The notes below the pieces were generated by a model, which did not search any database, had not been told where the DNA came from, and saw only the letters and a program-made list of their open reading frames with translations. Shown here piece by piece: positions 1 to 39,416 of a stretch of 39,416 nucleotides of DNA (position 1 is its first letter; every line of letters begins with the position of its first letter). Source of the DNA: Devosia sp. (GTDB lineage Bacteria; Pseudomonadota; Alphaproteobacteria; Rhizobiales; Devosiaceae); assembly GCA_015657675.1 (NCBI GenBank), contig JACDQI010000209.1:1-39416 (forward strand), given 5' to 3'. Position numbers and translations under genes: made by a program.

Positions 1-383
1 CATCCTCGCGCTTGACGCGAGTACCCATCTCTCCTGCTCGCCACCGCTAGTCGATCCGCGCGAGGATGACGGCGCGGAGGATGGTCCCTTGACCCATCCA
101 ACCCCTCAGTCGGGACATCTCTCCCTTTGAGGGAGAGAGGGCGAGACTTACGAGCGCAGCGAGTTAGTCGCAGCAGAGAGTTTGCGGTGGGTCCGTCACC
201 TCCCAAATCCGTGCAACCCGCGCCGTCATCCCCGCGAGGCGAGCGATCACTTTTCCTCCGCCCTCTGTTGCCCGTTCCCAGGCTTTTTGGGGCTCTCCGG
301 CAATTGCCTACAATTTGAACTAAATCTCCGCCTTCACTTTCAGACGGCAAACGCATCTTGGCGCGCAGGCTCCCATCCCAGTC
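1..383. repeat. Intergenic region with palindromic repeats, no supported gene
   Basis: No ORF here has a convincing protein; the listed short ORFs are low-complexity Arg/Pro-rich frames. Three structures are visible. CATCCTCGCG at 1-10 is repeated inverted as CGCGAGGATG at 59-68. CTCGCG-CTTGA-CGCGAG at 5-21 is a 6-bp hairpin. TCTCTCCCT-TTG-AGGGAGAGA at 118-138 is a perfect 9-bp hairpin, followed by GCGAGACTTACGAGCGCAGC, which partly pairs with a downstream AGTCGC. Short GC-rich palindromes that open with GTCATCCTCG-like sequence are common dispersed intergenic repeats in alphaproteobacteria, and the first element resembles them. That family assignment is from memory of such repeats, not from a comparison. 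A promoter for the next gene probably lies in the AT-richer 300-345 stretch, but I cannot place it. Confidence 0.5.
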
Positions 384-410
384 GTGGCAGAAGGCCAAAG
401 GGGAATTGAG

Positions 411-1535
411 ATGCGTGAGATGAATGAAGGGGCACGAGCCTTTTCGACCTTCCGAGTTCTGAACGGCGACGCCAATGTCGCGGAGCGCGACCAGCTGTTC
501 CGGAACATGGCCCAGCTCTACTCCTACGTTTCGGATCGCTGTGACGACGAGCAGGTCGCCCAGTATGACGAAGTGCTCTGCCAATTGGCCGAGCTGGTGG
601 AGGTCGAGGCCCGTTCCCATGTGGCCAAACTGCTGGCGCCGCTGGAGCGCGCGCCAGGCAACGTCGTGGTCCGGCTCGCCAATGACACCATAGAGGTCGC
701 CGCGCCGCTGCTTGAGTTCTCCAACGTGCTCAGCGACGATGACCTCATCGAAATCATCACCAACCGGACCGAGGCGCACCGCGTCGCCATTGCCGGCCGC
801 GCCATCGTGGCCGCCCGCGTCGGCGATGCCATCGTCGAACACGGCGGCACCTCTTCGGTCATTCGCCTCGTTCGCAACCCCAATGCCGAACTGGCGCAGG
901 GCACCGTTGAACGCCTCGTCGTCCGCGCCAGCCACGACGCCGAAATTGCCGCCGACCTTCGCGGCCGCACTGATATCGACTGGAAGGGACTGCGCGGCGA
1001 GATCCATGCCGCCGGCGACAAGGTGCTGCAGTCGGTCGCCGAGATCGACGCCCAGCTCGACCCGGTCACCATGGGCAAGGTCTCTTCGGTCGTTTACACC
1101 CGCATGAAGAACCGCGCGGGCTTCTCCAGCCAGGAGTGGCGCGTCGCCTACAATCAGGTCAAGGCGCTGGCCGACCGCAAGCAGCTCGACGACAGGGCGC
1201 TGATGCGCTTTGCCCGCTTCGGCTATGGCCACCACACGGCCGCCGCGCTCACCGTGCTGCTGCAGGTGGCCCCGGAAGTCTTCGTCAAATGGCTCGCCAT
1301 GCAGGACTATGTCGCCCTCACCGTGGCGCTGCGCGCCCTCGGGGTGAACCCGGACCTGTTCCAGACCATGATCGCCAGCATGCCGTGGCGCGATATGCCG
1401 ACCGAGGCCGACAAGGCCAATGTCCGCCGTCGCTTCGAGGCCCTCAGCCAGGACGAGGCTGTTGGCATCTTTGAACTCTGGCGTGCACACGCCTTCCGCA
1501 AGCGCCCCGAAGACCGGGTCGCGGGCGTCGCCTGA
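411..1535 (+). CDS. DUF2336 domain-containing protein
   Basis: A soluble alpha-helical protein of 374 residues from the chosen ATG, with no signal peptide or membrane segment. The sequence is rich in short Ala/Leu/Val helices resembling HEAT-like repeats (for example RLANDTIEVAAPLLEFSNVLSDDDL, shown here only as RLANDTIEVAAPLLEFS), which is typical of the alphaproteobacterial DUF2336 family. Members are of unknown biochemical function; one Caulobacter member (MopJ) is linked to cell-cycle signalling. The ORF track starts at GTG 384. I prefer ATG 411, which follows AAAGGGGAATTGAG, a plausible ribosome binding site; ATG 420 is also possible. The gene stands alone: repeats lie upstream and a strong terminator directly downstream. 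The family call is by recognition of sequence style, so moderately sure. Confidence 0.8.
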   Translation: MREMNEGARAFSTFRVLNGDANVAERDQLFRNMAQLYSYVSDRCDDEQVAQYDEVLCQLAELVEVEARSHVAKLLAPLERAPGNVVVRLANDTIEVAAPLLEFSNVLSDDDLIEIITNRTEAHRVAIAGRAIVAARVGDAIVEHGGTSSVIRLVRNPNAELAQGTVERLVVRASHDAEIAADLRGRTDIDWKGLRGEIHAAGDKVLQSVAEIDAQLDPVTMGKVSSVVYTRMKNRAGFSSQEWRVAYNQVKALADRKQLDDRALMRFARFGYGHHTAAALTVLLQVAPEVFVKWLAMQDYVALTVALRALGVNPDLFQTMIASMPWRDMPTEADKANVRRRFEALSQDEAVGIFELWRAHAFRKRPEDRVAGVA

Positions 1536-1563
1536 TCACTTTCCCTGACGCCTCCAACTTATC

Positions 1564-1591
1564 CGGGCGGCTCGCAAGAGCCGCCCGTTTT
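1564..1591 (+). terminator. Rho-independent terminator after the DUF2336 gene
   Basis: CGGGCGGCTC, loop GCAA, then GAGCCGCCCG form a perfect 10-bp GC-rich stem at 1564-1587, followed by TTTT. It lies 28 nt after the TGA of the DUF2336 gene and separates it from the regulator-metF unit. Confidence 0.9.
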
Positions 1592-1635
1592 CATTGTCGG
1601 GGCAGGTAGATGGCCACTAGACCGCAAGCGACATC

Positions 1636-1651
1636 ACATATAAAGATATGT
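1636..1651. promoter_or_regulatory. Candidate operator palindrome upstream of ArsR-methyltransferase/metF
   Basis: ACATAT-AAAG-ATATGT is a perfect 6+6 inverted repeat in an AT-rich island within GC-rich DNA. It continues into TTTATGT, so AAAGATATGTTT is an overlapping near-palindrome. It ends 25 nt before the GTG start of an ArsR-family regulator. Known ArsR regulators of SAM/SAH metabolism (SahR type) bind AT-rich palindromes containing ATAT near their target genes. Autoregulation by the adjacent gene product is inference. Confidence 0.55.
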
Positions 1652-1676
1652 TTATGTCTCGTGGACGAGAGATGAC

Positions 1677-2621
1677 GTGGCTGATTCAGAAGTTTTGATT
1701 GAGATCCTGCGCGCAGCAGGCGAGGGCACGCGCTTGCGGCTGCTATCGCTTCTGAGCGATGGCGAGCATTCGGTCAAGGATCTGACCGAAATCCTTGGCC
1801 AGAGCCAGCCGCGCGTCTCCCGCCACCTCAAACTCCTCGCCGATGCCGGGCTCATTGTCCGCAACGCCGAGGGCGCTTGGGCCTACTATGGCCTTGCGCC
1901 CAGCGGGGTCGGGGGCGACCTGGCGCGATGGCTCATTGGCCAGCTGGAGCCCGACGACCCAGATCGCCTGCGTGACCTCAACCGGCTGCGCCTTGTGCGT
2001 GCCGCCCAGCAGGAGCAGGCCGCCGCCTACTTCGCCAAGGTGGCCGAGAGCTGGGATCTGCTGCGCAGCCTGCACGTCCCGGAGGAAGCCGTCGAAGCTG
2101 CCATTGTCGAGGCGGTAGGCGACCGCGATTTCGAGGTCATGCTCGACCTTGGCACCGGCACGGGCCGCATGCTCGAACTGCTGGCGCCGCACTTTAAGCG
2201 CGGCATTGGGCTCGATTCCAGCCGTGAGATGATCGCCGTGGCGCGGGCGAGGTTGGCCTCGGCCGGCGTCGGCCACGCGCAGGTCCGGCTGGGCGATATC
2301 GGGGATATCGACAGCTCCATCGGCTCGGCCGATCTCATCGTCATCCACCAGGTGCTGCATTATTTCGATGATCCGGGCCGCATGCTGACGCAGGCGCGCC
2401 GCGCGTTGCGGCCGGACGGGCGGATGCTGATCGTCGATTTCGCGCCGCACGAGCTCGAATTCTTGCGCAGCCATCACGCGCATCGCCGCCTCGGCCTCTC
2501 CGAGGCGCAGATGCAGCAATGGGCGCGCGCCGCGGGCCTGCAGGTCCAGGCGCTCAAGACCTTTCCACCCCTCAGCGCGACCGAGGGGCTCACCGTCTGC
2601 CTCTGGCAGCTGGGCGAATGA
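1677..2621 (+). CDS. ArsR-family regulator fused to SAM-dependent methyltransferase
   Basis: 314 residues in two domains. Residues 1 to about 90 are a winged helix-turn-helix of the ArsR type: a short helix with GTRLRLLSLLSDGEHSV, then a recognition helix QPRVSRHLKLLADAG, then a wing ending WAYYGL. Residues about 145-310 are a class I Rossmann methyltransferase with SAM motif I LDLGTGTGRMLELL, acidic motif GLDSS, and a later VIHQVLHYF segment. This architecture is known in alphaproteobacteria next to methionine genes, where such regulators are thought to sense SAM or SAH. The GTG start follows GGACGAGAG. The gene lies 16 nt before metF, presumably in one transcript, and downstream of an AT-rich palindrome that may be its operator. 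Whether the methyltransferase domain is catalytic or only binds SAM cannot be decided here. Confidence 0.88.
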   Translation: MADSEVLIEILRAAGEGTRLRLLSLLSDGEHSVKDLTEILGQSQPRVSRHLKLLADAGLIVRNAEGAWAYYGLAPSGVGGDLARWLIGQLEPDDPDRLRDLNRLRLVRAAQQEQAAAYFAKVAESWDLLRSLHVPEEAVEAAIVEAVGDRDFEVMLDLGTGTGRMLELLAPHFKRGIGLDSSREMIAVARARLASAGVGHAQVRLGDIGDIDSSIGSADLIVIHQVLHYFDDPGRMLTQARRALRPDGRMLIVDFAPHELEFLRSHHAHRRLGLSEAQMQQWARAAGLQVQALKTFPPLSATEGLTVCLWQLGE

Positions 2622-2637
2622 ACCGGGGACTTTTGTC

Positions 2638-3537
2638 ATGACTGCCCATTCCGATCCGCGCATGAGCCGCCAGATCACGCCCGGCGCGGCGCCGTTCCAG
2701 GTGTCGTTCGAGTTCTTTCCGCCCAAGACCGACGTCATGGAAGAGCGGTTCTGGGATTCCATCGGCAAGCTCGCCCCGCTGCATCCGCGCTTCGTTTCCG
2801 TCACCTACGGCGCCGGCGGCACCACGCGCGAACGCACATTGCGCATGGTTTCGCGCATCAAGTCCGATACCGGCGTGGACGCGGCTGCGCACCTCACCTG
2901 CGTCGGCGCCTCGCGTGACGAGGTCGACGCCGTCGTGCGCGGCTATCAGGCCGTCGGGGTCAACCGTATCGTGGCGCTGCGCGGTGATCCGCCGGAAGGC
3001 ACCGGGCAGCCGTTCGTGGCGCATCCCGAGGGCTATCAGAACGCTGCCGAGCTGGTTGCGGGCATCCGCCGCATTGGCGATTTCGACATCTCGGTCTCGG
3101 CCTATCCGGAAAAGCACCCGCAGAGCCCAAACTGGGACGCCGAGATCGATAACCTCAAACGCAAGCTCGGGGCAGGGGCGTCGCGGGCCATCACCCAGAT
3201 GTTCTTCGACAATGACGACTATTTCCGCCTTCTCGATCGGGCAGAGAAAGCCGGCATCACCGCGCCGATCGTGCCGGGCATCCAGCCGATCCATTCGTTC
3301 AAGCAGATTTCGAGCTTTGCCGCCCGGTGCGGCGCCACCATTCCAAACTGGGTGGCGCAGCGCTTCGAGGGGCTCGACGAGGATCCCGAGACCCATGCGC
3401 TGGTCGCCTCGGCGGTCGCTGCCGAGCAGGTGCTCGAACTGGTCGACCAGGGGATCACCGAGTTCCATTTCTACACGCTCAACCGCGCCAATCTGGTGTT
3501 GGCGCTGGCGCGGCTGCTCGGGGTGCGTCCCTCCTGA
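2638..3537 (+). CDS. metF: Methylenetetrahydrofolate reductase
   Basis: 299 residues, the normal size for the bacterial FAD enzyme that reduces 5,10-methylene-THF to 5-methyl-THF for methionine synthesis in the cytoplasm. Family motifs are present in order: SFEFFPPKT near the N terminus with the conserved Glu, SVTYGAGGTTRERT, HLTCVGASRDE, IVALRGDPPEG, SAYPEKHPQSP, ITQMFFDNDDYF, VPGIQPIHSF, and FHFYTLNRA at the end. It follows the ArsR-methyltransferase gene by 16 nt, with GGGGA before the ATG, so the two are probably cotranscribed and regulated with methionine/SAM status. A weak CCTGAA/TTCAGG hairpin follows the stop, without a T-tract. Confidence 0.97.
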   Translation: MTAHSDPRMSRQITPGAAPFQVSFEFFPPKTDVMEERFWDSIGKLAPLHPRFVSVTYGAGGTTRERTLRMVSRIKSDTGVDAAAHLTCVGASRDEVDAVVRGYQAVGVNRIVALRGDPPEGTGQPFVAHPEGYQNAAELVAGIRRIGDFDISVSAYPEKHPQSPNWDAEIDNLKRKLGAGASRAITQMFFDNDDYFRLLDRAEKAGITAPIVPGIQPIHSFKQISSFAARCGATIPNWVAQRFEGLDEDPETHALVASAVAAEQVLELVDQGITEFHFYTLNRANLVLALARLLGVRPS

Positions 3538-3669
3538 CGCCTGAAGCCGTTCAGGTGACGTTCATCGAGAGGGCAATAGTCTGGCAAAGGAGCGGGTTCA
3601 CAAAACGGCCCCATTGATTACATCAGGTCCTCTTGCTGCGCAGAAGCGCTCGGACCGAGGACAAGATCC

Positions 3670-4419
3670 ATGAAACTGAACCCGAAAGTCACCGGCGCCC
3701 TGGCCTGGACCGGGCTCGTCCTGGTGCTGGCTGTTCCTGCAGCGAACATGCTGATCGACCAGCCCGAAGCCAAGATCGCGCTGACTTCGGACACCGATCA
3801 GGTCAAGACCTCCATCACCAAACCGGCGCAAACCGCCCCGGCAAAGCCGGTGGCCAAGCCTGCTGTCGGTGACGATGTGGTTGAGGAATTCGTCAAGTCC
3901 GGCAAGAAGTTGCCGTCATACATCTCGGGCTCGGATACCCCCGCGACGGACGAGGCCAACGTCCCCAAGACGCCGGTCAAGAAGCCGGGAACGGTGACCA
4001 TCAACCCCGATGGCACCATCGACAAGCCGGCCGCCACGACGGCACCGGCCACCGATGTTGCGATCCTCCCCAAGACCCCGGTCGTTGCTCCCGTGCCGCT
4101 GCCGGCCTCAGCGCGACCCAAGGTCGTTGCGCCCGTGGACTCCCCGCTCATTCTCGACGAAGAGCAGGTCGCCGCGCGCGATCCGAATACCAGCCCGGTG
4201 ATCATTCCCCCCGAGCCAATCCCTGAGGACACCTTCGTCGATGGCGATCAGCTCGAAGAGTGGGACAGCGGCTCGCTTGCCGATTATCTGCGCCGCAAGG
4301 GGCTGATGGAGGACTCGGCACAAACCTCTGACAGTTTTGGACAATATGACGCAAACGGCTTCTTCCTCAGCGACGGCCCCAACCGTTCGCGCTCGAACGT
4401 CGTGATCATCGGTAACTGA
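3670..4419 (+). CDS. Membrane-anchored or secreted proline-rich hypothetical protein
   Basis: 249 residues. The N terminus (MKLNPKVTG, then a hydrophobic run ALAWTGLVLVLAVPAANML) looks like an uncleaved anchor or a signal peptide. Residues about 40-190 are Pro/Thr/Ala/Lys-rich and low complexity, with recurring PKTPV units (VPKTPVKKPG, LPKTPVVAPVP), typical of an extended periplasmic linker. The C-terminal third is acidic (EEWDSGSLADYLRRKGL) and may be the functional segment. I do not recognise a family. AGGACAAG lies before the ATG. The gene stands alone between metF and the TerB/DnaJ gene on the same strand, with more than 90 nt on both sides. A cell-envelope role is only a guess from its architecture. 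Confidence 0.7.
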   Translation: MKLNPKVTGALAWTGLVLVLAVPAANMLIDQPEAKIALTSDTDQVKTSITKPAQTAPAKPVAKPAVGDDVVEEFVKSGKKLPSYISGSDTPATDEANVPKTPVKKPGTVTINPDGTIDKPAATTAPATDVAILPKTPVVAPVPLPASARPKVVAPVDSPLILDEEQVAARDPNTSPVIIPPEPIPEDTFVDGDQLEEWDSGSLADYLRRKGLMEDSAQTSDSFGQYDANGFFLSDGPNRSRSNVVIIGN

Positions 4420-4515
4420 TCCTGGCCGCCGCGTGCGGCATGCCACCCTTACGGAAACGTCACTTTCCATTTGGCCGGCAGGGTCTATTGTGCGCCGCTG
4501 AATCGGAGAGTTGCC

Positions 4516-5229
4516 GTGTCTGTCTGGGATCGCCTCAGTTCCATTGTCGGTTCGTTCTCCCAGCGGACCGGCGTGGCCGGCTCGCTGGCGAATGCGCTCG
4601 ACCCGGACAATTGGCTCCCGGGCGGCAAAGACGCGGCTTTCACCCTCGCCCTGATTGCCCTTTCCGCGAAGATGGCGGTGTCCGATGGCGTGGTGCAAGC
4701 GTCGGAGCTGCGGGCATTCCAGCGCACCGTCGACATCCCCTCGGCGATCGAGCACCAAGTGCAGAAGGTATTCGAACTCGCCCAGCAGGATGTGGCCGGC
4801 TACGAGTTCTACGCCCGCAAGATCGGTCGGTTCTTCTTCGATAGTCCGGAAACCTTGGAGCATGTCCTCGATGGGCTGTTCCACATTGCGTCAGCGGACG
4901 GCATGATCCACGAGTCCGAACTGGATTATCTCAAGTCCGTCAGCAGCATATTTGGCTTTGACGCTGCTCGTTTCGAGCAGATCGCCAGCCAGCATGTGGT
5001 GCTCGATACCGGCGTCGACCCCTATATGGTGCTCGGCCTTGCGCCCAACGCGCCGGCCGCCGAAGTGCGCCGCGTCTACCGGCTGCTGGTGGCTGAACAC
5101 CATCCCGACCGGCTGATTGCCAAGGGCGTGCCAGAGGAGCTGATCGACGTCGCAACGGCCCGCATGGCCGCGATCAACCAGGCCTATGGCAAGCTGACCC
5201 GTATCCAGGTTCCGGCGCTCGCCAGCTAG
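4516..5229 (+). CDS. TerB-like / DnaJ-domain protein (DjlA-like)
   Basis: 237 residues from the chosen GTG, which follows CGGAGAG at 4504-4510; the ORF track's TTG 4471 adds 15 poorly supported residues. Residues about 35-155 form a TerB/DjlA-type helical domain with two similar acidic motifs, AKMAVSDGVVQASELRAF and IASADGMIHESELDYL. The last 70 residues are a J-domain: DPYMVLGLAPNAPAAEVRRVY, then the HPD tripeptide in AEHHPDRL, then MAAINQAYGKL. The HPD motif stimulates Hsp70 (DnaK) ATPase, so this is probably a co-chaperone. Unlike E. coli DjlA it shows no clear N-terminal membrane segment. It lies just upstream of rnpB on the same strand. The symbol djlA is not assigned because the anchor is absent. 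Confidence 0.88.
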   Translation: MSVWDRLSSIVGSFSQRTGVAGSLANALDPDNWLPGGKDAAFTLALIALSAKMAVSDGVVQASELRAFQRTVDIPSAIEHQVQKVFELAQQDVAGYEFYARKIGRFFFDSPETLEHVLDGLFHIASADGMIHESELDYLKSVSSIFGFDAARFEQIASQHVVLDTGVDPYMVLGLAPNAPAAEVRRVYRLLVAEHHPDRLIAKGVPEELIDVATARMAAINQAYGKLTRIQVPALAS

Positions 5230-5278
5230 CCCTATCTGCTGCGGCGCTTGACGCCGGGCGCCCGGCCCCCTACATGCG

Positions 5279-5676
<398 letters not shown>

Positions 5677-5919
5677 TTTGACCTACGGATCGATCGGCGT
5701 GGTCGCTTCTCTGTTGAGGGCGGTTTTTTGCCTGGATTGCGGCCGCCAGCTTCCCGGAAGGAACCGTAATTGCTCCAGTTTTGGCGGTGTCGGAGCCGAT
5801 GGCTTTCGCGGTGTGCTCAATAGAATCTTAAACCTAGACGTCCAAAGTGGTCGAAATGCCCTCCCTCCCGGAGGGTGCAGTGTTTTCCGGCTTCTGCCGG
5901 GTTGGAGTTTGGGCGGAGA

Positions 5920-6903
5920 ATGGGCAAGCCGTTGGCCAGCGAGCAGACTGGGCCGCATGTGCCGGTGTTGCTTGCAGAGGTGCTCAAGGCCCTGCAGCCG
6001 CTGGAGGGTGCCCGCATCGTCGATGGCACTTTCGGGGCCGGCGGATACTCGCGTGCGCTGCTGGAAGCCGGTGCGAGCGTGGTGGCGATCGATCGCGACC
6101 CCTCCGTGGCGCCGCACGTTGCGCAACTGCACGCTGCTTATCCGAAGACGTTCAACTTCGTTGCCGGCGAGTTCGCCAATCTCGACCAACTCGTTGAAAC
6201 CCCGGTCGATGGCGTGGTCCTCGATATTGGCGTGTCGTCCATGCAGCTCGATCAGGCCGAGCGCGGATTCTCGTTTATGCGAGAAGGGCCGTTGGACATG
6301 CGCATGTCTGGTTCGGGCGAAAGCGCTGCCGATCTGGTCAACACGCTGGAGGAATCCCAGCTCGCCAATCTGCTCTTTGCCTATGGTGAGGAGCGCAAGT
6401 CGCGACGCATCGCCCATTCGGTCGTCGCGGCCCGCGCCGAGGCGCCCATCACGACCACGACGCAACTGGCGCGGCTGATCGAAAAGGCCATCGGCCGGAA
6501 GCCGGGCGACAGCCATCCGGCAACACGCAGCTTCCAGGCGCTTCGCATCGCGGTCAACGCCGAGTTCGATCAACTCGTCGAAGGGCTTTTTGCCAGCGAG
6601 CGCGTTCTGGGGGAGGGCGGTCGGCTGGCCGTCGTGACGTTCCACAGTCTCGAAGATCGGATCGCCAAGCGCTTTTTCGACCCTGACAAGGGCGGTCCGG
6701 CCCAGTCGCGGCATCTGCCGCAGACGGCAACCGAAGCGCTGCGCTGGCAGGTGGCCAAGGCCGTCAAACCCTCCGATGCCGAGATCGGCCGTAACCCCCG
6801 GGCGCGTTCCGCCATCTTGCGGTCTGCCGTGCGCACCGAGGTGGCGGCACGGGCCGTGAGCTTTGCCGGCCTGGCCGTTCCTTCGATCCGGGGCGCCGCA
6901 TGA
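5920..6903 (+). CDS. rsmH: 16S rRNA (cytosine(1402)-N4)-methyltransferase RsmH
   Basis: 327 residues, first gene of the dcw operon here. It N4-methylates C1402 of 16S rRNA. Motifs: HVPVLLAEVL at the N terminus, SAM motif VDGTFGAGGYSRALL, AIDRDPS, VLDIGVSSMQLDQAERGFSF with PLDMRM, and the C-terminal VVTFHSLEDRI and NPRARSAILR. The track's TTG/ATG 5875 extends into the spacer. I choose ATG 5920 because conservation starts there; the upstream TTGGAG at 5902-5907 or GGCGGAG at 5912-5918 could serve as ribosome binding site. The stop overlaps the ftsL start as ATGA. The 243 nt between rnpB and this gene contain no mraZ, which normally precedes rsmH. Confidence 0.95.
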   Translation: MGKPLASEQTGPHVPVLLAEVLKALQPLEGARIVDGTFGAGGYSRALLEAGASVVAIDRDPSVAPHVAQLHAAYPKTFNFVAGEFANLDQLVETPVDGVVLDIGVSSMQLDQAERGFSFMREGPLDMRMSGSGESAADLVNTLEESQLANLLFAYGEERKSRRIAHSVVAARAEAPITTTTQLARLIEKAIGRKPGDSHPATRSFQALRIAVNAEFDQLVEGLFASERVLGEGGRLAVVTFHSLEDRIAKRFFDPDKGGPAQSRHLPQTATEALRWQVAKAVKPSDAEIGRNPRARSAILRSAVRTEVAARAVSFAGLAVPSIRGAA

Positions 6904-7295
6904 TCAAGACGCTCAATTTTATTCTGGTGTGCACCAGCCTGGTCGGGCTCGTGGGCGTTTATGCCCTCAAGTTCCACGTCGAGGACACGGCGAGCGCCAA
7001 GTCGGCGCTGGAGCGGCAGATCGAGCGCCAGCAGGCCTCGCTGTCGCTGCTTGAAGCCGAATGGGCCTATCTCAACCAGCCGACACATGTCGCGCCGATC
7101 ATCGCCCGGCACAATGAAGTGCTGATGCTGCAGCCGACAAAGCCGACCCAATTTGCAGCCATCGACTCCCTGCCGATGCGGCCGGTGGTGCAGCTCGACA
7201 CGACGGCGCTCGATGTGCTGTTCGAGTCGCTGGAATCGGGCGTCGATCCCATCGAACAACTGATTGAAGCGAGCGAGAATGGCACTGCTCTCTGA
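6900..7295 (+). CDS. ftsL: Cell division protein FtsL
   Basis: 131 residues, a small bitopic inner-membrane protein of the divisome (FtsQLB subcomplex). One membrane segment, TLNFILVCTSLVGLVGVYAL at about residues 4-23, is followed by a charged helical region (AKSALERQIERQQASLSLLEAEWAYL) that would form the coiled coil with FtsB, then a C-terminal tail that is longer than in E. coli but usual for alphaproteobacteria. Identification rests on topology plus position between rsmH and ftsI. It overlaps rsmH by 4 nt and ftsI by 17 nt, indicating translational coupling. Confidence 0.88.
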   Translation: MIKTLNFILVCTSLVGLVGVYALKFHVEDTASAKSALERQIERQQASLSLLEAEWAYLNQPTHVAPIIARHNEVLMLQPTKPTQFAAIDSLPMRPVVQLDTTALDVLFESLESGVDPIEQLIEASENGTAL

Positions 7296-9003
7296 AGGCG
7301 CGGCGACCATCGCGCTTGATGGCGCCCGCAAGTCCCGCGGCAATCTCACCAAGGCCCGCATTCGCTGGGTGATCCTGGCGCTGCTGATCGTTTTCGGCAC
7401 CGTCGCCGGGCGATTGATCCAACTGGGCTGGGTGGTCACCGACACCACGATCGAGGGGCAGGCGCGCGACATCATCACTGCCTCGCGTCCGGCACTGCTC
7501 GATCGCAATGGCCTTGAGATGGCCGTCGATATCCGCGTGCCTTCGCTCTATGCCGAGCCGCGGCGCATCATCGACGTCGAAGAAGCGGTGCAGAAGCTCC
7601 GCACCGTGCTGCCCGAGCTGGATGCCGACTGGCTGCGCAAGCGTCTCACCGGCGACAAGGGGTTTGTTTGGGTCAAGCGCGAGCTGACGCCGGCGATCGA
7701 AGACGCGATCTTTGCGCTCGGTCTGCCTGGCTTTGATTTTGTGCAGGAGAGCAAGCGCTTCTATCCCGGCGGCAAGGAAGCCTCACACATTCTGGGTGCG
7801 ACCAATATCGATAATCAGGGCATTGCCGGTATCGAAAAGTACATGGACGATCAGGACGTGGCGCTGCTGCAGTCGCTCGGCCTGGCGCGCGGCAATGACC
7901 TGACCCCGGTGAACCTGTCGATCGATCTGCGCGTGCAGCACGTCCTCTATCAGCAGCTCAGCGACTCCCTGGTGCGCTACAAGGCGATCGCTGCGGCGGG
8001 GGCGATGATGGACATCAAGACCGGCGAGATCATCGGCATGGTGTCGCTGCCGGACTATGATCCGAACAATCCGCAGAGCGCCTTTGAAGACTTCATGGGC
8101 AAGAAGAACCAGCGCTTCAACCGCGTCACCTCGGGCATCTATGAGCTGGGCTCCACCTTCAAGACGGTGACCATGGCTGCGGCCCTCGACAGCGGCAAGG
8201 TCAAGATCACGGACACGTTCGACGCCCGCTATGGCGTGCGTTTTGGTCGCTTCACCATCGATGATTTCCACGGCAAGCACCGCGTGCTGACCCTGCCGGA
8301 GGTCTTCAAGTATTCATCCAACATCGGCACCATCAAGGCCATGCAGCAGATGGGCAAGGAAGATTTCCGCGCCTTCCTCACCAAGGTGGGGTTCGACACG
8401 CAAGTGACGATCGAACTGCCGGAAAAGCGCTTGCCGACTATTCCCGAGAGGTTCTCCGAGATCGTCGCGGCTACGTCCAGCTTCGGTCATGGCCTCTCGA
8501 TCTCGCCGATGCATATGCTCCGGGCTGTCGCTGCGTTCGCCAATGACGGCAACATGGTGACGCCGACCCTCTTCAAGCGGAGCGAAGAGGAGGCGAGGAA
8601 GCTCTACACGCCGGTGATCTCGAGCCGGACGAGCGCCCAGATGCGATACCTGATGCGGCTCAACGCCCTTGAGGGCTCGGGCACACGCATGAACAAGGAG
8701 GCTGCGGGCTATCGGGCCGGCGGCAAGACCGGGACGGCCGAGAAGGTCGTTGGCGGACAGTACTCGGCCAACAAGACACTTACTGTCTTTTCGTCCGCCT
8801 TCCCGCTCGACAATCCGCGCTATGCCATGATCATCATGGTGGATGAGCCGCAGAAAGAAAATGCCCAGTCTGGAAATACAGCAGGCTGGAATGCCGGCGA
8901 GATAACCGGACGCGTCGTTGCGCAGGTGGCGCCGATGCTCGGCATCAGCCCTGACTTCAACGAAATGCTGGATTCAAATCTTGTCCCTGTCGAAATCCGT
9001 TAG
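7279..9003 (+). CDS. ftsI: Penicillin-binding protein 3, septal transpeptidase FtsI
   Basis: 574 residues from ATG 7279; the track's TTG 7264 adds five residues. Septal peptidoglycan DD-transpeptidase acting with FtsW. One N-terminal membrane segment (WVILALLIVFGTVAGRLI), then the pedestal domain with RPALLDRNG, and the transpeptidase domain with the three penicillin-binding motifs in frame: STFK (Ser292, Lys295), SSN (346-348), and KTG (483-485 in AGGKTGTAEK). The length is normal for the family. It overlaps the end of ftsL by 17 nt and is followed 25 nt later by murE. Confidence 0.96.
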   Translation: MALLSEGAATIALDGARKSRGNLTKARIRWVILALLIVFGTVAGRLIQLGWVVTDTTIEGQARDIITASRPALLDRNGLEMAVDIRVPSLYAEPRRIIDVEEAVQKLRTVLPELDADWLRKRLTGDKGFVWVKRELTPAIEDAIFALGLPGFDFVQESKRFYPGGKEASHILGATNIDNQGIAGIEKYMDDQDVALLQSLGLARGNDLTPVNLSIDLRVQHVLYQQLSDSLVRYKAIAAAGAMMDIKTGEIIGMVSLPDYDPNNPQSAFEDFMGKKNQRFNRVTSGIYELGSTFKTVTMAAALDSGKVKITDTFDARYGVRFGRFTIDDFHGKHRVLTLPEVFKYSSNIGTIKAMQQMGKEDFRAFLTKVGFDTQVTIELPEKRLPTIPERFSEIVAATSSFGHGLSISPMHMLRAVAAFANDGNMVTPTLFKRSEEEARKLYTPVISSRTSAQMRYLMRLNALEGSGTRMNKEAAGYRAGGKTGTAEKVVGGQYSANKTLTVFSSAFPLDNPRYAMIIMVDEPQKENAQSGNTAGWNAGEITGRVVAQVAPMLGISPDFNEMLDSNLVPVEIR

Positions 9004-9028
9004 CCCGGTTCCAGAAGGAAATACGCAC

Positions 9029-10471
9029 GTGCCGTTCGTACTGGCAGAATTGCTCAAAGGAACGGGGGCCAGAAAGGTCCCCTCGCTGACGGTGGCCGGC
9101 GTGCATGCCGACAGCCGCGAAATCGGTGCTGGCGAGGTCTTTTTCGCCATATCGGGCACCAATGTCCATGGCGATGCCTATGCGCCTCAGGCGCGCGAGC
9201 GCGGTGCCGTGGCAATGGTCACGGACCGGGCGCCGAAGACCGATCCCGGCATTCCCGTGGTGCTCGTCAAGGATGTGCGGACCGCCTATGCCAATGCCGC
9301 GGCGCGCCAGTTTGCGTCCATTCCAGCGACTGAAGTCGCGGTGACCGGTACGAACGGCAAGTCGTCGATCGTTTCCTACGTGCGCCAGATCTGGACCTAT
9401 TGCGGCATCAAGAGCGCCAGCATGGGGGACCATCGGCATCGACGACGCCGAGGGGTCGAGCCGGCCGAACTCACGACCGCGGATCCCCTGACGCTGCACC
9501 GCAACCTCGCCGACCTCAAGTCGCGCGGTGTCGATCACGTCGCCATGGAAGCCTCGAGCCAGGGCCTCGACCAGCGCCGACTGGACGGCCTGCGATTTAA
9601 TGCCGTTGCCTTCAGCAACCTCAGCCGCGACCATCTCGACTACCATATCGACATGGAGACCTATCGCGAGGCCAAGCTGCGGCTCTTCCGCGACCTGCTT
9701 GCCGATGGTGGCGCGGCCGTGGTCAATGCTGATGACGAAGAGCACATGCCCTTCCTATTTGCCGCACTCGACCGTGGGGCGACCTTGCTGACGATCGGCA
9801 AGGAAGGGGCATTCTTCGAGATTGGCGACGTCGTCAACGAAGGCTATGGGCAGCGCGTCACCGGCCGCATGGTCGGTGAGCCTGTAAGCTTTCACCTGCC
9901 GCTGACCGGCGCCTTCCAGGTCAGCAACGCCGTCATGGCGCTGGCGCTGGCCATTACGACCGGCGCACCGCCCGAAAAGGCGGTCGAGGCGCTGGAAACG
10001 CTCAAGGGCGCCAAGGGCCGCATGGAGCTGGTCGGCGAGCACAATGGTGCGGCGATTTTCGTCGACTACTCGCACAAGCCCGCTGCGTTGGAGTCAGCGC
10101 TCACGTCGCTCCGCCCATTCGCCAAAAAGAAGCTGCATGTGGTGTTCGGCGCCGGCGGCGACCGCGACCGCGGCAAACGCCCGCTGATGGGCGAGGTTGC
10201 GCAGCGGCTGGCCGATGTGGTCATCGTCACTGACGACAATCCACGCACCGAAGATCCAAAGCTGATCCGCACCCAGATCATAGCCGAGGCCCCCAAGGCC
10301 AAAGAGATTCCGGATCGGCGCAAGGCCATCGAGACCGCGATCGGCCAACTCAAGCCGGGTGATGCACTGCTGATTGCAGGCAAGGGCCATGAGGATTATC
10401 AGATCATCGGAACCACCAAACACCATTTCTCCGACCACGAGGTGGTCCGGGAGATTCTAAAAGGGATGTAG
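9029..10471 (+). CDS. murE: UDP-MurNAc-L-Ala-D-Glu:meso-diaminopimelate ligase
   Basis: 480 residues from GTG 9029, preceded by AGAAGGAA at 8-nt spacing; the track start at 8918 lies inside ftsI and is spurious. Cytoplasmic ATP-dependent ligase adding the third stem-peptide residue. The P-loop is TGTNGKSS (Lys111). The Mur ligase central domain includes MEASSQGLDQRRLDGL and the C-terminal domain DNPR at 403-406, the meso-DAP specificity motif. Odd: residues 134-147 read DHRHRRRRGVEPAE where the family has a GTIG-type strand. Removing one G from GGGGG at 9424-9428 restores SMGTIGIDDAEGSSRPN, and a second, opposite shift near 9468-9472 is then needed to return to LTTADPLTLH. See findings; two compensating indels, probably sequence errors. 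Confidence 0.93.
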   Translation: MPFVLAELLKGTGARKVPSLTVAGVHADSREIGAGEVFFAISGTNVHGDAYAPQARERGAVAMVTDRAPKTDPGIPVVLVKDVRTAYANAAARQFASIPATEVAVTGTNGKSSIVSYVRQIWTYCGIKSASMGDHRHRRRRGVEPAELTTADPLTLHRNLADLKSRGVDHVAMEASSQGLDQRRLDGLRFNAVAFSNLSRDHLDYHIDMETYREAKLRLFRDLLADGGAAVVNADDEEHMPFLFAALDRGATLLTIGKEGAFFEIGDVVNEGYGQRVTGRMVGEPVSFHLPLTGAFQVSNAVMALALAITTGAPPEKAVEALETLKGAKGRMELVGEHNGAAIFVDYSHKPAALESALTSLRPFAKKKLHVVFGAGGDRDRGKRPLMGEVAQRLADVVIVTDDNPRTEDPKLIRTQIIAEAPKAKEIPDRRKAIETAIGQLKPGDALLIAGKGHEDYQIIGTTKHHFSDHEVVREILKGM

Positions 10472-10477
10472 CCGCGC

Positions 10478-11875
10478 ATGAGACCACTCTGGACCGTCGC
10501 CGAGGTTGTTGCAGCCACCGGCGGACGGCCGGAAGGTCTGCTCGAAGGTCCGATCGGCTCGATTTCGATCGACTCGCGGGATATTCAGCCCGACGCTCTC
10601 TTCGTCGCCATCAAGGGCGACACGCACGATGGCCACGATTTTGTCGGCAAGGCACTGGAGCAGGGCGCCGCTGCGGCGCTGGTTTCCGAGGCCTTCCACG
10701 CCCGTAATGGTGGCAGCAAGCTCATTGTCGTTGCTGATCCGCTGGCGGCACTGACCAAGCTTGCTGTGGCCGCGCGGGCGCGCAGCCAGGCGCAGATCGT
10801 GGCTGTCACCGGCAGCGCCGGCAAGACCACCACCAAGGAGGCGATGCGGACCGTTTTAGCGGCGGTTGGCGAGACGCATGCCTCGGTCAAAAGCTTCAAC
10901 AACCACTGGGGCGTTCCCCTGACGCTGGCGCGGCTGCCGCGCGAGGCACGCTTCGGCGTCTTCGAGATCGGCATGAACCACGCCGGTGAGATCACTCCGC
11001 TGGTCAAACTGGTGCGGCCGCATATCTCGGTGATCACCACCGTCGCGGCTGCGCATCTCGAGTTCTTCGCATCGGTGGCCGATATTGCCGTGGCCAAGGC
11101 AGAGATCTTTCTCGGGCTCGAGCCCGGCGGTACGGCGGTGCTCAACGGCGACCACGAATATCTTCACATTCTCTTCGGCCGCGCCCGGGAGGCGGGCGTG
11201 TCGCGCATCGTCACCTATGGCTTCGACGAGAGCTGCGACTGGCGCATCACCGGCTATGAGGCGCGCGGTGGGCGGACGCATCTCTCGGTGGTACACGACG
11301 GGCAGGTGCACGAACTGAGCTTGCAGGTGCAGGGCAGGCACATGGCTGCCAACGCCGTGGCGGCCCTCGCTGCCGCCAGCCTTGCGGGAGAGGGTCCGTC
11401 GACGGCTGCTGCTGCACTGGCTGGGTTCGGCGCGCCGGAGGGCCGTGGGGAGAGCGCACGGCTCGGACCCGCGGATCGGCCACTGCTGCTGGTCGACGAA
11501 AGCTATAACGCAAATGTGGCTTCGATGACGGCAGCGCTTGACGTCTTTGCCGGTGTTTCTGCACCTGGGGGGCGAAAAGTGTTGGTGCTGGGCGACATGC
11601 TGGAGCTTGGGCCGCTTGGTCCGGAACTTCACGCATCGCTCAAGGATGCCGTGCTAAAATCCGGGGCAGACAGGATCTATCTCGTCGGTCGGGCGATCGA
11701 TGCACTGGGCAAAGCGCTGGGCGAAGGGTTCGTCACGGCTCAGGCCGCCAGTATCGACGAGATTGCCGAAGCCATTCTTTCCAGCCTTGCGCATGGCGAT
11801 GCTGTTATGGTCAAAGGGTCCAATGGCGTGCGCCTGTCGAGCCTCGTGAAGCTGATCCGCGAGCGTTTCGCCTGA
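10478..11875 (+). CDS. murF: UDP-MurNAc-tripeptide:D-Ala-D-Ala ligase
   Basis: 465 residues, normal size. Adds D-alanyl-D-alanine to the UDP-MurNAc tripeptide in the cytoplasm. N-terminal substrate domain with SIDSRDIQPDALFVAIKG, P-loop TGSAGKTTTKEAM, then SFNNHWGVPLTLAR, EIGMNHAGEI, and the C-terminal domain with DESYNANVASM and VLGDMLELG, all typical of MurF. Starts 6 nt after the murE stop, so translation is probably coupled. No irregularity seen. Confidence 0.97.
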   Translation: MRPLWTVAEVVAATGGRPEGLLEGPIGSISIDSRDIQPDALFVAIKGDTHDGHDFVGKALEQGAAAALVSEAFHARNGGSKLIVVADPLAALTKLAVAARARSQAQIVAVTGSAGKTTTKEAMRTVLAAVGETHASVKSFNNHWGVPLTLARLPREARFGVFEIGMNHAGEITPLVKLVRPHISVITTVAAAHLEFFASVADIAVAKAEIFLGLEPGGTAVLNGDHEYLHILFGRAREAGVSRIVTYGFDESCDWRITGYEARGGRTHLSVVHDGQVHELSLQVQGRHMAANAVAALAAASLAGEGPSTAAAALAGFGAPEGRGESARLGPADRPLLLVDESYNANVASMTAALDVFAGVSAPGGRKVLVLGDMLELGPLGPELHASLKDAVLKSGADRIYLVGRAIDALGKALGEGFVTAQAASIDEIAEAILSSLAHGDAVMVKGSNGVRLSSLVKLIRERFA

Positions 11876-11904
11876 GCTGCCGCTGCGTCGGGGAAGCGTA
11901 GGAC

Positions 11905-12990
11905 ATGCTGTATTTTCTGGGGCAGTTGGGCGAGAGTCTCGCCGCCTTCAACGTCTTCCGGTACATCACCTTCAGAACCGCAGGCGCCGTGGTGACGGCG
12001 CTGTTCTTCGTGTTCCTGTTCGGGCCCGGCATGATCGCGTCCCTGCGCATCCGCCAGGGCAAGGGTCAACCGATCCGCGAAGATGGTCCGCAGTCGCACC
12101 TGCTGACCAAGAAGGGCACACCCACCATGGGCGGGCTGATGATCCTTTCCGGCGCCGTGATCTCGACGCTGCTCTGGTCCAACCTTTCCAACGGCTATGT
12201 CTGGTGCGTGCTGTTCGTCACCATCGGCTTTGGCGCGATCGGCTTTTATGACGACTATCTCAAGGTCAAGCGCATGTCGCATAACGGCTTTTCGGGCCGC
12301 CAGCGGCTGCTGCTGGAAGCCCTGATTGCTATCATTGCCTGCTATGTCATCTCCATTCTGGGCGAGCCGGGCTCGTCGACCTCGCTGTTCTTCCCGTTCG
12401 TAAAGGGGCTCGCGGTCAACCTGGGCTGGTTCTTCCTGCTGTTTGGCGGCTTTGTGATCGTGGCCGCGGGCAACTCGGTGAACCTCACGGATGGCCTTGA
12501 TGGCCTCGCCATCGTGCCCGTGATGGTGGCGGCGGCCTGTTTCGGGCTGATCGCCTATCTCGTCGGCTCCGTGACTTTTTCGGACTACCTGCTGATCAAC
12601 AACGTGCCGGGAACGGCGGAGCTTTCGGTCGTCTGTGGGGCCCTGATCGGCGCCGGCCTCGGTTTTTTGTGGTTCAACGCGCCGCCGGCGCAGATCTTTA
12701 TGGGCGATACCGGCTCGCTCGCGCTGGGCGGCGCACTGGGCACCATCGCGGTCGCCACCAAGCACGAGATCGTGCTCGCCATCATCGGCGGCCTCTTCGT
12801 GCTCGAAGCGGTTTCGGTGATCGTGCAGGTCGCCTCGTTCAAGCTTACGGGCAAGCGGGTATTCCGCATGGCGCCGATTCACCACCATTTCGAGCATCTG
12901 GGCTGGACCGAGAGCCAAGTGGTGATCCGGTTCTGGATCATCTCCTTCGTCCTGGCCCTGATCGGGCTGAGCTCCCTCAAGCTGCGCTAG
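11905..12990 (+). CDS. mraY: Phospho-N-acetylmuramoyl-pentapeptide transferase
   Basis: 361 residues, a polytopic inner-membrane enzyme making lipid I from UDP-MurNAc-pentapeptide and undecaprenyl phosphate. About ten hydrophobic segments are visible. Diagnostic motifs: [21 protein letters not shown] with the catalytic Asp pair, [25 protein letters not shown], and [15 protein letters not shown]. It begins 29 nt after murF. The usual next gene, murD, is not present; a 101-nt spacer with a palindrome leads into ftsW. Confidence 0.97.
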
Positions 12991-13060
12991 ATTCGCAAAA
13001 CGCGAAACCGGTCGGACTTTGGTAACCAAAGTCCGTCTAGAGTGCGTGCAAGTAGAGTTA
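12991..13060. repeat. Palindromic intergenic element between mraY and ftsW
   Basis: This spacer occupies the place where murD normally lies. It contains TTCGC-AAAAC-GCGAA (12992-13006) and the perfect 23-bp palindrome CGGACTTTGGT-A-ACCAAAGTCCG (13013-13035). There is no T-tract, so it is not a standard terminator. The text GCGAAACCGGTCGGACTTTGG followed by TCTAGAGTGCGTGC resembles dispersed Hyphomicrobiales repeats of the kind CGAAACCGG...CACTTT...AGAGCATG. That resemblance is from memory and needs a search. It could also be an mRNA-stabilising or processing hairpin within the operon. Confidence 0.6.
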
Positions 13061-13091
13061 TCGGGAGCCGCCGGGCAGGGCGGGTCAGTTC

Positions 13092-14252
13092 ATGTTTTCA
13101 CGGGATCGCAAGACACCCATCGCCGAGTGGTGGTGGACGATCGACAAGCAATTGCTGTCGGCTTTGATCCTCCTGCTCGTTGTGGGGGTCGTCCTCAGTT
13201 TCGCCGCCAGCCCGCCGGTGGCCGAACGGCTCGGGCTCGATGCCTGGCACTTCGTGGTGCGCCACGCCATGTTCTCGCTGATTGCCCTGGGCGTGCTGGT
13301 CGCCACTTCGATGCTTCCGCATCGCAGTGCGCGCATTTTCGCCATTATGGTGCTCGCTGTCAGCATTGTCCTGCTCTGGCTCACGCTGAAGTTCGGCGTC
13401 GAGGTCAAGGGTGCCAAGCGCTGGATTTCGGCCTTTGGTCAAACCATTCAGCCCTCGGAGTTCGTCAAACCGGCCTTTGCGGTGATCGGGGCCTGGCTCT
13501 TTTCTGAAAGCATGAAGCAGAAGGGCATGCCGGCCCGCACGCTGGCGACGCTCATCATGCTTGCGATTGTCGGCGGGCTGCTGCTGCAGCCCGATATCGG
13601 ACAGACGGCTCTTGTCCTTGCTACCTGGGCCGCGCTGCTGTTCCTGTCCGGCATTTCCTGGTTTGTCATCGGCGGGCTCGGGGTGGCTGCAGTCGGGCTC
13701 TTGTTCGGCGCTTATGCGTTCTTCCCGCATTTTGCCAAGCGCATCGACAGCTTCATGAACCCCGAGGAAGGCAACACCTATCAGGTCGACAAAGCGCTCT
13801 CTTCGCTGCTGGAAGGCGGCTGGTTCGGCCGTGGACCGGGTGAATCGCTGGCCAAGAAGGTCATTCCGGACGCCCATGCCGACTACGTGTTTTCCGCGGC
13901 GGCCGGCGAGTTCGGCATTCTTTTCTCGCTTTGCCTGGTCGCGCTCATCACCTTCATCGTCGTCCGGGCGCTTAATGGGGCGCAACGGCAGGCGAGCCTG
14001 TTTGCGCGGCTGGCGGCCTCGACTCTGGCTATTCAGTTCGGGTTACAGTGCAGCATTAACCTGGCGGTGAATCTCAACCTGATCCCGCCAAAAGGCATGA
14101 CGCTGCCTTTCGTCTCCTACGGTGGTACCTCGATGATCGCCATTGCCTTCGGCATGGGCTTGATGCTGGCGCTGACGCGTAAGCGGCCGGAGGAACGCAT
14201 GGTCTCCGGCCTGCCGCTCTATCGCGTCTCGGCTATCGCACCCGCCGAATGA
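13092..14252 (+). CDS. ftsW: Septal peptidoglycan glycosyltransferase FtsW
   Basis: 386 residues, SEDS-family polytopic membrane protein that polymerises septal glycan strands with FtsI. Hydrophobic segments span the whole protein. Family signatures are GAKRWI (in VKGAKRWISAFGQTIQPSEFVK), PDIGQTALVLATW, the long periplasmic-loop segment GNTYQVDKALSSLLEGGWFGRGPGES (part of it), HADYVFSAAAGEFG, and SYGGTSMIAIAFGMG near the C terminus. GGGCGGG lies before the ATG. It overlaps murG by 4 nt (ATGA). Confidence 0.96.
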   Translation: MFSRDRKTPIAEWWWTIDKQLLSALILLLVVGVVLSFAASPPVAERLGLDAWHFVVRHAMFSLIALGVLVATSMLPHRSARIFAIMVLAVSIVLLWLTLKFGVEVKGAKRWISAFGQTIQPSEFVKPAFAVIGAWLFSESMKQKGMPARTLATLIMLAIVGGLLLQPDIGQTALVLATWAALLFLSGISWFVIGGLGVAAVGLLFGAYAFFPHFAKRIDSFMNPEEGNTYQVDKALSSLLEGGWFGRGPGESLAKKVIPDAHADYVFSAAAGEFGILFSLCLVALITFIVVRALNGAQRQASLFARLAASTLAIQFGLQCSINLAVNLNLIPPKGMTLPFVSYGGTSMIAIAFGMGLMLALTRKRPEERMVSGLPLYRVSAIAPAE

Positions 14253-15343
14253 GCACTTTTGTTCTCATGGCAGGCGGCACGGGAGGTCATCTCTTCCCGG
14301 CCATGTCCCTGGCGCAGGAGCTGCGGCGGCGCGGCCACATCATTCACTTGATGACCGATCATCGGGTCGAAAGCTATGGCGGCGATTTTCCTGCGCGCAG
14401 CATTGAGATCGTGCCCTCGGCAACGCCGTCAGGTCGCAATCCCGTGCAGTTCACTCTGGCGGGCTTCAAGATCCTGGGCGGCATCGGGGTCGCCCTATCG
14501 AAACTTCGCTCGCTGCGTCCCGATGGCGTCATCGGTTTTGGCGGCTATCCAACGTTTCCGCCCTTTCTGGCCGCTCGGCTGCTCGGCATTCCTGGCATGC
14601 TGCACGAGCAGAATGCCGTTATGGGCCGCGCCAATCGCGCGCTGGGCCGGTTCGCGCAGGTTCTGGCGCTGAGTTACGAGAATACCCGCTTTGCCGACAC
14701 GCTTGCCGCCCGCAAGCAACTGACCGGCAATCCTGTTCGGGACAAGGTCCGGGCGCTTGCCGGCACGCCCTATCCGGCGCTCGATGACACTGGTCCGCTG
14801 CGCCTCGTGGTCGTTGCCGGCAGTCAGGGTGCGCGGGCTTTCTCCGACATCATCCCGGACGCCATCGGCCTTCTGCCTGAGCCGATGCGCAAACGGCTGC
14901 AGATCGCCCAGCAATGCCGGGCCGAGGATCTCGATCGGGTGGCCGAGACCTACCGCAAGCTCAAGATCAATGTCGAACTCGCGACCTTCTTCAACGATCT
15001 ACCGGAACGCGCCGCGCGGGCGCATCTGATGATCTGTCGATCTGGCGCCTCGACCATTGCCGACGCCTGCGTTATCGGTCGGCCGATGATTCTCGTGCCG
15101 CTGCCGGGCTCGCTCGATGCGGACCAGAAGAACAATGCACTCGTGGTCGATGCAGCCGGTGGCGGCTGGATCGCCGAACAGGCCACGCTTTCGCCACCTT
15201 CGCTTGCGACTCGCCTGAGCTCACTTTTCGGTGAGCCGGAGACGCTGCGAACTGCCGCAGCCGCGGCCAAATCGCTCGGGCAGCCGAACGCGGTTGAAAA
15301 GCTCGCCGACGCGGCAGAACGCCTCGTCGTCAGGGGGAAATGA
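14249..15343 (+). CDS. murG: Lipid II synthase, UDP-GlcNAc transferase MurG
   Basis: 364 residues, membrane-associated GT-B glycosyltransferase converting lipid I to lipid II on the cytoplasmic face. The N-terminal glycine-rich loop [11 protein letters not shown], then [23 protein letters not shown], the second glycine loop [13 protein letters not shown], and the UDP-binding segment [10 protein letters not shown] with [14 protein letters not shown] are all present. Starts with ATGA overlap on the ftsW stop and ends 4 nt before murC. Confidence 0.97.
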
Positions 15344-15347
15344 AAAT

Positions 15348-16775
15348 ATGAAAATGCCGCGCAATATCGGTCCGGTGCACTTTGTCGGCATCGGGGGCAT
15401 CGGGATGAGCGGCATTGCCGAAATCCTGCACAACCAGGGCTATGTCGTCCGCGGGTCGGACAGCGCCGAAAACCCTAATGTGCAGCGCCTGCGCAAGATG
15501 GGCATCGAGGTCCAGATCGGCCAGAGCGCCGACAACCTCAAGGACGCCGCTGTCGTCGTCATCTCCTCGGCCATCAAGAAGGGCAATCCAGAACTGGCTG
15601 CGGCTCGTGCGCGCGGCCTGCCAGTGGTCCGCCGGGCCGAGATGCTGGCCGAGATCATGCGGTTCAAGAACGCCATTGCCATCGGCGGCACGCACGGCAA
15701 GACCACGACGACCACGCTGGTCGCCACGCTGCTCGATGCCGGCAACATGGACCCGACCGTCATCAACGGCGGCATCATCAATGCCTACGGCACCAATGCT
15801 CGACTGGGCGGCGGCGAGTGGATGGTGGTGGAAGCCGACGAGTCTGACGGCACTTTCGTCAAGCTCCCCGCCGACGTGGTGATCGTTACCAATGTCGATC
15901 CCGAGCATCTCGACCACTATCACGACTTCGACCACGTCAAGCAGGCGTTCCTCAACTTCGTCGAAAACGTGCCGTTCTACGGCTTTGCCGTGATGTGCCT
16001 CGACCATCCGGAAGTGCAGGCACTGGTCGGGCAGATCCGCGATCGCCGCGTCATCACCTATGGCCGCAACCCGCAGGCTGACGTTCGTCTGGTCGATCTT
16101 GAAAGCCGCGACAACGGCGTGCAGCACTTTGCCGTCGAGATCCGTGATCGTATCCGGCAGACGCATTTGCGTATCGAGGGCCTCGAATTGCCGATGCCGG
16201 GCGAGCACAATGCGCTTAATGCGACCGCCGCCATTGCCGTTGCCGACCAGCTCAAGGTGCCGGCCGAAGCCATCCGCAAGGGGCTCAAGAACTTCTCGGG
16301 CGTCAAACGCCGCTTCACTCGTACCGGGACGGTTGGTGGCATCACGGTCATCGACGACTATGGTCACCATCCCGTCGAGATCGCCTCGGTGCTCAAGGCC
16401 GCGCGGCAATCGACCAAGCGCGACGTCATCGCCGTCGTGCAGCCACACCGCTACTCGCGCCTCAACGACCTCTTCGACGACTTTGCGGCCTGCTTCAACG
16501 ACGCCGATACAGTGATTGTGGCGCCGGTCTATGCGGCGGGCGAAGCGCCGATTGAAGGCGTAACGCACGAGGAACTGGTCACGCGCATCCGCGCCCGCGG
16601 CCACCGCGACGCGCGCGTCATTGATCGTGCCGAAGCGCTGGCGCCGCTGATCGCCAGCCGTGCCGCCAGCGGCGACTATGTCGTCTGCCTCGGGGCAGGG
16701 AACATTACCCAGTGGGCCGCGGCCCTGCCGGGCGAACTGGGCACGTTGCTCGGCGTGGAGCCGGAACTGCCATGA
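15348..16775 (+). CDS. murC: UDP-N-acetylmuramate:L-alanine ligase
   Basis: 475 residues from ATG 15348; the ORF track start at 15231 lies inside murG. AGGGGGAAA precedes the start. First amino-acid-adding ligase of the stem peptide. N-terminal [17 protein letters not shown] binds UDP-MurNAc, the P-loop is [13 protein letters not shown], followed by [20 protein letters not shown], and the C-terminal [10 protein letters not shown] and VVQPHRYSR. It overlaps murB by 4 nt. Intact. Confidence 0.97.
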
Positions 16776-17761
16776 GCGATCCCGTGCTCTGGCCTGATCT
16801 GCTGCCCGGTTTCCAGCCCTGGATCGCTGAAGTCCGCGGCAAGCTGGTGCCGAACCAGCTTCTCAGCGAAGTGACCTGGTTTCGGGTCGGCGGCCCGGCG
16901 CAGCTGTTCTTCCAGCCGGCGGACGAAGCCGATCTGGCGTTTTTCCTCAAGCACCTGCCGCGCGAAATTCGCGTCACCACCATCGGCCTCGGCTCGAATC
17001 TCTTGATCCGAGATGGCGGCCTCGACGGGGTGGTGATCCGCCTCTCGGCCAAGGGTTTTGGTGGCATCGACGTGCTGGACGATCACCGCATTCGCGTCGG
17101 CACGGCGTTGCCGGACGTCAAGGTGGCGACGGCGGCGGCCGAAGCGGGGATCGACGGGCTCACCTTTTATCGCGGTATTCCCGGCGGCATCGGGGGTGCG
17201 CTTTACATGAATGCCGGCTGCTACGGCACCGAGACGCGCGACCGCATGGTCGAGCTCCGCGCTGTCACCCGCGAAGGGGAGATCGTCACCCTCAGCAATG
17301 CTGACATGGGCTACCTCTACCGCAAGTCCAACGGGCCGCGCGGCGCCGTCTATACCTCGGCGGTCTACCAGGGCTTTGCGGGGGATCCGGCCGACATCCT
17401 CGAACGCATGCGGCAGATCACCGAAAAACGCGAGGCCAGTCAGCCGACGCGCGCCAAGACCGGTGGCTCGACCTTCAAGAACCCCGAGGGCCATTCGAGC
17501 TGGAAGCTGATCGACGAGGCGGGCTGTCGCGGTCTGATCGTCGGCGGCGCGCAGATGAGTGAGCTGCACGCCAACTTCCTCCTCAACATCAATGATGCGA
17601 CGGCGTTTGATATCGAGACGCTGGGTGAAACGGTGCGCAACCGGGTGCGGGCCAAGTCGGGCATCGAGCTCAAGTGGGAAATCCGGCGCATGGGTCATTT
17701 CCTGCCGGGTCGGGAAGTTCGGGAATTCATGGACGGCGACGTCTTTACGGGAGCTGTCTGA
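16772..17761 (+). CDS. murB: UDP-N-acetylenolpyruvoylglucosamine reductase
   Basis: 329 residues from ATG 16772, which overlaps the murC stop as ATGA; the track start 16712 is inside murC. FAD/NADPH enzyme making UDP-MurNAc. Motifs: [15 protein letters not shown] and [15 protein letters not shown] of the FAD domain, [20 protein letters not shown], and the catalytic serine region [20 protein letters not shown], then [15 protein letters not shown]. Its place between murC and ddl is the usual alphaproteobacterial order. Confidence 0.97.
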
Positions 17762-18681
17762 TGAGCAAGCACGTCGCTGTCCTGATGGGCGGCTGGTCAA
17801 ACGAGCGGCCTGTATCGCTGAAATCTGGCCGGGAATGCTCGGATGCGCTGCAGCGCGCCGGCTATCGGGTCACTGACATCGACGTGGGTCGCGACATCGC
17901 CACCGTGCTGATGGAGCTCAAGCCGGACGTTGTCTTCAATGCTCTCCACGGCCCGTTCGGCGAGAGCGGCATGATCCAGGGCCTGCTCGAACTGCTGCAA
18001 CTGCCCTACACGCATTCGGGCGTGCTGGCTTCGGCGCTCGCCATGGACAAGCACCAGGCCAAGATCGTGCTCAAGGCCGCCGGCATTCCGGTCACCGATC
18101 ACCTGATCATGCACCGCGCCGATGTCGCCAAGGCGCATGCGATGCCGCCGCCTTATGTGATCAAGCCGATCGCCGATGGCTCGAGCTTTGGCGTCTTCAT
18201 CGTCAAGGGCGATCATGCGCATCCGCCGCAGGAGATCCTGCGCGAGGATTGGAACTCGGGTGATGAGGTGATGGTCGAGCGCTACATCCCGGGTCGCGAG
18301 CTCACCTGCGCGGTGATGGGCGACGTCGCTTTGGGCGTCACCGAGATCGTTACCGACCTGCAGTTCTACAATTATGAGGCAAAATACGCCAAAGGTGGCT
18401 CGCACCACCTAATTCCGGCGCCGCTGCAACCGAATATTTACGATAAAGTGCAGAAACTGTCGCTCAAGGCGCATGCTGCGCTTGGGTGCCGAGGCGTATC
18501 GCGGACGGATTTCCGCTTCAACGACAAGGCCGGGCCGGACGGGGAGCTCGTCTGTCTCGAGGTCAACACCCAGCCAGGCATGACTGAGACGTCGTTGGTT
18601 CCCGAACAGGCCAAGTTTGCTGGCCACTCATTCGAGGAGCTGGTCTCCTGGATGGTGGAGGATGCGAGTTGCAACAGGTAG
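17761..18681 (+). CDS. ddl: D-alanine--D-alanine ligase
   Basis: 306 residues, ATP-grasp enzyme making D-Ala-D-Ala for MurF. Chosen ATG 17761 overlaps the murB stop by one base (TGATG); the track start 17674 lies in murB. Motifs: [74 protein letters not shown], and the metal/ATP site [20 protein letters not shown]. The length matches DdlB-type enzymes. It overlaps ftsQ by 13 nt. Confidence 0.97.
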
Positions 18682-19667
18682 GGGCGAGACAGTTTGCCGA
18701 TGCCCAGGCCGTGCCGCTGTCGAGCCTTGCGTCCGCGCCCCCTGAGCTCCCCGCCCTGCGCCAGCCCAACAGCCTGTCGGTCAGCCGCCGGGCGCTGATC
18801 ACGCTCAACCACGCCTGGGTGCTGCACCGGCGTGTCTTCATCCGCGTTGCCGGCGCCCTGCTGGCGCTGGTGTTTATTGTTGGCCTCTACCAGGCGCGCG
18901 AGCCGCTGGCCAAGGTCGGCACGAACCTCGTCAACATGGTGCAGGGCGAGTTCGCTGCCGCTGGGTTCGGCATTGATGCAATCAAGATTTCCGGCCAGAC
19001 CCTCAGCCAGGACGAGCACATCATTGCCCTCCTGATGATGAGCGGCGGGTCCTCGACACTCGACTTCGATGCCCAGAAGGCGAGAAACCTGCTGCGCTGG
19101 ATGCAGGCGGTCCAGAGCGCCACGGTCCGCAAGATCTACCCCGGTGAAGTTGTCGTCGACATCGTCGAAAAGACGCCGGTCGTGCGGTGGCGCGTTGGCA
19201 CCACGACCTGGCTCGTCGATGAGTCCGGTCAGCGGATCGGCACCGATCCCGCGACCGCCTATACCGACCTGCCGCTTGTGGTCGGGGAGGGCGCTGCGGA
19301 CGACGCCATCATCATGACTCGTATGCTGGACCGACATCCGCTGCTCAAGAATGACCTTGCGGCGCTTTCGCGCATCGGCGACCGACGCTGGGACCTGATC
19401 TACTTTACCGGCCTGCGTGTGCAACTGCCCGAACAGGGTGTCGCCCAGGCGCTTGACCACCTTGAGGTCTATCAGCGGGATTCCAAACTGCTCGATCGCG
19501 ATGTGACGCTGGTCGATCTCCGGGTTCCTGGCCTGGTTGCGCTCAAACCCGGTCCACTAGCTGCCGAACAACTCGCCGAGGCCGCCAAGCCCGGCAAGCC
19601 CAAAAAGCCGACCGTCAAGGTCGACCCTGCAACGCCTGCTGAAAAGCCGGCAGAGAAGGTCCAGTGA
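18669..19667 (+). CDS. ftsQ: Cell division protein FtsQ
   Basis: 332 residues, bitopic inner-membrane divisome protein. A cytoplasmic N-terminal tail of about 55 residues is followed by a membrane segment ([18 protein letters not shown]), a POTRA-like domain starting at [21 protein letters not shown], and the beta domain ([32 protein letters not shown]). The C terminus is a Lys/Pro-rich tail ([13 protein letters not shown]), longer than in enterobacteria. The TTG start overlaps ddl by 13 nt and follows GGTGGAGGATG, a good ribosome binding site; no better start is seen. ftsA begins on the last base of the stop. Confidence 0.93.
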
Positions 19668-20977
19668 TGATGACCGAAGCCATGACCGCGCGGCTCAAGC
19701 CCGTGCAGCCCGGACGCACCTCCCTGGTTGCGGTCCTCGACATCGGTTCGACCAAGATCTGCTGCGTGATCGCCCGTCTGGTGCCGCGCGCCGAGGGCAA
19801 GTCGCTGCGCGGACGGTCCCACACGGTCGAAGTCATCGGCTTTGGCTATGGCAAGTCGTCGGGCATCAAGTCCGGCGTCATCACTGATCTCGACAAAGCC
19901 GAGCAGGCCGTGCGGACCGTTGTCGGCATGGCCGAGCGGGCCGCGGGTCTGACAGTGCAGTCGGTGATCGTCAATGTCACCGCCGGCCGACTTGGCTCGG
20001 AAACCTTCTCCGCCACCGTCAACCTGGGTGGTCAGGAAGTCGAACGCGGCGATATCCAGAGGGTGCTGAAGGCCGTGAACGAGCGGTCGGTCCGGCCGGA
20101 GCGCTCGATCGTCCACGCGCTGCCGATCGGCTACGCGCTTGATGGTCAGAAGGGCGTCAAGGATCCGCGCGGCATGGTGGGCGAAAAGCTCAGCGTCGAT
20201 GTGTCGGTGATCTCGGCCGAGACGCTTGCCATGCGCAATATCGAACTGGTGCTGCACCGCTGCCACCTGCAAATCGAGGCGCTGGTGGCCACTCCTTATG
20301 CCTCAGGGCTGTCGACCCTGGTCGACGACGAATCCCATCTGGGTGTCGCGTGCATCGATCTGGGCGGCGCAACTACGACAGTGTCGGTGTTTGCCGAAGG
20401 TCAGCTCGTCTATACCGATGCCATTGCCATTGGCGGACATCACCTCACTCTCGACGTTGCGCGTCACCTCTCGGTCAGCGTTGCAGACGCCGAGCGCCTG
20501 AAGACAGTCTATGGATCGGTGCTGCCCGGCCAGGCTGATGAGCGCGATCTCATCGCCATCGTGCCGGTTGGTGCTACGCCTGATGAGGCGCCGGGCCAGA
20601 TCCCGCGTTCGCACATCACCCGCATCATCCGGCCGCGCATCGAGGAAATGTTCACGGCCGTGCGCGATCGCATGCAGGCGACGGGGATGATGGATATCTG
20701 CGGTCGTCGATTTGTGCTGACCGGCGGCGGCAGCGAACTCACCGGTCTGCCGGAAGTGGCGCGCCGCGTGCTGGCCCGCAATGTGCGCAATGGCCGCCCC
20801 ATGGGGATCTCCGGTCTGCCGGATATGGCCAAGGGTCCGGCCTTTGCGGCTGTTGCCGGCATGCTGATCTATCCGCAGGTCTGCAGCCAGGAGTTCTCGG
20901 AACCCCGCTCGGCCCGCCTCACGGGCACCGATGGCTATTTCGCTCGCGTCGGCAGCTGGCTCAAGTCGGCGTTCTGA
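19667..20977 (+). CDS. ftsA: Cell division protein FtsA
   Basis: 436 residues, actin-fold ATPase that tethers FtsZ to the membrane. Phosphate 1 motif VAVLDIGSTKICCVIAR, the 1C subdomain region VITDLDKAEQAVRTVVGMAE, phosphate 2 motif GVACIDLGGATTTVSVF, adenosine motif VLTGGGSELTGL, and a C-terminal amphipathic segment (YFARVGSWLKSAF) that fits the membrane-targeting helix. GTG 19664, ATG 19667 and ATG 19670 are all possible; GAGAAGG at 19653-19659 favours 19667. The stop codon directly abuts the stop of the antisense DUF763 gene, and ftsZ is not the next gene. Confidence 0.96.
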   Translation: MMTEAMTARLKPVQPGRTSLVAVLDIGSTKICCVIARLVPRAEGKSLRGRSHTVEVIGFGYGKSSGIKSGVITDLDKAEQAVRTVVGMAERAAGLTVQSVIVNVTAGRLGSETFSATVNLGGQEVERGDIQRVLKAVNERSVRPERSIVHALPIGYALDGQKGVKDPRGMVGEKLSVDVSVISAETLAMRNIELVLHRCHLQIEALVATPYASGLSTLVDDESHLGVACIDLGGATTTVSVFAEGQLVYTDAIAIGGHHLTLDVARHLSVSVADAERLKTVYGSVLPGQADERDLIAIVPVGATPDEAPGQIPRSHITRIIRPRIEEMFTAVRDRMQATGMMDICGRRFVLTGGGSELTGLPEVARRVLARNVRNGRPMGISGLPDMAKGPAFAAVAGMLIYPQVCSQEFSEPRSARLTGTDGYFARVGSWLKSAF

Positions 20978-22234
20978 TCAGCGCTTCTTGGCCCGTGCAA
21001 ACGGCTCTGCCGCGTCGTCGAACACCGTTCGGCCGCCATAGTCCGGTGATCGACGCCATTCCTCCGCGACGTAGGACTTCAAGCTCGGTCCCGTCGCGGT
21101 CTTTTCCAGCTGACGCGACTGGCTGTCGAGGCGCTTGAGGGCGTCGGCTTGTTCGCTCTGACCCAGGCGGGCTTTCACCACGGCATATTTCAGCACCTTG
21201 ATGGTCTCGTCGTAGACCTTCAGTGGCACGGGGAAGGGGGCGCCGTCCTTGCCGCCATGGGCCATGGCGAAACGGGCAGGGTCGGCGAAGCGATGCGGGG
21301 CGCCGTGGATGACCTCCGCCACTTGCGCCAGGGACTGCACGGTGCGGGCGCCGATCCCGGGGACCAGCAACAGCTCGGCGAAATCTCGCGGTGCCTGCTC
21401 TTCAGCGGCGGCCAGGGCGCCGTGCAGGCGGCGCATCATCACATCCTTTTCGCGGATATCATGGTGCGCTGGCATGACGAGGTGCGGCAGCAGGCTCATT
21501 TGCGCCGGGGGCTCGACCGGCCTTTTGGGCTGCAGATCGATCAACTGATCGACGATCCCGTCCGGCCCGAGACTGGCGAGCAGGTCGACCTGTGCCTTGC
21601 GCGACCGTTCCGCCCGCTTGTCGGTGAGATTGATGATCTCGCCTTCAGCCTCTCCTTCGATGGCGGCGTGGGGCGCGTCGACGAAGCTTTCGAGCCCCTC
21701 TGAGGTCCAGTGGTACCGGCGGGCGGTGCTCGAAGCGTTTCGCATGCCCTGCTGGACCACCACCCAGTGTCCGTCGGCGGCGACGATGAAGCCGTGGAGG
21801 TAAAGGTCGAACCCGTCCTGAACGGCCGCGCTGTCAACCTTGGCGACGAGCCGGCTGGCCTGGGCCAGTGCCGCCCCATCGAAACCGACCCGGTAGCCGA
21901 TGCTAACGAGTTCCCCCGGAGTCTTGCGAGAATGCCGGCCGCGTCCGCCGCAGACAAACAGACCCAGTTCGCGCTCCATCGGCTGCAGACCGCGCTTTAG
22001 GGCGCCGATGACGCTGGTGGTGATGCCGGAGGAGTGCCAGTCCATCCCCATCACGGCGCCGAAAGACTGGAACCAGAACGGGTTCGCCAGACGTCGGAGC
22101 AGTTCGTCGCGGCCGTATTCCTGGACGATCGCCTCGCAGATCACCCCGCCCAGCTTGGCCATACGCTCGGCCAGCCAGGCCGGTACGCGTCCGCCATGCA
22201 GGGGCAGGTCGGCGCTTCCGGATCGTTGAGCCAT
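20978..22234 (-). CDS. DUF763 domain-containing protein
   Basis: 418 residues from the preferred ATG at 22234, which follows AAGGGGCG on the minus strand; the track adds 16 residues. The protein begins QRSGSADLPLHGGRVPAWL, the hallmark of the DUF763 family (RSGTADLPLHGG-type opening), then GMDWHSSGITTSVIGALKRG, LGLFVCGGRGRHSRKTP, and DGFDLYLHGFIVA. Near residue 300 VPGIGARTVQSLAQ is a helix-hairpin-helix-like motif, suggesting nucleic-acid binding. DUF763 proteins occur in archaea and scattered bacteria with no proven function. Its position is odd: it interrupts ftsA-ftsZ on the opposite strand, with zero bases between its stop and that of ftsA (CTGATCAG). Base composition looks like its neighbours, so transfer is not obvious. 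Confidence 0.9.
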   Translation of the reverse strand: MAQRSGSADLPLHGGRVPAWLAERMAKLGGVICEAIVQEYGRDELLRRLANPFWFQSFGAVMGMDWHSSGITTSVIGALKRGLQPMERELGLFVCGGRGRHSRKTPGELVSIGYRVGFDGAALAQASRLVAKVDSAAVQDGFDLYLHGFIVAADGHWVVVQQGMRNASSTARRYHWTSEGLESFVDAPHAAIEGEAEGEIINLTDKRAERSRKAQVDLLASLGPDGIVDQLIDLQPKRPVEPPAQMSLLPHLVMPAHHDIREKDVMMRRLHGALAAAEEQAPRDFAELLLVPGIGARTVQSLAQVAEVIHGAPHRFADPARFAMAHGGKDGAPFPVPLKVYDETIKVLKYAVVKARLGQSEQADALKRLDSQSRQLEKTATGPSLKSYVAEEWRRSPDYGGRTVFDDAAEPFARAKKR

Positions 22235-22539
22235 CGATTGCACGCCCCTTGTGTCGATCTGGAACATATCAGGAACGAACAAAAGTGTGAAGCGTCCTGG
22301 AACAGATTGCCGACCGGGCGAGTCGTGTGAATGGGCTTCGCTGCTGCCGATTTGATGAGTCGCGGCCGTGCTTTAGCGGAGGAACTTGCAGTTGCCGACC
22401 ATGCTTAACAGGCCCTTTCAAGTGCCCTGAGCCGTCTTGCAAATTGCGTCGCCGTTAACGAAATCGACGGCTTTGTTAGGAGTGGGTTAACGAATTGGCG
22501 ACTAAAACTTAGTCAACACGCCACTCATGGGGCCTCTAC
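22235..22539. promoter_or_regulatory. Divergent DUF763/ftsZ upstream region with TTAAC and GANTC motifs
   Basis: A 305-nt region without a gene. GTTAACGAA occurs as a direct repeat at 22454-22462 and 22486-22494, 32 bp apart (about three helical turns); a third TTAAC lies at 22405-22409. Two GANTC sites (GAGTC) are at 22320-22324 and 22357-22361. In alphaproteobacteria TTAAC is the half-site of the cell-cycle regulator CtrA and GANTC is methylated by CcrM; both are known to influence ftsZ in Caulobacter. Their role here is inference, and no full TTAA-N7-TTAA site is seen in this stretch. Confidence 0.45.
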
Positions 22540-24204
22540 ATGACGATCAATCTCACGATCCCAGACATCCAGGAACTGAAGCCGCGCATCACCGTCTTTG
22601 GTGTGGGCGGTGCTGGCGGCAACGCCGTCAACAACATGATCAACTCCGGTCTGGATGGCGTCGACTTCGTGGTCGCCAATACCGACGCTCAGGCGTTGGC
22701 GCTGTCGAGCGCGCAGCGGATCATCCAGCTGGGTGTCTCGGTCACCGAGGGTCTTGGTGCTGGCTCGCATCCTGAGGTCGGCAAGGCTGCCGCCGAAGAG
22801 AGCTGGGATGAGATCAATGACCATCTCTCCGGCTCGCACATGGTGTTCATCACTGCCGGCATGGGTGGCGGTACCGGTACAGGTGCAGCCCCGGTTATTG
22901 CGCGAGCCGCGCGGGAGCAGGGGATCCTGACTGTTGGCGTGGTGACCAAGCCGTTCCAGTTTGAAGGCAACCGTCGTGGGCGTTTGGCCGAAGACGGCAT
23001 CGATGAACTGCATCGCCATGTCGACACTCTGATCGTCATTCCGAACCAGAACCTCTTCCGGGTTGCGAACGAGAAGACCACCTTTGCGGACGCATTCAAG
23101 ATGGCGGACCAGGTGCTGTATTCGGGTGTGGCCTGCATTACCGACCTGATGGTCAAGGAAGGTCTGATCAATCTCGATTTCGCCGACGTGCGCGCCGTGA
23201 TGCGCGGCATGGGCAAGGCGATGATGGGTACAGGCGAAGCCTCGGGCGAAGATCGTGCCCGTCATGCGGCAGAAGCCGCAATTGCCAATCCGCTGCTCGA
23301 CGACGTGTCGATGCATGGCGCCCGCGGCCTGCTGATCTCGATCACCGGCGGCCCGGACCTGACGCTCTACGAAGTCGACGAGGCAGCCAGCCGCATCCGC
23401 GAGGAAGTCGACCCGGATGCCAACATCATCCTGGGCGCGACGTTCGATCCGAACATGAATGGCTCGATCCGCGTCTCGGTGGTCGCCACCGGCACGGACG
23501 CCACCATGGTGCAGGCGCTCGAGCCGATGAAGTCGAATGGCACGCGTGCCCCGCTGCAGGCGCAGCAGATTCGCCGTGCCATGCCCGAGTTGGCGCCGCA
23601 GCTGCAGGTCGAAATGCAGCAGCCGGCACCGATGCCGGCGCCTGAACCGCTCGAATCGCAGGTGCAGCAGGCCGTGGCGGAAGCCATCCAGGAGCCGACC
23701 TACGCCAGCTACCAGGACGACGACGGCGTGACGGTGGAGCCCTATATCCCCGCTGCTGCGCACAACATCATCGAAGAGGGCATGCGGGCCCCCGAGGCGC
23801 CGATTCCCAGCGTCTATGTGCCTTCGAGCGCCGAGCGTCCTGATGGTCAGCGGCGGATGCCGCGCACCGAGGAACTGCCGGTTGTTGCAAGACGGTCACT
23901 CGGTGCACAAGAAAAGCATGAACCCGAGCCGCGCAATGCGCGTGCCCTGTTCAAGCGCCTGGCCTCCAATGTCGGTAACGCGCTGCGTCCCACCGATAGC
24001 GTGGGTCGCGACGAGACCACCTATACCAGTGCCGACGACGCTGCTGCGCGTAGTGCCATAGAGGCCGGTGCGCCTAGGGTTTCCCATGCTCCGCAGCCGA
24101 CTCAGGGTGCTTCCGGATCGCTCGACAAGCTCGGTCGTGAGCCCGCTGTCGCCCCGCAGAAAGAGCATATCGAGATCCCGTCATTCCTGCGCAAGCACGG
24201 TTAG
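22540..24204 (+). CDS. ftsZ: Cell division GTPase FtsZ
   Basis: 554 residues, tubulin-like GTPase forming the Z ring. N-terminal [21 protein letters not shown] signature [13 protein letters not shown] near residues 107-119, [10 protein letters not shown], and the T7-loop region [13 protein letters not shown]. The GTPase core ends near 320. A long Pro/Gln/Ala-rich linker of about 220 residues follows, and the final [11 protein letters not shown] is the conserved C-terminal peptide of alphaproteobacterial FtsZ that binds FtsA and other partners. The long linker is normal for Hyphomicrobiales. Unlike in most genomes it is separated from ftsA by an antisense gene and so needs its own promoter. 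A terminator follows. Confidence 0.97.
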
Positions 24205-24211
24205 TCACAGC

Positions 24212-24226
24212 TTAATGGGCCGTTAA
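24212..24226. promoter_or_regulatory. Candidate CtrA box TTAA-N7-TTAA
   Basis: TTAA-TGGGCCG-TTAA matches the full CtrA consensus TTAA-N7-TTAA(C), except that the last base is A rather than C. It lies 8 nt after the ftsZ stop and about 90 nt before lpxC, but upstream of the ftsZ terminator. The match is seen directly; CtrA binding is inference. Confidence 0.45.
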
Positions 24227-24234
24227 AAACTTCG

Positions 24235-24262
24235 CCCGGTGCGGCTTCCGCGCCGGGTTTTT
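24235..24262 (+). terminator. Rho-independent terminator after ftsZ
   Basis: CCCGGTGCGG, loop CTT, CCGCGCCGGG form a 10-bp stem with one G-U pair at 24235-24257, followed by TTTTT. It separates ftsZ from lpxC. Confidence 0.9.
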
Positions 24263-24313
24263 ATTGGCTAAGACTGCTTCGGGGCCGTCTGTCGGGGTTT
24301 GGAGTCCAATCGT

Positions 24314-25269
24314 ATGCAGAAGCTTTCGGCGCGGCAGCGCACCCTCGCACGTGCGCTCGAATTCAGCGGTTTTGGTGTCCACAGCGGATTGCCTGTTACC
24401 CTGACGATCGAGCCTGCCCCCGCCGACAGTGGATACCTGATTGCCCGCAAGCTGGAGAGCGGCGTTACCGTCGGCCCGGTAGCGGTGCATTTTTCCCGCG
24501 TTACCCGCACGACTCTCTGCACCACACTCGACCTGGGCGACAGCGTCTCGGTCGCGACGTGGAGCACGTCATTTCGGCACTGTCCGGCATGGGCGTCGAC
24601 AATGCTCTCATCACGCTGACCGGAGCCGAGTGTCCGATTCTCGATGGCAGTGCCTCGCCCTACGTGCAGGGCATCATGGAAGCCGGTCTCGATGTGCAGC
24701 CGGCGCCGCGCCGCTACATCAAGATCATGCGCCAGGTGCTGGTGCGCAACAATGAGGCTTCGGCCGCGCTCGAGCCCTATAACGGCCGTATGCTCGACCT
24801 CGAGATCGATTTCGACAGCCGCGTCATCGGCCGTCAGCGGATGATCTTTGACTGGACGCCGCGCAAGTACTGCGAGGATGTGTCGCGGGCCCGCACGTTT
24901 GGCTTTGTGCGCGATGCCAAGATCCTGCGCCAGGCGGGCTATGCGCTGGGCTCGTCGCTCGACAACTCCATCACCGTGCACGAAGACCGCATCCTCAATC
25001 CGGGCGGCCTGCGCTACGAAGACGAGTTCGTCCGCCACAAGCTGCTGGACGCGATCGGTGATCTGGCGCTTTGCGGCCTGCCGATCTATGGCCGTTTCCG
25101 CTCCTATAAGGGCGGCCACGCCCTGAACGCCCTCGTCTTGCATGGGCTGTTTGCGAGCGAAGCCAACTATGAGATAGTGACGGCCGAAGAACTGCCGTTG
25201 GCGTTCGATGCGCTCGATGACGTGCCCGAAGGGCTCGAAGTTCGGCCCTACCTTCGCTCTGTTGGCTGA
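24314..25269 (+). pseudogene. lpxC: UDP-3-O-acyl-N-acetylglucosamine deacetylase, split by a -1 frameshift
   Basis: The zinc deacetylase of the committed step of lipid A synthesis, here in two frames. Part one (ATG 24314, after TTTGGAG) gives ALEFSGFGVHSGLPVTLTI through LDLGDSVSVAT. Part two resumes in another frame at 24559 with VEHVISALSGMGVDNALI and runs to 25269 through HKLLDAIGDLAL and SYKGGHALN. Inserting one base in GCGACGTGGAG near 24557-24559 would give the family text VATVEHVISAL and one ORF of 318 residues, the normal length (about 300-320). The break hits VEH, whose His is a zinc ligand. No slippery heptamer is visible. In a lipid A-making bacterium the gene is essential, so a sequence error is likelier than a true pseudogene. 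The ORF track lists the parts as 24299-24619 and 24559-25269. Confidence 0.93.
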
Positions 25270-25353
25270 TCGCCGCTCTGCAGCCACAGTTTTGATCGTT
25301 TTTGTCAGTAGTCGGCTTGTCCGCAGGCGGCGTGTAACGTGACGGGGCTTTTC

Positions 25354-26193
25354 GTGAATACCAACAGATCTATGGGTTCGTTCAGCCGGGTTGCCCGGAT
25401 CGCGGCAATCGGCCTCTTGGCCGTTACGCTCGCCGGTTGCGACATGTTTGGCGCGCCCAAGGTCAAGGAAGAGACCATCATCCCGCCCGAAACGCTCTAT
25501 GCGGCGGCGATCAAGGATATGGACAACCAGCGCTACGTTACGGCGGTGGCCAATCTCGAAAAGCTCGAACGTCAGCATCCCTACTCGGACTACACCGAGA
25601 AGGCCAAGCTGATGCAGGTCTATGGCAATTATCGCGTCGGCAAGTTCGACGAGGCGATTCTGGCTGCCGACCGCTACGTCGCGCTCTATCCGACCAACAA
25701 GGAAGTGCCTTACGTCCTCTATCTCAAGGGCAACGCCTATTTTGCCCAGATCAAGGACATCACGCGCGACCAGCAGATTTCCAAGGATGCGATCGACACC
25801 TATACGCTGCTGATCGCCAACTATCCCAAGAGCGAGTACGCCAAGGACGCCAAGGAGAAGATCCTGGTTGCCTACGACCAGATGGCCGGCAAGGAGATGT
25901 CCGTCGGCCGCTACTACCTGGGCAATGGCCAGTATGCCGCAGCGATCAACCGCTTCCAGGCTGTTACCGAGCAGTTCCAGACCTCGACCCATATCGAGGA
26001 GGCGCTGTACCGCCTGACCGAGGCGAATCTCGCGCTTGGCCTTGTTGGCGAGGCCCAGACGGCTGCCGCGGTGCTAGGTCACAACTACCCGGCCAGCTCC
26101 TGGTACAAGCAAGCCGTCACACTGCTGCAAAAGCAGGGTCTGGCGCCGCAGATGAACGAAGGCAGCAAGCTGGCTACCCTGAAGAGGGGCTGA
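25354..26193 (+). CDS. bamD: Outer membrane assembly lipoprotein BamD
   Basis: 279 residues from GTG 25354 (after GGGG, 6-nt spacing); GTG 25339 and ATG 25372 are alternatives. Lipoprotein of the BAM complex. Signal peptide RVARIAAIGLLAVT ends in the lipobox LAGC with the lipidated Cys at residue 29. The mature part is a chain of TPR helices: PETLYAAAIKDMDNQRYVTA, RQHPYSDYTEKAKLMQ, RYVALYPTNKEVPYVLYLKG, and GRYYLGNGQYAAAINRF, typical of BamD/YfiO. It stands 84 nt after lpxC with no terminator seen between them, and before recN. Confidence 0.94.
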   Translation: MNTNRSMGSFSRVARIAAIGLLAVTLAGCDMFGAPKVKEETIIPPETLYAAAIKDMDNQRYVTAVANLEKLERQHPYSDYTEKAKLMQVYGNYRVGKFDEAILAADRYVALYPTNKEVPYVLYLKGNAYFAQIKDITRDQQISKDAIDTYTLLIANYPKSEYAKDAKEKILVAYDQMAGKEMSVGRYYLGNGQYAAAINRFQAVTEQFQTSTHIEEALYRLTEANLALGLVGEAQTAAAVLGHNYPASSWYKQAVTLLQKQGLAPQMNEGSKLATLKRG

Positions 26194-26287
26194 CAAATTC
26201 TGTTGCTTGTTTGTTCTTGCTCACGCTAGGTTGGCCCGGCGCGGGGAAGGGTGATGGTTCGCGCTGGTTTGAGGGTTTGTTCCCGGA

Positions 26288-27952
26288 ATGCTGAGTGCGC
26301 TGTCTGTCCGCAACATCGTTCTGATCGATCAGCTCGATCTGGCACTCGACTCAGGCCTTACCGTGCTGACGGGCGAGACCGGGGCCGGTAAATCCATTCT
26401 CCTTGATGCGCTGACGCTGGCACTGGGCGGCCGCGGCGATGCCTCGCTGGTGCGGGCCGGGGCTGAAAGCGGGCAGGTGGTCGCGGTGCTGTCGCTGCCG
26501 CGCGCCCATCCGGCCCGCGAAGCTCTGCGCGACAATGCCGTTGCCGATGATGAGGACGTCATCCTCCGCCGCGTGCAGTACGCTGACGGCCGGACCCGCG
26601 CCTTCATAAACGACCAGCCCGTCTCCGCCGGGCTGTTGCAGACCGTTGGCCGACTGGTGGTGGAAATCCACGGTCAGCACGATGACCGCGCGCTTGTCGA
26701 CGTCGCCACGCATCGTGCTGCGCTGGACGCCTTTGGCGGTTACGATGTGGCCAGTGTTCGCGCTGCCCATGCCGCCCTGGTCGAAGCCGACACCGCCGTA
26801 GCGGCGCAGAAGGCGATCATCGACGAAGCGTTGTCGCGTGAGGACTATGCCCGCCACGTGGTCGAGGAACTTGCAGCCCTGGGTTTGGAACTGGGCGAAG
26901 AAGAGGTTCTGGCCGAGCGACGGCAGCGGCTGATGACGCTGGAGAAGGCGGCGGAGGAAGTCCGCGATGCCGATGAAATTCTCAACGGGCCGAGCGCCCC
27001 CGGACCGGTTCTCGCCGGGCTGATGCGGCGGCTCTTGCGCAAGGCCGAAGGCGGCGCCGCGATCTTCCAGCCAATTGTCGAGGCACTAGATGCCTCGCTT
27101 GTGGCGCTGGACGGCACCTCGGATGCACTCGAAACGCTCAAGCGCGAGATGGCTTTCGATCCGGCCGATCTGGAACGGGTAGAGGAGCGGCTCTTTGCCC
27201 TGCGCGCCGCCTCGCGCAAGCATCACGTCACCGCCGATGGGCTGCTCGATGTGCTCGCCAAGTATCGCGGCGAACTGGAGATGCTGCAAAGCGGGGAAGA
27301 ATCGCTCAAGACGCTGGAAGCCACCGCTGCGGCCGCCCGCGAGGCCTATCTCAAGGCGGCGACCAAGCTCAGCGCCGAGCGCGAGAAGGCCGCCAAGGCA
27401 TTGACCAAGGCCGTGGAAGCCGAGTTGCCGGATCTCAAGCTGGGCGCTGCCCGCTTCATCGTTGACCGGCAGGTGGATAGTGCCCGGGTCGCGGCCACCG
27501 GCTTTGACCAGGTGGCCTTTCACGTGCAGACCAACCCCGGGACGCTTGCCGGTCCGTTGCTGAAGGTCGCTTCGGGCGGCGAGCTCAGCCGGTTCCTCCT
27601 GGCCCTCAAGGTGGTGCTGGCCGATCGCGGCTCGGCGCCAGTGCTGATCTTTGACGAAATCGACACCGGCGTCGGCGGTGCAGTGGCCGACGCCATCGGC
27701 CGTCGCCTCGGCCGGTTGGCGGGCAGGGTACAGGTCATCTCGGTGACCCACGCGCCGCAGGTGGCAGCACGTGCGCAGACGCACCTACTCATCGAAAAAC
27801 AGGCGATTTCCGAAGGTGCCTTCATGCGGACCCATGTCCGGCCGCTCGACGAGCCGGCGCGGCGCGAGGAAGTGGCCCGCATGCTGGCCGGCGCCACTGT
27901 CACCGAAGAAGCGCGCGCGGCGGCTCGCAAGCTCATTTCAGAGGTTGGTTGA
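26288..27952 (+). CDS. recN: DNA repair protein RecN
   Basis: 554 residues, the usual size. SMC-like ATPase acting in double-strand break repair. Walker A GETGAGKS at residues 29-36, FINDQPVSAGLLQ, EIHGQHD, a central coiled-coil region (about 160-380) rich in Glu/Ala/Arg, the signature SGGELSRFLLALK, and Walker B VLIFDEIDTGVGG followed by VISVTHAPQVAA. The ribosome binding site is weak (CCCGGA before ATG). ligA starts on the base after the stop codon, and both genes follow bamD, an order common in Hyphomicrobiales. Confidence 0.97.
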   Translation: MLSALSVRNIVLIDQLDLALDSGLTVLTGETGAGKSILLDALTLALGGRGDASLVRAGAESGQVVAVLSLPRAHPAREALRDNAVADDEDVILRRVQYADGRTRAFINDQPVSAGLLQTVGRLVVEIHGQHDDRALVDVATHRAALDAFGGYDVASVRAAHAALVEADTAVAAQKAIIDEALSREDYARHVVEELAALGLELGEEEVLAERRQRLMTLEKAAEEVRDADEILNGPSAPGPVLAGLMRRLLRKAEGGAAIFQPIVEALDASLVALDGTSDALETLKREMAFDPADLERVEERLFALRAASRKHHVTADGLLDVLAKYRGELEMLQSGEESLKTLEATAAAAREAYLKAATKLSAEREKAAKALTKAVEAELPDLKLGAARFIVDRQVDSARVAATGFDQVAFHVQTNPGTLAGPLLKVASGGELSRFLLALKVVLADRGSAPVLIFDEIDTGVGGAVADAIGRRLGRLAGRVQVISVTHAPQVAARAQTHLLIEKQAISEGAFMRTHVRPLDEPARREEVARMLAGATVTEEARAAARKLISEVG

Positions 27953-30166
<2,214 letters not shown>

Positions 30167-30193
30167 CCGGGGGGCGCTTCGGAGGGTTTCCCA

Positions 30194-31468
30194 ATGTTCA
30201 AGCGCGTTCTGGCTTTATTGGCCTGCGCCGTCAGCCTGCCGGCCTTTGCGGGCGAGGCTGGCGATCTCACCCGGCAACATCTTTATGCCGGTACGCTGGC
30301 CGAGGCCAAAGTGGCGCTCGCGCCGCTTGGCGCCGCTGGTGACACTGAAGCGCAGTTCGGGCTCGGGCTTATCGAGATTGTCGACGCGATTGGCAGCGTC
30401 AGCCGTGCCTTCTATCGGCATGGCGCCGTGCTCCCCGGTAGCGAATTCGTGCTGGGGAGCGCCATTTCCGGCTCGCTGCCGGCCAATTCCAAGCCGGAAC
30501 CGCTCGACTATGCGGCGTTCCGAAGCATTCTGGAAACGTTAGTCGCGCAGCTCGACACCGCGAGTGTGGCGCTCGAGACGGCTGGTGCCGCGGGCGATTA
30601 TGTGGTGCCGGTCGACCTGCTCAAGATCCGTGTCGATATCAATGGCAACGGGACTGCCGAGGAGGGCGAGACGGTCGCCAATGCGCTGATGGCGGGGCTG
30701 CAGATCGATCCGGCGCAGCTTGCCAACGGCGACGCGGCGGGCGGTGCGGTTGGAGCAGGTGGCCATGATGCAGCGCTGCCGAACACCGAAGTCGGCTTTG
30801 ACCGTGCCGACGCGCTCTGGCTCGCAGGCTATGCCAATGTCATCGCCGCACAGGCGGATTTCCTGCTCGCGCACGACTTTTCCGAGTTCTTCAATGCCAG
30901 CTTCCACCGGGTGTTCCCGGCGGCGGGGCTGCCAATGCAGAACCATTCCAATGGTGGTCGGCTGGTGCTCGACTCGGGCTCGGATAACGCCATTGCCGAT
31001 GCTATCGCCGCCATCCACACCATCAACTGGGCGGTCACCGACCCGGCGCGGCTGAAGCGCGTCCACACGCGGCTGGGCAAGATCGTCGCGCTTTCGCGGC
31101 AGAACTGGGACGCCATCCTGCTCGAGACCGACGACAATCGCGAACTGCTTCCCAGTCCGCGCCAGACCAGCCTGGTGCCCGAAGGGGCTGTCACCGACGA
31201 GATGGTGGCCGCCTGGCGGGCGACGCTCGATGTTGCCGACAGGATCCTGGCTGGCGAGCTGCTGATCCCGCATTGGCGGTTCAAGCAGGGCTTTGACCTC
31301 AAGGCCTACTTCGAAATGGCGACCCGCACCGATTTCGTCATGATCCTCAGCGGCTATGGCGCCTTGCCCTATCTGCGCGACGGGCCGATCGCGACTGCCG
31401 ACAGTTTTGCCGAGGCCAACCGTGTTTTTGGTGACAATCTTCTCGGCTACGCCTTCTGGTTCAACTAA
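30194..31468 (+). CDS. Secreted hypothetical protein with EF-hand-like loop
   Basis: 424 residues. A signal peptide (FKRVLALLACAVSLPAFA) is followed by a mature part beginning GEAGDLTRQHLYAGTLAEA. RVDINGNGTAEEGE near residue 155 fits an EF-hand-type calcium loop (DxNxNGxxxxxE). The rest is predicted helical with aromatic-rich segments (RADALWLAGYANVIAAQADFL). GGAGGG precedes the ATG at good spacing. I do not recognise the family; it is probably a periplasmic protein. It lies 27 nt after ligA and 29 nt before the DUF3828-like gene, so these appear to form one transcription unit. Confidence 0.72.
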   Translation: MFKRVLALLACAVSLPAFAGEAGDLTRQHLYAGTLAEAKVALAPLGAAGDTEAQFGLGLIEIVDAIGSVSRAFYRHGAVLPGSEFVLGSAISGSLPANSKPEPLDYAAFRSILETLVAQLDTASVALETAGAAGDYVVPVDLLKIRVDINGNGTAEEGETVANALMAGLQIDPAQLANGDAAGGAVGAGGHDAALPNTEVGFDRADALWLAGYANVIAAQADFLLAHDFSEFFNASFHRVFPAAGLPMQNHSNGGRLVLDSGSDNAIADAIAAIHTINWAVTDPARLKRVHTRLGKIVALSRQNWDAILLETDDNRELLPSPRQTSLVPEGAVTDEMVAAWRATLDVADRILAGELLIPHWRFKQGFDLKAYFEMATRTDFVMILSGYGALPYLRDGPIATADSFAEANRVFGDNLLGYAFWFN

Positions 31469-31497
31469 GAGTGCATCTCCATCCGGGGTCTTCCATC

Positions 31498-32367
31498 ATG
31501 CGTCTCCTCGCCGTTCTCGGTTTCCTGCTTGCGTCCATCCTGCCCGCCGCCGCGTTCGACACGGCTGAGGAGCTGGTTGCTGCTCTCTACGCTCCGTACA
31601 TGGGCGGGGCGGAGTCGGCAGATGTCCGCGCACTCCGCTCGGACGAGCTCAACCTGCTCTATGACGCCGAGGCAGCGCGTGTCGCGGAAGGGGAGGATGC
31701 CTCGCTCGACTTCGATCCGTTCGTGAACGGGCAAGACTTTCAGGTCACCGACCTCGTCACCGAACTCACCCCGGACTCCAACGAGTTTGCGGCAACGATC
31801 AATGTCAGCTTCAAGAACTTTGGCCAGCCGGTGTCGCTGCAGCTGCAGGCTTTCAACTTCGATAGCTCTGGCTGGAAGCTCGAGGACATCACCTCTACCA
31901 TGCCGGGTGCCGAGTATCGGCTGACCGACCTGCTGTCGCCCAAGATCATCATCGGGGACGACGTGTTTGCCGATCCCAGCGAAGTGGTCGAAGCGCTCTA
32001 TGACGCCTATAGCTCCGAGCGCGCCGCCGAATGGCGCCGCTGGGATGCCGAGCAGCTCTATTCGACCCAGCTCAAGGCGCTGTTCCTCAAGGATCAGGAA
32101 GAGGCGGGCGGCGAGATCGGGCGCATCGATTTTGATCCCTGGATCAACGGTCAGGACTACGAGATCAAGGACGTGGTGATCGGCGACCCCGTCATTGCCG
32201 GCGACCGCGCCACCGTGCCGGTTGAGTTCAAGAATTTTGATCAGCCGCAGAAGGCGACGCTCACCCTGGTCAAGGAAGGGGCGCGCTGGATGGTCGATGA
32301 TATCGAGAACGTCGATACCGAGTATGCCTTCCGCCTGCGCGCTATCCTCGAAGCGCCGATGCCCTGA
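31498..32367 (+). CDS. Secreted protein with two tandem DUF3828-like repeats
   Basis: 289 residues from ATG 31498; the track start at 31471 adds nine residues ahead of a good signal peptide (LLAVLGFLLASILPAAA). The mature protein is an internal duplication. Residues about 21-135 and 157-275 each contain an ALYxxY segment, a helix, DFDPFVNGQD (71-80) or DFDPWINGQD (211-220), a SFKNFGQP or EFKNFDQP strand, and a final WKLEDI or WMVDDI. This pattern resembles DUF3828 (NTF2-like) domains. A third copy is the gene at 33653. It is periplasmic by inference; the function is unknown. It is followed by the aminotransferase gene 2 nt later. Confidence 0.75.
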   Translation: MRLLAVLGFLLASILPAAAFDTAEELVAALYAPYMGGAESADVRALRSDELNLLYDAEAARVAEGEDASLDFDPFVNGQDFQVTDLVTELTPDSNEFAATINVSFKNFGQPVSLQLQAFNFDSSGWKLEDITSTMPGAEYRLTDLLSPKIIIGDDVFADPSEVVEALYDAYSSERAAEWRRWDAEQLYSTQLKALFLKDQEEAGGEIGRIDFDPWINGQDYEIKDVVIGDPVIAGDRATVPVEFKNFDQPQKATLTLVKEGARWMVDDIENVDTEYAFRLRAILEAPMP

Positions 32368-32369
32368 GG

Positions 32370-33563
32370 ATGGATGCGATCGAGCGCCCATCGCCGGCAT
32401 TTCCAGCCGTGCCGCGGCCGGTGATCCATGATCTGGCGGCCTCGCTGATCCGCGAGGTGGCCAATGCCGGCATGGGGCGCACCGACATCTTGCCGTTCTG
32501 GTTCGGCGAGTCGGATCAGGCGACGCCGGGCTTTATCCGCGATGCGGCCGTGCGGTCGCTGGAGGCTGGCGAGACGTTCTACTCGCAGAACCTGGGGCGA
32601 CCCTATCTGCGCGAGGCGATCTCGACCTATCTCAGCGATCTGCACAGCGTTGCCATCGCTCCGGAGCGCGTTGCTGCCGTCGGTTCGGGTGTCTCCGGGC
32701 TAATGCTCGCCATGCAGACGGTGCTGGCGCCGGGTGACCGGGTGGTGGCGGTGACGCCGCTCTGGCCCAATATCGTCGAGATCCCAAAAATCCTCGGCGC
32801 CCATGTCGCCCGGGTGCCGCTGCAGGTCAGCGTTGGACGCTGGAGCCTCGATGTGGAGCAGTTGCTGGCGGCGCTGACGCCAGAGACGCGGCTCTGCATC
32901 ATCAACTCGCCCAATAACCCCACCGGGTGGACGATCGCGCCTGAGGCAGTTGGCGTGATTATGGCGCATTGCCGCAAGCACGGCATCTGGCTGCTCAGCG
33001 ATGATGTCTACGAGCGGCTGGTGCACGATCCCTCGCGGCGCTCGGCGCCGTCGTTTCTCGCCGAGGCGGAGCCGGGTGACCGGGTGATGTCGGTCAACAG
33101 CTTCTCCAAAGCCTGGAGCATGACGGGCTGGCGCATCGGCTGGATCGTGGCGCCGGAGGCGGTGGTGACCGACCTCACCAAGGTCATTGAATACAATACG
33201 TCGTGCATCCTCGAACCGGTGCAGCGTGCGGCGACAGCCGCGCTGCAGCAGGGCGAACCGGAGGTGGCTCGACTGCGGGCGCATCTGCGAACGACGCGGC
33301 AGCTGCTGGTCGACGGGCTTCGCGCCTTCCCGGGCATCGAGGTGCCGGGGGCAGGTGGGGCAATGTATGTGTTCTTCCGCATGGCCGGGCAGGGGGACAG
33401 CATTGCGCTGGCCAAGCGTCTCGTCGCTGAAGCCGGCCTGGGTCTGGCGCCGGGCGCTGCCTTCGGGCCGGAAGGCGAGGGGTGGCTGCGCTGGTGCCAT
33501 GCCGTCACCGAATCCCGCCTGCAGGACGGACTGGCGCGCCTGGCGGGCTTCCTCGGCGACTAA
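32370..33563 (+). CDS. Class I pyridoxal-phosphate aminotransferase
   Basis: 397 residues, fold-type I aminotransferase of the AspC/AAT-like group, cytoplasmic. Motifs: FYSQNLGRPYLREAIS, VGSGVSGLMLAMQ, INSPNNPTGW with the conserved Asn, SDDVYERL, and the PLP lysine in SFSKAWSMTGWRIGW. The C-terminal Arg for the substrate carboxylate lies in GEGWLRWCHAV. Substrate specificity cannot be read from sequence; an aspartate- or aromatic-type acceptor is possible. The start is 2 nt after the DUF3828-like gene, so the two are coupled, although one product is secreted and the other cytoplasmic. Confidence 0.92.
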   Translation: MDAIERPSPAFPAVPRPVIHDLAASLIREVANAGMGRTDILPFWFGESDQATPGFIRDAAVRSLEAGETFYSQNLGRPYLREAISTYLSDLHSVAIAPERVAAVGSGVSGLMLAMQTVLAPGDRVVAVTPLWPNIVEIPKILGAHVARVPLQVSVGRWSLDVEQLLAALTPETRLCIINSPNNPTGWTIAPEAVGVIMAHCRKHGIWLLSDDVYERLVHDPSRRSAPSFLAEAEPGDRVMSVNSFSKAWSMTGWRIGWIVAPEAVVTDLTKVIEYNTSCILEPVQRAATAALQQGEPEVARLRAHLRTTRQLLVDGLRAFPGIEVPGAGGAMYVFFRMAGQGDSIALAKRLVAEAGLGLAPGAAFGPEGEGWLRWCHAVTESRLQDGLARLAGFLGD

Positions 33564-33652
33564 AGCCACAATCTTTGCTGATTGCCGCCGCCATTGCGCC
33601 CCACGCACTGGCTAGGAGAGGCTGGTGTTCATTTCAGCGCGGTGGGGCCATC

Positions 33653-34129
33653 TTGCGCATTCTTCTGACCTTCATTCTGCTGCTCGTGCCAAGCTTGGTG
33701 CAGGCGTTCGAGACGCCCAAGGCGCTGCTCGAAGCGATCTACCAGCCCTACCAGGCCGGCAAAAAACATGAGAGCCTCGATCCGTTCTACTCAAACCGGA
33801 TCAAGGGCCTGTTTATAGACCATGCCAACCGCGTGACGGCGGAGACGGTGGCATTCGAGACCGACGCGACGCCAAGCCGGGCGTTCAACCCGTTTCTTGA
33901 CGCCGACAATGCGCTGCTGCTCGACGTGGTGATCAGCGAGCCGGTGCTCTTGGGTGACAATGCCCTCGCCACCGTCAGCTTCCACAATTTCGACCATCCG
34001 AGCCTTCTGAGCATCGCGATGGTCAAGGAAGCCGACGGCTGGAAGGTGGATGATGTCACCTCCACCGGCGCCGGGGAGAACTGGATGCTCTCCTGGCTGC
34101 TGATCTACGACCCGTGGGACGTGAAATAA
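33653..34129 (+). CDS. Secreted single DUF3828-like domain protein
   Basis: 158 residues from TTG 33653, which follows GGTGGGG at 6-nt spacing and opens a clean signal peptide (RILLTFILLLVPSLVQA). The track start at 33482 lies in the aminotransferase gene. The mature domain shares the layout of the two repeats in the 31498 gene: LEAIYQPYQ, AFNPFLDADN in place of DFDPFVNGQD, SFHNFDHP in place of SFKNFGQP, and WKVDDVTS. It is thus a third family member within 3 kb. It ends 16 nt before the convergent aminopeptidase gene. Function unknown. Confidence 0.75.
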   Translation: MRILLTFILLLVPSLVQAFETPKALLEAIYQPYQAGKKHESLDPFYSNRIKGLFIDHANRVTAETVAFETDATPSRAFNPFLDADNALLLDVVISEPVLLGDNALATVSFHNFDHPSLLSIAMVKEADGWKVDDVTSTGAGENWMLSWLLIYDPWDVK

Positions 34130-34145
34130 GCGAAACGAGCTTGGC

Positions 34146-35975
34146 TCAGATGGCGCGGGTTGCGTCCTTGAGCCAGGCCTTCACCTCGCCTTTGACCTGC
34201 GGACCGATCTCCTTGAACACGCGCTTGTGGTACGCGTTGAGCCAGTCGCGCTCCGCCTCGGTCAGCAGCTTTTCGTCCACTAGCCGCAGATCGATGGGCG
34301 TCAGGGTCAGGGTCTCGAACTCGAGATAGCCCGGGAAACTGCTTTCGACCGTCAGCACCAGGTTCTCGATGCGGATGCCGTAGGCGTCCGGCTTGTAGTA
34401 ACCCGGCTCGTTCGAGAGGATCATGCCGGCCTCGAGCGGCGTCGGGTAACGCGAGGAAATCCCCGCAGGTCCTTCATGCACCGAGAGGAAATGGCCGACG
34501 CCATGGCCGGTACCGTGGTTGTAGGTGATGCCGGCCTGCCAGAGGAACTGCCGCGCCAGCACGTCGATCTGCGCGCCCGATGTGCCCTTGGGGAATTTCA
34601 CCATCGAGATGGCGATCATGCCCTTGAGCACGCGGGTGAAGCGGTCTTTCTGCTCGGCGGTGACCTTGCCGGTCGCCATGGTGCGGGTGATGTCGGTGGT
34701 GCCCATCAGGTATTGGCCGCCGGAATCCACCAGCATCAGTTCGCCCGGTTTCAGCGTCCGGTTGGTCTGGCTGTTGACCCGGTAGTGGACGATGGCGCCG
34801 TTGGGGCCGGCGCCCGAAATGGTGTCGAAGCTGACGTCGGCCAGCGAGTCGCTTTCGCGCCGGAAGGCTTCGAGCGCGGTGACGATGCCGATTTCGTCGA
34901 GCTTGCCCCTGGGCGCTTCGGCGTCGAACCAGCAGAGGAACTTGGCCATGGCGGCACCATCGATCCGCTGAGCTTCCTTCATCCCTGAGATCTCGACCTC
35001 GTTTTTCCTGGCCTTGGGCAGGAGGATGGGATCGCGCTTTTCGACGATGACGGCGTCCGAGACGCCCTTGATGGTGTCAACGATCGCCACCGGGCAAGTG
35101 GCGGGGTCGAGCAGCACGCGCTTGTCGGCCGCGCCGAGCTTGCGGAGCGCGGCCGACATGGTTGCAGCGTCGGCGACACCGGCCACGCCCTCGAGGCCTT
35201 TCCTGACCTCGGGACTGATCTTCTTCTTGTTCAGATAGAGCGTCGGCTTGCCCTTTTTCGGCACGATGGCGAAGCCCAGCACGAACGGCGTGTTGGGCAC
35301 ATCCCGGCCGCGCATATTGAAGAGCCAGCAGATCGACTCGGGTAGCGTTAGCACCGTGGCATCGACATTTTCGGCGGCGAGGGTCTTTTGCAGGTCCGCG
35401 AGCTTTTCGGCAGCCGTCCGACCGGCGCGGTTGTGACCGAGGAATTCGACCAGACTCACCGGCGCGCCGGGCCGGTCGGTCCAGATGCGGTCGACAAGGT
35501 TGTCGGTGGCGACCAGCGTCGCGTGCCCGGCGAGCTTGGCGGTGAGGTCCTTGATCTCGCCCGGGGTGTGCAGCCAGGGGTCGTAGCCGAGCTTGCCGCC
35601 CTTGGGGACGACGTCGCCGATTTCTGCCGGCATGCCGCCTTGGGTAGTCTCGATCACCTTGACCAGGCTGGTGTTGGTTTCGGCCGGCGCCTGCAGGGTG
35701 TAGCGGCTATCGACAAAGAGCGTGGCCTTGCGCAGGCCGATGGCAGCGATGCCGGCCGAACCGGTAAAGCTGGTCATGTAGGCCAGCCGGGCTTCGCCGG
35801 GGGGGACCTGTTCGCCGCGATGGGCGTCGGCGCGCGGCACGAGGAAGCCGTCGAGCCCCGCTTCGGCAATGACGGCGCGCAGTGCCTTGAGCCGTGGCGC
35901 CACGGTGGACTTCTTGGTCCGGCTGTCAAAGCTCTGGTAGACGGTGGGGGCGAAGGCCGGGGGTGTAGGTGACAT
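34146..35975 (-). CDS. Aminopeptidase P family (M24) Xaa-Pro peptidase
   Basis: 609 residues, the long three-domain form (two creatinase-like N-terminal domains plus a pita-bread catalytic domain), similar in size to eukaryotic-type aminopeptidase P and common in Hyphomicrobiales. It removes N-terminal residues before proline. Metal ligands are visible in order: Asp in LVDSGGQY, Asp in GTTDITRT, His in GTGHGVGHF, Glu in SNEPGYY, and Glu in RIENLVL. N-terminal part: GLDGFLVPRADAHRGE and FTGSAGIAAIG. No signal peptide, so cytoplasmic. It is convergent with the DUF3828-like gene; its promoter lies in the 272-nt spacer shared with the 44-aa gene. Confidence 0.93.
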   Translation of the reverse strand: MSPTPPAFAPTVYQSFDSRTKKSTVAPRLKALRAVIAEAGLDGFLVPRADAHRGEQVPPGEARLAYMTSFTGSAGIAAIGLRKATLFVDSRYTLQAPAETNTSLVKVIETTQGGMPAEIGDVVPKGGKLGYDPWLHTPGEIKDLTAKLAGHATLVATDNLVDRIWTDRPGAPVSLVEFLGHNRAGRTAAEKLADLQKTLAAENVDATVLTLPESICWLFNMRGRDVPNTPFVLGFAIVPKKGKPTLYLNKKKISPEVRKGLEGVAGVADAATMSAALRKLGAADKRVLLDPATCPVAIVDTIKGVSDAVIVEKRDPILLPKARKNEVEISGMKEAQRIDGAAMAKFLCWFDAEAPRGKLDEIGIVTALEAFRRESDSLADVSFDTISGAGPNGAIVHYRVNSQTNRTLKPGELMLVDSGGQYLMGTTDITRTMATGKVTAEQKDRFTRVLKGMIAISMVKFPKGTSGAQIDVLARQFLWQAGITYNHGTGHGVGHFLSVHEGPAGISSRYPTPLEAGMILSNEPGYYKPDAYGIRIENLVLTVESSFPGYLEFETLTLTPIDLRLVDEKLLTEAERDWLNAYHKRVFKEIGPQVKGEVKAWLKDATRAI

Positions 35976-36247
35976 GTCTCTCTGCCGCTTGCAGCAGCCA
36001 GGTTGGCTGGTGGAAGGACCCTAGCAGAGCCGAACCCCACAACCCAACTGTCGCGCTGCCGAAAACCACAGCCGTGCCAATGACGCCGCCCGCATTCACC
36101 ATTGGCGTTCAGCTCCCGTTAAGCCGGGTTGCGCGAAACGAATGGCTGGTCTGTGAAAGCAGGCCTAACGCCCTGCGGCGACGCACACTATGTACTGCTC
36201 CGTGGCGCTGATGCGCCGGACTACACGAATTTTAGGAGACGACCACC

Positions 36248-36382
36248 ATGCCCGAGAGCAAGAACGACTTCCGCAAGGCCCTGGGCGCTGTGATCGATGC
36301 ACGGAGCCGCGAGGCGACCCGTCAGGTGAATTATCGGTTCCAGCACCAGCTGATCGGCGCCATCACCAAGCGACCGAACTGA
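36248..36382 (+). CDS. Small basic hypothetical protein, 44 residues
   Basis: Too short for the ORF track. ATG 36248 follows a near-ideal TAGGAGA (9-nt gap) and encodes MPESKNDFRKALGAVIDARS plus REATRQVNYRFQHQLIGAIT and KRPN, ending with TGA at 36380-36382. The protein is basic, without Cys or Trp, and probably helical. A strong hairpin terminator follows. The combination of a good ribosome binding site, codon use with G/C third positions, and a dedicated terminator supports a real gene. No family is recognised. It sits between the divergent aminopeptidase gene and the convergent LysR gene. Confidence 0.68.
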   Translation: MPESKNDFRKALGAVIDARSREATRQVNYRFQHQLIGAITKRPN

Positions 36383-36430
36383 CCTCCTGGCGCGCGGCAC
36401 GGCGCGCCGATACATGCACAGGATTTGCTG

Positions 36431-36464
36431 ATCCCCGGTCCCTCTGGTCCGGGGATTTTGTTTT
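36431..36464 (+). terminator. Rho-independent terminator after the 44-aa gene
   Basis: ATCCCCGG at 36431-36438 pairs with CCGGGGAT at 36449-36456, with inner CC/GG pairs possible, followed by TTTTGTTTT. It lies between the small gene and the 3' end of the convergent LysR gene and may serve both strands. A second hairpin, GGCGCGC/GCGCGCC, is at 36389-36408 without a T-tract. Confidence 0.85.
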
Positions 36465-36481
36465 GCCTGGTCGGTTTTCGC

Positions 36482-37369
36482 TCAGTCCTGCCACCGTGAT
36501 GCCTTGGCGATCAGTTCCTCCGCCACTGGGCTCTGGAACTGGCGCTGGTAGGTGAGGGCGTAGAAGGTTTCCCGGATGCCAGGCAGTTGCACCACCTCTC
36601 TCAAGGTGCCTGCTTCCAGTTCATCTCGCACCACGATCGCCGGCAGGGGCGCCAGGCCAATGGCTTCGCGCGCCATCAGGCGGAGCATGGCCATGTCATC
36701 GATTTCGGCAACGATGGTGGGGGTCACCGCCAGCCGGTCGCAGAGCGCGTCAAACTCGGCGCGGATGCTGCTGGCGCCAGTCGGCAGGATCACTGGATGG
36801 GCCTTTAGCGCATCGCGAGGCGTCTTTGCGGTGCCCTTTAGTGCGGTGGCGCCGAAGAGGCTGATCGGTTGCTGCGCCAGGCGGTGTGCCACAAAGCCGT
36901 CGGCGGGACTACTGGCCGGCGCGGCGTTGCAAAGCACCACGTCGAGTTCGAGCCGGCGGAGCAGGCCGAGTAGTTCCGCCAGACTGCCCGCCGTCAGCAT
37001 GACTTCGAGGTCGGGTCGCCCGAGGCACGGGCGCAGGAAGTCGATCTGGAAATTGCGCGACAGCGTCGCCAGGGCGCCGACCCGCAGCACCTGCCGGTGG
37101 CCGGAGCCAACCCGCAGCGTCGCCAGCAGATCCTCGCCCACCGCGAAGATGGCGTCGGCATGGTCTAGGGCGACGCGACCGGCTTCGGTCAATACCAGTC
37201 GCCGCCCGACGCGCTCGAAGAGGGGATGACCGAGTCGCTCTTCCAGCGTGTGGATCTGGGTCGACAAGGCTGATTGGGCGACGCCCAAGGCGCGCGACGC
37301 CTGGGTGAGATTGCCGGCATGGGCTACTTCGCGAAAGTAGCGCAGGTGCTTGAAGTTGAGATCACTCAT
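36482..37369 (-). CDS. LysR-family transcriptional regulator (NhaR-like)
   Basis: 295 residues, normal LysR size. N-terminal winged helix HLRYFREVAHAGNLTQASRALG then VAQSALSTQIHTLEERLG and LFERVGRRLVLTEAG (first two quoted in part as HLRYFREVAHAGN). The C-terminal effector domain starts near 90. The HLRYFREVA opening and the tail YQRQFQSPVAEELI resemble NhaR-type members, which respond to sodium. It is divergent from the SbtA-like permease gene, with inverted repeats between them, the classical arrangement of a LysR regulator and its target. Effector unknown; regulation of a Na+-dependent bicarbonate permease by an NhaR-like protein is a plausible inference. Confidence 0.9.
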   Translation of the reverse strand: MSDLNFKHLRYFREVAHAGNLTQASRALGVAQSALSTQIHTLEERLGHPLFERVGRRLVLTEAGRVALDHADAIFAVGEDLLATLRVGSGHRQVLRVGALATLSRNFQIDFLRPCLGRPDLEVMLTAGSLAELLGLLRRLELDVVLCNAAPASSPADGFVAHRLAQQPISLFGATALKGTAKTPRDALKAHPVILPTGASSIRAEFDALCDRLAVTPTIVAEIDDMAMLRLMAREAIGLAPLPAIVVRDELEAGTLREVVQLPGIRETFYALTYQRQFQSPVAEELIAKASRWQD

Positions 37370-37382
37370 CCTTCCATTATAG

Positions 37383-37419
37383 AGAACGTTCTGTTCAGAT
37401 CAATGAATTATACAGAACG
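37383..37419. promoter_or_regulatory. Candidate LysR operator between lysR gene and sbtA-like gene
   Basis: The 102-nt divergent spacer is AT-rich. It contains AGAACGTTCT (37383-37392, perfect palindrome), CGTTCTGT (37387-37394) repeated inverted as ACAGAACG (37412-37419), and TTCA-N6-TGAA (37394-37407), which fits the loose LysR interrupted-palindrome pattern. Operator function is inference. Confidence 0.5.
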
Positions 37420-37471
37420 AAATACGCTCGCTACATCGCTGGCCATTGGTAGCTCACAGGGGTCAGGGCAC

Positions 37472-38419
37472 GTGGACAGCATCTTTTCACCGGTCATCTT
37501 GTTTTTCGGGCTCGGCGTTGCAGCGGTGATCGCGCGCAGCAATCTTGCGGTGCCCGAAGTGGTGGGCAAGGCGCTGGCGCTGTACCTGATGGCGGCGATT
37601 GGCCTCAAAGGCGGGGTGCAGGTTTCCGAGTCAGGCTTTACGGCCGAGCTGGGGATTGCAGCTCTGGCTGGCCTCGGACTCAGCCTTTTGCTGCCGCTGC
37701 CGGTATTCTGGGTGGTGCGGAAGCTCGGAAAGCTCGACAGCCTCAATGCCGGGGCGGTGGCTGCCCACTATGGCTCGGTTTCGGTGGTGACTTTCGTTAC
37801 CGGCGTCGAAATCCTGACGGCCAGTGGCATGCCGCCGGCAGGCTACATGGTGGCCGTACTGGCGCTGATGGAGGCCCCAGCGATCATTGTTGGGCTGTGG
37901 CTGGCACGGCGGGCGACTGCGGGCAGCTCGGTCGGCGTCGGTCACCACATTTCGGAATCGCTGCGGGACGGCACGGTGATGCTGCTGATGGGCAGCTTTG
38001 CCATCGGCCTTGTCATCGGCCGGGACGGATTTGCGCCGGTCCAGCCGGTGTTCGAGGGGGCGTTCCGGGGCATGCTCTGCCTGTTCCTGCTCGACATGGG
38101 CCTGGTGGCGGCTCGGCAGCTGTTCAAGACTCGCAGCCTGACGCCGACCCTGGCGCTGCTGGCCATCGGCTTTGCAGTGGTCAACGGTGCGCTGGGCGTG
38201 GTGCTCGGCTCGCTGCTGGGACTCGACGCGGGTACGGCAGCGGCCTTGGGGGTCCTTTCCGGCAGCGCCAGCTATATTGCGGCGCCGGCGGCTATCCGGC
38301 TGGCGCTCCCGGAGGCAGATATCGGCCTTCCGCTCGCCATGTCGCTGGCCATCACCTTCCCCTACAACGTGCTGATCGGCATCCCGCTGCTGGGCTGGCT
38401 GGCGCAGCTTTTGGCCTGA
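37472..38419 (+). CDS. SbtA-like sodium-dependent bicarbonate permease
   Basis: 315 residues from GTG 37472, which follows AGGGG at 9-nt spacing and gives MDSIFSPVILFFGLG, like other members; the upstream starts (37274, ATG 37403) run into the regulator spacer. About ten hydrophobic helices. Family segments: LMAAIGLKGGVQVSESG, AGAVAAHYGSVSVVTFVTG, ALMEAPAIIVGLWLA, GMLCLFLLDMGLVAARQL, and LSGSASYIAAPAAIRLALPEA, which match the SbtA/DUF897 family. Characterised cyanobacterial SbtA imports HCO3- with Na+. In a heterotroph it may supply bicarbonate for carboxylations. No SbtB (PII-like) gene is adjacent. It ends 4 nt before the convergent prmA. Confidence 0.87.
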   Translation: MDSIFSPVILFFGLGVAAVIARSNLAVPEVVGKALALYLMAAIGLKGGVQVSESGFTAELGIAALAGLGLSLLLPLPVFWVVRKLGKLDSLNAGAVAAHYGSVSVVTFVTGVEILTASGMPPAGYMVAVLALMEAPAIIVGLWLARRATAGSSVGVGHHISESLRDGTVMLLMGSFAIGLVIGRDGFAPVQPVFEGAFRGMLCLFLLDMGLVAARQLFKTRSLTPTLALLAIGFAVVNGALGVVLGSLLGLDAGTAAALGVLSGSASYIAAPAAIRLALPEADIGLPLAMSLAITFPYNVLIGIPLLGWLAQLLA

Positions 38420-38423
38420 GGTC

Positions 38424-39323
38424 CTAGAGCTTTTCGAGCACCAGGGTGGCCCATTCCTTCTTCAAGATCTTGAAACGGACGACCATGCCGAGGCGGGAGT
38501 AGGCGGCGACGACGCGAGCGGCCTGGGTTAGCAGAATGCCCGAGAGGATGATCGAACTGCCCTTGGTCACGAGGCGGTTCATGTCTGGCGCGAGCGCCAC
38601 CAGCGGGCCGGCAAGGATGTTGGCGACCACCAGGTCGAACGGTGCCTTGGCGATAATGCGCGCGTGGTCGAGGCCGGTGGCTTCCAGGGCGTGGACGAAC
38701 TTGCCGACGCCATTGGCCTGCGCGTTCTCGGCCGTGGTGGTGACGGCGACCGGGTCGATGTCGGTTGCCAGAACCGGGATGCGGAGCCGCTTGGCCAGCG
38801 CGATGGCGAGCACGCCCGTGCCGGTGCCGACGTCGATGGGGTTGTGCGGGCGGCGGCGCTTCAGCAACCGGTCGATGGCCTCGAGGCAGCCGGTGGTGGT
38901 CTCATGGTGGCCGGTGCCGAAAGCCAGCGCAGCGTCGATCTGGATCGACTGCATGCCCGAGGGCGCCTTGCCGGCGTCGTGGCTGCCATGGATGAAGAAA
39001 CCGCCCGCAACCACCGGCGCCAGCCCTTCGAGCGATTTGGCCACCCAGTTGATCTCGGGATCGATGGCTTCGACGGTGAATTGCACGTCGCCCCCAAGGG
39101 TCTGCCGGGCGATCTCGGCAAAGGCCGCCAGTGCCGGTTCCTCGAGGCAAGTGGCTTCAAAGATCCATTCCCCGGTGGCCTCGTTCTCGTGCGCCGAAGC
39201 GGTGACGGCAAGATCGTCGCGCTCACTCACGGCATCCACCAGAGCATAGGCCTGGTCCTTGGTGAGGGGGACAGAGAGCTGCGAGAGGGGCATGGCGCGA
39301 TTGTTCCGGTTTAGGCCGTTCAT
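38424..39323 (-). CDS. prmA: Ribosomal protein L11 methyltransferase
   Basis: 299 residues from ATG 39323; ATG 39293 (MPLSQLSVPL) is also possible, as neither has a clear ribosome binding site. Trimethylates ribosomal protein L11. An N-terminal substrate-recognition domain (about 1-110) is followed by the methyltransferase domain: AFGTGHHETTTGCLEAI, SAM motif DVGTGTGVLAIALAKR, ATDIDPVAV, and VANILAGPLVALAPD with the NxxxxPL-type motif, then SGILLTQ. It lies 44 nt downstream of the truncated nuclease-fold gene on the same strand and may be cotranscribed with it. Confidence 0.95.
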   Translation of the reverse strand: MNGLNRNNRAMPLSQLSVPLTKDQAYALVDAVSERDDLAVTASAHENEATGEWIFEATCLEEPALAAFAEIARQTLGGDVQFTVEAIDPEINWVAKSLEGLAPVVAGGFFIHGSHDAGKAPSGMQSIQIDAALAFGTGHHETTTGCLEAIDRLLKRRRPHNPIDVGTGTGVLAIALAKRLRIPVLATDIDPVAVTTTAENAQANGVGKFVHALEATGLDHARIIAKAPFDLVVANILAGPLVALAPDMNRLVTKGSSIILSGILLTQAARVVAAYSRLGMVVRFKILKKEWATLVLEKL

Positions 39324-39367
39324 GGGCCGGGAGCCGGCCGGAAGTCAACGGCGGGGCGGTGCCAGCG

Positions 39368-39416
39368 TTAAGGCAGGCGCAGGTCGGCCCAGACCGGGAG
39401 ATGGTCCGAACCGCGG
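39368..39416 (-). CDS. Endonuclease/exonuclease/phosphatase-fold protein, C-terminal end only
   Basis: Only the last 15 codons are inside the window, cut by its right edge. On the minus strand they read RGSDHLPVWADLRLP and stop at TAA (39368-39370). GSDHLPVWADL is the conserved C-terminal motif of the exonuclease III/EEP superfamily, with the catalytic Asp-His pair, so the protein is probably an exodeoxyribonuclease III or a related EEP enzyme. It cannot be narrowed further. Confidence 0.75.
   Translation of the reverse strand, partial: RGSDHLPVWADLRLP

Follow-up and report, generated by a model that had tools for sequence, protein, structure and literature searches.

A one-base break at the zinc-binding motif of lpxC in a Devosia-group draft genome: very probably a sequence error rather than a loss of lipid A synthesis

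Has a Devosia-group bacterium broken lpxC at its zinc-binding motif, or has its draft genome dropped a base which the organism itself still carries? The question arises from a window of 39,416 nucleotides, the whole of the stretch analysed here, which is contig C9 of a fragmented 3.94-Mb draft of 317 contigs (completeness ~85% and contamination 4.9%, both estimates). The short contigs C26, C32, C33 and C35 (L144, L150, L151 and L153) consist entirely of N, and part of the draft is thus unsearchable. The closest homologues of the window belong to Devosia and to uncultured Hyphomicrobiales, and the contig holds a cell-division and wall cluster which runs from an ftsI-to-ftsW stretch through murG/murC, ftsA and ftsZ to lpxC, bamD, recN and ligA. 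Here, ftsW, ftsA, ftsZ, bamD, recN and ligA match NCBIfam models, and some of the other names are based on gene order and the position of homologues, with no profile. Between ftsA and ftsZ, on the opposite strand, lies a DUF763 gene (PF05559, 409 bits; 20978-22282, minus strand), whose homologues we found neither in the lpxC regions of the relatives nor in the portion of the same-genus genome G017 that was sampled.

The gene in question takes up 318 codons (24314-25269), directly 3' of ftsZ and 5' of bamD, and is laid out as follows:

22540-24204, plus strand: ftsZ, intact, upstream neighbour of lpxC
24314-24556, plus strand: lpxC 5' piece, 81 codons in the frame of the ATG at 24314, covering PF03331 positions 1-67
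24556-24559, plus strand: net loss of one base relative to all relatives, the exact base not being placeable
24556-25269, plus strand: lpxC 3' piece, 237 codons and a stop, with the VEH zinc-binding motif at its start, covering PF03331 positions 69-267
25339-26193, plus strand: bamD, intact, downstream neighbour of lpxC

From the ATG at 24314, the first frame (frame A) gives 81 LpxC residues ending in ...DLGDSVSVA, and then, no longer in the LpxC frame, reads on until a stop at 24617. A second frame, from 24556, encodes DVEHVISALSGMGVDN... (DVEHVISAL) and closes with the stop at 25267-25269; the junction itself reads GCGACGTGGAGCAC, and the missing base does not fall within a long homopolymer. 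The sequence as given therefore holds no single continuous reading frame for lpxC, and the PF03331 family profile is matched in two parts, split over the two adjacent frames. Both parts are nonetheless recognisable: the 5' piece is 79-89% identical to its closest Devosia homologues and the 3' piece 90-92% identical to its own, the latter alone scoring 229 bits against TIGR00325, where the cut-off is 187.

A first-pass annotation, made from the sequence alone, had described this lpxC as broken by a one-base deletion at the VEH motif and had proposed that its repair would give an LpxC of 318 residues. The comparison with close relatives which it recommended bears out both statements, as the lengths of the two pieces sum to 318 residues and DNA alignments spanning 24556-24559 place exactly one extra base in each relative. 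When the two pieces were searched for separately, they lay in one frame in 97/97 relative loci, a tally in which some genomes are counted twice. In its position between ftsZ and bamD, its length of 318, its VEH motif and its freedom from decay, the gene is a typical Devosia LpxC (PF03331, TIGR00325); it departs from these in having one base fewer at 24556-24559, and hence two frames in place of one. The same-genus draft G012, which is listed as 99% complete, is without a match to LpxC, FtsZ or BamD, and its assembly either lacks the region or has it in unreadable form; we considered G012 as a case of parallel loss of lpxC and rejected this on the grounds that the ftsZ and bamD matches are absent too.

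Could the two frames be read as they stand? They overlap from 24559 to 24619 and there is a GTG at the switch, as might be expected of programmed -1 frameshifting, or of a two-piece LpxC produced by reinitiation at GTG 24559. However, no in-frame heptamer of the form XXXYYYZ occurs from 24314 to the stop of frame A, in agreement with the earlier remark that no slippery site is visible, and the arrangement is found in 0/97 relative loci; with the heptamer absent and the arrangement not conserved, we reject a programmed -1 frameshift. As for reinitiation, by eye no Shine-Dalgarno-like sequence precedes GTG 24559, the product would miss the first ~82 residues, and an LpxC in two pieces would have its first 81 residues parted from the metal-binding histidine motif. 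Taken together, we regard recoding or reinitiation as scarcely credible.

Breaks of this kind are not confined to lpxC. We screened 662 kb of the draft against codon-usage-selected genes from 1.5 Mb of G017, scoring as a frameshift any change of frame within one homologous protein. Under relaxed criteria, 11/128 conserved genes of the draft (8.6%) are frameshifted, lpxC included, although some of these, where the sequences diverge, may be something other than real one-base indels. In the relatives' loci, the control value is 6/628 gene comparisons (1.0%; Fisher p = 1e-5 against 11/128), a background rate which may be understated, the loci being centred on conserved division genes. This is the excess of similar indels within the same assembly that an artefact would be expected to bring. 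The reciprocal test, in which the draft's genes were compared with G017 as a single reference genome, gave only two apparent frameshifts, both from ORFs antisense to draft genes already counted as broken. With strict criteria the figures are 9/128 for the draft, 4/628 for the relatives' loci and 0/133 for the reciprocal comparison. The strict version misses lpxC itself owing to an overlapping gapped alignment, and it was after this that the criteria were relaxed, in the same way for the controls; the excess stands under both. In 7/9 of the strict-criteria genes the net change is -1, as it is in lpxC. Amongst the broken genes are metH, thrC, a citramalate-synthase-like gene, an ABC exporter, a LacI-type regulator and atpA, the last with several indels near a contig end. 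The other conserved genes tested in the window contig are intact, and this contig is not an unusually bad one.

So many frameshifts, over so many contigs, might also be the mark of a decaying genome in which pseudogenisation is recent and widespread and lpxC is but one of many real pseudogenes; indeed, 'Candidatus Devosia symbiotica' (L090) is among the relatives. Yet atpA and lpxC are among the broken genes, and a free-living cell should require both; almost every break amounts to a net change of one base, the genome, with 3.9 Mb at 85% completeness, is of normal size for its group, and lpxC is without decay. We therefore hold such pseudogenisation to be highly improbable. A free-living cell in which so many genes of this sort were broken is hard to envisage, and this favours consensus error.

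Had lpxC been lost long ago, its sequence should by now have drifted. When compared with the closest homologues, both pieces give a dN of 0.04-0.18 and a dS of 0.65-1.5, i.e. a dN/dS of ~0.05-0.25 in each, which denotes strong purifying selection, and we found no further lesion in the gene besides the frame switch. As selection is not relaxed (dN/dS is not near 1), an old lpxC pseudogene is ruled out; a very recent one would be compatible with these values.

The rest of the lipid A pathway bears on whether a loss would extend beyond lpxC. The first-pass annotation had asked whether the genome holds a second lpxC, as well as lpxA and lpxD. Neither the PF03331 profile nor a DNA search recovers a second lpxC from the 3.94-Mb draft. 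The genes lpxD, lpxA and lpxB lie together on contig C238 and lptD lies on contig C87, all in open frames with no stops, and we reject a general loss of lipid A synthesis on this basis. What would be left is a real, recent loss-of-function mutation in the sampled strain, the strain then either lacking lipid A or forming part of a mixed population. The single copy of lpxC is compatible with this, and lipid A is conditionally dispensable, under special conditions, in the alphaproteobacterium Caulobacter (PMC10964400). Nevertheless, the open frames of the remaining lipid A genes and of the LptD gene tested count against such a mutation, as do the absence of decay in either lpxC piece and the many comparable breaks in the assembly, atpA and metH among them; furthermore, a consensus sequence such as this draft would show the mutation only if most or all of the population carried it. 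We consider it very unlikely, with no result here in its favour. Its stricter form, in which a free-living Devosia has truly fixed the loss of lpxC alone, making no lipid A whilst keeping the rest of the pathway, is most doubtful. Few Gram-negatives are known to manage without lipid A, among them lipid-A-deficient mutants of Acinetobacter baumannii and Caulobacter crescentus; if true, the lesion would add to these few.

The organism, then, very probably has an ordinary, intact lpxC, and the one-base loss would be an error of the contig. In the deposited sequence a base would have gone missing at 24556-24559, whether in sequencing, in the consensus or in assembly, as one of many indel errors in a fragmented draft. 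We infer an error rather than a mutation as the source of the missing base because of the assembly-wide excess of frameshifts, the absence of decay, the unbroken frames of lpxA, lpxB, lpxD and lptD and the lack of a second copy, and in this we come to the same preference as the first-pass annotation. Coincidence is the simplest account of why the break lies on the zinc-binding VEH motif. The pattern resembles the indel artefacts of draft and metagenome assemblies, i.e. isolated, mostly one-base shifts over many conserved genes of a single assembly. Considering that ~1 in 12 of its conserved genes appears frameshifted, no single broken gene from this draft should be taken as biology without read support.

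Two complete chromosomes among the relatives, those of Devosia algicola G20-9 (L039) and D. rhodophyticola G2-5 (L040), both appear frameshifted in ftsZ and recN, and there, too, the breaks have the look of consensus error.
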